Origin: Halobacteriales archaeon QS_5_70_17
Lineage (GTDB): Archaea > Halobacteriota > Halobacteria > Halobacteriales > Haloarculaceae
Assembly: GCA_003021975.1 (NCBI GenBank)
Contig: PXRR01000040.1
Span: forward strand, 29,335-73,192
Direction of reading: 5' to 3'
Length of the DNA: 43,858 nucleotides
Shown: positions 1-43,858 of the stretch, one piece after another
Layout: each line of letters opens with the position of its first letter
Position numbering within the stretch: the first letter of the stretch is position 1
Translations under genes and position numbers: made by a program
The notes under the pieces: model-generated
What the model was told of the DNA's origin: nothing
The model's database searches: none
What the model saw: only the letters and a program-made list of their open reading frames with translations

Positions 1-42
1 ATCGGCAGAAAGAGGCAAGTAGCCGTCCGCCGGCCTAGCGGT

Positions 43-1116
43 ATGCGCGAACTCGCGGTGGTCGTCGGCACCCGACCGGAGATCATCAAGATGGCTCCGG
101 TCGTCCGGGCCGCGACGGACCGGTTCGACCTCCACCTGGTTCACACGGGACAGCACTACGACGACGAGATGAGCGGCGCGTTCTTCGCGTCGCTGGACCT
201 GCCGGCCCCCGACGAGAACCTCTCGATCGGGTCGGGCACGCAGGCCGAGCAGACCGCCGACGGGCTGGTCGGCGTCGAGTCGATGCTCACCGAGCGCGAG
301 CCGGCGGCCGTGCTCGCGCTGGGAGACACCAACGCCGTCCTCTCGACGGCCATCGCCGCCTCGAAGCTCCCGACGGCCTTCGGTCACATTGAGGCCGGCC
401 TGCGGAGCTTCGACCGCACCATGCCCGAGGAGGTCAACCGCGTCGTCGCCGACCACGTCGCGGAGTTCTCCTTCGCCCCCACCGAACAGGCCGTCGAGCA
501 CCTCGCCGACGAGGGGGTCACCGCCGGCGTCTACGAGACCGGCAACACCATCGTCGACGCCTGCCGGGAGCACGTCCCGCTCGCCGAGGAGCGCTCGGAC
601 GTCCTCGAGGAACTCGGTCTGCCGGAGCCGTACGTCGCCGCCACGATCCACCGCCCGCACAACACCGACGACCCCGAGCGCCTCCGGGCGATCATGGGCG
701 CTCTCGACGGCGCGGGCGCCCCCGTCGTCCTCCCCGCCCACCCGCGGACGCAGTCGGTGCTCGACGACCTCGGTTACGAGCCGACGGGCAGCCTCGAACT
801 CGTCGGGCCGCTGGACTACCTCGACTTCCTGAAACTGCTGGACAACGCGACGGTGGCGGTCACCGACTCCGGCGGGATCCAGGAGGAGGCGTCCATCCTC
901 GAGGTGCCCTGTCTCACCGTCCGGCCCAACACCGAGCGCCCCGAGACCGTCGACGCCGGCGTCAACCAGCTCGTCGAACCCGGGGAACTGCGCGGGCGCG
1001 TCGAGACGCTGCTCGAGGACGACGCCGCTCGCGCGGCGATGACGGGTCACCCGGACCTCTACGGGGACGGCCGCGCCGGCGAGCGCATCGTCGACGTGCT
1101 CGACGAGCACTGTTAG
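43..1116 (+). CDS. wecB: UDP-N-acetylglucosamine 2-epimerase (non-hydrolysing)
   Basis: Interconverts UDP-GlcNAc and UDP-ManNAc in the cytoplasm, supplying an N-acetylhexosamine for surface glycans. The 357-residue protein matches the usual family length and opens with the family signature VVGTRPEIIKMAPV (residues 7-20); further family motifs are HTGQH (34-38), LGDTNA (93-98), HIEAGLRS, PEEVNR and, near residue 275, TDSGGIQEEA. These motifs hold the UDP-sugar binding and catalytic acidic residues in known WecB/MnaA enzymes. The stop codon TAG is followed at once by the ATG of the next gene, so the two are probably one transcript with a glycosyltransferase. The ATG start leaves no spare N-terminal extension before the GTRPE motif. 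Assignment is firm; which glycan it serves is inferred from context. Confidence 0.95.
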   Translation: MRELAVVVGTRPEIIKMAPVVRAATDRFDLHLVHTGQHYDDEMSGAFFASLDLPAPDENLSIGSGTQAEQTADGLVGVESMLTEREPAAVLALGDTNAVLSTAIAASKLPTAFGHIEAGLRSFDRTMPEEVNRVVADHVAEFSFAPTEQAVEHLADEGVTAGVYETGNTIVDACREHVPLAEERSDVLEELGLPEPYVAATIHRPHNTDDPERLRAIMGALDGAGAPVVLPAHPRTQSVLDDLGYEPTGSLELVGPLDYLDFLKLLDNATVAVTDSGGIQEEASILEVPCLTVRPNTERPETVDAGVNQLVEPGELRGRVETLLEDDAARAAMTGHPDLYGDGRAGERIVDVLDEHC

Positions 1117-2160
1117 ATGCGCGTCCTCTGGCTGACGCCGGACAAGCCCGCCGACATCAGCGTCGGCCGCCGCCGGATCGCCGAGCACCTCGAACGGAGC
1201 GGGATCGAAGTCACGCTCCGGGGCACCACCCCCGGGACCGCCCTGCGGTCGCTGCGGGAGTGCGCGCGTGGGCGCTACGACGCCGTCGTCGGGACCACTC
1301 GCGCGGGCGCGTTCGTCGGCGCCGCCGCCAGGCTGCTCGGGACGCCGCTGGTCGTCGACCACGTCGACCCGATCCGGCAGTTCGCCGGGACGCACCCGCG
1401 GCCGCTGGCGGCGACGGTCCGCGTCGCGGAGAACGCCGCCTTCGCGCTGGCCGACCGCGTCCTGTACGTCTACGAAGAGGAACGTCCCCGGGTCGAGCGG
1501 TACGCCCGCGGCGCGATCGAGACGGACCTCGGCGTGGCCTACGACCGTTTCGCCGACCCCGATCCGGCGGCCGTCGAGCGCGCCCGCGAACGTCTCGCGG
1601 GCGCGGGCGTCGACCTCGACGGCCGGATCGCCGTCTACGTCGGCGGCCTCGAACCGATCTACCGCGTCCCGGAGTTGCTGGCCGCGATGACCCACCGCCC
1701 GGAGTGGACGCTGGTCGTCCTCGGCGCCGGGTCGCTCGAGGACCGGGTCGAGCGGGCCGCCCGCGAGCGCGAGAACGTGGCCTTCCTCGGGACCGTCCCC
1801 CACGAGGACGTTCCGGGCTACCTCGCGGCCGCCGACGTCGGCCTCTCGCTGGTCGACGACCCCCACACCCTGAAGGTACTGGAGTACGCCGCCGCGGGAC
1901 TGGGCGTCGTGCAGGCGGCGGGCCGGGCCGAAGCGCGGTTCGGCGATTGCGTCGAGTACTGCGACACCCGGCCTCGGGGGATCGCCGACGCGATCCAGCG
2001 GGCCGGCGATCGCGGTACGAGCGACGCGTTTCGCGAGCGAATCCGGCAGTTCGACTACGGGACGGTGGCGGGGGACTACCGGGAGGCGCTACGGGCGGTC
2101 GTCGGAAGTGACGGCGACGGCGGCAGCGACGCCGACCCGACGGACGGTCACTCGACGTAA
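1117..2160 (+). CDS. Glycosyltransferase, GT4-like (GT-B fold)
   Basis: Predicted cytoplasmic sugar transferase of 347 residues, directly following wecB with zero spacing. The N-terminal half begins MRVLWLTPDKPADISVGRRR, a typical GT-B opening; the C-terminal half has the nucleotide-sugar binding pattern VYVGGLEPIYRVPELLAAM followed by FLGTVPHEDVPGYLAAADVG and LKVLEYAAAG, corresponding to the E-x7-E region, here reduced to a single clear Glu. The last 20 residues are Asp/Gly/Ser-rich and look dispensable. The 3' end overlaps by 13 bases the 3' end of the opposing sulfatase-like gene. Donor and acceptor cannot be read from the sequence; pairing with wecB suggests an N-acetylhexosamine or derived sugar. 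Confidence 0.88.
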   Translation: MRVLWLTPDKPADISVGRRRIAEHLERSGIEVTLRGTTPGTALRSLRECARGRYDAVVGTTRAGAFVGAAARLLGTPLVVDHVDPIRQFAGTHPRPLAATVRVAENAAFALADRVLYVYEEERPRVERYARGAIETDLGVAYDRFADPDPAAVERARERLAGAGVDLDGRIAVYVGGLEPIYRVPELLAAMTHRPEWTLVVLGAGSLEDRVERAARERENVAFLGTVPHEDVPGYLAAADVGLSLVDDPHTLKVLEYAAAGLGVVQAAGRAEARFGDCVEYCDTRPRGIADAIQRAGDRGTSDAFRERIRQFDYGTVAGDYREALRAVVGSDGDGGSDADPTDGHST

Positions 2161-3104
2161 CCCAGCGCGCTCAGTCGATCGGAGACCGCGTCGTCGTCTG
2201 CTTTCGTTCCTGAACCGACCGATCCGACGCGGATCGCCCGACGGTGTCCGATCGTCTGGACCGCCCACGGGACGGTGATGAGGTCGTAGTGACGACAGCC
2301 CACGGGATGACCGTAGAGCTGGACCGGGATCGGGGAGCCGCGCTCGCCGAGCAGGTTACCGTGATCCGAGGTGACGACGACCTTCCCCTCGATGGCGTCG
2401 ACCAGTTCCGAGACGTGCTCGAGGACGTACTCGAGGTTGCGTCGGTAGCCCGCCCACACTTCGTCGTGGGAGACGTACCCGTAGCGCAGTGCCTCCCAGA
2501 CGTCGTGAGCGCGGCTGTCGGCGTTGGCGTTCTCGATCTCGCCGGTCCCGCCCCAGTCGGTGAACTGCAGGTCCGGATCGCGGACGAACGGGTAGTGGGG
2601 CTGCATGTAGTGGACGACCTGGCGCTTCTCGGGGTACTCCTCGTGGCTCTCGATGGCGGCCTCCGTCACCGCCTCCGCCGGGATGCTCCCTAACTCCTCG
2701 TCGAACGCCTCGTACCAGACCTCGATGAGGCGGTGGAAGGCCCCGGGCGCGTGTCGTGAGGTCGTCGGGTTCCCGGTGACGTAGACGATGTCGCCGTGGG
2801 GAGCCGTCTCGGCGAACGCCCGGGTGGTCCACTCGCTGGTCGCGCTCCCCGGGCTCTCCGTTCGATCGTACTCGTCGTACGCGCTCGTGTCGACGACCTC
2901 CTCGAAGAGGTCGTACCGGCAGGCGTCGAGAACGATCAGCGTGTCCCAGTCGGCACCGACGACGTCCGTCGCGCAGTCGCGTCGGACCGCCCGCGTTATC
3001 GGCCCGTTGATCCGCGCCTGTACGCGGTTCGACCACCAGTCAGTGTCGTCCCAGTTGCGGCGGATCTCGTCGTAAGCGTACGATACTGCACGCGAGGGGC
3101 ACAT
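2148..3104 (-). CDS. Sulfatase-like / alkaline-phosphatase superfamily protein (haloarchaeal type)
   Basis: A 318-residue protein of the alkaline-phosphatase/sulfatase fold. Visible motifs are LIVLDACRYD (about 56-65, metal-binding Asp in the first strand), GSATSEW (86-92, likely nucleophile Ser/Thr region), HYMQPHYPF and VVVTSDHGNLLGERG (second metal site). The formylglycine motif C-x-P-x-R is absent, so it is more likely a phospho- or sulfo-transferase/hydrolase using Ser or Thr than a classical sulfatase. I place the start at ATG 3104: the longer frame to 3248 adds arginine-rich sequence, whereas the paralogue at 8048-8947 aligns from here (both have S/A-Y-A-x-x-E-I-R then W-W-x-N-R). A TATA-like ggtttatcc lies about 30 bases upstream. 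Probably acts on cell-surface glycan or lipid groups, though no signal peptide is seen. Confidence 0.8.
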   Translation of the reverse strand: MCPSRAVSYAYDEIRRNWDDTDWWSNRVQARINGPITRAVRRDCATDVVGADWDTLIVLDACRYDLFEEVVDTSAYDEYDRTESPGSATSEWTTRAFAETAPHGDIVYVTGNPTTSRHAPGAFHRLIEVWYEAFDEELGSIPAEAVTEAAIESHEEYPEKRQVVHYMQPHYPFVRDPDLQFTDWGGTGEIENANADSRAHDVWEALRYGYVSHDEVWAGYRRNLEYVLEHVSELVDAIEGKVVVTSDHGNLLGERGSPIPVQLYGHPVGCRHYDLITVPWAVQTIGHRRAIRVGSVGSGTKADDDAVSDRLSALGYVE

Positions 3105-3315
3105 CTCACCTGTTGTCACTCCGTCCCCGGGGATAAACCGTTCGTCTACCGCTCCGAGCGTTCGATCGGACGCGACGCCCTCTGGTGGAACTCGCCGGTT
3201 CGTGAGTCCGCCTCGATCCGGTCTATGCGCTTGCGGGCCGCAGGTCACCTTCCCTGTCCTGCCGATGGACGCGCGATAGCAAGATACTCGGGTGCTCGTC
3301 GCATCACGCGAGCCG

Positions 3316-4770
3316 ATGACCGATCTCGTATTCGTTACGATCGACTCCCTCCGCGCCGATCACGTCGGCGCCTTCGGCTACGACCGGCCGACGACGCCGA
3401 CGATCGACGACCTCGCCGCCAGCGGTCACCGGTTCGAGAACGCCTTCGCCCACGCTTGCTCGACGCGACCTTCGTTTCCCTCCATCCTCACGTCCTCCTA
3501 CCCGCTGATGTACGGGGGATTCGAGCGGCTCTCTCCGGACCGGACGATCGTCTCCGAGGCGCTCGCCGACGCCGGATACACCAACGCCGGCTTCCACTCG
3601 AATCTCTTCCTGTCGGCGGACTTCGGGTACGACAGGGGCTGGGAGACGTACTTCGACTCGAAGACCGATCCGTCAGCGACGGCCCGCCTGCGCCAGGCCG
3701 TCAAGGACCACCTCGATCAGGAGGGCCGACTCTTCCAGTTTCTCGCACGCGCGTTCTCCGCCGCCGAGCGACAGGCCGGGGTCAACGTCGGCGCGGCCTA
3801 CGTCGTCGCCGACGACATCACCGACCGGGTCCTCGAGTGGGTCCGCTCGCGGGCCGCCCGCACCGGCCCTCGGTTCCTGTGGGTTCACTATATGGACGTC
3901 CACCACCCGTACGTCCCGCCCGCGGACTACCAGCGCCGGTTCCGGAACGACCCCGTCGAGAAGCGCGAGGCGGTCCAACTCCGCCGAAAGATGGTCGAGA
4001 ACCCCGACGACCTCACCGCGGCGGAACACGAGACACTCGTCGACCTCTACGACGCCGAGATACGGTTCGCCGACGCCGAGATCGGCCGGTTGCTTCGGGG
4101 TGTCCGCGACGCGTGGGGGAGCGATCCGCTGACGGTCGTGACCGCCGATCACGGGGAGGCGTTCGGCGAGCACGGACCGTACAGCCACCCGAACAACTTC
4201 TACGACGAGGTCCAGCACGTCCCGCTGGTGGTCTCGCTATCCGGGGACAGGCACGGGGACGGGGACGGGGACACCGGCGAGGGAGGACAGGTCCACGACG
4301 AGCTCGTCGGCCTGATGGACGTGGCCCCGACGCTCGTCGACTACGCCGACGGCACCGTCCCGGACGCGTTCGACGGGTACAGCCTCCGCCCGCTGCTGGA
4401 GGATGGAGAGTGGGTCCGCGAGGAGGTGATCGGCGACCACGAGGGCGGCAGCGAGTTGACCGTCGCGGTCCGGACGCGGGACCGGAAGTACATTCGCGTC
4501 GAATCGACCGACCAGACGGCCGAACCGTCGGTTGTCGCTGCCGGCGATCGATCGATCGAGGGAGACGTCCACGAGGGACTGTACGACCTCGCGGCCGACC
4601 CCGGCGAGACGGAGAACCTCGCGGCCGATCGCCCCGAGGAGCGGGCGGTGTTCCGCGAGACGGTCGCGGCACACCTGCGCGCCGTCGAGGACACTCGCAC
4701 CGACGTCGGGGCCGTCGAGATGGACGAGGAGGTCAAGTCGCGCCTTGAGGACCTCGGCTATCGGGAGTGA
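3316..4770 (+). CDS. Sulfatase family hydrolase
   Basis: A 484-residue sulfatase-fold protein. It starts LVFVTIDSLRADHVGAFGY (metal Asp10), has the active-site region HACSTRPSFPSILTSSYP (about 46-63), HYMDVHHPYVPP, TADHGEAFGEHG, and a C-terminal YDLAADPGETENLA typical of sulfatases. Cys48 occupies the nucleophile region, but the next residues are Ser-Thr-Arg-Pro rather than the x-Pro-x-Arg needed for ordinary formylglycine maturation; Ser/Thr may be the nucleophile. A hexamer repeat encodes an acidic GDGDGDTGEG loop at 4255-4272. GTG at 3292 gives eight extra residues; ATG 3316 is preferred because the fold begins right after it. Divergent from the sulfatase-like gene ending at 2148. The substrate is probably a sulfate or phosphate ester on surface glycan. 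Confidence 0.85.
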   Translation: MTDLVFVTIDSLRADHVGAFGYDRPTTPTIDDLAASGHRFENAFAHACSTRPSFPSILTSSYPLMYGGFERLSPDRTIVSEALADAGYTNAGFHSNLFLSADFGYDRGWETYFDSKTDPSATARLRQAVKDHLDQEGRLFQFLARAFSAAERQAGVNVGAAYVVADDITDRVLEWVRSRAARTGPRFLWVHYMDVHHPYVPPADYQRRFRNDPVEKREAVQLRRKMVENPDDLTAAEHETLVDLYDAEIRFADAEIGRLLRGVRDAWGSDPLTVVTADHGEAFGEHGPYSHPNNFYDEVQHVPLVVSLSGDRHGDGDGDTGEGGQVHDELVGLMDVAPTLVDYADGTVPDAFDGYSLRPLLEDGEWVREEVIGDHEGGSELTVAVRTRDRKYIRVESTDQTAEPSVVAAGDRSIEGDVHEGLYDLAADPGETENLAADRPEERAVFRETVAAHLRAVEDTRTDVGAVEMDEEVKSRLEDLGYRE

Positions 4771-4972
4771 TCGGTCGCCTGAGATGGATCGACACACATC
4801 GAGTGGGGAATGTCTCTGTCGTGAGTCGAGATCAGCGTTCGTCGCCCCGACGTTCGAATCTGAGTTCTGAAGTCCCTTCTCATTCGACCCACGTGACGCA
4901 GTCGCTAACGGTCTCTGAGAGGATCCGGCTACCTGATGCGGTCTAGGGGATCATCGGTGGACCGATCGGGTT
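4771..4972. other. Intergenic stretch, nothing recognised
   Basis: Two hundred bases between the stop of the plus-strand sulfatase and the stop of the minus-strand flippase. The genes converge here. I see no supported reading frame, RNA gene or clear terminator hairpin. Confidence 0.6.
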
Positions 4973-6517
4973 TCACCGAACGAGTTTCTCGGCGATCCGT
5001 TTGAACGGCCCGAGGTCGATCCCTATCTCCTCCTCGAGGCTCCAGAGGAGCAGTATCTCTTCGTCCTCGATGCCGCCGAATCTGGCGATTATGAGGAGGT
5101 ACAGCGCCAGAAACAGGGCAAACATCCCCACTAGGAGTAGAAGCGTTACCGAGAGATAGACGGTTATCACCCAGTAGAGTATCCCTACGAGACCGAACGC
5201 GATGACTGTAGGCCTGATCATCCCGCTCGTGAACGGTTGGATTCCTGTCTCCCGGTAGAGCTGGTACGTGTACAGGGTGTTGAGCAGTCCGTACGACACT
5301 GACGTTGCGATCGCGGCACCGACGATGCCGTATTGGGGGATGAGGAGGAGGTTGAGCCCGATGTTCGTAACCGCGACGGCGATATTGTCGTACATGATCG
5401 TCCGAGTCCGGCCGACAGAGGTCAACGCGTTCCCGTTAGGGCCGACGATCGCGTGCGTGAAGAACCCTATCGACAGAATCGATAGGGCGAGGGCGCCCGA
5501 GACGTACTCTCTGCCGAAGGTGAGTTTGAGTACCATCTCGGGGAAGAGCGCCACCACGAGGAAGATCGGGAGCGTCGCGAGGAGGATCCACTTCGAGGTG
5601 ACCTGATAGGTACGGCGCATTTCTCCAACTGAGGCCTCCGCGTCGAGCGACGAGATAGCCGGCATGACCATGAATCCGAACACAGAGAGGACGACCGTGA
5701 GCAACTGGCCGAGGGGATAGACGACGTTGTAGATACCGACGGCCCCCGTCGATTCGAAGTATCCTAAAAAAAAGGTATCAATATGGGATAAAATCTGAAG
5801 CATGGCTGCAGTTATCATCAGGGGGGCCGAGAACGCCAGGAGTTCTCGTCGCATGGGGGCCGGTTCGACGTCGTCGAAAAGAGGGGTATGCCGGACCAGA
5901 TAGTACAGTCCGAGCGTTCCGGCGGTGATGTACGCGAACCCGTACGCCCACGCGGCTGCGACGGCGCCGAGCCCGAATGCGAGGACCCCCGCGATCAACA
6001 CGAACCGCGTTATCGGTAGCGTGAGGTGCTGAATGACGACCTTAGGGAGCGATTGCTGCATGCCTTGGACGCTTCCAACTGTCAACCGGACGAGCGCTGC
6101 GAACGGGAGAGCGACGCTGAACACCCTGATGACGGGTGCGACGGAGGGGTCGTGAAACGCGTGGATGGCAATCGCGTCCGCGGCGACGAAGATGACGCCG
6201 CTGGTGAGTACCGCCAGTGGAATCGCCACTTGCAAGGCCGATACGAGTACCCCCCGTCGTCTGGACGGTGTATCGTACCGGGGCAGGTACCGTCCGATCC
6301 CCGAGTCGAGTCCGACGAGGACGATGATCGATCCCGCCGTCATGAGCTTCAATCCGAGGGCGACTGCTCCGTAGTTGATCGGTCCGAGATACCGGGCGAT
6401 GAGCAATTGCGCCAGAAACGAGATACCGAGTTCGAGGATCGTTCCGGCGAAGAGGATTCCGGCGCCGCTGAAGAGACGACGAAACCGATCGATTTCGTCG
6501 TCGGCGTTCTCCCCCAT
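4973..6517 (-). CDS. Wzx-like polysaccharide flippase (MOP/MATE superfamily)
   Basis: A 514-residue integral membrane protein with about 12-14 hydrophobic segments, starting with a short acidic cytoplasmic tail and then RRLFSGAGILFAGTILELGI, a typical polysaccharide-biosynthesis (RfbX/Wzx) opening, followed by LIARYLGPINYGAVALGLKL. Expected role: flipping lipid-linked oligosaccharide across the cell membrane. ATG 6517 is chosen; the open frame to 6769 adds arginine-rich out-of-family sequence overlapping the methyltransferase. It is the last gene of the operon running from 8947, five bases after the methyltransferase stop. Codon use is markedly less GC-rich than in the rest of the window, and an eight-base A run (5766-5773 on the plus strand) encodes Phe-Phe-Leu. 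Both hint at acquisition from outside or relaxed selection. Confidence 0.9.
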   Translation of the reverse strand: MGENADDEIDRFRRLFSGAGILFAGTILELGISFLAQLLIARYLGPINYGAVALGLKLMTAGSIIVLVGLDSGIGRYLPRYDTPSRRRGVLVSALQVAIPLAVLTSGVIFVAADAIAIHAFHDPSVAPVIRVFSVALPFAALVRLTVGSVQGMQQSLPKVVIQHLTLPITRFVLIAGVLAFGLGAVAAAWAYGFAYITAGTLGLYYLVRHTPLFDDVEPAPMRRELLAFSAPLMITAAMLQILSHIDTFFLGYFESTGAVGIYNVVYPLGQLLTVVLSVFGFMVMPAISSLDAEASVGEMRRTYQVTSKWILLATLPIFLVVALFPEMVLKLTFGREYVSGALALSILSIGFFTHAIVGPNGNALTSVGRTRTIMYDNIAVAVTNIGLNLLLIPQYGIVGAAIATSVSYGLLNTLYTYQLYRETGIQPFTSGMIRPTVIAFGLVGILYWVITVYLSVTLLLLVGMFALFLALYLLIIARFGGIEDEEILLLWSLEEEIGIDLGPFKRIAEKLVR

Positions 6518-6522
6518 CGTTG

Positions 6523-7074
6523 CTACTCCAGTTTCTGGAGTGTGAACTCCAGGACTCCGGTTACGTAGGGGAGCTTCACCAGCTCGATCAGCGACGGGTT
6601 TCGCACCGACCACTGCTTGAGCAGCCACGACGGCGGGCGCACGTACCACTTGCCGGAGGTGAGAAATAGCCGCACGTTCCGGTCGACGAGGGTGAACTCG
6701 AAATCCGATCCGATTTCGTAGGAGAGTTGGTCGTCGTCGGTGTAGTACATCGGCGTCCGCCAGTACCACTGTGATCTGTGGGTGGGATCGTTCTTCGCGC
6801 TACGACTGTGGGCGAGCGGCACCTCCGCATGGATCGTCCCGTCCGGTCGAAGCGACTCGTAGGCCCGACGAAACACCTCCGGGAGGTCGTCGTGGGCGAT
6901 ATGCTCGAGGACGTGGTAGGCCTCGATTCGATCAAAGGATTCCGGTTTGATCGGCCACTCTTCGGTTAGATCGGCGACGACGTCGACGCCAGACACTCCC
7001 GCGATGTCCATGTTAACAGCTCTAGGGACAGGATCGCGTCCACCGCCCAGCTCCAGCGTTCGGTTTTCCTTCAT
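6523..7074 (-). CDS. SAM-dependent methyltransferase, class I
   Basis: A 183-residue class I methyltransferase. Motif I is LELGGGRDPVPRAVNMD (residues 7-23; SAM-binding glycine loop with the acidic residue at the end of the second strand), followed by ADLTEEWPIKPESFDRIEAYHVLEHI, the acidic-loop and motif IV-like H-V-L-E-H typical of methyltransferases in glycan clusters. The start ATG overlaps the stop of the upstream glycosyltransferase (ATGA), and the flippase begins five bases downstream, so it is part of the glycan operon. It may methylate a sugar on the surface oligosaccharide; that is inferred from neighbours. Confidence 0.82.
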   Translation of the reverse strand: MKENRTLELGGGRDPVPRAVNMDIAGVSGVDVVADLTEEWPIKPESFDRIEAYHVLEHIAHDDLPEVFRRAYESLRPDGTIHAEVPLAHSRSAKNDPTHRSQWYWRTPMYYTDDDQLSYEIGSDFEFTLVDRNVRLFLTSGKWYVRPPSWLLKQWSVRNPSLIELVKLPYVTGVLEFTLQKLE

Positions 7075-8051
7075 CGTCCGTACAAAATCTCATCGTAGGT
7101 GTTCAGATATTCGTCTGCGGTTTTCCGCCACGAGAAGCGCCGTGCCCGTTCGATCCCCCGCCGCTCCAGTTCGGCCCTGTACTCGTCGTCCATGATGATT
7201 CGCCGGAGCAACGCGGCGTGTTCGACCGGATCCATCGGATCGTCGACATAGGCGGCGGCACCCGCGCATACTTCGTGTGGGGATCCCCGATTCGTCGTAA
7301 CGACTGCCGTTCCGCAGGCCATCGCCTCCACGAACGGTAGTCCGAACCCCTCGTACAGCGTCGGCAGGTACAGCGCCGCGGCCCGATTGTAGTACTCGAT
7401 CAGTTCCTCCTCCGAGACGTAGCCGGTCACCTCGGCGTTGGCGGGGAGTTCGTCCGGATACTCTCCCCACATCTTGCCGGGAAGCACGAACCGCACATCA
7501 GGCATCTCGGCGATTGTATCGACGATCGTCGGGACGTTTTTCCTCGGATTTCTGTTGTTGACGACTACCAGTACGAAGGGATCATCGGTATCCGTCGGTG
7601 TCCGGTTTCGGTAACTCTCATTGCGGCCCAGTGGAATAACTCGCGTCCGGCTCTCGGGAACGCCCCCACGTTCGACGGCGAGTTCGCGCGTGTATTCGGT
7701 ACTGAATCCGATTCGCTGGGGCCGGTGCGAGGTCACCCGGAAGATCGCCCGCATGAGCATGAATATCCGGTGACCGGGACGAGCGAGGAGTTCTCGGCGA
7801 GACCGCCACCAGTGGTAGCCACCGTGCTGTGTGACGACCATCGGCTTCGACGACAGCCAGACGCCGATGTCCCGCCGCCGAAACGGGATCGTGTTGAGAT
7901 GGACCAGATCGGCACGCTCCCACTCCTCAACTTCGGTGGCGTTCTCGTCTTCGAGCACCCGCTCTTTTATCTGTTCGATGCAGTAGAGACCGCTGCTCTT
8001 GCTGTCGTAATGAGTGTCGAACCAGATTCCGGTCGGCCGGTCGAGCGTCAT
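7071..8051 (-). CDS. Glycosyltransferase, GT4 family
   Basis: A 326-residue GT-B transferase. The C-terminal domain has VVVNNRNPRKNVPTIVDTI, VTGYVSEEELIEYYNRAAAL and the E-x7-E signature EGFGLPFVEAMACGTAVV followed by GSPHEV, the pattern for nucleotide-sugar binding in retaining GT4 enzymes. ATG 8051 overlaps the stop of the sulfatase-like gene (ATGA), which fixes the start; the open frame to 8441 is a shadow. Likely adds a hexose to the lipid-linked glycan in the cytoplasm. The whole operon 8947-4973 reads sulfatase-like, glycosyltransferase, methyltransferase, flippase. Confidence 0.9.
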   Translation of the reverse strand: MTLDRPTGIWFDTHYDSKSSGLYCIEQIKERVLEDENATEVEEWERADLVHLNTIPFRRRDIGVWLSSKPMVVTQHGGYHWWRSRRELLARPGHRIFMLMRAIFRVTSHRPQRIGFSTEYTRELAVERGGVPESRTRVIPLGRNESYRNRTPTDTDDPFVLVVVNNRNPRKNVPTIVDTIAEMPDVRFVLPGKMWGEYPDELPANAEVTGYVSEEELIEYYNRAAALYLPTLYEGFGLPFVEAMACGTAVVTTNRGSPHEVCAGAAAYVDDPMDPVEHAALLRRIIMDDEYRAELERRGIERARRFSWRKTADEYLNTYDEILYGR

Positions 8052-8947
8052 TGTGTGTATCCGAGATCTGCCAGTCGATCCGTCACTTCGGCAGTGACCT
8101 CCCGGCGGTCGCTGTCGGTTCCGTCGGCAGTGATCTCCTTTCTCTTCTCGAAGGGTAACTCGTCCCAAGGAACGAGGACGTTCTCGTCGGTGTAGATCCC
8201 TTTCCGATGTCCGTAGTCCCGGATCGGGAACGGTCGGACTTGCTCGCCGAGCATGTTCCCGTGGTCGGCTGTGATAACCGACTTCCCGGGCAGATCGAGA
8301 CCGAGGTCTCGAGCGATCGGGTACACGGTTCGCAGGTTGTCGGCGTATCCCTTGAGGATATCCCCGCTGTCGACGGTTTCCTCCTTCAGCGCGTCCCACG
8401 GGGATTCCGAAGCGTTCCAGAAACTCCCCGGGAGATCCCAACCGATAAACGGCTGATGGGGTTGCATGAAGTGAACGATCAACCGCTTGTCGGGATACTC
8501 CTCGGAGACCGCCCTAGCCCGGTCGCTGACGTCCGCCGGGAGAACCGTGTTCTCCGCTTCGTTCCACGCCTCTTCCCAGAGATCAATTCGCGCGTGGAAC
8601 TCCCCCTCCGAGATGATCGAGACGTACGGGTTCGCCGTAACGTACACGATCTCCGGGAACGACCCTCCCTTGAAGTTCTCGGTCATCCATTCGGGAGTCG
8701 CTGCGCCGCGCGAGCGGACGGCGTCGCAGTCGGCGTTCGCCACCCGCTGGTAGAGATCGAGGCGGCAGGCGTCCAGCACGAGCAGGTTATCCCAGTCCCT
8801 CTCCGTGATGTATTCACCGCGGTTTCCCACTACTTCCCGGAACCAGATGTCTCCGACGACCCGGTGGAGGAACCGATTCTTCCACCAGGTGCTTGACAGC
8901 CCGTTTTCCCGTATCTCGCTCGCCGCGTACGTGACTTTGCCGATCAT
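8048..8947 (-). CDS. Sulfatase-like / alkaline-phosphatase superfamily protein, paralogue of 2148-3104
   Basis: A 299-residue protein sharing the same ordered motifs as the gene at 2148-3104: E-I-R-E-N, WWKNR (21-25), LLVLDACRLDLYQRV (55-69), GAATPEW (81-87), VIVHFMQPH-like segment, and VITADHGNMLGEQ near residue 214. No C-x-P-x-R motif. It is the first gene of the glycan operon and is coupled to the glycosyltransferase by an ATGA overlap. The role is likely addition or removal of a charged group on a glycan; no signal peptide or membrane segment is seen, so action on a cytoplasmic intermediate is possible. Less GC-rich codons than genes outside this operon. Confidence 0.8.
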   Translation of the reverse strand: MIGKVTYAASEIRENGLSSTWWKNRFLHRVVGDIWFREVVGNRGEYITERDWDNLLVLDACRLDLYQRVANADCDAVRSRGAATPEWMTENFKGGSFPEIVYVTANPYVSIISEGEFHARIDLWEEAWNEAENTVLPADVSDRARAVSEEYPDKRLIVHFMQPHQPFIGWDLPGSFWNASESPWDALKEETVDSGDILKGYADNLRTVYPIARDLGLDLPGKSVITADHGNMLGEQVRPFPIRDYGHRKGIYTDENVLVPWDELPFEKRKEITADGTDSDRREVTAEVTDRLADLGYTQ

Positions 8948-9059
8948 ATCTCTGATTGGGTTCGGCTTCGAGGCACTCTGGTGTAAATCGTTTTATTCCG
9001 TCTTCTCTCCGCTCTGTCCCCGATCTTCCGTTCGTTGGTCACGACCGGGTGGTACCACC

Positions 9060-9068
9060 AATTATACC
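9060..9068 (+). promoter_or_regulatory. Candidate TATA box for the AIR-synthase-like gene
   Basis: AATTATACC sits about 26 bases before ATG 9090, the spacing expected for a leaderless haloarchaeal transcript. It also argues for 9090 as start over the longer open frame from 8805. Confidence 0.55.
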
Positions 9069-9089
9069 GCACACCTCTGTACGGTGCAT

Positions 9090-10172
9090 ATGGAGGAGAC
9101 AGACGATCCATCTGACTATCCGGATGCCGAGTCCCCCGAGCTGGGCAAGATCGACCGCGAGTTCTTCGAGGAGTACGTCTACCCCCACCTCGGCACCGAT
9201 CGCGAGGACGTGGCGCTCGCCCCGCAACACGGCGTCGACTTCGGCGCCCTCGACGTCGGCGGAAAGACCGTCGCGCTGGCGACGGATCCCGTCTTCCTGA
9301 TGCCGTCGCTGGGCTTCGAGCGCGCGGCGTGGTTCGCCTTCCACGTCCTGATGAGCGACGTCGCCGTCTCGGGGCTCCCGCCGACGCACCTCTCGATCGA
9401 CTTCAACCTCCCGCCGGATATCACCGACGAGGAGTTCGCGACCGTCTGGGAGACCTTCGACCGCGAGGCCCGCGACCTGGGCGTCTCGGTGGTGACCGGC
9501 CACACCGCCCGCTACGCGGGCTGTAACTACCCGATGGTCGGCGGCGGGACGGCCCTCGGGGTCGGCGACCCCGAGGACCTCGTGCGCCCGGACGGCGCGG
9601 CGGTCGGCGACCGCGTGATCGTCACCAAGGGGCCGGCCGTGGAGGCGACGGGGCTGCTCACCGTCCAGTTCGAACCGCTCATGCGCGAGGAAATGGACGG
9701 CGACGACGTCGAGGCCGCCAAAGCGCGGTTCCGGGACATGAGTCCCGTCCGGGACGCCCTCACGGTCGCGGCGGCCGGGCCGGTCTCCGCGATGCACGAC
9801 GCGACGGAGTGCGGCGTCTACGGCGGCCTCTACGAACTCGCGCGGGCCGCTGGCGTCCGTATCGAGGTCGAGCGCGGCCCCATCCCCGTCCTGCCGGGGG
9901 TGCGGGCGGCCTGCGAGTTCTTCGACATCGACCCGTGGGCGTCGATCAGCGAGGGGACGCTGCTGGCGACGGTCCCCGCCGAGAGCGTCGAGGACGTCCT
10001 CGCGGCCCTCGACGAGGCGGGGATCCCCGCCGCCGACGTCGGCCGCGTCGTCGAGGGTTCGGGGATCGCCGTCGACGGCGAGGAGGTCGACCACCCCGGC
10101 CGCGATCCGTTCTGGGGCGCATTCGAGGAGTACATGGGGAAACTCGAGGCCCGCTCGGAGGGAGACGGGTAG
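9090..10172 (+). CDS. AIR synthase-related / HypE-like protein
   Basis: A 360-residue protein of the PurM/HypE/SelD superfamily of ATP-using enzymes. Motifs: LGTDREDVALAPQHGVDFGALDV, VALATDPVFLMPSLGFERAAW (the family's D-x-P/S region), FHVLMSDVAVSGLPPTHLSIDF, GHTARYAGCNYPMVGGGTALG, and HDATECGVYGGLYELARAA (C-terminal domain). Haloarchaea carry such proteins annotated as hydrogenase-formation HypE-like although they lack hydrogenase clusters, so a real HypE role is doubtful and no hydrogenase genes are visible here. The start is chosen from the TATA spacing and from family alignment after a short acidic leader. A thioredoxin-fold gene follows 104 bases downstream. Exact substrate unknown. Confidence 0.8.
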   Translation: MEETDDPSDYPDAESPELGKIDREFFEEYVYPHLGTDREDVALAPQHGVDFGALDVGGKTVALATDPVFLMPSLGFERAAWFAFHVLMSDVAVSGLPPTHLSIDFNLPPDITDEEFATVWETFDREARDLGVSVVTGHTARYAGCNYPMVGGGTALGVGDPEDLVRPDGAAVGDRVIVTKGPAVEATGLLTVQFEPLMREEMDGDDVEAAKARFRDMSPVRDALTVAAAGPVSAMHDATECGVYGGLYELARAAGVRIEVERGPIPVLPGVRAACEFFDIDPWASISEGTLLATVPAESVEDVLAALDEAGIPAADVGRVVEGSGIAVDGEEVDHPGRDPFWGAFEEYMGKLEARSEGDG

Positions 10173-10276
10173 CAGTTCGGCGGGATCCCCCGGGACCTTC
10201 GCGCCCGGACCTCACTCGTGGGCGTCGGGCGCAGGCGGGGACCGGACCCAAGTCCCTTCGGGACCTACGGTCGGGT

Positions 10277-10678
10277 ATGCAGGGACCCGACGCCGACGCG
10301 AACGCCCCCGGCGGGGACGGCGCCGCCGGAGCGGAGCTCGCCGGCGAGAAGCCCGTTCGCCTCGCGGACGGCGACGACCTCGACGACCTGATCGCCGAGC
10401 GCGAGCGCGTCCTCGTGGAGTTCTACACGAAGGGGTGTACGCTCTGCCAGGCGATGGAGCCCGTCCTCGGGAACGTCTCGCGGGCGACCCACGTCACCGT
10501 CGCCATGCTGAACCCCCGGGAGGACCTCTCGCTGGTCGAGCGCTTCAGCGTGCGCTCGGTGCCGACGCTCCTGCTGTTCGAGGACGGTGAGGTCGTCGCC
10601 CGCCTCGCGGAGGGGTTCCGGGGCGCCGAGGACGTCCTCGCGTTCGTCGAGGAACACACCGACGAGTCCGTCCGGTAG
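10277..10678 (+). CDS. Thioredoxin-fold protein
   Basis: A 133-residue protein: an acidic, Ala/Gly-rich N-terminal extension of about 40 residues, then a thioredoxin domain with VLVEFYTKGCTLCQAMEPVL (45-64) and the cis-proline strand VRSVPTLLLFEDGEVV. The redox pair is Cys54-Thr-Leu-Cys57 instead of the classical Cys-Gly-Pro-Cys, and the Trp before it is Gly, so the redox potential may differ from standard thioredoxin. Likely a cytoplasmic disulfide reductase. No partner reductase lies nearby. ATG 10277 is the only Met before the domain in this frame with haloarchaeal-like sequence. Confidence 0.88.
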   Translation: MQGPDADANAPGGDGAAGAELAGEKPVRLADGDDLDDLIAERERVLVEFYTKGCTLCQAMEPVLGNVSRATHVTVAMLNPREDLSLVERFSVRSVPTLLLFEDGEVVARLAEGFRGAEDVLAFVEEHTDESVR

Positions 10679-10750
10679 GCGACGCGGGCCCCGTCCGGGT
10701 CGCGGTCGAGCGAATCAATTCGGTCCGCGCTCGCCCCGACCATCACCGAT

Positions 10751-10760
10751 TTGTATTATC
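10751..10760 (+). promoter_or_regulatory. Candidate TATA box for thiDN
   Basis: An AT-rich ttgtattatc lies about 20-25 bases before ATG 10777 in otherwise GC-rich DNA, fitting a leaderless promoter. No TPP riboswitch fold is apparent in the short space between it and the start. Confidence 0.5.
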
Positions 10761-10776
10761 TAGTCATAGATCGGGT

Positions 10777-12135
10777 ATGAGCGAACTGCGCCAGCCCTCC
10801 CCCGTCGAACTGCCGGTCGTGTTAACGATAGCGACCAGCGACTCCGGCGGCGGCGCGGGGATCCAGGCCGACGTGAAGACCGTCGAGGCCGGCGGCGGGT
10901 TCGCGACGAGCGTGCTCGTCGCCACGACCGCCCAGAACACCCGCGGCGTCGAGAGCATCCACGTCCTGCCCGTCGAGGAGACGGAGGCGCAACTCGACGC
11001 CGTGGTGGAGGACTTCGGGGTCGGGGCGGCGAAGACGGGGATGCTCGCGACCGCCGAGGTCGTCGAGACGGTCGCCGACCGCGCCCGCGGATTCGACTTC
11101 CCACTGGTCGTCGACCCCGTGATGGTCGCGGCGTCGGGCGACCGCCTGCTCGAACCCGCCGGCGAGTCGGCCTACGAGTCGCTGGTCGCGGAGTCGGCGG
11201 TCGTGACGCCCAACGCCGACGAGGCCGAGGTGCTGACCGGCGTCGCGGTCGAGGACGCCGAGAGCGCCCGCGCCGCCGGCGAGCAGTTGTGCGCGATGGG
11301 GGCCGACGCCGCGCTCGTCAAGGGCGGGCACGTCGACACCGGCGGCCGGGTGGTCGACACGCTCGTCGCGGCCGACGAGAGCCGCGACGGGGGCGCTACC
11401 GTCGAGACGTTCTCTCATCCCCGGGTGGACACCGACGCGACCCACGGTTCCGGGTGTACGCTCTCGGCGGCCATCGCCACGCACCTCGCTCGCGGTGCCG
11501 GCGTCTCCCAGGCCTGCGAGCGGGCGACGGCGCTCATGGAGCGGGCGGTGCGGTACCACCACGACGTCGGGGAGGGACCCGGCGCGGTCCACCACCTCGC
11601 GGCGCTCCGCGAGCGGGCCGGCCGGACCGCGACCGCGGAGGCCGTCGAGGGGGTCGTCGCCGCGCTGGTCAGGGCGAACGCCCGCGCGCTCGTCCCCGAG
11701 GTCGGGACGAACGTCGTCGGCGCGACCGCCTACGCCGAGTCCGCCGGCGAGGTCGCCGCCGTCGAGGGGCGGATCACGCGGACGGTCGACGGCGTCGCGC
11801 CCAGCCGCGGCGTGCGGTTCGGCGCCTCCGCGAACGTCGCCGAGTTCCTGCTGGCGGCCCGCGAGCGCGACCCCGCCCTCCGGTTCGCGTGCAACTGCCG
11901 GTTCGGCGACGACCTCGCGGCCGCCCTCGACGACCTCGGGTGGACGGTCGGCGAGTACCACCGGGGGAGCGAGCGGCCGGTGGCCGCCGCCTTCGACGAC
12001 GCCGACGGGACGCCGGCGGCGGTCGTCGATCGGGGCGCTCAGGGGGTCGAACCGACGACGCGCCTGCTGGCGACCGACGCCGGGACGCTCCGCGAGCGGG
12101 CGCTGGCGCTGGCCGACGCCCTCGAAGAAAGCTGA
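10777..12135 (+). CDS. thiDN: Hydroxymethylpyrimidine kinase / thiamine-phosphate synthase fusion (ThiD-ThiN)
   Basis: A 452-residue bifunctional thiamine enzyme. Residues 1 to about 265 are ThiD: IATSDSGGGAGIQADVKT near the start, LVVDPVMVAASGDRLL, VTPNADEAEVLTGV and the ATP-site anion hole DATHGSGCTLSAAIATH; this half phosphorylates HMP and HMP-P. From about 285 to the end is ThiN, with LVPEVGTNVVGATAYA and RGAQGVEPTTRLLA; ThiN joins HMP-PP and thiazole phosphate in archaea lacking ThiE. The same fusion is common in Halobacteria. It is monocistronic here, preceded by its own TATA box. A probable HMP/thiamine-precursor transporter lies at 29135-33935 in this same window. Confidence 0.94.
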   Translation: MSELRQPSPVELPVVLTIATSDSGGGAGIQADVKTVEAGGGFATSVLVATTAQNTRGVESIHVLPVEETEAQLDAVVEDFGVGAAKTGMLATAEVVETVADRARGFDFPLVVDPVMVAASGDRLLEPAGESAYESLVAESAVVTPNADEAEVLTGVAVEDAESARAAGEQLCAMGADAALVKGGHVDTGGRVVDTLVAADESRDGGATVETFSHPRVDTDATHGSGCTLSAAIATHLARGAGVSQACERATALMERAVRYHHDVGEGPGAVHHLAALRERAGRTATAEAVEGVVAALVRANARALVPEVGTNVVGATAYAESAGEVAAVEGRITRTVDGVAPSRGVRFGASANVAEFLLAARERDPALRFACNCRFGDDLAAALDDLGWTVGEYHRGSERPVAAAFDDADGTPAAVVDRGAQGVEPTTRLLATDAGTLRERALALADALEES

Positions 12136-12144
12136 CCGCCCCCC

Positions 12145-12327
12145 TTACCCGTACGCCCGGTCGATCATCCGGACGTCCATCGAGTCACAGGACTCGCAGG
12201 GTGCGGCGTTCGGCGTCTCCGCGTCCGCCGGGACGGAGGTTCCGAACGTCTCTCCGCAGTCGTTGCACTCCCAGACGATCCGTTCCTCGGTCTGCGAGGT
12301 CTCCCTGACGCGTTCGAGGAGGCTCAT
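12145..12327 (-). CDS. Small zinc-ribbon protein
   Basis: A 60-residue protein with two Cys pairs, WECNDCGETF and APCESCDSMDVR, forming a likely treble-clef/zinc-ribbon site. Small zinc-finger proteins of this type are abundant in haloarchaea and often affect regulation or translation, but the role here is unknown. The gene is divergent from mutS, with a 120-base gap between starts, and converges on thiDN with nine bases between stops. Confidence 0.8.
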   Translation of the reverse strand: MSLLERVRETSQTEERIVWECNDCGETFGTSVPADAETPNAAPCESCDSMDVRMIDRAYG

Positions 12328-12416
12328 TGCCGTTCACCTCCCGCGAGGCCCTACGTGATTCCCGGTATCGGGCGTCGTGTTACCACTGACCACGGAAAGC
12401 GGCCCGAACCCACATC

Positions 12417-12425
12417 GTTTTACTC
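12417..12425 (+). promoter_or_regulatory. Candidate TATA box for the mutS operon
   Basis: GTTTTACTC lies 23-31 bases before ATG 12448. Its position supports ATG 12448 over the longer open frame from 12355. Confidence 0.5.
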
Positions 12426-12447
12426 GCCGCCCCGACACACACGGGCA

Positions 12448-15096
12448 ATGACTGCGGAGGGTATCGTCGGAGAGTACCTCGCGTTGAAGCGCGAGACCGA
12501 CGCCGACCTGCTGGCGATGCAGATGGGGGATTTCCACGAGTTTTTCCACGAGGACGCGGCGACCGTGGGCCGCGAACTCGACCTGAAGGTCTCCGAGCGG
12601 TCCAGCGGCGGCGAGACCTACCAGATGGCGGGCGTGCCGGTGGACGACCTCACGCCGTACCTCTCGGCGCTGGTCGAGCGCGGCTACCGGGTCGCCGTCG
12701 CCGACCAGCGCGAGGACGGGGACGGCCACGAGCGATCGATCACCCGGGTCGTCACGCCCGGGACGCTGCTGGCGACCGACGACGAGGACGCCCGGTACCT
12801 CGCGGCGGTCGTCGCAGACGACGGGGGGTACGGGCTGGCGTTCGTCGACGTGACCACCGGTCGCTTCCGGGTCACCCGCGTCGGGGACGCGCCGGCGGTG
12901 CTGACCGAGCTCTACCGGTTCGCGCCGACGGAACTGCTCCCCGGGCCGGAGGTCCGAACTGACGACGACCTGCTCGAGCGCCTCCGCGAGCGGATCGACG
13001 CGACGCTGACGCTCCACGACACCGAGGCGTTCGCGTCCGGACGCGCCCGGACGACCGTTCGCGAGCAGTTCGGCGGCGCCGTCGACGCGCTGACCGACGC
13101 CGCGGACGGCGGTCCCAGCGAGGGCGCGCTCCGGGCCGCGGGCGCGGCGCTCTCCTACCTCGAGGAGACGGGCGCCGGCGCGCTGGCCGGCGTCACGCGC
13201 CTGCGGACCTACCGGCCCGACGACCACGTCGCGGTCGACGCGACGACTCAGCGCACCCTCGAACTGGTCGAACCGATGACGGGGAGCGGCCGGTCGCTGC
13301 TGGACGTGATCGACCACACCGTCACGAGCGCCGGCGGGCGCCTGCTCAGCGAGTGGCTCCGCCGGCCCCGGCGCGACCGGGGGGAACTCGAGCGCCGCCA
13401 GGACTGCGTCGCGGCGCTGTGCGAGGCCGCGCTCGCCCGCGAGGAACTCCGGGAGGCGCTCGGCGACGCCTACGACCTCGAGCGGCTTGCCAGCCGCGCG
13501 GTCTCGGGCAGCGCCGACCCCGACGCCCTGCTTCGGGTCCGCGAGAGCCTCGAACTCCTCCCGGAACTCGCGGAACTCGTCGAGGCGACGCCCGGGCTGT
13601 CGGCGTCGCCGCTCGCGGCCGTCCTCGACGGGATCGACCGCGGGGCCGCCGCCGACCTCCGGGCGGAACTGGGCGACGCGCTGGCCGACGATCCCCCGGG
13701 GACCGTCACCGAGGGCGGGGTGATCCGGGAAGGGTACGACGACGGCCTCGACGAGGTGATCGAGCGCCAGTCGGCCGCCCGGGAGTGGTTCGACGGCCTC
13801 GCCGAGCGCGAGAGCCGCGAGCACGGCATCTCGCGGCTCTCGGTCGGCCGCAACAAGACCGACGGCTACTACATCCAGGTGGCGAAGTCGGAGGCCGACG
13901 CCGTCCCCGAGGGGTACGAGGGCATCAAGACGCTGAAGAACGCCGAGCGGTACGTCACCGACGAACTCCGCGAGCGGGAACGCGAGATCCTCCGCCTCGA
14001 GGAGCGCCGCGCCGAACTGGAGTACGACCTCTTCCGGGAGGTGCGCGAGCGCGTCGCCGACCGGGCGCAACTGCTCCAGGACGTCGGCCGGGCGCTCGCG
14101 GAACTGGACGCGCTGGCGAGCCTGGCGACCCACGCCGTCGACCGCGACTGGACCCGCCCGGAACTGACCGAGGGCGGTCCGCTCCGCGTCGAGGCCGGCC
14201 GTCACCCCGTCGTCGAGACCGAGACGGAGTTCGTCCCCAACGACCTCCACCTGGACGCCGACCGCCGCTTCCTGATCGTCACCGGGCCGAACATGAGCGG
14301 CAAGTCGACGTACATGCGCCAGGCAGCGCTGATCGCGCTGCTCGCGCAGGTGGGGAGCTTCGTCCCGGCGCGCAACGCCGAAGTGGGGCTGGTCGACGGC
14401 GTCTACACGCGCGTGGGCGCGCTCGACGAACTCGCGCAGGGCCGCTCGACGTTCATGGTCGAGATGGCCGAACTGTCGAACATCCTCCACAGCGCGACCG
14501 AGGACTCGCTCGTCGTCCTCGACGAGGTCGGGCGGGGCACCGCCACCTACGACGGCATCTCCATCGCGTGGGCCGCGACGGAGTACCTGCACAACGCCGT
14601 CGGCGCGAAGACGCTGTTCGCCACCCACTACCACGAGCTGACGGAACTCGGCGACCGGCTCCCCCGGGCGGCGAACGTCCACGTCGAGATCGCCGAGGAC
14701 GACGAGGACGTCACGTTCCTCCGGACGGTCGCCGACGGGGCCACCGACCGCTCGTACGGCGTCTACGTCGCCGACATGGCCGGCGTGCCCGATCCCGTCG
14801 TCGAGCGCGCCGACGAGGTGCTCGCGCGCCTCCGCGAGGAGAAGGCCATCGAGGCCCGCGGGGGCGACTCCGGCGCCGATACCGACGCCGACTCCGTCCA
14901 GGCGGTGTTCGACCTCGGCGCGGGGGAGTTCCGCGACGCGGCCGCCGACGGAGGCGGGAGCGATGCCCCGAAGGCGCTCGACCCCGAGACCGAACGGGTG
15001 CTCGAGGACCTCCGGACGACCCGAGTCAACGACCTGACGCCCGTCGAGGCGCTGGGTCGCCTCCAGGAGCTGAAAGAGGGGCTGCCCGATGAGTAA
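12448..15096 (+). CDS. mutS: DNA mismatch repair ATPase MutS
   Basis: An 882-residue MutS1-type protein. Residues 26-37 read QMGDFHEFFHED: the mismatch-reading Phe-x-Glu (Phe29, Glu31) is kept, with His in place of the usual Tyr. The connector, lever and clamp domains follow, then the C-terminal ATPase with TGPNMSGKST (Walker A, from residue 612), FMVEMAELSNIL, VVLDEVGRGTATYDG (Walker B/D-loop) and FATHYHEL. The last 100 residues form an acidic linker and a helical tail. First gene of a coupled operon with a NUDIX hydrolase and mutL. In Halobacterium salinarum, mutS/mutL loss was reported not to raise mutation rate, so the cellular role in haloarchaea is open. Confidence 0.96.
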   Translation: MTAEGIVGEYLALKRETDADLLAMQMGDFHEFFHEDAATVGRELDLKVSERSSGGETYQMAGVPVDDLTPYLSALVERGYRVAVADQREDGDGHERSITRVVTPGTLLATDDEDARYLAAVVADDGGYGLAFVDVTTGRFRVTRVGDAPAVLTELYRFAPTELLPGPEVRTDDDLLERLRERIDATLTLHDTEAFASGRARTTVREQFGGAVDALTDAADGGPSEGALRAAGAALSYLEETGAGALAGVTRLRTYRPDDHVAVDATTQRTLELVEPMTGSGRSLLDVIDHTVTSAGGRLLSEWLRRPRRDRGELERRQDCVAALCEAALAREELREALGDAYDLERLASRAVSGSADPDALLRVRESLELLPELAELVEATPGLSASPLAAVLDGIDRGAAADLRAELGDALADDPPGTVTEGGVIREGYDDGLDEVIERQSAAREWFDGLAERESREHGISRLSVGRNKTDGYYIQVAKSEADAVPEGYEGIKTLKNAERYVTDELREREREILRLEERRAELEYDLFREVRERVADRAQLLQDVGRALAELDALASLATHAVDRDWTRPELTEGGPLRVEAGRHPVVETETEFVPNDLHLDADRRFLIVTGPNMSGKSTYMRQAALIALLAQVGSFVPARNAEVGLVDGVYTRVGALDELAQGRSTFMVEMAELSNILHSATEDSLVVLDEVGRGTATYDGISIAWAATEYLHNAVGAKTLFATHYHELTELGDRLPRAANVHVEIAEDDEDVTFLRTVADGATDRSYGVYVADMAGVPDPVVERADEVLARLREEKAIEARGGDSGADTDADSVQAVFDLGAGEFRDAAADGGGSDAPKALDPETERVLEDLRTTRVNDLTPVEALGRLQELKEGLPDE

Positions 15097-15154
15097 CGGC
15101 GCGCCGACCGGGCGCGCCGTCCCGCCGGCCTCAGCCGGGGGTGGTCGCCGGTGA
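15089..15154 (+). CDS. Possible 21-codon coupling ORF between mutS and NUDIX gene
   Basis: ATG 15089 overlaps the mutS stop (in GATGAGTAA) and its frame ends in TGA at 15152-15154, overlapping the GTG start of the next gene (GTGA). The encoded 21 residues (MSNGAPTG..., Gly/Ala/Pro-rich) have no recognisable fold. The exact stop-start overlaps at both ends could let ribosomes pass from mutS to the NUDIX gene. It may equally be chance in GC-rich DNA. Confidence 0.25.
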   Translation: MSNGAPTGRAVPPASAGGGRR

Positions 15155-15672
15155 CCGACGAACCGCTGCGCGCGACGATCAGCCAGAAGGCCGCGCTGTT
15201 CGGTCCCCGGGACGACGTGCTCCTGCTGCGCGGCGAGGCGGGCTGGGAGTTCCCCGGCGGCCGCATCGGCACCGACGAGACGCCCCCGGAAGGGCTGCGC
15301 CGGGAGATCCGCGAGGAGACGAGGCTGGCGGTGACCGTCGGTCCGCCGGTTCACACCGTCGCTTGGGAGAACAGCGAGGGGCGGGGCCGGTTCGGCGTCG
15401 TCTACCGCTGCCGGACGGACGAGCGGTCGGTCCGACTGAGCGAGGAACACGACGACTGGGAGTGGCTGGCGCCCGCCGCGGCGCTCGATCGGCTCTCCGG
15501 GGCGGGCGTCGCCGCCCTCGAACGCGCGCTCGACCGCGGCTCGATCGCCGGTCGAGGGATCGACGGCGCGAGCGGGGAGTCCGGGACCGTCCCGCCGGCG
15601 GACGCGGAAGCGGAGACGGACCCGGACGCCGGCGGCGGTGAGGACGGGAGCGACAGGGGTGACGCCCCGTGA
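15151..15672 (+). CDS. NUDIX hydrolase
   Basis: A 173-residue protein with a clear Nudix box: WEFPGGRIGTDETPPEG then LRREIREETRL, matching G-x5-E-x7-R-E-x-x-E-E except that the Gly near the end is Arg. It would hydrolyse a nucleoside diphosphate linked to another group in a metal-dependent way. The core ends near residue 130; the last 40 residues are acidic and disordered-looking. GTG 15151 is the start, and its stop overlaps the GTG start of mutL (GTGA). Lying between mutS and mutL it may clean the nucleotide pool in a MutT-like manner; substrate is inferred only. Confidence 0.88.
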   Translation: MTDEPLRATISQKAALFGPRDDVLLLRGEAGWEFPGGRIGTDETPPEGLRREIREETRLAVTVGPPVHTVAWENSEGRGRFGVVYRCRTDERSVRLSEEHDDWEWLAPAAALDRLSGAGVAALERALDRGSIAGRGIDGASGESGTVPPADAEAETDPDAGGGEDGSDRGDAP

Positions 15673-17717
15673 CCGACGCCCGCCCCCAGATCCGGGAACT
15701 CGACGCCGCGACCGTCGAGCGCATCGCCGCCGGCGAGGTCGTCGAGCGGCCCGCCTCGGTCGCGAAGGAACTCGTCGAGAACGCGCTCGACGCCGGGGCC
15801 GACCGGATTCGGGTCGAGATCGAGAACGGCGGGATCGACGGCGTCCGGGTGCGCGACGACGGCGTCGGGATGGACGAGCGGGCGGTCCGGCGGGCCGTCG
15901 AGAAACACACCACGAGCAAGATCCGCGACGTCGAGGACCTGGCCGCCGGCGTCGCCACGCTCGGCTTCCGGGGGGAGGCGCTGCACGCCATCGGCGCCGT
16001 CGCGCGCCTGACGATCACGACCCGGCCCCGCGGGGGCGACCGCGGGACGGAACTGGTCGTCGCGGGCGGCGACGTCGAGTCGGTCGGCCCGGCCGGCCGG
16101 CCCGCGGGGACGACCGTCGCCGTCGAGGACCTCTTCTTCAACGTCCCGGCGCGCCGGAAGTACCTCAAGCAGCCCGCGACGGAGGCCGACCGCGTCCAGC
16201 GCGTGGTCACGGGCTACGCGCTGGCCAATTCCGACGTCGCGGTGGCCCTCGAGGCCGACGGCCGCGAGCGGTTCGCCACCCCCGGCCGCGGGAACCTCCG
16301 CGAGGCGGTCATGGCGGTCTACGGCCGCGAGGTCGCCGACGCGATGATCGACGTGGCCGGAGGCGACGGGGACCTCCCTCCGGGCCCGCTCGACGCGGTC
16401 GAGGGCCTGGTGAGCCACCCCGAGACGACCCGCGCGAGCCGCGAGTACTGCTCGGCGTTCGTCAACGGCCGGTACGTTACGGACGCTGGCGTCCGAGAGG
16501 CGATCCTGGACGCCTACGGCGACCAGCTCGCCCCTGACCGCTATCCCTTCGCCGTCGTCGACCTCTCGGTGGACCCGGCGACCGTCGACGTCAACGTCCA
16601 CCCCCGGAAGCTCGAGGTGCGGTTCGCCGACGAGGGCGGCGCAGGCGAGCAGGTTCGGGCGGCCGTCGAGGGGGCGCTGCTGGAGGCGGGGCTGCTTCGG
16701 TCGGGGGCGCCCAGGGGGCGCTCGGCGCCCGAGCAGACCGAGATCGACCCCGGGGCCGAGGAGCGCGGCGACCGCGCGGGTCCCGGCGCCGGGACCGCCG
16801 GGGCGAACCGCGACTCCGCCTCCGACCGCGGCCGGCCCGATCAGACCGAGAGCGAGGACGAAGCGGACGAAGCGGACGAAGCTGACGGCCCTCCGAGTTC
16901 GGCCGCGGACGCCCCGGACTCCCGCTCGGAATCCGAGTCCCCGGGGGCGCCGGCGTCCGGAGACGACTCCGCGGCCGGCGGGGAGGCGGACGACTGGGAG
17001 CGCCGCGGTCGGGCCGCGGCGGATGTCCGCTCGGCGGCGTCCGACGGCTCCGCGGCCGCCGGGGAGCCGGCCGACGCCGCCGGCCCGTCGCCCTCGGATG
17101 GGGACGGCGACCCAGCGGCGGTTCCGTCCGCCGACCGAGCAGACGCGCCTCTCGGACCGCGGGCCGGCCCCGGGGGACGAGTACGACCGGCTGCCGCCCC
17201 TGGAGGTGCTCGGTCAGTTCGACGATACGTATCTCGTCGCCGCGACCGACGACGGCCTCGCGCTGGTCGACCAGCACGCGGCCGACGAGCGGGTCAACTA
17301 CGAGCGCCTGCGCGAGGAGTTCGCCGACGGCGTGACGACCCAGGCGCTGGCCGAGCCGGTCCGCCTCGAACTCACGGCCCGCGAGGCGGCGCTGTTCGAG
17401 GAGTTCGCCGACGCGCTGGCGTCGCTCGGCTTCCACGCTGCGCTCGTCGAGGACGGCGAGAAGTGCCTCGCCGAGGTGCGGACGGTCCCGGCGCTGCTGA
17501 CCGGCCGCGAGGACCTCGTCCGGGACCTGCTGGCGGCGCTCGACGACTGCGAGAACCCCTACGCCTGTCCTCACGGCCGTCCGACGGTCGTCTCCATCGA
17601 CCGCTCGGAGATCGAGGAGCGCTTCGAGCGGGACTACCCGGGCCACGGCGGGCGCCGGCCGGAGTGACCCGCCCCGTCCACCGCCGGGCCCCCGTCACCC
17701 CCGGTCAAGGAGTATAG
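15669..17717 (+). CDS. mutL: MutL, N-terminal reading frame (apparent frameshift near 17100)
   Basis: GTG start overlapping the NUDIX stop. Residues 1-340 are the GHKL ATPase and transducer: IAAGEVVERP, KELVENALDAGA, DDGVGMDERA, GFRGEALHAIGAV, FVNGRYV and VDVNVHPRKLEVRF. An acidic linker follows, including a 9-base tandem repeat encoding DEADEADEA. The acidic, haloarchaeal-like sequence stops at about residue 478 (base 17100); beyond this the frame becomes arginine/glycine-rich out-of-frame sequence to 17717. The missing C-terminal domain lies in the next frame (17098-17667). Skipping one base in the GGGG run at 17100-17103 restores one continuous protein of about 665 residues. This could be a sequencing error, a real mutation, or a programmed event. 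Confidence 0.8.
   Translation: MTDARPQIRELDAATVERIAAGEVVERPASVAKELVENALDAGADRIRVEIENGGIDGVRVRDDGVGMDERAVRRAVEKHTTSKIRDVEDLAAGVATLGFRGEALHAIGAVARLTITTRPRGGDRGTELVVAGGDVESVGPAGRPAGTTVAVEDLFFNVPARRKYLKQPATEADRVQRVVTGYALANSDVAVALEADGRERFATPGRGNLREAVMAVYGREVADAMIDVAGGDGDLPPGPLDAVEGLVSHPETTRASREYCSAFVNGRYVTDAGVREAILDAYGDQLAPDRYPFAVVDLSVDPATVDVNVHPRKLEVRFADEGGAGEQVRAAVEGALLEAGLLRSGAPRGRSAPEQTEIDPGAEERGDRAGPGAGTAGANRDSASDRGRPDQTESEDEADEADEADGPPSSAADAPDSRSESESPGAPASGDDSAAGGEADDWERRGRAAADVRSAASDGSAAAGEPADAAGPSPSDGDGDPAAVPSADRADAPLGPRAGPGGRVRPAAAPGGARSVRRYVSRRRDRRRPRAGRPARGRRAGQLRAPARGVRRRRDDPGAGRAGPPRTHGPRGGAVRGVRRRAGVARLPRCARRGRREVPRRGADGPGAADRPRGPRPGPAGGARRLREPLRLSSRPSDGRLHRPLGDRGALRAGLPGPRRAPAGVTRPVHRRAPVTPGQGV
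17098..17667 (+). CDS. mutL: MutL, C-terminal dimerisation/endonuclease domain in shifted frame
   Basis: The plus-one frame relative to the upstream mutL frame holds TQRRFRPPTEQTRL, then LEVLGQFDDTYLVA, the endonuclease motif DQHAADERVNYERL (fits DQHA-x2-E-x4-E), and ACPHGRPTVV near the end, all standard MutL C-terminal features. So the nicking site is intact, only out of frame. An ATG occurs exactly at the shift (17098-17100), so separate translation as a 189-residue protein is formally possible, but there is no visible promoter or Shine-Dalgarno. Ends just before the convergence-free gap to the next plus-strand gene. Confidence 0.75.
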   Translation: MGTATQRRFRPPTEQTRLSDRGPAPGDEYDRLPPLEVLGQFDDTYLVAATDDGLALVDQHAADERVNYERLREEFADGVTTQALAEPVRLELTAREAALFEEFADALASLGFHAALVEDGEKCLAEVRTVPALLTGREDLVRDLLAALDDCENPYACPHGRPTVVSIDRSEIEERFERDYPGHGGRRPE

Positions 17718-17755
17718 CCGATAGAGATTAGTTACCTTCTCCCTGTTGGGAATGT

Positions 17756-18985
17756 ATGCGAACAGATTACGTCGTGATCGTCGCGCTCTTTCTCCTCGGG
17801 TCGGCGGCGGCACCGCCGGCACTCGCCGCCGGGGACGAGACGGTGACGCTGACCGTCTCGGTCGTCGACGGCGACGGCGACCCCGTCCCGGACGCGGAAC
17901 TGACCGCGCGCTGGGAGGGCGGCGAGGCGACCGAGCGGACCCGCTCGAACGGACAGGCGCTGATCGACGTCCCCGCGGGCAGCGACGTCCGAATCGCCGT
18001 CGCCCACGACGACTACGTCCGCAACGAGCCCTACCGGCTGACCGACGCGGCCGGCGGCGACGTGACCGTCGAGGTGGCGCCCAAGGGGTCGGCGGTCGTC
18101 CAGGTGACCGACGGCGACCGACCGCTCGCCGACGCCCGAGTGACCGTCTCGCGGGACGGCGACGCCGTCGCCGAGGGGACCACCGGCGACAACGGCGCGT
18201 TCACGACCGGAACGATCGAGCAGGGGAGCTACGAACTGCACGTGGTGAAGCCCGGGTACTACGCCATCGACCGGACGCTGTCGGTCTCCGGGGACGTCCT
18301 CCGGACCGCCTCGATCGAGCGGGGAACTGCAACCGTTCGGGTCCGGGTCGTCGACGACCACTTCGACCCGCCCCGACGACTCGGCGGGACGGTCCGGATC
18401 GGATCGCTCGCCACGCTGAACACCTCCGAGGACGGCGGGGCGGCCGTGGGCGTCCCCGTCAACTCCGAGTTCGAGGTGCGGGTCTCGAAGGACGGCTACC
18501 GCTCGACGACCGAGCGCCTCGCGGTCGGCGAGGCGGACCGCAGCGTCACCTACGACGTCCGGCGGACGCCCGCGCTGACGGCCACGCCGGCGAACTCGCG
18601 GGTCGTCGTCGACGAGACCGTCCGGGTGGAGGTGACCGACGAGTACGGGGAGCCGGTCGCCGGCGCCGCGATCCTGCTGGACGGCCAGAAGGCGGCGACG
18701 ACCGACGAGCGGGGAGTCGCGCGCGTCGGGATCGACGCCGCCGGCGAGCACGAACTCGTCGCCCGCCACGACGGCGTCTCCGCCGACCCCGCCGTCGTCG
18801 AGGGCGTCCGGCCGGGCGCTGATACGGACGCGGACGCGACGGCCACGCCGACGGCGACCCCGGACCCGACGCCGACCGCCGAATCGACCACCGGCGCGGC
18901 CGGCCCGGGATTCACCGGCCCGCTCGCGGTCCTCGCAGTCGCAGTCGCGCTCGCGGGCGCGGCGGGGCTGCGCGGGCGGCGGTGA
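17756..18985 (+). CDS. Secreted surface protein with carboxypeptidase-regulatory-like repeats and PGF-CTERM
   Basis: A 409-residue cell-surface protein. Residues 1-25 are a Sec signal peptide (VVIVALFLLGSAAAPPALAA). Three or four beta-sandwich repeats of the carboxypeptidase-regulatory/PEGA type follow, each with a pattern like VVDGDGDPVPDAELTA or VTDEYGEPVAGAAILLDG and ending in a Tyr/His-containing strand. A Thr/Pro/Ala-rich stretch near residue 355-380 is a likely O-glycosylated stalk. The end, GPGFTGPLAVLAVAVALAG then GLRGRR, is the PGF-CTERM tripartite signal: motif, hydrophobic helix, basic cluster, recognised by archaeosortase A, which replaces the helix with a lipid anchor. Function beyond surface display is unknown. 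A weak TATA-like gattagtta lies about 26 bases before the ATG. Confidence 0.85.
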   Translation: MRTDYVVIVALFLLGSAAAPPALAAGDETVTLTVSVVDGDGDPVPDAELTARWEGGEATERTRSNGQALIDVPAGSDVRIAVAHDDYVRNEPYRLTDAAGGDVTVEVAPKGSAVVQVTDGDRPLADARVTVSRDGDAVAEGTTGDNGAFTTGTIEQGSYELHVVKPGYYAIDRTLSVSGDVLRTASIERGTATVRVRVVDDHFDPPRRLGGTVRIGSLATLNTSEDGGAAVGVPVNSEFEVRVSKDGYRSTTERLAVGEADRSVTYDVRRTPALTATPANSRVVVDETVRVEVTDEYGEPVAGAAILLDGQKAATTDERGVARVGIDAAGEHELVARHDGVSADPAVVEGVRPGADTDADATATPTATPDPTPTAESTTGAAGPGFTGPLAVLAVAVALAGAAGLRGRR

Positions 18986-19022
18986 GCGCCGTCGGTCGGT
19001 CCGAGGGGGGACCGCGCGCCCG

Positions 19023-19466
19023 CTACTCGATGGTCTCGGTGTTCGGCGTCGTCCGGATGAGGTAGAGCGCACCGACTAGTACCAACAGCAACACGGCGAG
19101 CGCGCCGGCCTCCATGAGTGCGTCCGCCTTCGAAGCGGCCTGGTCGGGCCGGAAGGTGATCACCTTCCGGGAGATGGCGATGATCCCGGCGACCACGACC
19201 ACCCGCACGACGCTCCGCTCGCGGTAGTACGCGACCGCGGTCTGGTAGACCTCGACGATGATGAAAAGCAGCAGGACGGTGTCGATCAGGTCGACCACCG
19301 CGTTCGGATCGGTGATCCTCCCGGTGCGCACCAGCCCGGCGATCGTCAACAGGAGGTCGAACACGCCGACGGCGAACAGCGCGACGAGGACGTACGCCGC
19401 GAATATCTCCACGTACTGAATCGCCTCCTCCGAGCGTTCGACCAGCGTATCCGGATCGACGTCCAT
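19023..19466 (-). CDS. PsiE-like membrane protein
   Basis: A 147-residue protein with four hydrophobic helices (about residues 22-45, 62-82, 88-106 and 120-140). The segment VVDLIDTVLLLFIIVEVYQTAV then VVVAGIIAISRKVI is typical of the PsiE family (named for phosphate-starvation induction in E. coli; molecular role unknown). A TATA-like gctttttttcc lies 23-32 bases upstream on the minus strand. It converges on the surface-protein gene and is followed upstream by a same-strand dehydrogenase gene with a 56-base gap. Confidence 0.78.
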   Translation of the reverse strand: MDVDPDTLVERSEEAIQYVEIFAAYVLVALFAVGVFDLLLTIAGLVRTGRITDPNAVVDLIDTVLLLFIIVEVYQTAVAYYRERSVVRVVVVAGIIAISRKVITFRPDQAASKADALMEAGALAVLLLVLVGALYLIRTTPNTETIE

Positions 19467-19522
19467 GCGTCGACATGACGAGGGTGGCGGAAAAAAAGCT
19501 GCCAGCCGTCAGTCGCCGGCCG

Positions 19523-20284
19523 TCAGGCCGCCGAGTACCCCCCGTCGACGACGAGTCCGTGGCCCGTGACGTAGGAGGCCTCGTCGCTCAGCAGGAAGAG
19601 GACGGCGTCGGCGATCTCCCCGGGGTCCCCCAGTCGCTTGAGCGGGTACTGGGCCGCCATCCGCTCGCGGGCGGCCTCCGGGTCGTCGCTGCCCTCGAAG
19701 AACTTCCGGCCGAGGTCCGTGTCGGTGAAGCCCGGACAGACGGCGTTGGCTCGGACGCCCTTCGGGCCGGCCTCGGCGGCGACCGCCCGCGTGAAGTTCA
19801 GCACCGCGCCCTTCGTCAGCGAGTAGACCGCCTGCTTGGGGAGTCCGAGGATCGCCGCCAGCGAGGCGACGTTGACGATCGCGCCCGACCCCTGGGCTTT
19901 CATGTGTGGCAGGGCGGCGTGACAGCCGTGCCACACCCCGCCGACGTTGACGTCCATGACGAACTCGCGGGTCGACTCGTCGGTCTCCTCGGTGTACGCC
20001 GGCGGGTGGCCGGTCCCAGCGTTGTTGACGATGCCGTCGAGGCCGAACTCGTCGGCGGTCGCGTCCACGAGGTCGTGGAAGCGATCGCCGTCGGTGACGT
20101 CGAGTTCGTGAACCACCGCGCGACCGCCGTCCGCCCGGATCGCGTCGGCGGTCGCCTCCGCGCTCTCGACGTCGACGTCGGTCACGATCACGCGGGCGCC
20201 CTCGGCGGCGCAGCGCTTCGCGGTCGCCTCGCCGATCCCGGCGCCGGCGCCGGTGACGAACACGGTTTCGTCCTGGAGTCGCAT
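19523..20284 (-). CDS. Short-chain dehydrogenase/reductase (SDR), FabG-like
   Basis: A 253-residue classical SDR. It has the NAD(P) glycine motif VTGAGAGIGEATA, NNAGTG, the catalytic Ser in VNVASLAA, and Tyr-x3-Lys in YSLTKGAV, then the closing VVDGGYSAA typical of FabG-like enzymes. An Asp at the end of the second strand (TDVDV) favours NAD over NADP. A TATA-like element (gcttaaatc on the plus strand, 20307-20315) lies 24-32 bases upstream. Divergent from another SDR gene starting at 20394. Substrate cannot be read. Confidence 0.9.
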   Translation of the reverse strand: MRLQDETVFVTGAGAGIGEATAKRCAAEGARVIVTDVDVESAEATADAIRADGGRAVVHELDVTDGDRFHDLVDATADEFGLDGIVNNAGTGHPPAYTEETDESTREFVMDVNVGGVWHGCHAALPHMKAQGSGAIVNVASLAAILGLPKQAVYSLTKGAVLNFTRAVAAEAGPKGVRANAVCPGFTDTDLGRKFFEGSDDPEAARERMAAQYPLKRLGDPGEIADAVLFLLSDEASYVTGHGLVVDGGYSAA

Positions 20285-20306
20285 ACCGCGGCAACGGCGT
20301 CCCGGG

Positions 20307-20315
20307 GCTTAAATC
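20307..20315 (-). promoter_or_regulatory. Candidate TATA box for the SDR gene at 19523-20284
   Basis: On the minus strand this reads gatttaagc, centred about 27 bases upstream of ATG 20284, and is the only AT-rich patch in a GC-rich divergent intergenic region. Confidence 0.5.
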
Positions 20316-20393
20316 CCGGAGCGGAAGCGCCGTCCCGTTCCCGACGGGCGCGGGAGCGAAAGAGCGAGGCCGCTGGCCTCACAACGGCGCCCC

Positions 20394-21149
20394 ATGGCAC
20401 GACCACTCGACGGCGAAACGGCAGTCGTGACGGGAGCGAGTTCGGGCATCGGCGCGGCGACGGCGCGGACGCTCGCGCGGGACGGCGCGGACGTCGTCCT
20501 GGCGGCCCGCCGCGAGGGGCGACTGCGCGAACTCTGCGAGGACATCGAGGCCGATCACGGCGTCGAGACTGCGGCGGTCCCCACGAACGTCCGCGAGGAG
20601 GACGCCGTGGAGGCGCTGATCGAGGCGGCCGTCGAGGAGTTCGGCGGTCTGGACGTGCTGGTGAACAACGCCGGCCTCGCGCGGGGCAGCGACGTCGAGT
20701 CCCTCTCGACGGAGGACTACCGGACCATGATGGAGACGAACGTCGACGGGATGTTCTTCGCGACGCGGGCCGCGCTCCCGCACCTCCGGGACAGCGAGGG
20801 GACGCTCGTTTTCGTCGGGAGCTTCGCCGGCCAGCATCCCCGGCCGTTCAATCCCGTCTACGCCGCCTCGAAGTGGTGGACCCGCGGGTTCGCCCACAGT
20901 GTCGCGGCCGGCGCCGGCGAGGACGGCGTCGCCGTGACCGTCGTCAACCCCGCGGCGGTCCGCACCGAGTTCGAGGTGGAGGGCAGCGGCGACCTCGACG
21001 GCGGGGGGACGTTCGAGGAGCGCTTCGACCCCGGCGAGGCCGTCGAACCCGACGAGGTCGCCGAGGCCATCGCCTTCGCGGCCCGGCAGTCGCCCTCCTA
21101 CGTGAGCGAACTCGACCTCTACAACCGCGACAAACTCGGGCTCTTCTAG
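20394..21149 (+). CDS. Short-chain dehydrogenase/reductase (SDR), YdfG-like
   Basis: A 251-residue SDR with VTGASSGIGAATA, the NADP-favouring Arg pair in AARREGRLREL, NNAGLARG, Ser in FVGSFAG and YAASKWW. The C-terminus YVSELDLYNRDKLGLF resembles the YdfG group of NADP-dependent 3-hydroxy-acid/carbonyl reductases. It is divergent from the FabG-like SDR, and its TAG stop shares the palindrome CTAG (21146-21149) with the stop of the opposing gene. Confidence 0.9.
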   Translation: MARPLDGETAVVTGASSGIGAATARTLARDGADVVLAARREGRLRELCEDIEADHGVETAAVPTNVREEDAVEALIEAAVEEFGGLDVLVNNAGLARGSDVESLSTEDYRTMMETNVDGMFFATRAALPHLRDSEGTLVFVGSFAGQHPRPFNPVYAASKWWTRGFAHSVAAGAGEDGVAVTVVNPAAVRTEFEVEGSGDLDGGGTFEERFDPGEAVEPDEVAEAIAFAARQSPSYVSELDLYNRDKLGLF

Positions 21150-21541
21150 CGGAGTTCGACGACCAGCGCCTCCTCGGGGGTCCGCGCGGTCCGGACGTAC
21201 CGCCCCTCCTCCCGGCGGAAGACCCTGACGGTGATCACCAGCCGGCCGTCCGCCACTGTGGCCCGCAGGGTCGGGCCGACGCTCGTGACGACGACGTACG
21301 GCGGCGCGGCCACGGGCGTCGCCGGCAGCTCCCGGCCCGCCGCCCGGACCGCCCCCCGGAGCACGTCCGGGAACGTCGAGAGGACGTTCCGCTCCTGGAG
21401 GCGGGCGCGGAGCCGGTTGTCGAGACCGTCGGCCGGCCCGGCGGCCTCGTCGGCGCACTCGAGCACCGCCTCGATCGCGTCGCGTCGCTCCTCGAGGAGG
21501 TACTCGCGGACGGTCTCGCGCACAGTAGTGGTCACGGTCAC
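21146..21541 (-). CDS. Conserved haloarchaeal protein, unknown function
   Basis: A 131-residue soluble protein I do not recognise. It has an N-terminal amphipathic helix region (TVRETVREYLLEERRDAIEA), a Cys at about 29, and a C-terminal half of beta strands (YVVVTSVGP, TLRATVADGRLVITVRVFRREEG). GTG 21541 is the start and overlaps the stop of the rhodanese-metallo-beta-lactamase gene (GTGA), so both are likely translated from one message. That coupling is the only functional clue. Confidence 0.7.
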   Translation of the reverse strand: MTVTTTVRETVREYLLEERRDAIEAVLECADEAAGPADGLDNRLRARLQERNVLSTFPDVLRGAVRAAGRELPATPVAAPPYVVVTSVGPTLRATVADGRLVITVRVFRREEGRYVRTARTPEEALVVELR

Positions 21542-22761
21542 CCGGCGGCGCAGTTGTTCGGCCCCAGTTCGAGTTCGAACGCCGTCTCGTCGTCGGCCGT
21601 CTCGCGACCGAGGTTCACGGCGACGATCCGCTCGTAGTTGGCCGGGCGCTCGCCCGTCCGGTCGAGGACGTACTCGACGAACGCCTCGCGGTCCGTTCCG
21701 AACGCCGCCACGCGCTCGCGGATCGCCCCGAGGCGGTCGAGGCGGGGGCCGTCACCGCCGTCGCCGTCGCCCTCGTTCTCCGAGAGGACGTCCCCGGGGT
21801 CGTAGTGCCCGGGCCCGACCTGCAGGTCGTCCGGCAGCGGCGCGAACCGCTCCGTGAGCGTCCGGTGGAGTTCGCGGGCGTGGTCGGCGGCCCCCTCGGC
21901 GCCGGCCTCCAGATCCGGGCGGGGGACCCGGCGAGCGAACAGGGAGTCGCCCGTGAGCAGGACGCCGTCAGCGCGGCCGCGCCGCTCGCCGTCGCCCCCG
22001 GTCTCGCCCCCGACCCGATAGGCCACCGACTCGCTCGTGTGTCCCGGCGCCGGCACGGTCCGGAGCGTCGCCCCGCCGACGGCGAGTTCCCCGTCGCCCG
22101 GGAGGAGCGTGAACCGCTCGGGGTCTTCCAGCCCCCGGTCGACGGCGCCGGCGGGGACGACGGGTTCGGCTCCCCGGTCGGCGAGCGCCCGGACTCCCGA
22201 GACGTGGTCGGCGTGGACGTGCGTGTCGACCGCGTAGCGGACGTCCGCGCCGCGGGCGGCGGCGTCCGCGACGTAGCGATCGGCGAACGCCCGCAGCGGG
22301 TCGACGACGGCCGCCTCGTCGCCGTCGACGACCAGGTAGGCCAGGCAGCCGGACGACGGCCGGTCGTACCGGAGCACGGTCGGCGCCTCGCTCACGACCG
22401 TCGCCTCGTACAGCTCCGCCCACCCCTCCATCCCGCCTTCGAGGTTGACGGCCTCGATCCCGACGCCCTGGAGGAGGCTCGCGGCGTAGGCGCTCGCCTC
22501 GCCGCGCCCGCAGACGACCACCACGGGCTCGGTGACGTCCCCGACCAGGTCCGCGACCGCGTCGTTGGCCTCCGCGGTGACGAACTTCATGTAGGGGATC
22601 TCGGCCCGGTTCCGATCGCCTCCGGGGAGCCGCCACTCCTCGATCTCCGACCGGTTGCGGACGTCCAGCAGCGAGACCGACTCGTCGGCTGCGAACCGTC
22701 GGCGTAGCTCCGCCGGGGCGAGCGAGGCGACCGGCCGCTCGGGGTCGGGGTACTGGCTCAT
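21538..22761 (-). CDS. Rhodanese domain fused to metallo-beta-lactamase hydrolase (persulfide dioxygenase-like)
   Basis: A 407-residue fusion. Residues 10-118 are a rhodanese domain (SLLDVRNRSEIEEWRLPG; active-site Cys84 in VVVCGRGEAS; EGGMEGW). Residues 120-310 are a metallo-beta-lactamase domain with DTHVHADHVSGV (H181-x-H183-x-D185-H186), VPAPGHTSESVAY and LLTGDSLF, the metal ligands of the glyoxalase II/ETHE1 group. Such fusions act in sulfane-sulfur metabolism, oxidising persulfides and passing sulfur between domains; glyoxalase-type activity is the alternative. The ATG at 22761 is chosen because the TATA-like cttattca (22783-22790) lies 22-29 bases upstream. Followed by a GTGA-coupled unknown gene. 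Confidence 0.87.
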   Translation of the reverse strand: MSQYPDPERPVASLAPAELRRRFAADESVSLLDVRNRSEIEEWRLPGGDRNRAEIPYMKFVTAEANDAVADLVGDVTEPVVVVCGRGEASAYAASLLQGVGIEAVNLEGGMEGWAELYEATVVSEAPTVLRYDRPSSGCLAYLVVDGDEAAVVDPLRAFADRYVADAAARGADVRYAVDTHVHADHVSGVRALADRGAEPVVPAGAVDRGLEDPERFTLLPGDGELAVGGATLRTVPAPGHTSESVAYRVGGETGGDGERRGRADGVLLTGDSLFARRVPRPDLEAGAEGAADHARELHRTLTERFAPLPDDLQVGPGHYDPGDVLSENEGDGDGGDGPRLDRLGAIRERVAAFGTDREAFVEYVLDRTGERPANYERIVAVNLGRETADDETAFELELGPNNCAAG

Positions 22762-22822
22762 ACCGGGAGATGGCGCGGCGTGTGAATAAGTCCCGTGGTG
22801 GGTCGGGCGGTGCAGTCGGCGC

Positions 22823-22832
22823 GGGTATATTT
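22823..22832 (+). promoter_or_regulatory. Candidate TATA box for the ferritin-like gene
   Basis: gggtatattt lies 27-36 bases before ATG 22859. It faces away from a second TATA-like element (22783-22790, minus strand) serving the rhodanese-metallo-beta-lactamase gene. Confidence 0.55.
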
Positions 22833-22858
22833 CACGCCGCGGCGCGAACGGACCGGGC

Positions 22859-23497
22859 ATGGACCCCGAAGCGTTCACCGAGTCGATCCGCGAGGAGTGC
22901 GCGACGGAACTCGAGCGCCTCGGCAGCGAGAAGGCCCTGGTGGCGGCGACAGACGCGCAACTCGACCGCGAGCGCGTCCTCGCGGCCGCGGCGGCCGCCG
23001 AGACCCGCGCCGCGGAGACCTTCGAGCGGTGGGCCGACGACGAGGGCGACGACGGCGCCCGCGAGGCCTTCGAGCGGGTCGCGGCGACCGAACGCGAGCA
23101 CGCCGAGCGCGTCCGCGACCGGATGGACGAGGGGGGGAGCGCCGACGCCGCCGACCCGGACGCGCTCCACGATTACCTCCGGGGGCTCGACGGCACCGCC
23201 GGGCGGATCGCGGCGGGGCTGATCGCCCGGCCGATGGTCGCCTCCCGGTCGCTGCTCCAGACTGTCAACTTCTTCGTCAACGAGTCCGAGGAGTCGACGG
23301 CCGACCTCTTCCGGGACCTGCGGACGGAGACCGAGGACCTGATCGAGGAGGGCGGCGATCTGCTGACCGAGCGCTGCGAGGGCGAGGACGATCGCGACAG
23401 GGCCCGCGAGGCGGCCGTGGAGGCGATCGAGCGCGCCTACGAGGAGTACGCCGACAGCCTCGAGGGGATGGGCATCGATCCGAAACCGGTCTGCTGA
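22859..23497 (+). CDS. Ferritin-like / rubrerythrin-family helical protein
   Basis: A 212-residue, mostly helical acidic protein. Glu-rich helices with E-x-x-H-spaced residues (ETRAAETFERW, AATEREHAERVRDRM) resemble rubrerythrin-type diiron four-helix bundles; only one clear E-x-x-H (EREH) is seen, so metal binding is not certain. A hydrophobic middle, GRIAAGLIARPMVASRSLLQTVNFFVN, separates it from a second helical part ending in EGMGIDPKPVC. The role may be oxidative-stress or iron-related. The start is supported by its TATA box. Confidence 0.65.
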   Translation: MDPEAFTESIREECATELERLGSEKALVAATDAQLDRERVLAAAAAAETRAAETFERWADDEGDDGAREAFERVAATEREHAERVRDRMDEGGSADAADPDALHDYLRGLDGTAGRIAAGLIARPMVASRSLLQTVNFFVNESEESTADLFRDLRTETEDLIEEGGDLLTERCEGEDDRDRAREAAVEAIERAYEEYADSLEGMGIDPKPVC

Positions 23498-23684
23498 CGC
23501 CGGGCGGTGCTCCGGGCCGGAGTCCGACGACCGTTCGGTGGCGAACGGGCGACGCGGTCGCCCGCCGGACGGCGCGTCGCGCTACCGCCCGCGGGTGGCG
23601 ACCGCGGGCGGGTCCGGGCGATCCCGGCGGACCGTCCGGCGGCGGTCAGTCAGCGCACGCGGTCGGTGGTCCCGCCTCCCCACT
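23498..23684. other. Intergenic region between convergent genes, with GC-rich hairpin
   Basis: 187 bases between the stops of the ferritin-like and thioesterase genes. At 23585-23611 a perfect 10-base inverted repeat (CCGCCCGCGG, loop of seven, CCGCGGGCGG) could form a strong stem-loop in RNA from either strand. No T-run follows it, so it is not a typical archaeal T-rich terminator; it may insulate the two transcripts or be chance. No gene seen. Confidence 0.5.
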
Positions 23685-24107
23685 TCACTGTTCGGGCGGG
23701 TCCTCCTGGAACGCGGCGACGGCCTCCCGGAAGGCGTCGGGGACGCGGACGGTCGCCTCGCCGTCGCGCTCGACGGCGACGTGGACGACGCTCCCCTCGG
23801 CGAGGACCGTCCCGTCGACCTTCCGGCGGGCCTCGTAGTCGTAGTGGATGCTCGACTCGCCGATCCGGTTCACCCGCATGGCATTGACGATCACGTCCTC
23901 GAAGCGGGCGGGCGTGCGGTAGTCGACGTCGACGTGGGCCACGTGGACGTCCCAGCCGTCCTCGTGCATCCGGTCGTAGTCGTAGCCGATCGCCCGGAAG
24001 AAGCCGTTGACCGCCTCGTCCTGGAAGGTGACGTACTCGCCGTAGAAGACGACCCCCTGCTGGTCGGTCTCCGCGAAGCGGACCCGGTTCTCGTAGACGT
24101 CGTGCAT
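23685..24107 (-). CDS. Acyl-CoA thioesterase, 4HBT hotdog family (YbgC-like)
   Basis: A 140-residue single-hotdog thioesterase. The N-terminal active-site motif is RFAETDQQGVVFYGEYVTFQDEAVNGFF (residues 9-36), like the D-x-x-G-V-V-Y-x-x-Y pattern of the YbgC/4-hydroxybenzoyl-CoA thioesterase group; here Asp15 is in the catalytic position. Later strands VHVAHVDVDYRTPARFEDVI and SIHYDYEARR complete the fold. Hydrolyses acyl-CoA thioesters; chain type unknown. No fatty-acid genes lie beside it. Confidence 0.88.
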   Translation of the reverse strand: MHDVYENRVRFAETDQQGVVFYGEYVTFQDEAVNGFFRAIGYDYDRMHEDGWDVHVAHVDVDYRTPARFEDVIVNAMRVNRIGESSIHYDYEARRKVDGTVLAEGSVVHVAVERDGEATVRVPDAFREAVAAFQEDPPEQ

Positions 24108-24140
24108 GTGAGTCCACAGCGCGGCGGTCCTGAAGAAGGT

Positions 24141-24515
24141 TCAGTTCTCGAGTTCGGTCCGCGGACCCCACCCGCGGATCGCCTCGATGGCGCGCCGGGT
24201 GAACTCCTCCTCGCTCGTCTCGCCGTCCTCGACCGCGCGGAGCCACTCCTCCCGGACCTCCCAGGTGCCGTGGACGACGCCGTCGGCGTCGGTCACGGTC
24301 GCGGCGACGTCCCGCGGATCCCAGTCCTCGTGGTCCTGGAGCGCGACGATCACCTGCCCGACCTGCCGAGGCGGGACGCCGCCGGTCGGGACGACGGTCT
24401 CGTAGACGAGTTCGAGCGTCCCGTCGACGACCCCCGCGGCGTTCAGGTAGATGTTCTGGCTCATGAGGTGGGTCTCGAGGTACTCGACGAGGTCCTCGTC
24501 GGCGGGCCGCGGCAT
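24141..24515 (-). CDS. Conserved haloarchaeal protein, unknown function
   Basis: A 124-residue soluble protein I do not recognise. It opens DEDLVEYLETHLMSQNIYLN, has a strand-rich centre (GTLELVYETVVPTGGVPPRQVGQVIVALQDHEDW) and an acidic helical end with two Trp (WEVREEWLRAV). It looks like a single compact alpha/beta domain. A TATA-like gcttttgcc lies about 25 bases upstream. It sits 33 bases from the thioesterase and may share its transcript. Confidence 0.7.
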   Translation of the reverse strand: MPRPADEDLVEYLETHLMSQNIYLNAAGVVDGTLELVYETVVPTGGVPPRQVGQVIVALQDHEDWDPRDVAATVTDADGVVHGTWEVREEWLRAVEDGETSEEEFTRRAIEAIRGWGPRTELEN

Positions 24516-24566
24516 ACCCGGGGGTCGGGGCGGGCGGGCAAAAGCGTGCCGTCGCGGTCCCGCCGG

Positions 24567-25217
24567 TCAGCCGTCGAACCCGCCGAGATCTGACAGTCCG
24601 TCGACGCCGTCGGGCGCGGCCTCGGCGTCGTCTCCGAAGTCGTAGGTCTCTCTGACCGTCCGTGCGAGCAGGCCGCCCCGTTCGAGGGCGATGTAGACGG
24701 CGACGAACGGCCGCTCGCGGGGTTCGATGACGAAGACCTCGTAGGGCGGGTCGCTCCCCTCGATGCGCCCGAGCAGCGGGTCCAGGGGTTTGGTGCCGTC
24801 GCGGAACTCCTCGAGGAGCGCCGGTCGGCCCGGCGGGTCGGCGAAGACGTAACAGACGCCGTTGACCTCTCCGTCGGTGCCCCGAGTGAGCGTCGAGTTC
24901 ATCGCCTCGCCGGTCGCCGCAGTCGCCTCCCAGCAGTCGACGGCGGCCTCGAAGAGGTTCGTCGCGTCTCGAGCGAAGGCAAAGCGCGTCCGCTCGACGA
25001 CGTCGGCGGCCGCGAACCGCGGTCGGTCGCCGGTCCAGTCGACCTCCGCGCGCACGACGTTCCCCGGTTCGATCGACGCGATGGTTCCGGCGAGGGGCGG
25101 GTCGTACCCGTCGGCGGCGACCCACGCCGGGTCGGCGGCGCCGACGGGGAGCCGAACCACCAGTAGCTCCGGATCCGCGCGGTCGCCCGACGCGGCCACG
25201 ACGCGGTAGCGTTCCAT
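24567..25217 (-). CDS. Conserved haloarchaeal protein, unknown function
   Basis: A 216-residue acidic soluble protein I do not firmly recognise. The N-terminal part is beta-rich (ERYRVVAASGDRADPELLVV, GTIASIEPGNVVRAEVDW), followed by helices (ATNLFEAAVDCWEATAATGEAMN) and FVIEPRERPFVAVYIALERGGLLARTVRETYDFGD. Such proteins are found across Halobacteria without a known role. ATG 25217 is chosen because the longer frame adds only an arginine-rich stretch. Confidence 0.7.
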   Translation of the reverse strand: MERYRVVAASGDRADPELLVVRLPVGAADPAWVAADGYDPPLAGTIASIEPGNVVRAEVDWTGDRPRFAAADVVERTRFAFARDATNLFEAAVDCWEATAATGEAMNSTLTRGTDGEVNGVCYVFADPPGRPALLEEFRDGTKPLDPLLGRIEGSDPPYEVFVIEPRERPFVAVYIALERGGLLARTVRETYDFGDDAEAAPDGVDGLSDLGGFDG

Positions 25218-25277
25218 CGGCGGGCGTAACCGCCGGCGGCACAATCGGCTTTCGGTCCCCGGCCGCGTAGGAAGCGT

Positions 25278-25400
25278 CTACCGGCTTCGTTCTCCTCCCC
25301 GGTAATACGCCTGGACGCCCGCTTCCGCCGCCTCGCTGACGAGTCGCCGAACTGCGCTGTCACCCTCGCCCCATCCGAGGGCGTTTTCCGTCCTGTCCAT
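25278..25400 (-). CDS. Possible 40-residue small protein
   Basis: ATG 25400 opens a 40-codon frame ending at TAG 25278: starts MDRTENALGWGEGDSAVRRL and ends with Tyr-Tyr-Arg-Gly-Gly. The centre, AVRRLVSEAAEAGVQAYYRG, could be one amphipathic helix. A good TATA-like cttatgt on the minus strand (25421-25430) is centred 26 bases upstream, the haloarchaeal leaderless spacing, and supports real transcription. It occupies the 300-base gap between a hypothetical gene and the cobalamin-binding gene. No known family recognised. Confidence 0.45.
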   Translation of the reverse strand: MDRTENALGWGEGDSAVRRLVSEAAEAGVQAYYRGGERSR

Positions 25401-25420
25401 ACTCCCTGTAGAACTATCTA

Positions 25421-25430
25421 ACATAAGTAT
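25421..25430 (-). promoter_or_regulatory. Candidate TATA box for the 40-residue ORF
   Basis: Minus-strand atacttatgt, centred about 26 bases before ATG 25400, in an AT-rich divergent promoter region (25400-25500). Confidence 0.5.
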
Positions 25431-25446
25431 TTTCCCCATAAAGATA

Positions 25447-25454
25447 GATTAATC
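25447..25454. promoter_or_regulatory. AT-rich palindrome in divergent promoter region
   Basis: The perfect palindrome GATTAATC lies in the AT-rich stretch between the 40-residue ORF and the cobalamin-binding gene, with flanking TATCT (25415-25419) and AGATA. It could be an operator for either gene; there is no direct evidence. Confidence 0.3.
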
Positions 25455-25520
25455 AGATATTGAATGTGCTGCTTTCACGGTTATCCGTCGGCTTTACCGC
25501 TCTCGCGTCCTACGCCGGGT

Positions 25521-26468
25521 ATGCGCATCGTCTCGCTGCTCCCGTCGGCGACCGAGATCGTCTACGCGCTCGGCCTCGAACCGGTCGCGGTCTCCCACGA
25601 GTGCGACTACCCCCCGGCGGCCGCGGAGAAACCCGCGGTCAACGAGACGCGGATCGACCCCGGGGCGACGAGCGCGGAGATCGATCGTCAGGTGCTCGAG
25701 GCCGAGCGCGAGGGCGCGGGCGTCTACCGGATCGACCTCGACGCGCTCGCGGCGGCCGACCCCGACCTGATCGTCACGCAGGGGCTGTGTGACGTCTGTG
25801 CCGTCGACCGGATCCTCGTCGAGGACGCCGTCGAGAAACTCGGTCTCGACTGCGAGGTCCTGACGACCGACCCCCACAGTCTCGGGGACGTCCTCGACGA
25901 CGTCGAGCGGATCGGCGCCGCAACCGGCCGAGCGGACCGCGCCGCCAGGCTCGTCGACGACCTGACCGCCCGGATCGACGCCGTTCGGGAGACGGCCGCC
26001 GGCGCCGACGCCCGTCCCCGGACGCTCGTCGTCGACTGGCTCGATCCCCTGATGACTGCGGGCCACTGGGTCCCCGAACTCGTCGAGATCGCCGGCGGCG
26101 AACCCGTCCTACCGGCGGAGGCGTCCACCCCCCGCCAGTGGGAGACGGTCCGAGCGACGGACCCCGAGGTACTGGTCGCGGCCCCCTGCGGGTTCGACCT
26201 CGACCAGACCGCGGAGAACCTCGGGGACCTGACCGACCGCCCCGGCTACGGCGACCTGGCCGCCGTCCGGGGGGACCGGGCGTACGCCGTCGACGGCCAC
26301 CAGTACCTCAACCGGCCGGGCGTGCGCCTGGTCGACTCCCTCGAGTTCCTCGCGGGCGTCGTCCACTCCGGCCGCTTCGAGGCGCCGCCGGCGTCGGCCG
26401 TCCGCCCGCTGGCCGACCTGCGCGGCGGGCGCGGCGAGCGCGAATCCGGCCCCGAACGCCCCGTCTGA
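25521..26468 (+). CDS. Cobalamin-binding protein, BtuF/TroA-like, without signal peptide
   Basis: A 315-residue substrate-binding fold of the BtuF type: RIVSLLPSATEIVYALGLE at the N-terminus, AVSHECDYPP, DLIVTQGLCDVCAVD, and a second lobe with VVDWLDPLMTAGHWVPELVEIAGGE and RGDRAYAVDGHQYLNRPG. It has no signal peptide or lipobox, so it may bind corrinoids in the cytoplasm or reach the membrane otherwise. A TATA-like gctttacc (25491-25498) lies 23-30 bases upstream of ATG 25521. No permease or ATPase of a B12 transporter follows. Its TGA stop overlaps the ATG of the JAMM protease gene (TGATG), implying coupled translation. Confidence 0.85.
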   Translation: MRIVSLLPSATEIVYALGLEPVAVSHECDYPPAAAEKPAVNETRIDPGATSAEIDRQVLEAEREGAGVYRIDLDALAAADPDLIVTQGLCDVCAVDRILVEDAVEKLGLDCEVLTTDPHSLGDVLDDVERIGAATGRADRAARLVDDLTARIDAVRETAAGADARPRTLVVDWLDPLMTAGHWVPELVEIAGGEPVLPAEASTPRQWETVRATDPEVLVAAPCGFDLDQTAENLGDLTDRPGYGDLAAVRGDRAYAVDGHQYLNRPGVRLVDSLEFLAGVVHSGRFEAPPASAVRPLADLRGGRGERESGPERPV

Positions 26469-26911
26469 TGGCCGGGACGCTATGGCTCCCGCCGGCGGTC
26501 CGCGAGCGGATCGTCGACCGCGCCCGCGAGGGCGCTCCCGAGGAGGTCTGTGGCGTCCTCGGCGGGCGGCGGACGGCCGACGGCGATCCGACCGTCGCAG
26601 TCGAGCGCGCCGATCCCGTCCCCAACGTCGCGAGCGCGCCCCGGACGACCTACGAACTCGACCCGGCGGCGCAACTGGAGGCGATGCGCGGCGTCGAAGC
26701 GGAGGGGCTGACGGTCGTCGGCTTCTATCACTCCCACCCCGAGGGCCCCCGGCGGCCGAGCGCGACCGACGAGGCGCGGGCGACCTGGCCAGGGCGCTCG
26801 TATCTGATCGTCGCGCTCGACGGCCCGGAGCCGTCCGTCGGGAGCTGGCGCTGGACCGGCGAGCGGTTCGTCGAGGAGCGCGTCCGCGTCGAGGACGGAC
26901 CGTCAGCCTAG
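26468..26911 (+). CDS. JAMM/MPN+ metalloprotease, candidate desampylase
   Basis: A 147-residue single-domain JAMM protein. It has the complete metalloprotease motif: Glu26 in PEEVCGVLGG, then FYHSHPEGPRRPSATD with His88, His90, Ser98 and Asp101 (H-S-H-P-x6-S-x2-D). In Haloferax, a protein of this type (HvJAMM1) removes ubiquitin-like SAMPs from target proteins. The gene directly converges on ubaA, the SAMP-activating E1, sharing the stop palindrome CTAG, which strengthens that reading. An alternative is a Mec/CysO-type peptidase cutting sulfur-carrier tails. It starts within the stop of the cobalamin-binding gene. Confidence 0.87.
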   Translation: MAGTLWLPPAVRERIVDRAREGAPEEVCGVLGGRRTADGDPTVAVERADPVPNVASAPRTTYELDPAAQLEAMRGVEAEGLTVVGFYHSHPEGPRRPSATDEARATWPGRSYLIVALDGPEPSVGSWRWTGERFVEERVRVEDGPSA

Positions 26912-27747
26912 TCGGCCCCGATCGAGCAGGTGTCGGCGTACTCCACGTCGTCGACCGACTGGATCGAGGGGTCATCGCCGCAGACCGGGCAGTCGGGGTT
27001 CTTGCGGATCTCGACATCCTCGAAGGTCATGTCGGAGGCGTCGTACAGCAACATCCGCCCGGCCAGCGTCTCGCCGTAGTCGAGCACGAGCTTCATCGCC
27101 TCGGTCGCCTGGATGCACCCCACGGTCCCGGGGAGGACGCCGAGCACGCCCGCCTCGGCACAGCTCGGCACCGACCCCGCCGGCGGGGCCTCCGGGAAGA
27201 GACAGCGGTAACACGGGGAGTCCTCCCGCGGGTCGACGGTCACCATCTGCCCCTCGAACCGGAGGATCGCGCCGTGGGAGAAGGGGACGCCCGCGAGCGT
27301 GCAGGCGTCGTTGACGAGGTAGCGCGTCTCGAAGTTGTCCGAGCCGTCGACGACGACGTCGTAGTCGTCGATCAGGGCCTCGGCGTTGTCGCTGGTGACC
27401 CGCGTCTCGTGGACCTCGACGTCGATGTCGGGGTTCTGTTCGGCGACGAACTCCTTCGCGGAGACGGCCTTCGGACGGCCGATGTCGTCGTCGCCGTGGA
27501 TGACCTGTCGCTGGAGGTTCGAGCGCTCGACGACGTCGTCGTCGGCGACGCCGAGGGTACCGACCCCCGCGGCCGCGAGATACTGGATGGCCGGCGACCC
27601 CAGCCCGCCGGCGCCGATACAGAGCACGCGGGCGTCGAGCAGCTCCTTCTGTCCTTCCGGTCCCACCTCGTCCATGATGATGTGCCGGGAGTACCGATCG
27701 AGCTGTTCGGGTCCCAGCGAGAGACCGCCGCCGTCGGTGTCGCTCAT
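26908..27747 (-). CDS. ubaA: SAMP-activating E1-like enzyme UbaA (MoeB/ThiF family)
   Basis: A 279-residue adenylyltransferase. ATP site: GAGGLGSPAIQYLAAAGVG (45-63) and DDDVVERSNLQRQ; Zn site: Cys179/Cys182 (CYRC) and Cys253/Cys256 (CPVC); likely catalytic Cys196 in PSCAEAGVLGVLPG. UbaA adenylates the C-terminal Gly-Gly of SAMP proteins, for protein conjugation, tRNA thiolation and molybdopterin synthesis. ATG 27747 is chosen because a TATA-like cttatactc lies 21-30 bases upstream; the longer frame is arginine-rich. No SAMP gene is seen in the window. Confidence 0.93.
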   Translation of the reverse strand: MSDTDGGGLSLGPEQLDRYSRHIIMDEVGPEGQKELLDARVLCIGAGGLGSPAIQYLAAAGVGTLGVADDDVVERSNLQRQVIHGDDDIGRPKAVSAKEFVAEQNPDIDVEVHETRVTSDNAEALIDDYDVVVDGSDNFETRYLVNDACTLAGVPFSHGAILRFEGQMVTVDPREDSPCYRCLFPEAPPAGSVPSCAEAGVLGVLPGTVGCIQATEAMKLVLDYGETLAGRMLLYDASDMTFEDVEIRKNPDCPVCGDDPSIQSVDDVEYADTCSIGAD

Positions 27748-27767
27748 GGGAGAGCGTGGGCGCGCGC

Positions 27768-27778
27768 GAGTATAAGCC
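27768..27778 (-). promoter_or_regulatory. Candidate TATA box for ubaA
   Basis: Minus-strand ggcttatactc, centred about 26 bases before ATG 27747, in GC-rich surroundings. Confidence 0.55.
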
Positions 27779-27889
27779 TCCGGCCAGTGGTCCAGATCAC
27801 CACGAACGCCGGACTGTCCGGACCGGTCGGGCCGGTGGTCCGCCGAACGTGCTCCCGCTGCCGGCGGATCGACGACCCCGCTACCGCGG

Positions 27890-28171
27890 TCAGTCCCCGT
27901 ATTTCCGCCCGCCACCGCGGCCCTGGCCGCGGTCACCCTCGTCGCCGCCGCGGCGGGCGAACAGCAGCACCGCCAGCCCCAGCGGGGAGACGAACCCGGG
28001 CCCTCCGTCGCCGCCGCTCTCGTTGCCGCCGCTCTGGTTACCACTACTCTCGTTGCCGTCCTGTGCGCCCGCGACGCCGGTCGCGGCCGCGCCGGCGCTC
28101 GCTCCCGCGGCGGCGGCGCCGACCCCTGCCCGCAGGAACGCACGCCTGTCGTAGCCGTTTGCGGTGGTCAC
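27890..28171 (-). CDS. Small Tat-exported protein with PGF-like C-terminal segment
   Basis: A 93-residue protein that begins with a twin-arginine signal (YDRRAFLRAGVGAAAAGAS), cleavable near AGA-QD. Next is a Gly/Asn/Ser-rich linker (NESSGNQSGGNESGGDGG), then PGFVSPLGLAVLLFARRGG, which resembles a PGF-CTERM anchor but with a short hydrophobic stretch, and a 17-residue Gly/Arg-rich tail ending KYGD. There is no folded domain, so it may be a degenerate or stalk-only surface protein. GTG 28171 is the start; a TATA-like tcataagacc on the minus strand lies 26-35 bases upstream. Confidence 0.6.
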   Translation of the reverse strand: MTTANGYDRRAFLRAGVGAAAAGASAGAAATGVAGAQDGNESSGNQSGGNESGGDGGPGFVSPLGLAVLLFARRGGDEGDRGQGRGGGRKYGD

Positions 28172-28290
28172 TGTGGCCGGACTGTTCTCCCCCCGGTCTT
28201 ATGACCGTTATCGAACGCATCCGAACGGTCCGGGGCGGCCCGCGGGGACGCGGCCGGTAACCGTTAGGCGCTGGCCGCCCCACCGGAGGT

Positions 28291-28611
28291 ATGCAGAAGC
28301 TGGTGTTCGGGCTCACCCGCACCGACGACACGGACCCCGAGGCGTTCCGGGAGCACTGGCTGGACGACCACGCGTCGCTGGCGGCCGACCTCCCCGGCCT
28401 GCGCCGGTACGCGGTGTCGTTTCCCGACGACCCGGAGCGCTCGGAGTTCGACTGTATCGCGGAGCTGTACTTCGACGACTCCGAGAGCCTCGACGCCGCG
28501 CTGGCCTCCGAGGCCGGCGGCGCCGCCGCCCGGGACCTGGCGAACTTCGCCGGCGACCGGACGCTCCAGATGATCGTTCAGGAGCACGTCGTCGTCGATG
28601 CGGGGGAGTGA
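28291..28611 (+). CDS. EthD-family protein (dimeric alpha-beta barrel)
   Basis: A 106-residue protein of the EthD type: FGLTRTDDTDPEAFREHWLDDHASLAADLPGL, with the family's W-x-x-x-H (Trp23, His27), then RRYAVSFPDDPERSEFDCIAELYFDD. EthD-like domains are small dimeric ferredoxin-fold proteins, some involved in degradation pathways; no pathway is visible here. GGAGGT abuts the ATG directly, too close for a normal Shine-Dalgarno spacing. Confidence 0.8.
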   Translation: MQKLVFGLTRTDDTDPEAFREHWLDDHASLAADLPGLRRYAVSFPDDPERSEFDCIAELYFDDSESLDAALASEAGGAAARDLANFAGDRTLQMIVQEHVVVDAGE

Positions 28612-28673
28612 GGGCGAGTCGGGGGCGCGTCGTCTGTCGGCGACGCCCGCGGCGCCCCCGAGTATCGAGGGCT

Positions 28674-29078
28674 ATGCCGATCGGTGCCCTCAGCCGCGCG
28701 AGCGACGTCGAACTCGACGACGACCTGCGCGAATCGCCGGTCAGCGCCGCCCGGACGGCCATCGGCGACCACCTCCGGAGCCTGGTCTACTTCACCGCGA
28801 ACGGTCACGATCAGATCTACCTCCGCAGCGACCTCGAGCGCGGCGCCGACGTCGACCGCTCCGCGGAGAACGAGCGGCTGGGGTTCCCCTCGATGGCCGC
28901 CTACGGCGACTCCGAACTCGGCGACTACCGGTTCACCGTCCGCGCGTTCTCCCGGGGGTACGTCGTGCGAGTGATCGCCGGCGACCGGGGAGCCTTCGCC
29001 ACGACCGACGAGATGCCCATCTCGGAGTTCGAGGAGGTCGCGACCGCCATCGAGAAGGTGCTCGAGGAGGCCCGCTGA
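28674..29078 (+). CDS. Conserved haloarchaeal protein, unknown function
   Basis: A 134-residue soluble protein I do not recognise. It has a helix (VSAARTAIGDHLRSLVYFT), a strand-turn region NGHDQIYLRSDLERGADVDRSAENERLG and a C-terminal alpha/beta part DYRFTVRAFSRGYVVRVIAGD ending in a helix. The pattern looks like a small sensor- or roadblock-like domain, but that is a guess. It follows the EthD gene by 62 bases on the same strand. Confidence 0.68.
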   Translation: MPIGALSRASDVELDDDLRESPVSAARTAIGDHLRSLVYFTANGHDQIYLRSDLERGADVDRSAENERLGFPSMAAYGDSELGDYRFTVRAFSRGYVVRVIAGDRGAFATTDEMPISEFEEVATAIEKVLEEAR

Positions 29079-29134
29079 CGCCGCCCCTTCGCGGCCGCGA
29101 AGCTATTTGACCGTCGACCCACGAGAGGGGGGTG

Positions 29135-30511
29135 ATGCAGCTCCGCGAGTTCCCGGTGCTGGGGGAGGACGACGACGGGCTGGTCGACCGGCTGGCGCTG
29201 GGGCTCGGCGAGGGGACCGCGCGCGTGCTCGCCTACCTCCTGCTCCGGGAGGGCCGGCCGGAGTTCGACGACCCCGCGACCCGGCTGGCGATCCGGATCG
29301 GGACCGGCGCGAGCCGGAGCGCCGTCACCGACGCCGTCGAGCGGCTGACCGACCGGGGGCTGGTCGCCGAGACGACCGTCTCCCGGGACGTCCGGGGTCG
29401 CCCGCCGAAGGCCTGGTCGCCCGCGGCTGGCCGCGAGGAGACGCTCCGGCGCGTCAACGACGCCCACGGCCTCGACCTCGTCGCCGAGGCGGTCCGCGTC
29501 GCCGAGGCACTCGGCGTCGACGCGCGGATCGACGCGCCGACCGACCCGACGGCGGGCGCGGGCGACTACCGGCGACTGGACGCCGGCGGCGCCTCCGTGA
29601 CCGTCGGACTGAACTGGCACCCCAACCCGTTTCACGCCCCGCTGTTCGCGGCCGCGGCCGACGGCGTCTACCGCGACCGGGGGCTGGCCGTCGACCTCGA
29701 TCCCTACGAGGGGTCGGGGAGGGCGCTCGGCGCGCTCCGGGCCGGCGACGTCGACGTCGCCCTCGCCGGGGCGGCGACCACCGTTCGGACGCTGGCCGAC
29801 GGCGCGGCGCTCGTCCCGCTGGCGCCGCTGTTCCAGCGGGCGATGACCGTCCTCTACACGACCCGCGAGGTCTTCGGCGAGGAACTCGAGCGGGCCGACC
29901 AGCTCCGTGGCTGCCGGGTCGGGATGCCCGGCGGCTCGGAGACGGAACTGCTCGGCCGGCTCTTCCTCTCGCAGTCCGGGCTGTTCGAGACCGCCACGCT
30001 CGTCGACGTCGCCGGCGAGGAGCGCGAGGCCCTGCGCACCGGCCGGGCCGACGCCGTGACGGGGATGTTCTCGGACCCGCGGGGGCTCGCCGACGAGGGC
30101 GCGACCGTCGACGTCCTCCCCGTCGCCGACCACTTCCCGATATACGGCCCGACGCTGGTGACGACCCCCGCGACGCTCCGGGACCGCGGGCCGGCGCTGG
30201 CGGCGCTGCTCGGCGCCGCGGTCGCCGGCCGGGCGACCGTGACCGCGGATCCGACGGCCGCCGTGCGGGCGGTGCACCGCCGGAGGACCGCCGGGACCGC
30301 CGGCGCCGGGAACGACGCGCTGGCGGCGGCCGGGAACGCGGGGACCGACCGGCGAGACGACCCGGCGGTCGAACGGGACCGCCGGGACCTGCTCGCGGCC
30401 GTCGAGCGGTTCGGCGGGGGCAGCGCCGTCAGCGACCACGGCTGGGGCTGGCACCGCGCGGAGGAGTGGCACCGCCTCCGGACGGCCCTCGATCAGGCGG
30501 ACCTGCTATGA
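29135..30511 (+). CDS. Winged-helix regulator fused to THI5/NMT1-like substrate-binding domain
   Basis: A 458-residue protein. Residues 25-96 are a winged helix (TARVLAYLLL, SRSAVTDAVERLTDRGLVAET, basic wing RDVRGRPPKAW). Residues 155 to the end are a THI5/NMT1-type binding domain: VGLNWHPNPFHAPLFAAAADGVYRDRGLAVDL, LYTTREVFGEEL, and the end GWGWHRAEEWHRLRTALDQADLL, which matches the end of the exported binding protein at 32808-33935 (GWGW..W...ALADADLL). No signal peptide, so it is cytoplasmic and likely senses the transported pyrimidine precursor and controls the transporter. GTG 29132 is an alternative start. Its stop overlaps the ATPase ATG (ATGA). Confidence 0.85.
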   Translation: MQLREFPVLGEDDDGLVDRLALGLGEGTARVLAYLLLREGRPEFDDPATRLAIRIGTGASRSAVTDAVERLTDRGLVAETTVSRDVRGRPPKAWSPAAGREETLRRVNDAHGLDLVAEAVRVAEALGVDARIDAPTDPTAGAGDYRRLDAGGASVTVGLNWHPNPFHAPLFAAAADGVYRDRGLAVDLDPYEGSGRALGALRAGDVDVALAGAATTVRTLADGAALVPLAPLFQRAMTVLYTTREVFGEELERADQLRGCRVGMPGGSETELLGRLFLSQSGLFETATLVDVAGEEREALRTGRADAVTGMFSDPRGLADEGATVDVLPVADHFPIYGPTLVTTPATLRDRGPALAALLGAAVAGRATVTADPTAAVRAVHRRRTAGTAGAGNDALAAAGNAGTDRRDDPAVERDRRDLLAAVERFGGGSAVSDHGWGWHRAEEWHRLRTALDQADLL

Positions 30512-31251
30512 TCGCCGTCGAGGACCTCACCGTCGCCTACGAGGACGTCGTCGCCGTCGAGGGGATCGACCTCTCGGTCGACGCGGGGCGGTTCGTCACG
30601 GTGATCGGCCCCTCGGGCTGTGGCAAGACGACGCTCCTGCGAGCGGTGGGCGGGCTGGAGACGCCCACCCGTGGGCGAGTCCGCGTCGACGGCGACCCCC
30701 CCGAGCGCGCCCAGCAGCGCGCCAACGTCGGCTTCGTCTTCCAGCGCCACACGCTCCTGCCCTGGAAGACGGCCCTCGAGAACGTCACCTTCCTGCGGCG
30801 GCTGGCGGGCAAGCCACCGGACCCGGACGGCGCCCGCGACCTGCTCGAACGCGCCGGCCTCGCGGGGTTCGCGGACGCCCGGCCGGCGGCGCTCTCCGGC
30901 GGGATGCGCCAGCGCGTCGCCATCGCCCGCGCGCTCCACCTCGGGGCCGACGTCCTCCTGATGGACGAGCCGTTCGGCGAACTCGACGAACTCACCCGCG
31001 AGACGATGGGCCTGGAGGTGCGCCGCGTCTGGCGGGGCGAGCGCAAGACGGTGCTGTTCGTCACCCACAGCGTCCCCGAGGCGGTGCTGCTCGGCGACCG
31101 GTGTGTCGTCGTCCGGGGCTCGCCCGGGCGGATCGTCGACTCGATCGACGTCGACCTGCCCCGCCCCCGCGACCGGGACGTGCTGGAGTCCGACCCGTTC
31201 CAGGAGCGGGTGGCGGCCGTCAGGGCCGCGCTCTCGGGAGGGGCGACGTGA
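30508..31251 (+). CDS. ABC transporter ATPase, nitrate/thiamine-precursor type (ThiZ-like)
   Basis: A 247-residue ABC ATPase. Walker A is GPSGCGKTT (34-42), Q-loop FVFQRHTLLPW, signature LSGGMRQRVAIARAL, Walker B VLLMDEPFGELD and switch His in VTHS. Its nearest family is the NrtD/SsuB/TauB/ThiZ importers. It is coupled both upstream (ATGA with the regulator) and downstream (GTGA with the permease). It is the only ATPase in the cluster, so it probably powers both permeases. Conserved PRPRDRDV near the C-terminus is common in this family. Confidence 0.93.
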   Translation: MIAVEDLTVAYEDVVAVEGIDLSVDAGRFVTVIGPSGCGKTTLLRAVGGLETPTRGRVRVDGDPPERAQQRANVGFVFQRHTLLPWKTALENVTFLRRLAGKPPDPDGARDLLERAGLAGFADARPAALSGGMRQRVAIARALHLGADVLLMDEPFGELDELTRETMGLEVRRVWRGERKTVLFVTHSVPEAVLLGDRCVVVRGSPGRIVDSIDVDLPRPRDRDVLESDPFQERVAAVRAALSGGAT

Positions 31252-32087
31252 GCCTCGCCGCCCGGACGCCGCGAGCGCCCGTGGTGTTGCCGCTGGCGGC
31301 CCTGGCGGTCGGCGTCGCGGTCTGGTGGCTCCTGTCGATCGCGCTCGCCCTCCCCGCGTACGTCCTCCCGCCGCCGACCGCGGTCGCCGACCGACTGGTC
31401 GCCAACCCGGACCTGTACGTCGCCAGCGCCCTGACGACGCTCCGCCGGATCGTCCTCGGGGGCGCGGTCGGCGTCCTCGTCGGGGCCGCCCTCGCGGTCG
31501 CCGTCGTCGAGGTCCGGTGGCTGCGGCGGGCGCTGGTGCCCTATCTCGTGGCCGCACGCGTCCTGCCGAAGATCGCCGTCGCGCCGGTGTTGCTCATCTA
31601 CGTCGGCACCGGCGAGGGGACGGGGATCGCCTTCGTCGCCCTCGTGGCGTTCTTCCCGATGGTCGTCAGCACCGTCGCCGGCCTCGAGGGCGTCCCCGAG
31701 GCCCACATGGACCTCCTCCGGTCGCTCGACGCCGGCCGACTGGCGACGCTGGTCCACCTGCGGGTCCCCCACGCCGTCCCGGACGCCTTCGCGGGGCTGA
31801 AGCAGTCGACGGCGCTGGCGGTCGTCGGCAGCGTGATCGCCGAGTGGCTCGTCTCCACCGAGGGACTGGGCGCGCTGATCCTGTTCGCCCTCGAGGACGT
31901 CCAGGTCGACGTGATGCTCGCCGCGCTCGCGGTGCTGTTCGCCGAGGGGCTGGCGCTGTACGGACTGGTGGTCGCGGCCGAGCGGCGGGTCGGCTGGAGC
32001 CAGACCGGCGGCGCTCCGGGCCCCGGTCAGGACCGGTCGGACGCCGCTGCCGCCGACCGCCGCTCCAGCCAGACCGGCGCGAGGTAG
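31248..32087 (+). CDS. ABC transporter permease (ThiX-like), copy 1
   Basis: A 279-residue membrane protein with about six helices. It has LPPPTAVADRLV after the first helix, and the coupling motif EGVPEAHMDLLRSLDAGRLATLVHLRVPHAVPDAFAGLK, the E-A-A-like loop touching the ATPase. It is of the SsuC/TauC/ThiX type. GTG 31248 overlaps the ATPase stop. The final 30 residues are hydrophilic and lie in DNA that also codes, on the other strand, for the C-terminus of permease copy 2 (61-base overlap). Confidence 0.9.
   Translation: MSLAARTPRAPVVLPLAALAVGVAVWWLLSIALALPAYVLPPPTAVADRLVANPDLYVASALTTLRRIVLGGAVGVLVGAALAVAVVEVRWLRRALVPYLVAARVLPKIAVAPVLLIYVGTGEGTGIAFVALVAFFPMVVSTVAGLEGVPEAHMDLLRSLDAGRLATLVHLRVPHAVPDAFAGLKQSTALAVVGSVIAEWLVSTEGLGALILFALEDVQVDVMLAALAVLFAEGLALYGLVVAAERRVGWSQTGGAPGPGQDRSDAAAADRRSSQTGAR
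31998..32079. repeat. 13-base direct repeat at convergent gene ends
   Basis: AGCCAGACCGGCG occurs at 31998-32010 and again at 32067-32079, within the overlapping 3' ends of the two permease genes. In the plus-strand permease it encodes Ser-Gln-Thr-Gly twice. A short duplication may have extended this tail. Confidence 0.5.
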
Positions 32088-32827
32088 AAGGCGATCCCCA
32101 GCGCCGCCAGGACGACCAGCGCGGCGTAGGTCTCGGCGGTTCGGAGGTCCGTGGAGGTCACGACCACGCGGTAGCCCAGGCCGGCGTCGAGCGTGACGAA
32201 CTCGGCGACGACCGCGCCGATCACCGACAGCGTCGCCGCCAGCTTCACGCCCGCGAAGACGCTCGGCGCGGCCGCGGGCACCCGCACTCGCAGGAAGACC
32301 GTCCGGTCGGGGGCCGCGACCGACCGCGCGAGGTCGAGGTACTCCCGGGGGACCGACCGCAGTCCACCGACGGAGGCGACCGTGACGGGAAAGAGCGTCA
32401 GCGTCGTCACGAGCAGCGCCCGGGCGGCGATCCCGCGGCCGAACCACAGGAACACGAGGGGGGCGACCGCGACCAGCGGCGCGACCCGCAGGCCGATCAC
32501 GTACGGCCGGACGACGGCCTCGACGGTCCGCGAGCGCACCATGCCGAAGGACAGCGGGACGCCGACGGCGATCCCCCCGAGCAGCCCGAGCGCCGCGGTG
32601 ACGCCGGTGACCAGCGCGTCGCCGAGCAGCGTCTCCCACGACGATCCGAGCGCCCCGAGCACGTCCAGCGGCGAGGGGAGGACGACCGTCGGCACGCCGA
32701 GCAGGACCGTCGCGGCGTGCCACCCGCTCACGACGAGCGCGAACAGGACCAGCGGCGGTCCGATCCAGTCGAGCCCCGGGAGGCGCGGCCGGCGCCTCCA
32801 GAGCCGGCTACCCGTCTCCGGCGACAT
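32027..32827 (-). CDS. ABC transporter permease (ThiX-like), copy 2
   Basis: A 266-residue membrane protein with about six helices. It has VVLPSPLDVLGALGSSWET, the coupling loop LRSVPREYLDLARSVAAPDRTVFLRVRVPAAAPSVFAGVKLA, and AETYAALVVLAALGIAFYL near the end. It is the same family as copy 1 but only moderately alike. ATG 32827 overlaps the binding-protein stop by 20 bases, so the pair is co-translated. There is no ATPase on this strand; the one at 30508 must serve, making a heterodimeric permease or alternative complexes likely. Confidence 0.88.
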   Translation of the reverse strand: MSPETGSRLWRRRPRLPGLDWIGPPLVLFALVVSGWHAATVLLGVPTVVLPSPLDVLGALGSSWETLLGDALVTGVTAALGLLGGIAVGVPLSFGMVRSRTVEAVVRPYVIGLRVAPLVAVAPLVFLWFGRGIAARALLVTTLTLFPVTVASVGGLRSVPREYLDLARSVAAPDRTVFLRVRVPAAAPSVFAGVKLAATLSVIGAVVAEFVTLDAGLGYRVVVTSTDLRTAETYAALVVLAALGIAFYLAPVWLERRSAAAASDRS

Positions 32828-33935
32828 CGGCGTACGAGCCGACGTACTCGTAGTCGCGGTCGAGGTAGTCGTTGGTCCACACCGAGGCGGGGTCGACCTC
32901 ACCCTCGAGCAGGTCGGCGTCGGCCAGCGCCCCGTGCATGGTCGTCCAGGGGTCCGGACTGCTCCACCCCCAGCCCTCCCGGCGAACGGTCTCCGAGAGC
33001 ACGAAGTCCTCGCTCATCAGCCTCCACTTGTCCCGCTGGCGGTCCCGGGACTCCTCCAGGGCGGGCACCGCCTCCACGAGGCGGTCGGTCGCCGCCTCGG
33101 GGTTGGCGGCGGCCCACGCGCTCCCGCGGGCGGTCGCCCGGAGGAACGCCCGGACGGTCGCGGGGTTCTCCTCGGCGAACGCCCCGTCGGTCGCGACGAC
33201 GTGGCCGTAGGAGGGGACCGCCGAGGCGACCCGCAGCAGGTCGACCGTCGGTCCCTCGTGGCGGGCGTCGACGACGTCGCCGAACACGCCCCCGGCAGCG
33301 TCGATCTCGCCCGAGAGCAACTGCTGGACGGTGTCGTAGCCGGTGTCAACCAGTTCGACGTCCCCGAGGACGCCCTCTTCCTCGAGCAGGAGCCTCGAGA
33401 GCAGGCGGACCATCCCCGGGCCGGTGCCCACGGTCGCGCCGGCGAGCTGCTCGGCGTCGGTCAGCTCCTCGCCGAACTCCTCGCGGACGGTGAAGAGGAC
33501 GACCGGGCTCTTCTGCATCACCACGCCGACCGACCGCGGGGAGAGTTCCCGGCTGTTGACGTTGAGCACTTGGTCGGCGCTGGTGATCCCGAAGGCGGTG
33601 TTGCCGAGGCCGACCTGCTTGGCCGAGAAGTCCGACCCCTGACCGCTCTCGATCTTCCCGACGGTCAATCCCTCGGCCTCGTAGAACCCCTCCGCCCGGG
33701 CGGCGTAGTAGGGGACGTGGAGGCCGCTGGGCTTCCAGTTCAACAGTAGCGACACCTCCGAGACCTCCGGCTCCGGTTCGGGGGTCGCCGTTTCGGTCGC
33801 CGTCGGCGTTGCCGTCGCCGCTCCGTCGCCCGCCGCCTCGGTCGGCGTTCCCCCCTCCGAGTCCGATCCGCCCAGACAGCCCGCCGCCGCCGTCACTCCC
33901 GCCGCCGCGAGGAACGCTCTCCGCGTTTTCTCCAT
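32808..33935 (-). CDS. ABC substrate-binding lipoprotein, THI5/NMT1-like (ThiY-like)
   Basis: A 375-residue exported protein. Its Tat lipoprotein signal has Arg5-Arg6 in KTRRAFLAAAGVTAAAGC with the lipobox Cys20, followed by a Thr/Pro/Glu-rich linker. The binding domain opens VSLLLNWKPSGLHVPYYAARAEGFYEAEGL, as in HMP-precursor binding proteins, and ends GWGWSSPDPWTTMHGALADADLL. It would capture a pyrimidine (HMP or formylaminopyrimidine) outside the cell; taurine- or nitrate-like ligands are alternatives. ATG 33935 is fixed by the Tat signal. A TATA-like ggtataaacg lies 47-56 bases upstream, giving a short leader. Confidence 0.9.
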   Translation of the reverse strand: MEKTRRAFLAAAGVTAAAGCLGGSDSEGGTPTEAAGDGAATATPTATETATPEPEPEVSEVSLLLNWKPSGLHVPYYAARAEGFYEAEGLTVGKIESGQGSDFSAKQVGLGNTAFGITSADQVLNVNSRELSPRSVGVVMQKSPVVLFTVREEFGEELTDAEQLAGATVGTGPGMVRLLSRLLLEEEGVLGDVELVDTGYDTVQQLLSGEIDAAGGVFGDVVDARHEGPTVDLLRVASAVPSYGHVVATDGAFAEENPATVRAFLRATARGSAWAAANPEAATDRLVEAVPALEESRDRQRDKWRLMSEDFVLSETVRREGWGWSSPDPWTTMHGALADADLLEGEVDPASVWTNDYLDRDYEYVGSYADVAGDG

Positions 33936-33981
33936 GGTCTCTGGTAACTGTGATCGTCCACTGATAAGTGATGCGGTGGAA

Positions 33982-33991
33982 CGTTTATACC
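33982..33991 (-). promoter_or_regulatory. Candidate TATA box for the binding-protein/permease operon
   Basis: Minus-strand ggtataaacg, 47-56 bases before ATG 33935; unlike most genes in the window this implies a leader of about 20-25 bases. The 120-base gap upstream of the gene has no visible TPP riboswitch. Confidence 0.5.
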
Positions 33992-34055
33992 GTCCTCGGG
34001 CGGCCGCGCGGTCCGGGACCTCCACCGGAGCGCGCTCGCGCCGTCGACCGTCGCC

Positions 34056-34349
34056 TCAGGAGACGGTGAGGTCGTCCTCCTCGCGGGCGCCGTTGAACTC
34101 CAGTTCGATCTCGAGTTCCCCCTCGCGCTGGCTGACGAACTCGACTTCCACCTCGACGGGTTCGCGGTACTCGAAGGGAACCTCCCACTCCGTACTGGAG
34201 ACGGTGAGGTGAGTCCCCTCGTCGATCTGGTCGGCCAGTTCGCGGAGGAACGTCGCCGTCGCATCTCGCGAGAGGTGGACCTCCCGCTCGAAGTACCCCT
34301 CGGTCACCACGGTCCGTCCGTCCGACTCTTCGCCGGGTAGCTCCGCCAT
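34056..34349 (-). CDS. Amphi-Trp domain protein
   Basis: A 97-residue acidic protein with the amphi-Trp arrangement: helix EREVHLSRDATATFLRELADQI, then STEWEVPFEYREPVEVEVEFVSQ and ELEIELEF strands, a small beta-rich domain common in Halobacteria with unknown role. ATG 34349 is preferred to ATG 34376 because a TATA-like cttatgc (34373-34380) is centred about 28 bases upstream of it and overlaps the earlier ATG. Confidence 0.78.
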   Translation of the reverse strand: MAELPGEESDGRTVVTEGYFEREVHLSRDATATFLRELADQIDEGTHLTVSSTEWEVPFEYREPVEVEVEFVSQREGELEIELEFNGAREEDDLTVS

Positions 34350-34456
34350 ACCGTCCGGTTCGGCGCCCACCAGCATAAGCGATGGGAGTTAACACCAAGC
34401 GCGTCACCGCGACCCCCGGGAGTCAAGTCCTTCCCGCCCCGTGTATCCGCACTCAC

Positions 34457-34819
34457 ATGTCACTGTTCGACGTGCTCGGGAGCAAGGCCCGGCTACAGAT
34501 CCTCCAGGAGCTCTCCTCGGAGCCGCGGTACGTCTCCGAACTCGTCGAACGGGTCGGGATGGACGGCAAGACGGCGGTCCACCACCTCTCGGTGCTCGAG
34601 GAGGCCGGACTGGTCACGAGCTACCGGTCGAGCCGTCGGAAGTACTACCGGCTCGTCAAGACCGTCGAACTGCGCGCCGCGCCCAGCCCCGACCGGACCT
34701 TCGTCCTCCACGCCGAGGACGCGCTCCCCGGAGACGGCCCTCCGGAGGCCGAGTCTGGCGCGGAGGCGGTCGACGGACCAGCCGACGCCAGCGCCGGGGC
34801 CGCCGCCGACGACGGCTGA
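34457..34819 (+). CDS. ArsR-type winged-helix transcription regulator
   Basis: A 120-residue regulator: LFDVLGSKARLQILQELSSEPRYVSEL, GMDGKTAVHHLSVLEEAGLVTSY, wing RSSRRKYYRLVKTVEL. This is the ArsR/HTH_20 type common in haloarchaea. The metal-binding Cys motif of ArsR proper is absent. After residue 85 there is an acidic Ala/Gly-rich tail without fold. ATG 34457 gives the helix start directly; the longer frame adds no family sequence. Targets unknown; the divergent amphi-Trp gene or convergent exchanger are candidates. Confidence 0.85.
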   Translation: MSLFDVLGSKARLQILQELSSEPRYVSELVERVGMDGKTAVHHLSVLEEAGLVTSYRSSRRKYYRLVKTVELRAAPSPDRTFVLHAEDALPGDGPPEAESGAEAVDGPADASAGAAADDG

Positions 34820-34880
34820 CCGGGCCGGGGGCCGTCCGGGTCCTCGCGGATCGAGTCGACGGCGCTCCGAGGCCGGCCGC

Positions 34881-35975
34881 CTACAGGAGGTTCGCGCCCC
34901 AGTAGGCGGCGTAGGTGGCGAGCAACACGACGCCCGCGGGGCGGCCGACCCGCCCCCGGGCGAGGGCGGCGGCGACCAGGACCATCGAGAGGAAGAAGAA
35001 GGGCCAGTGGACGGTGAAGACGGCGCCGCTCGTGTCGATCGGTCGGACGAGCGCGATGACGCCCGCGTTGGCCGTCACGAAGAACAGCGCGCTCCCGACG
35101 ACGTTGCCGACCCCGAGGTGCGGGCGGCCCTGCCGGACCGGTTCGAGGGTGAGCACGAGTTCCTCCAGGGAGGCCACGAAGCTCATCACCGTCGCGCCGA
35201 AGGCCAGTCCCGTCACGCCGAGCGCGGCCAGCACCGACCGCGCGCCCTCCACGGCGAGTTCGGAGCCGACCGTCATCCCGACCGCCGCCAGGACGGCGAT
35301 CCCGAGCCGGTAGCCCCCCTCGTGGCGCTCCCGGAAGCGGTCGAGGCGCTCGCTCTCGACGCGCTCCCCGAGGTCGAGATCCAGGTCCAGATCCAGCCCC
35401 TCCTCGTCCTCCTCGGCGGACTCGCCGTCGCCGTCGGGCACCGCCGCCCGCTCGCCGCCCTCCCGCTCGTCGTCGGGGGCTCCCTCCGCGAGTTCCTCGG
35501 CGGCCAGGTACCGGGTGCTCGCTCCGCTCTCGAGGAGGTAGACGGCGCCGAGCAGCGGCAGGTACGTCGCCGTGAGGACGCCGCCGTCGAACCGGGAGAG
35601 CGTCCCGTCGGCGGCCAGCGCGAGAAAGAGCAGCGGCGTCCCGAGAAACATGAGGAGGTACGACCGGGGGACCTCCGTCTCGAAGGGGGCCACGAGGCCG
35701 GTGATCCCGACCGCCGCGCCGAAGATGAACAGCGCCTCGCCGAAGACCGTGCCCAGCGCCAGCCCCGGCAGGTCATCGACGACCGCGGCCAACCCCAGCA
35801 CGGCGTTCTCGAGGTCCGTGCCGGCGAGCACGACCGTCAGGAAGAACCCGGACACGCCCAGCGCGACGGCGCTCTTCGCGATGGCCTCGACGAACGTCTC
35901 CACGCTCTCGACGACGAGAAACACCCCCACGAGGAAGAGTACGAACCCCGTCAGCTCCGGCGGCAGGGCGATCAT
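34881..35975 (-). CDS. Sodium/calcium exchanger-like membrane protein, divergent motifs
   Basis: A 364-residue membrane protein with about 10-11 helices in two halves around an acidic loop (residues 165-225, containing EEDEEGLDLDLDLDLGER), the CaCA exchanger layout. The alpha repeats are altered: repeat 1 has AGTDLENAV where G-x-S-L-P-E is usual, repeat 2 has VASLEELVL and GNVVGSALFF in place of GTSLPELA and GNVVGSNIFN. Some Glu (GTDLEN, SLEEL) remain. It may transport a different cation or act otherwise. A TATA-like gacataagac (35997-36006) lies about 26 bases upstream. Confidence 0.78.
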   Translation of the reverse strand: MIALPPELTGFVLFLVGVFLVVESVETFVEAIAKSAVALGVSGFFLTVVLAGTDLENAVLGLAAVVDDLPGLALGTVFGEALFIFGAAVGITGLVAPFETEVPRSYLLMFLGTPLLFLALAADGTLSRFDGGVLTATYLPLLGAVYLLESGASTRYLAAEELAEGAPDDEREGGERAAVPDGDGESAEEDEEGLDLDLDLDLGERVESERLDRFRERHEGGYRLGIAVLAAVGMTVGSELAVEGARSVLAALGVTGLAFGATVMSFVASLEELVLTLEPVRQGRPHLGVGNVVGSALFFVTANAGVIALVRPIDTSGAVFTVHWPFFFLSMVLVAAALARGRVGRPAGVVLLATYAAYWGANLL

Positions 35976-36068
35976 ACCAGGTCCTCTTCCCAGACCGTCT
36001 TATGTCCGGGGGGTGGGCGGCCGCCCCGCGGCAGACAGTTACGTCCGGAGACCGTGACACGTGAGTGC

Positions 36069-37079
36069 ATGTCGGTCACGGAGGCGACGGTTCGCGCGGT
36101 GGTCCGGCGGGAGTTCCCCGATCGGACGGTCCGGGCGATCCGCGAACTCCCGGGCGGCCGGAAGGCGACCTACGCCGTCGACCTCTCGAGCGAGCGGGTC
36201 GTCGTCGCCGTCTGCGAGCGGTCCGGCGACGAGGAGCGGTTCGCCGCCGAACCGGCGGTCATGCGGACGGTCCGGCGGGAGACCGACGTCCCGGTGCCGC
36301 GCGTGCTCGCGGTCGACCGCTCGAAGCGCGCGGTCCCGAACGCCTACTACGTCACTCGACTGGTCGAGGGCTACGACCCCCGCGACCGGTACAGGTACCT
36401 CCCCCGGGACGTCCGGGCGGCGCTGGTCCGGGCGGCGGGGCGACATCTCGGGGCTGTCCACCGTGCGGTCGGCTTCGACGCCTGCGGTCGACTGCGCGCC
36501 GCCGGCGGCGGCCCGACCGTCGTCGACGGCGCGCCGTGGCCGGCGACTCTCGGCGCGCTGATTGACGACTGGATCGACCGACTCGAGGGCGGCCGGTTCG
36601 TCGACCTCGCGGGGACGTTCCGGCGCGCCCGGGACGCGCTCGTCGAGCGACTGGCTGGCGGTACGTACCGTCCGGCGCTGCTCCACGGCGACTACCGGCC
36701 AGCGAACCTGCTCGTCCGGCACGGGGACGTCGCCGCGGTGGTCGACTGGGGGGCGGCGCTGGCCGGCCACGCCGAGTACGACTTCTTCAAGTTCGAGAAA
36801 AATTTCCTGCTCGCGCAGTTCCGCACCGCGGCCGCCCGCGACGCGCTCAGGGGCGCCGTCTACGAGGGCTACCGGGAGACGGCCGGGCTCGACCCGAGGT
36901 GGCGCGAGCGCCGGACCGGCTACCGGATCGCCTACAAACTCGAGAGCATGCGGTCGTTCCACCGCTGGTGCGGGGAGTACGACGAGGACCCGGCGGTCCT
37001 CGCCGACCGGTTGCGGGCCGAACTCGACGACCTGCTGGCGCGGTTCGGGGACGACCGGTCGGCGGATCTCAACAGTTAA
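36069..37079 (+). CDS. Aminoglycoside phosphotransferase-family kinase
   Basis: A 336-residue protein-kinase-like phosphotransferase. N-lobe: ELPGGRKATYAVDL; catalytic loop LLHGDYRPANLLV (H-G-D-x4-N); metal Asp in AVVDWGAALAGHAEYDFF. These match the APH/choline-kinase family, which phosphorylates small hydroxyl compounds. Substrate unknown; drug resistance is not implied. Start ATG 36069 begins the fold directly. Followed 32 bases later by a membrane zinc-ribbon gene. Confidence 0.88.
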   Translation: MSVTEATVRAVVRREFPDRTVRAIRELPGGRKATYAVDLSSERVVVAVCERSGDEERFAAEPAVMRTVRRETDVPVPRVLAVDRSKRAVPNAYYVTRLVEGYDPRDRYRYLPRDVRAALVRAAGRHLGAVHRAVGFDACGRLRAAGGGPTVVDGAPWPATLGALIDDWIDRLEGGRFVDLAGTFRRARDALVERLAGGTYRPALLHGDYRPANLLVRHGDVAAVVDWGAALAGHAEYDFFKFEKNFLLAQFRTAAARDALRGAVYEGYRETAGLDPRWRERRTGYRIAYKLESMRSFHRWCGEYDEDPAVLADRLRAELDDLLARFGDDRSADLNS

Positions 37080-37111
37080 CTCCGCGGCGCCGAACGGTCC
37101 CACGAGAATAC

Positions 37112-37945
37112 ATGAGTATCTCCGACGTGACGAGCCGGTTCAGGCGGCCGGAGTACACCGGCGACAACCGCTGTCTGCCGTGTACGGTCGTCAACGCCGG
37201 TATCGCCGCCGTCCTGGCGGGCGCGCTGGCGCTCGTCAGCCCGCCGCTGGGGTTGCTCGCGTTCGCGGGGGCGCTCGCGACGATCTACCTCCGCGGGTAT
37301 CTCGTCCCGGGGACGCCGTCGCTCACGGAGCAATACCTCCCGCCGACCGTGCTCCGTCTGTTCGGGAAGGAGGCCGCCGGACCGACCGTCCGGGCGGACG
37401 CGACCGAGCGCGAGGACGCGCTCGACCTCCTGTACGCCGCGGACGTCATCGCCGGAGAGGGCGGCGGGGCGGACCTGGCGCCCTCGTTCCGGCGTGCCTG
37501 GCGCGACCGGATCGTCGCGCGCGCCTCCGGTGAGGTCGAGGCCGAGGAGGTGGCGGCCCTGTACGGCGCCGAGACCGTCGACCGGCAGAGCGAGCGGTCG
37601 TTCGTCGTCGACGGGGCGAAGATGGCTCGCTGGGAGTCGACGGGCGCGCTGGCCGCCGACGTCGCGGCCGACGCCGAACTCCGCGAGCGGATCGCCGGGT
37701 GGGAGACCCTCGACCGGGAGACCCGCGCGGACGTCCTGACCGCGCTCCGCCTGCAACTCGAGACGTGCCCGGACTGCCGCGGGTCAGTCGAGGTGGCCGT
37801 CGAGACCGACGACCGCTGCTGTCAGAAGCCGCTTACGGCCTTCGACGCGGTCTGCCGGGACTGCGGCGAACCGGTCGCGTCGGCGACGATCACCGGCATC
37901 GACGACGACCCGCGCCCGCCCGCGCTGCGCTTTCTCGACGCCTGA
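37112..37945 (+). CDS. Membrane-associated zinc-ribbon protein, unknown function
   Basis: A 277-residue protein I do not recognise as a named family. It has an N-terminal Cys pair (DNRCLPCTVVN, Cys21/Cys24), two hydrophobic helices (about 28-45 and 46-62), LTEQYLPPTVLRLFG, a soluble helical middle and a C-terminal zinc-ribbon-like part with LETCPDCRGS, DDRCCQKPL and CRDCGEPV. The layout suggests a membrane-anchored adaptor or regulator with redox- or zinc-binding ends. Conserved-looking acidic composition is normal for the window. Confidence 0.7.
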   Translation: MSISDVTSRFRRPEYTGDNRCLPCTVVNAGIAAVLAGALALVSPPLGLLAFAGALATIYLRGYLVPGTPSLTEQYLPPTVLRLFGKEAAGPTVRADATEREDALDLLYAADVIAGEGGGADLAPSFRRAWRDRIVARASGEVEAEEVAALYGAETVDRQSERSFVVDGAKMARWESTGALAADVAADAELRERIAGWETLDRETRADVLTALRLQLETCPDCRGSVEVAVETDDRCCQKPLTAFDAVCRDCGEPVASATITGIDDDPRPPALRFLDA

Positions 37946-38012
37946 AACTACCTGACGCGACTTTTGTTACCCAGTAGCAAGATTCTAACCCGTCGCTCCC
38001 CTCCCGGTGCGT

Positions 38013-38498
38013 ATGGCGCCGAATCAGCAACTGCCGAACATCAAGGTGGGGCGGGACGCGAAGGCCGACGACGACTACGACGCCGAGGAGGAGACCGCGG
38101 TCGTCGAGTACCTCAACTACCGGGCGGTCCTCGACCAGGGGTGGTCGCTCGAGGACGACGACCTCTTCGAGAAGGCGGCCGCGGCCGACCTCGACGAGGA
38201 GGACCACGGGACCTTCGAGGCCGGCGAGACCCGCTACATCCTCGACGCCGCCGAGGACGCGGGATACCAGTGGCCCTTCGAGTGTCGCGCGGCCTCCTGT
38301 GCGAACTGCGCCGGCATCGTCAGGGAGGGTGAGGTCGAGATGGAGATGGACCTGATCCTCACCGAGGAGGAGGTCGAGGAGCGAAACATCGTGCTGACCT
38401 GTCAGAGCCTCGCGCGGACCGACGAGGTGAAACTCGTCTACAACGCCCAGCACCTCGATTACCTGCAGGACAGGGTGATCGGGGTCCGCGAAGTCTGA
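38013..38498 (+). CDS. Halophilic 2Fe-2S ferredoxin
   Basis: A 161-residue plant-type ferredoxin with the haloarchaeal N-terminal insertion. Cluster ligands Cys91, Cys96, Cys99 ([11 protein letters not shown]) and Cys130 (VLTCQS) fit C-x4-C-x2-C-x30-[24 protein letters not shown] and the end [19 protein letters not shown] closely follow Halobacterium ferredoxin, the electron acceptor of 2-oxoacid oxidoreductases. GTG 38007 is possible, but ATG 38013 is taken. An N-terminal arm of about 27 residues precedes the usual start. Confidence 0.94.
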
Positions 38499-38557
38499 GT
38501 TCCGAGTCGGCGGTGACTACCGCCGGAAGCGACCGGTCGCGGAGCGGCGCCGCCGGT

Positions 38558-39079
38558 TCAGAACCGCTCGGCGGCGCTCCGGAGGCGCTCCTCCGGGCTG
38601 GCCGCCATGACGACCTGGTCTTCCTCGTAGGCCGCCACGTCCGAGAGGTCGAGGTCGACGTCCTCCTCGTCGAGTCCCTCGAGGACCGCCGCCAGGTACA
38701 GCGAGTGGACCTCGAGGCGGTTCTCGAGTTCGTTGATGTCGTTGAACGCCTTCTCGGCGAAGCCGGTCAGCGAGTCCGAGAACCCCGAGAGGTTGGCCTC
38801 GGCCTGTTTGATCTTGCGCTCGTTGAGGCTGATCCGGGTGAAGTTATCGACCTCCTCGAGTTGCTCCTCCAGGCGCTGGATCTCCCCCTCGAGCTCGCCG
38901 ATCCGCGCCTGGATCATCTCCTCGACGAGCCCCTCGAAGGAGGGGGACTCCTCGGTGGTCCGGGCGGTCCCGTCACCGGCGGTGGCGGCCCCGTTCTCGG
39001 CGGGTTCGGGTTCCGTTTCGGCCTCCTTCTCTTCGCTCTCGTCGGCGTCCGGGGTCTGTCGGTGCGCTCTCTGTGACAT
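38558..39079 (-). CDS. Conserved haloarchaeal coiled-coil protein
   Basis: A 173-residue acidic protein I cannot name. After a disordered 45-residue tail comes a coiled coil (VEEMIQARIGELEGEIQRLEEQLEEVDNF and RISLNERKIKQAEANLSGF), then DLSDVAAYEEDQVVMAASPEERL. Soluble, likely oligomeric. A TATA-like gctatatg (39104-39111) lies 25-32 bases upstream of ATG 39079, which supports that start over ATG 39106. Confidence 0.7.
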   Translation of the reverse strand: MSQRAHRQTPDADESEEKEAETEPEPAENGAATAGDGTARTTEESPSFEGLVEEMIQARIGELEGEIQRLEEQLEEVDNFTRISLNERKIKQAEANLSGFSDSLTGFAEKAFNDINELENRLEVHSLYLAAVLEGLDEEDVDLDLSDVAAYEEDQVVMAASPEERLRSAAERF

Positions 39080-39103
39080 GTGGGCACGGTTATCACGATA
39101 GCT

Positions 39104-39111
39104 CATATAGC
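39104..39111 (-). promoter_or_regulatory. Candidate TATA box for the coiled-coil gene
   Basis: Minus-strand gctatatg, 25-32 bases before ATG 39079, the standard leaderless spacing. Confidence 0.55.
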
Positions 39112-39203
39112 TTTGGACGAGAGCGCCGATAACCGCCGGACAGCGTCGGGACTATTCGGGTCGCCGCGGGGGCGGCGAAAGAAACGAGCGGGTGGTGACC
39201 GCC

Positions 39204-40916
39204 TCAGGCCGACATCGAGAAGACCGCCAGCCGGTCGTCGCGCGGGCCGCGACGGAGCCAGCCGCTGCCGCCGATCTGGATGGCGACGTACTGCTTCTCG
39301 GTGCCGGGGTCGTACCAGCTCACCGGGCTCGAGGAGATGGCCTTGTCGCCGGTGTCGAACTCCCAGAGCCGGTCGCCGGTCTCGCCGTCGTAGGCGATGA
39401 AGTCGCCGTTCTGCGTGCCGGCGAACATCAGTCCCTCCGTCGTCGACATCGTGCCGCCCCAGAGGTAGGTCTCGCTGTCGATCCAGTCGCGCCAGACGCG
39501 CTCGCCGGTCGCCGGATCGAGGGCCGTGATCGAGGCGATGTGGCCGTTGTACTCGTCGGGCATCGCCTCGGTCTCGTCCTCGAGGATGCCGCCCCAGTAC
39601 TTCTTGCCCTCCTCGAACTCCTCGAAGCGCCACCAGGCCTCCTGGGCGTTGTTGTGCATCTTGTAGTAGATGAGGCCGGTCTCGTGGCAGTAGGTCGGCG
39701 GCTGCCAGTCGTTGCCGCCCATCCCGCCGGGCATGAACGTCCCGCGGCGCCCCTCGTCGATGTGCGGGATCATGCTGAACATGTTCAGCTGCTGGACGGC
39801 CGGCTCGGAGCGCTCGATGAGCTGGCCGGTCTCGGCGTCGACGGTGTACGCCCACCCGGTCTTGCCGGCGTCGACGACGACGTCCTTGGTCTGGTTGCGG
39901 TGTCCGATTTCCAGGTCCTCGATGTACACCCGCGGACACGCGGAGTCGTAGTCCCAGACGTCGTGGGGCGACTCCTGGTGGAACCAGAGCCGCTCGCCCG
40001 TCTCGGCGTCGAGACAGAGCGTCCCCGCCGTGTTGCGGTTCGGTCCCGGCCGGACCGATCCGTCGAAGTCCGGGCCGGGGTTGCCGATCGGCATGTAGAG
40101 GCGGTCGCGCTCCTCGTCGTAGGTGGCGGTCATCCAGTTGGTGCCCGCCGCCTGGCTGATCGAGTCGCCGACCCACTCCTCCTCGGGGCAGGTGCGGGTG
40201 AACCACTTCTCGTCGCCGGTCTCGGCGTCGATGGCGGTGTGGAACCCGCGCACGCCGTACTCGCCGCCGGCGCTGCCGGTGTAGATCGTCCCCTCGTGGA
40301 CGATCGGCGCCCACGTCGCCGAGTAGCCCCGCTCGTGGTCGGCCGTGGAGTGGTACCACTGCTCCTCGCCGGTGTAGCGGTCGAGCGCGACGACCCCCGA
40401 GTCGAGGGTCATCATGTAGACCTTGTCCTGCCAGACGGCCACCCCGCGGTTGTTGTCGTCACAGCACAGCATGACGTCCGAGGGGACGGCGTAGGTGTAG
40501 CTCCAGAGCACCTCGCCCTCCCGCGGGTCGATGGCCTTGAGGTGGTTGGGGCCGTTGGACTGGTACATGATCGGCGGATCGCCGGGAACGATCACCGGCG
40601 ATCCCTCCATGCTCGACCCCGCGCCGACGTGCATCTCGTACTCGAGTTCGAGATCCGAGACGTTGTCCTTCGTGATGACGTCGGCGGTCGTGTAGCGGTG
40701 CTGCTTGTAGCCGCCCCCGTACATCAGCCACGCTTCCTCGTTCTCGGCCGAGTCGCTCAGCATCTCCTGGGTGACGTCCTCCTCGGGGATGCGATCGATG
40801 TCGTGCTGGTGGGTGACTGACTTGTCGGGAGATCCCAGTACTCGATACCCGTTGTCCGTTTCTCGAACGACCGTGTCCTGTGCGGCCTTGACGGCCCTGT
40901 CTTCTTCAATTGACAT
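39204..40916 (-). CDS. PQQ-dependent alcohol dehydrogenase-like quinoprotein, lanthanide-type motif, no signal peptide
   Basis: A 570-residue eight-bladed propeller protein with several blade motifs such as AIDAETGDEKW, CLDAETGERLW and ALDPATGERVW. It keeps the methanol/ethanol dehydrogenase active site: vicinal Cys151-Cys152, metal Glu219 (GSAGGEYGVRG), metal Asn279 (GNPGP), catalytic Asp322 and a second Asp324 (WDYDSA). Asp at +2 marks lanthanide-dependent enzymes such as XoxF. It should oxidise an alcohol with PQQ, but there is no Sec/Tat signal, unusual for the class. The ATG is ten bases after an unknown gene (40927-41841), so they form an operon. No PQQ synthesis genes or cytochrome are seen. 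Confidence 0.85.
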   Translation of the reverse strand: MSIEEDRAVKAAQDTVVRETDNGYRVLGSPDKSVTHQHDIDRIPEEDVTQEMLSDSAENEEAWLMYGGGYKQHRYTTADVITKDNVSDLELEYEMHVGAGSSMEGSPVIVPGDPPIMYQSNGPNHLKAIDPREGEVLWSYTYAVPSDVMLCCDDNNRGVAVWQDKVYMMTLDSGVVALDRYTGEEQWYHSTADHERGYSATWAPIVHEGTIYTGSAGGEYGVRGFHTAIDAETGDEKWFTRTCPEEEWVGDSISQAAGTNWMTATYDEERDRLYMPIGNPGPDFDGSVRPGPNRNTAGTLCLDAETGERLWFHQESPHDVWDYDSACPRVYIEDLEIGHRNQTKDVVVDAGKTGWAYTVDAETGQLIERSEPAVQQLNMFSMIPHIDEGRRGTFMPGGMGGNDWQPPTYCHETGLIYYKMHNNAQEAWWRFEEFEEGKKYWGGILEDETEAMPDEYNGHIASITALDPATGERVWRDWIDSETYLWGGTMSTTEGLMFAGTQNGDFIAYDGETGDRLWEFDTGDKAISSSPVSWYDPGTEKQYVAIQIGGSGWLRRGPRDDRLAVFSMSA

Positions 40917-40926
40917 TGTATTGTAG

Positions 40927-41841
40927 TTATCTCGCTTCGCTGGGAGCGCGCATCTCGTCGGTAATCCGATACGCGTCCCGGCAGACCTCTTCCTGATTGA
41001 TGATCGCGATCGCAGCACCCGCGGACAGCGCCGCGGTCAACTGGTTGTCGTCGAGCGATTCCTCCTCGTCGTCGGCGACTTCGAGGGCGCCTCTCGTCAT
41101 GAGGTACAGCCCGCCGAGCATCGCCTTGACGTCCCAGTAGGCGTCGTCGAGGATCTCCTCGGTGATGAGCACCTGCTTCTGCCAGAGGTGGACGTCGAGG
41201 GTTCTGATCCAGAGCAGCGCGCCGCCCATCGCCCGCTGGTAGAGCGGCGGTACGTCCTCGACGTTGAACTCCACGCCCTCCGGAATCTCGGTGGTCGGGA
41301 CCCACCGGGCCAGCCGGGTGTCGTTGTTTGTCACGCTCGCGACGAGCGCGGTCTGCTCGCGGTCGTCGAACCCGGCGTCGGTCAACTCTCCGGTCAGGTC
41401 GTCGGACTCGATGAGAGTCCGCGCGGTGTCCTTGATGTGATCGGACGTGAACCGCGGAGAGTTGACGTCGACGCTCTCGAAGAAGCCGACCTCGAGCAGG
41501 TGGTCGTACACCCGCCAACCGGGCGCGGCTACCTCGCGGTAGAGCTCCTCCGGTTCACGGTCACCGTCGGGGATTCCCTTCTCCCTGACCTCGGGGAGTC
41601 GCTCGATCCGTTCGGCGATGTTCCGGAGTTCCCGTTCGAGGAGTTCGGCGTCGAGTCTCCCCTCCAGGTCGCTCCGTACTGCCTCCCCGAGGGATGCGAA
41701 CGCCGGATCGGCGCTCGCCTCGACGGCGTCGCTCATCTCCGCGAGCGACAGGGAATCGCCGCTCTCCTCGTCGATACCGAGCGTCTTTGCCAGTTGCCGC
41801 TGTTCCTCGGGCGTCACCTGTGGCGTGCTCCCATCGGCCAT
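40927..41841 (-). CDS. Unknown helical protein, operon partner of the quinoprotein
   Basis: A 304-residue acidic protein I do not recognise. It has an N-terminal helical region (LSLAEMSDAVEASADPAFASL), a middle with DVNSPRFTSDHIKDTARTLIES, VTNNDTRLARWVPTTEIPEG, and a C-terminal helical half with moderately hydrophobic stretches (YQRAMGGALLWIRTLDVHLW, YWDVKAMLGGLYLMTRGALEV, LTAALSAGAAIAIINQEEV). No signal peptide and no convincing transmembrane helix. It precedes the quinoprotein gene by ten bases and is the first gene of the operon, so it is likely a chaperone, subunit or membrane tether for it. A TATA-like gctatatcatg (41872-41882) lies 31-41 bases upstream. Confidence 0.75.
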   Translation of the reverse strand: MADGSTPQVTPEEQRQLAKTLGIDEESGDSLSLAEMSDAVEASADPAFASLGEAVRSDLEGRLDAELLERELRNIAERIERLPEVREKGIPDGDREPEELYREVAAPGWRVYDHLLEVGFFESVDVNSPRFTSDHIKDTARTLIESDDLTGELTDAGFDDREQTALVASVTNNDTRLARWVPTTEIPEGVEFNVEDVPPLYQRAMGGALLWIRTLDVHLWQKQVLITEEILDDAYWDVKAMLGGLYLMTRGALEVADDEEESLDDNQLTAALSAGAAIAIINQEEVCRDAYRITDEMRAPSEAR

Positions 41842-42076
41842 TGAATCACCACGTTACTAGGTAGTCTGTCTCATGATATAGCTTGCCAAAGACCTATAAC
41901 ATCTTTAGAATAACATTTTATGTAAACATGTAGTCCTATCAAAACTCGCGGACTGTAGATGTGTTGAAATTTATAATATGTAGAATATTACATTTCCCGG
42001 GTTCCGATCGACCGCCGGCCGCTCGCGGGACGTTGATTTATGCCCGTCGGGTGGTGAGTGGGGGTATCACCGAACG
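41842..42076. promoter_or_regulatory. AT-rich divergent promoter region with repeated ATGTA motifs
   Basis: 235 bases between the quinoprotein operon and cdc48. From about 41870 to 41997 it is AT-rich, rare in this window. It holds a TATA-like element for the operon (41872-41882), several ATGTA motifs (41920-41932 and near 41957 and 41979) and the inverted repeat TGTA-N6-TACA at 41979-41992. A TATA-like gatttatg (about 42034-42041) lies about 40 bases before cdc48. No gene seen. Confidence 0.6.
41979..41992. promoter_or_regulatory. Candidate operator, TGTA-N6-TACA inverted repeat
   Basis: TGTAGAATATTACA is an imperfect palindrome inside the AT-rich region between the quinoprotein operon and cdc48. 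Its form suits a dimeric winged-helix or HTH regulator; no regulator gene adjoins it, so the link is a guess. Confidence 0.35.
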
Positions 42077-43858
42077 ATGGATCTGACCGTCGAACCGCCG
42101 CAATCGGGCGATATCGGCGACGGCGTCGCGACGCTACCCCGAACGGCGCTGTCCGAACTCGGCATCGAGAGCGGCGACTACGTTCTCCTCCGGGGGGCCG
42201 ACGACGCGGCGGTCGCCCAGGTGGTGCCCGCCGCCGACGCCGCCGGTACCGTCCGCGCCGACGAACTCCTCCGGCGGACCGCCGGTGCCGACGTCGGCGA
42301 CGAGGTGACTGTCGAGGCCGCCGCCGTCGAGTCCGGCGAGGAGATCACCGTCGCCATGCCCGAGGACCTCGACGTGGAGGGGAACCCCGCCCTCTACTTC
42401 CGGGACGAACTCATCGGCCGGGCGGTCACGGAGGGCCAGACGGTCCCGGTCGAGGTCGACGAGGGGACCGCCGACGGCACCCGGACGCGGTACGTCCCCG
42501 TGACGATCACCGCGACGGAACCCGCCGAGGCCGTCGTCGTCCGCGACTGGACGAAGATCCGCGTCTCGACGACGGCGACCGCCGACGAGATATCGGTCGA
42601 CGACGGCGCCGGCGGGGCGCTCCCGACCGGCGTCACTTACGCCGACGTGGGCGGCCTCGACGAGGAACTCGAACAGGTCCGCGAGATGATCGAACTGCCG
42701 GTGCGCCACCCGGACCTCTTCGGCCGCCTCGGCGTCGATCCGCCCAAGGGCGTGTTGCTGCACGGTCCGCCGGGGACGGGGAAGACGCTGCTGGCCCGGG
42801 CGGTCGCAAACGAGACCGACGCCCACCTCGAGGTGATCAGCGGGCCGGCGATCGTCTCGAAGTACTACGGCGAGAGCGAGGAGCGCCTGCGGGAGGCGTT
42901 CGCGGAGGCTGCGGCGAACGCCCCCGCGATCGTCTTGATCGACGACCTCGACTCCATCGCCGGCCCCCGCGAGAGCGGCGGGGACGTCGAGGGCCGGATC
43001 GTCGCCCAGCTGCTCAGCCTCCTCGACGACCTCGGCGACAAGCGAGTGGTAGTCGTCGGCGCGACCAACCGGGTGGACGCGATCGACCCGGCGCTGCGCC
43101 GGCCCGGGCGGTTCGACCGGGAGATCGAGATCGGCGTCCCCGACCGGGCGGGCCGCGAGGAGATCCTCGCCATCCATACCCGCGGGATGCCCCTGGCCGA
43201 CGACGTCGACCTCGCGTCCCTCGCCGAGCGCACCCACGGCTACGTCGGCGCCGACCTCGCGAACCTCGCCAGGGAAAGCGCCATGCACGCTCTCCGGCGC
43301 GTCCGCCCCGACGACGGGGACGCCGTCGACCCCGCGACGCTCGCGGCCCTCGAGGTGACCGCCGAGGACGTCGCGGCCGCCCGGCAGGGGACCGACCCCT
43401 CGGCGCTGCGGGAGGTGTTCGTGGAGGTGCCCGACGTCGAGTGGTCGGACGTCGGCGGTCTCGAGGAGACGAAAGCGCGCCTCCGGGAGACCATCCAGTG
43501 GCCGCTGGAGTACCCCGACGCCTACCAGTGCGTCGACCTCACGCCGGCGAAGGGGGTATTGCTGTACGGGCCGCCCGGTACCGGGAAGACGCTGCTGGCG
43601 AAAGCGGTGGCCAACGAGGCCCAGTCGAACTTCATCTCGATCAAGGGCCCCGAACTGCTGGACAAGTACGTCGGGGAAAGCGAGAAGGGAGTCCGCGACA
43701 TCTTCGAGAAGGCGCGAGCGAACGCGCCGGCGGTGGTGTTTTTCGACGAGATCGACGCGATCGCGGCCGAGCGTGGCAGCGGCGCCGGCGACGCGGGCGT
43801 CTCCGAGCGGGTGGTCTCGCAGTTGCTGACGGAACTCGACGGCCTCGAGGAGCTCGAG
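42077..43858 (+). CDS. Cdc48/VCP-family AAA ATPase, truncated by window end
   Basis: 594 codons are present; the frame stays open at the right edge. It has an N-terminal double-psi barrel and CDC48_2 domain to about residue 190 ([31 protein letters not shown]). D1 has Walker A GPPGTGK (230-236), pore loop [10 protein letters not shown], Walker [10 protein letters not shown] (Asp289-Asp290) and [13 protein letters not shown]2 has Walker A GPPGTGK (498-504) and Walker [12 protein letters not shown] (Asp557-Glu558). The D1 Walker B catalytic Glu is Asp, so D1 hydrolysis may be slow. Cdc48 unfolds proteins, in archaea partly for the proteasome. Haloarchaea have several paralogues; this may be one of the divergent ones. 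Confidence 0.92.

What the first reader, a model, noticed from the sequence alone, without database searches (positions are those of the whole stretch)
29135..33935. Cytoplasmic regulator sharing the sensor fold of the transporter's own binding protein
The gene at 29135-30511 has a winged helix followed by a THI5/NMT1-type domain that matches the exported Tat lipoprotein (32808-33935) along its length, down to the C-terminal pattern GWGW-x5-7-W-x5-6-AL-x-x-ADLL. This suggests that the same ligand is captured outside by the lipoprotein and read inside by a paralogous domain on a DNA-binding protein, a direct ligand-feedback circuit built by duplicating the binding protein. Archaeal thiamine regulators known to me use a ThiN domain instead.
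Basis: partly seen in the sequence, partly recalled or inferred. Interest (0 to 1): 0.72.

Follow-up and report, generated by a model that had tools for sequence, protein, structure and literature searches.

The report
Archaeal regulator with transporter-type sensor domain
Some salt-loving archaea carry a DNA-binding regulator whose sensing half is an old relative of their own importer's capture protein, and its gene company points to the redox cofactor PQQ rather than to thiamine as what the whole system handles.

Summary
Window 29135-30511 encodes a winged helix plus an NMT1/THI5-type domain, 32% identical to the Tat lipoprotein at 32808-33935 (both Pfam NMT1; model pLDDT 91.8). It is a real family: 59 of 391 Halobacteria genomes, one copy each, no export signal, directly upstream of a transporter ATPase gene in 40 of 59 loci.

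The regulator's domain is a separate branch; the lipoprotein groups with a signal-less protein, here called cytC. Thiamine is not indicated by gene content. Regulator, lipoprotein or cytC occur in 74 genomes; 66 of these carry a PQQ-type quinoprotein alcohol dehydrogenase, against 0 of 80 others tested; one copy is at 39204-40916. A companion protein, cytB, has the PQQ-binding protein PqqT as its only PDB relative. A conserved palindrome lies at lipoprotein and cytA promoters, but persists at cytA where the regulator is absent, and an ArsR-type regulator fits it better, though not perfectly. Direct ligand feedback by this regulator on the lipoprotein promoter is unproven; its DNA target is unknown.

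The parts
29135..30511 (+). Regulator: winged helix (about residues 1-96), linker helix 100-125, NMT1/THI5-type binding domain 153-458; no export signal
30508..31251 (+). ABC transporter ATPase; start overlaps the regulator stop by ATGA
31248..32087 (+). ABC permease A; GTGA overlap with the ATPase
32027..32821 (-). ABC permease B, convergent with permease A (start codon may lie a few codons further up, 32827)
32808..33935 (-). Tat lipoprotein, solute-binding protein of the transporter
33963..33990 (.). Palindrome-like site at the lipoprotein promoter, ending 27 bp before the ATG; highest-scoring site of the motif model in the window (15.9 on +, 11.4 on - at 33962-33989)
34382..34819 (+). ArsR-type winged-helix regulator (start 34382 or 34457), a better candidate than the regulator for binding the palindrome
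34056..34376 (-). Amphi-Trp domain protein, between lipoprotein and ArsR genes
   Evidence: relatives in 30 of 82 loci with gene calls
39204..40916 (-). Quinoprotein (PQQ-type) alcohol dehydrogenase-like protein with Cys-Cys and HDVWDYD motifs, no signal peptide
40927..41841 (-). Partner gene of the quinoprotein, no Pfam match; relatives in some genomes begin with a Tat-like signal, this one does not

Best explanation
The protein is a cytoplasmic one-component transcription regulator of a haloarchaeal quinoprotein system. Shown: a winged helix fused to a solute-binding-type sensor domain; a conserved fusion; an operon with a transporter whose exported lipoprotein is a distant paralogue; near-exclusive association of the system with PQQ-type alcohol dehydrogenases. 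Inferred: the transporter brings PQQ (or a PQQ-metal complex or close relative) into the cell, three signal-less binding proteins (cytA, cytB, cytC) hold or pass it on in the cytoplasm, and the regulator reads its cytoplasmic level through the venus-flytrap domain, which closes on the ligand and moves the winged helix on or off DNA. Which promoter it binds is not known; the palindrome at the lipoprotein and cytA promoters is more likely bound by the neighbouring ArsR-type protein.
For: Family of 59 in 391 genomes. ATPase gene directly downstream in 40 of 59. Of 17 regulator genomes without the lipoprotein, 16 have cytC. Quinoprotein in 55 of 59 regulator genomes, 66 of 74 system genomes, 0 of 80 others tested; of 11 genera that I listed with both kinds of genome, 10 show the contrast in that direction (within g19 11 of 13 and within g35 2 of 4 system genomes have it). 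45 of 59 regulators lie within 20 kb of a quinoprotein gene. The cytB protein tried has PqqT entries as its only PDB relatives at E 1 or better (best 3e-25), and 29 of 29 cytB proteins keep KNW of the LDKNW segment aligned with PqqT; 9B1V is PqqT with PQQ and Gd (PMC12828617, passages). Of 35 clustered quinoproteins 33 keep HD.WDYD and 30 the CCD motif; Asp-Tyr-Asp is common to lanthanide-dependent methanol dehydrogenases (PMC7300363, passages).
Against: By sequence and fold the regulator and lipoprotein domains are nearest to thiamin-, FAMP- and THI5-type proteins; PqqT comes only at ranks 24, 25, 28 and 29, 30, 32. Co-occurrence does not name the ligand: the alcohol oxidised by the quinoprotein would fit as well. 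Eight of 74 system genomes gave no quinoprotein at the threshold. No operator for the regulator was found. Relatedness of genomes inflates the Fisher values. Absence of PQQ synthesis was not shown: the PqqC search rang in 0 of 74 but also in none of its 14 control genomes. DNA binding and ligand binding are untested.
Confidence: 0.5

Rival explanations
1. One reading: thiamine-precursor sensor. Lipoprotein and regulator bind HMP, FAMP or thiamin and the regulator shuts the transporter down when the ligand is plentiful inside.
For: Best PDB and fold matches of both proteins are FAMP-binding 3ix1, thiamin-binding 4nmy and Thi5. An acidic residue (E295 in the regulator, D201 in the lipoprotein) sits at or next to an acid of 3ix1 in the printed alignments. 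A gene of the broad ThiF (E1-like) Pfam family lies at 26908-27747 in the window.
Against: That ThiF-family gene has no clustered relative in the other 81 loci, and the family also holds MoeB/UbaA-type proteins (recalled). No other thiamine-named family came up among the neighbours scanned with Pfam, but most neighbours were not scanned. thiC does not follow the system. The quinoprotein link is not predicted by this reading.
Confidence: 0.12
2. Substrate-induced catabolic system: the ligand is the alcohol (or its precursor) that the quinoprotein oxidises; aldehyde ferredoxin oxidoreductase-type enzymes near the cyt cluster finish the oxidation; the regulator is the inducer-sensing activator or repressor.
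For: Quinoprotein, AOR-type, VOC and cupin genes recur around the cyt cluster and regulator.
Against: Does not explain the PqqT-like cytB or why three binding proteins stay in the cytoplasm.
Confidence: 0.2
3. Not exclusive of the best explanation: the regulator does not control the transporter. Control is by the ArsR-type protein on the palindrome, and the regulator acts elsewhere (quinoprotein genes, or its own operon).
For: Palindrome kept at cytA promoters of 8 regulator-less genomes that have ArsR (scores 25.9 to 37.5). ArsR in 24 of 25 regulator genomes tested, 8 of 10 with cytC but no regulator, 2 of 40 controls.
Against: G037, with neither ArsR nor regulator, still scores 18.5, above all but one of 974 control promoters, so the tracking is not clean. 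Of five genomes with the lipoprotein but no regulator, the two lipoprotein promoters scored (G090, G280) lack the motif, and G274 and G374 gave no genome-wide match, as expected if the regulator were the binder; but three of these also lack ArsR, and G374 has ArsR. The regulator lies directly before the ATPase gene in 40 of 59 loci.
Confidence: 0.45
4. The domain is a degenerate or enzymatic THI5-like domain without sensing role.
For: Thi5 structures are among the best fold matches.
Against: One cysteine only, no CCCFC motif (motif recalled; tested). N160, W161 and E295 are invariant in the 25 aligned relatives and H167 is kept in at least 90%.
Confidence: 0.05

Closest known systems
CmpC/NrtC ATPase subunits of cyanobacterial bicarbonate/nitrate transporters
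   Same: [quoted passage not shown] CmpC regulatory-domain structures appear among the fold matches (9uai, 9uak, ranks 43 and 49).
   Different: There the domain is fused to the ATPase; here it is fused to a DNA-binding-type domain.
LacI/GalR and LysR-type regulators (recalled)
   Same: HTH DNA-binding part joined to a periplasmic-binding-protein-type sensor; one-component ligand sensing.
   Different: Other PBP families and other DNA-binding parts; neither family came up in the Pfam or NCBIfam scans.
ThiY / FAMP-binding and thiamin-binding proteins (3ix1, 4nmy) and THI5
   Same: Closest fold and sequence relatives of the sensor domain and lipoprotein.
   Different: Exported binding proteins or an enzyme; no DNA-binding domain; genomic context here is quinoprotein.
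PqqT (9b1u, 9b1v)
   Same: Only PDB relative at E 1 or better of the system's cytB; also a fold match of the regulator domain (ranks 24, 25, 28).
   Different: PqqT is periplasmic in Methylobacterium (PMC12124388, passages); 0 of 29 cytB proteins have a signal-like start.
Archaeal ThiR/ThiN repressors
   Same: Archaeal regulators with a ligand domain shared with another protein (Hwang 2017 seen only as a reference entry; otherwise recalled).
   Different: No ThiN domain in this protein.

Membership tests
Pfam NMT1 (PF09084) | Score above curated cut-off | tested here: met
   87.9 bits against 20.5
ABC-transporter solute-binding protein | Export signal | tested here: not met
   0 of 59 regulators have a twin-arginine/lipobox start
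One-component transcription regulator | DNA-binding domain fused to a ligand-type domain | tested here: met
   Winged helix and binding domain in one confident model; DNA binding itself not tested
One-component transcription regulator | Ligand-dependent DNA binding at its operon | not testable with these tools
   No conserved operator found upstream of the regulator
THI5 HMP-P synthase | CCCFC iron motif (recalled) | tested here: not met
   One Cys, C260
ThiR/ThiN regulators | ThiN domain | tested here: not met
   No ThiN hit at E 0.1 or better
LysR family | LysR HTH and LysR substrate domain | tested here: not met
   No LysR hit in Pfam or NCBIfam scans at E 0.1 or better
PQQ-dependent alcohol dehydrogenase (window 39204-40916) | TIGR03075 cut-off | tested here: not met
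   370.8 bits against 480.05; Pfam PQQ cut-off met, 180.6 against 26.7
PQQ-dependent alcohol dehydrogenase (window 39204-40916) | Vicinal cysteines and catalytic Asp motif | tested here: met
   CCD from residue 151 and HDVWDYD from 318
PQQ sensor | Binds PQQ | not testable with these tools
   Inferred from co-occurrence only

The most novel reading that the evidence does not exclude
Haloarchaea have a complete system for taking PQQ (perhaps as a lanthanide complex) into the cytoplasm: an ABC importer, three cytoplasmic PQQ-handling proteins of the solute-binding fold, two regulators, one of which senses PQQ through a domain related to the importer's own capture protein, and a cytoplasmic, lanthanide-type quinoprotein alcohol dehydrogenase that uses it. 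It would include the first cytoplasmic PQQ sensor and the first ABC importer for PQQ into a cytoplasm that I know of.
Probability: 0.38. Interest if true: 0.85.

Novelty: new variant of a known kind. Interest (0 to 1): 0.66.

Why it matters
It gives a natural case of one binding fold used three ways (capturing outside, signal-less inside, joined to a DNA-binding-type domain) in one gene neighbourhood. If the ligand is PQQ, it would show how archaea that use quinoproteins obtain and sense a cofactor usually handled in the bacterial periplasm; PQQ dehydrogenases are described as rarely found in archaeal genomes (PMC7300363, passages). The signal-less quinoprotein with the Asp-Tyr-Asp motif makes cytoplasmic lanthanide-type enzymology in haloarchaea directly testable.

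Tried and rejected
Thiamine link by gene loss: thiC (PF01964) in 232 of 391 genomes, absent from 18 of 59 regulator genomes by recount (the typed list gave 17, it missed G279); no complementation. Palindrome as the regulator's operator: not the leading reading, because no regulator promoter of 59 scores above 8.8 (two of 59 above 0) and it is kept at cytA without the regulator; the missing motif at lipoprotein promoters of regulator-less genomes speaks the other way and is told among the rivals. Palindrome at the quinoprotein promoter: only weak (10.0 bits at 41895-41922 on the + strand, 1.5 on the gene's strand; 7.6 at three loci, L053, L061, L066), not claimed. Motif search for a regulator operator in 50-bp upstream regions found mainly the TATA box. 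PqqC search gave 0 of 74 but its 14 controls were silent, so it shows nothing. Broad scan of genome contigs with the regulator found 2 loci only, both archaeal, a low-sensitivity scan; occurrence outside Halobacteria was not otherwise searched. Literature: ten searches; by title and abstract start, none of the listed rows describes a haloarchaeal PQQ regulator or a winged helix-NMT1 regulator; the library lacks most subscription journals.
Full report
OBSERVATION. The regulator and the Tat lipoprotein align over 307 residues at 32% identity, E 2e-26, and as families with probability 100 and E 1.6e-46. Both are Pfam NMT1. In the own genome the regulator's other matches at E 0.01 or better are the lipoprotein (4.4e-26) and a third, signal-less protein on contig 52 (2.5e-27). 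So this is homology, not chance.

FAMILY. The winged-helix part alone (residues 1-127) finds 59 of 391 Halobacteria genomes, one match each, every one in an open frame of at least 420 codons. All 59 genes have a GRP motif in the wing region and none has a twin-arginine/lipobox start. AlphaFold2 gives pLDDT 91.8, pTM 0.91 with winged helix, long linker helix and a two-lobed domain. Foldseek puts FAMP-binding 3ix1 and thiamin-binding 4nmy first for the regulator, and 4nmy, 3ix1 and Thi5 for the lipoprotein; PqqT follows at ranks 24, 25 and 28, and 29, 30 and 32.

NEIGHBOURHOOD. The commonest order is regulator, ATPase, permease A, then convergent permease B and lipoprotein. An ATPase match follows directly in 40 of 59 loci; 19 have none there. 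In two of the 19 (L046, L080) the regulator is divergent from a signal-less NMT1 gene, a Tat lipoprotein and a permease of double length. A second recurrent cluster holds three signal-less solute-binding-type genes in a row, here named cytA, cytB, cytC, with a cupin, a VOC protein and often an aldehyde ferredoxin oxidoreductase-type gene.

CO-OCCURRENCE. On the same 391 genomes: regulator R 59, lipoprotein S 47 (370 bits or more; eight further genomes in the table have only weaker hits, and by position all eight are cytC), cytC C 55. R and S share 42, R and C 45 (Fisher 6e-37 and 1e-36, which ignore relatedness). Of 17 R genomes without S, 16 have C; the exception, G029, has a shortened domain. 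R is missing from 5 S genomes and 10 C genomes; in 14 of these 15 a search with a full-length relative finds only the lipoprotein or cytC, and in G193 also a fragment of R, in a genome whose cytC has an internal stop.

PQQ. The window gene at 39204-40916 is quinoprotein alcohol dehydrogenase-like (TIGR03075 370.8 bits, below its cut-off of 480; Pfam PQQ above cut-off), nearest solved relative 6zcv (quinoprotein ethanol dehydrogenase; recalled as PedH) with the vicinal Cys pair aligned and an Asp two residues after the catalytic Asp. It occurs at E 1e-60 or better in 66 of 74 genomes with R, S or C and in 0 of 80 tested of the 317 others. Missing: G029, G037, G090, G107, G151, G163, G193, G280; G107 nevertheless has a clustered quinoprotein relative in its R locus, so the filter undercounts. 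Of 11 genera that I listed with both kinds of genome, 10 show the contrast; g4 (G037) does not. The PDB relatives at E 1 or better of the cytB tried are PqqT entries only, and PMC12828617 gives 9B1V as PqqT with PQQ and Gd (passages). These are the reasons for naming PQQ; they are indirect.

DNA SITES. A 28-bp palindrome-like motif was learned on 43 cytA promoters of R genomes. It scores at least 15 in 52 of 52 cytA promoters (43 of them the training set), 13 of 40 lipoprotein promoters (none in training), 0 of 59 regulator promoters and 1 of 974 control promoters; that one control is the upstream region of a gene divergent from a lipoprotein gene, so it is the same intergenic stretch. Many Natrialbales-type lipoprotein promoters (group name recalled) score near or below zero. 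In the window the top site is 33963-33990, 27 bp before the lipoprotein ATG. A model from 27 sites (own sites included) gave matches at E 1 or better in 36 of 60 genomes, with filters that lose weak matches; the own genome has two sites, at the cytA and lipoprotein promoters; the 23 distinct sites with E below 0.044 all lie, by coordinates, upstream of a cytA or lipoprotein gene, the G143 site at 0.0442 included; weaker matches elsewhere occur, and 2 of 12 genomes without R, S and C have one.

WHO BINDS IT. Nine regulator-less genomes with cytA promoters were scored; eight score 25.9-37.5 and G037 18.5, still above all but one control. The ArsR-type gene next to the lipoprotein (34382-34819) is present in those eight, absent from G037, present in 24 of 25 regulator genomes tested and in 2 of 40 controls (some of these matches run over a stop codon). 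Against this, the two scored lipoprotein promoters of regulator-less genomes (G090, G280) lack the motif, and G374 has ArsR but no match. G191 has regulator and ArsR, yet its separate lipoprotein promoter scores -17.2. On balance ArsR fits better than the regulator. The regulator's target remains open. The rival's odds were set to 0.45, down from 0.5, after the G037 score was weighed.

ORIGIN. In a 59-row tree the regulator domains (24), lipoproteins (14) and cytC (18) each form one clade; lipoprotein and cytC join at SH-aLRT 96 (quick method, no bootstrap, outgroup on long branches). Twenty-seven positions are conserved and equal in regulator and lipoprotein, nine conserved and different, at 85% in each.

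JUDGEMENT. The architecture is real and conserved; the feedback circuit is plausible but not shown; thiamine is the less likely ligand; PQQ or something tied to quinoprotein metabolism is the better lead.

Noticed in passing
L094:1001-3824 (own genome contig 52) and L038:3148-6004: Three consecutive solute-binding-type genes without export signals (cytA, cytB, cytC), a conserved cluster in haloarchaea with cupin, VOC and AOR-type genes.
   Followed up: partly
window 39204-41841: Signal-less quinoprotein with the HDVWDYD motif and a partner gene whose relatives in some genomes start with a Tat-like signal that is degenerate here.
   Followed up: partly
window 34056-34819: Amphi-Trp protein and ArsR-type regulator; the ArsR-type gene follows the quinoprotein system across genomes.
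   Followed up: partly
L055:8924-10078: Regulator relative in G029 with a large deletion in the binding domain, in a genome without lipoprotein, cytC, ArsR or quinoprotein matches; looks like a relic.
   Followed up: no
window 26468-27747: A gene of the ThiF (E1-like) family at 26908-27747 beside a small gene at 26468-26911 that looks JAMM-protease-like by eye (possible SAMP-type conjugation genes, recalled; the small gene was not scanned).
   Followed up: no
L058:7115-10029: Locus with regulator next to what looks like a fragment of the lipoprotein gene and a partial ATPase match: transporter decay with regulator kept.
   Followed up: no
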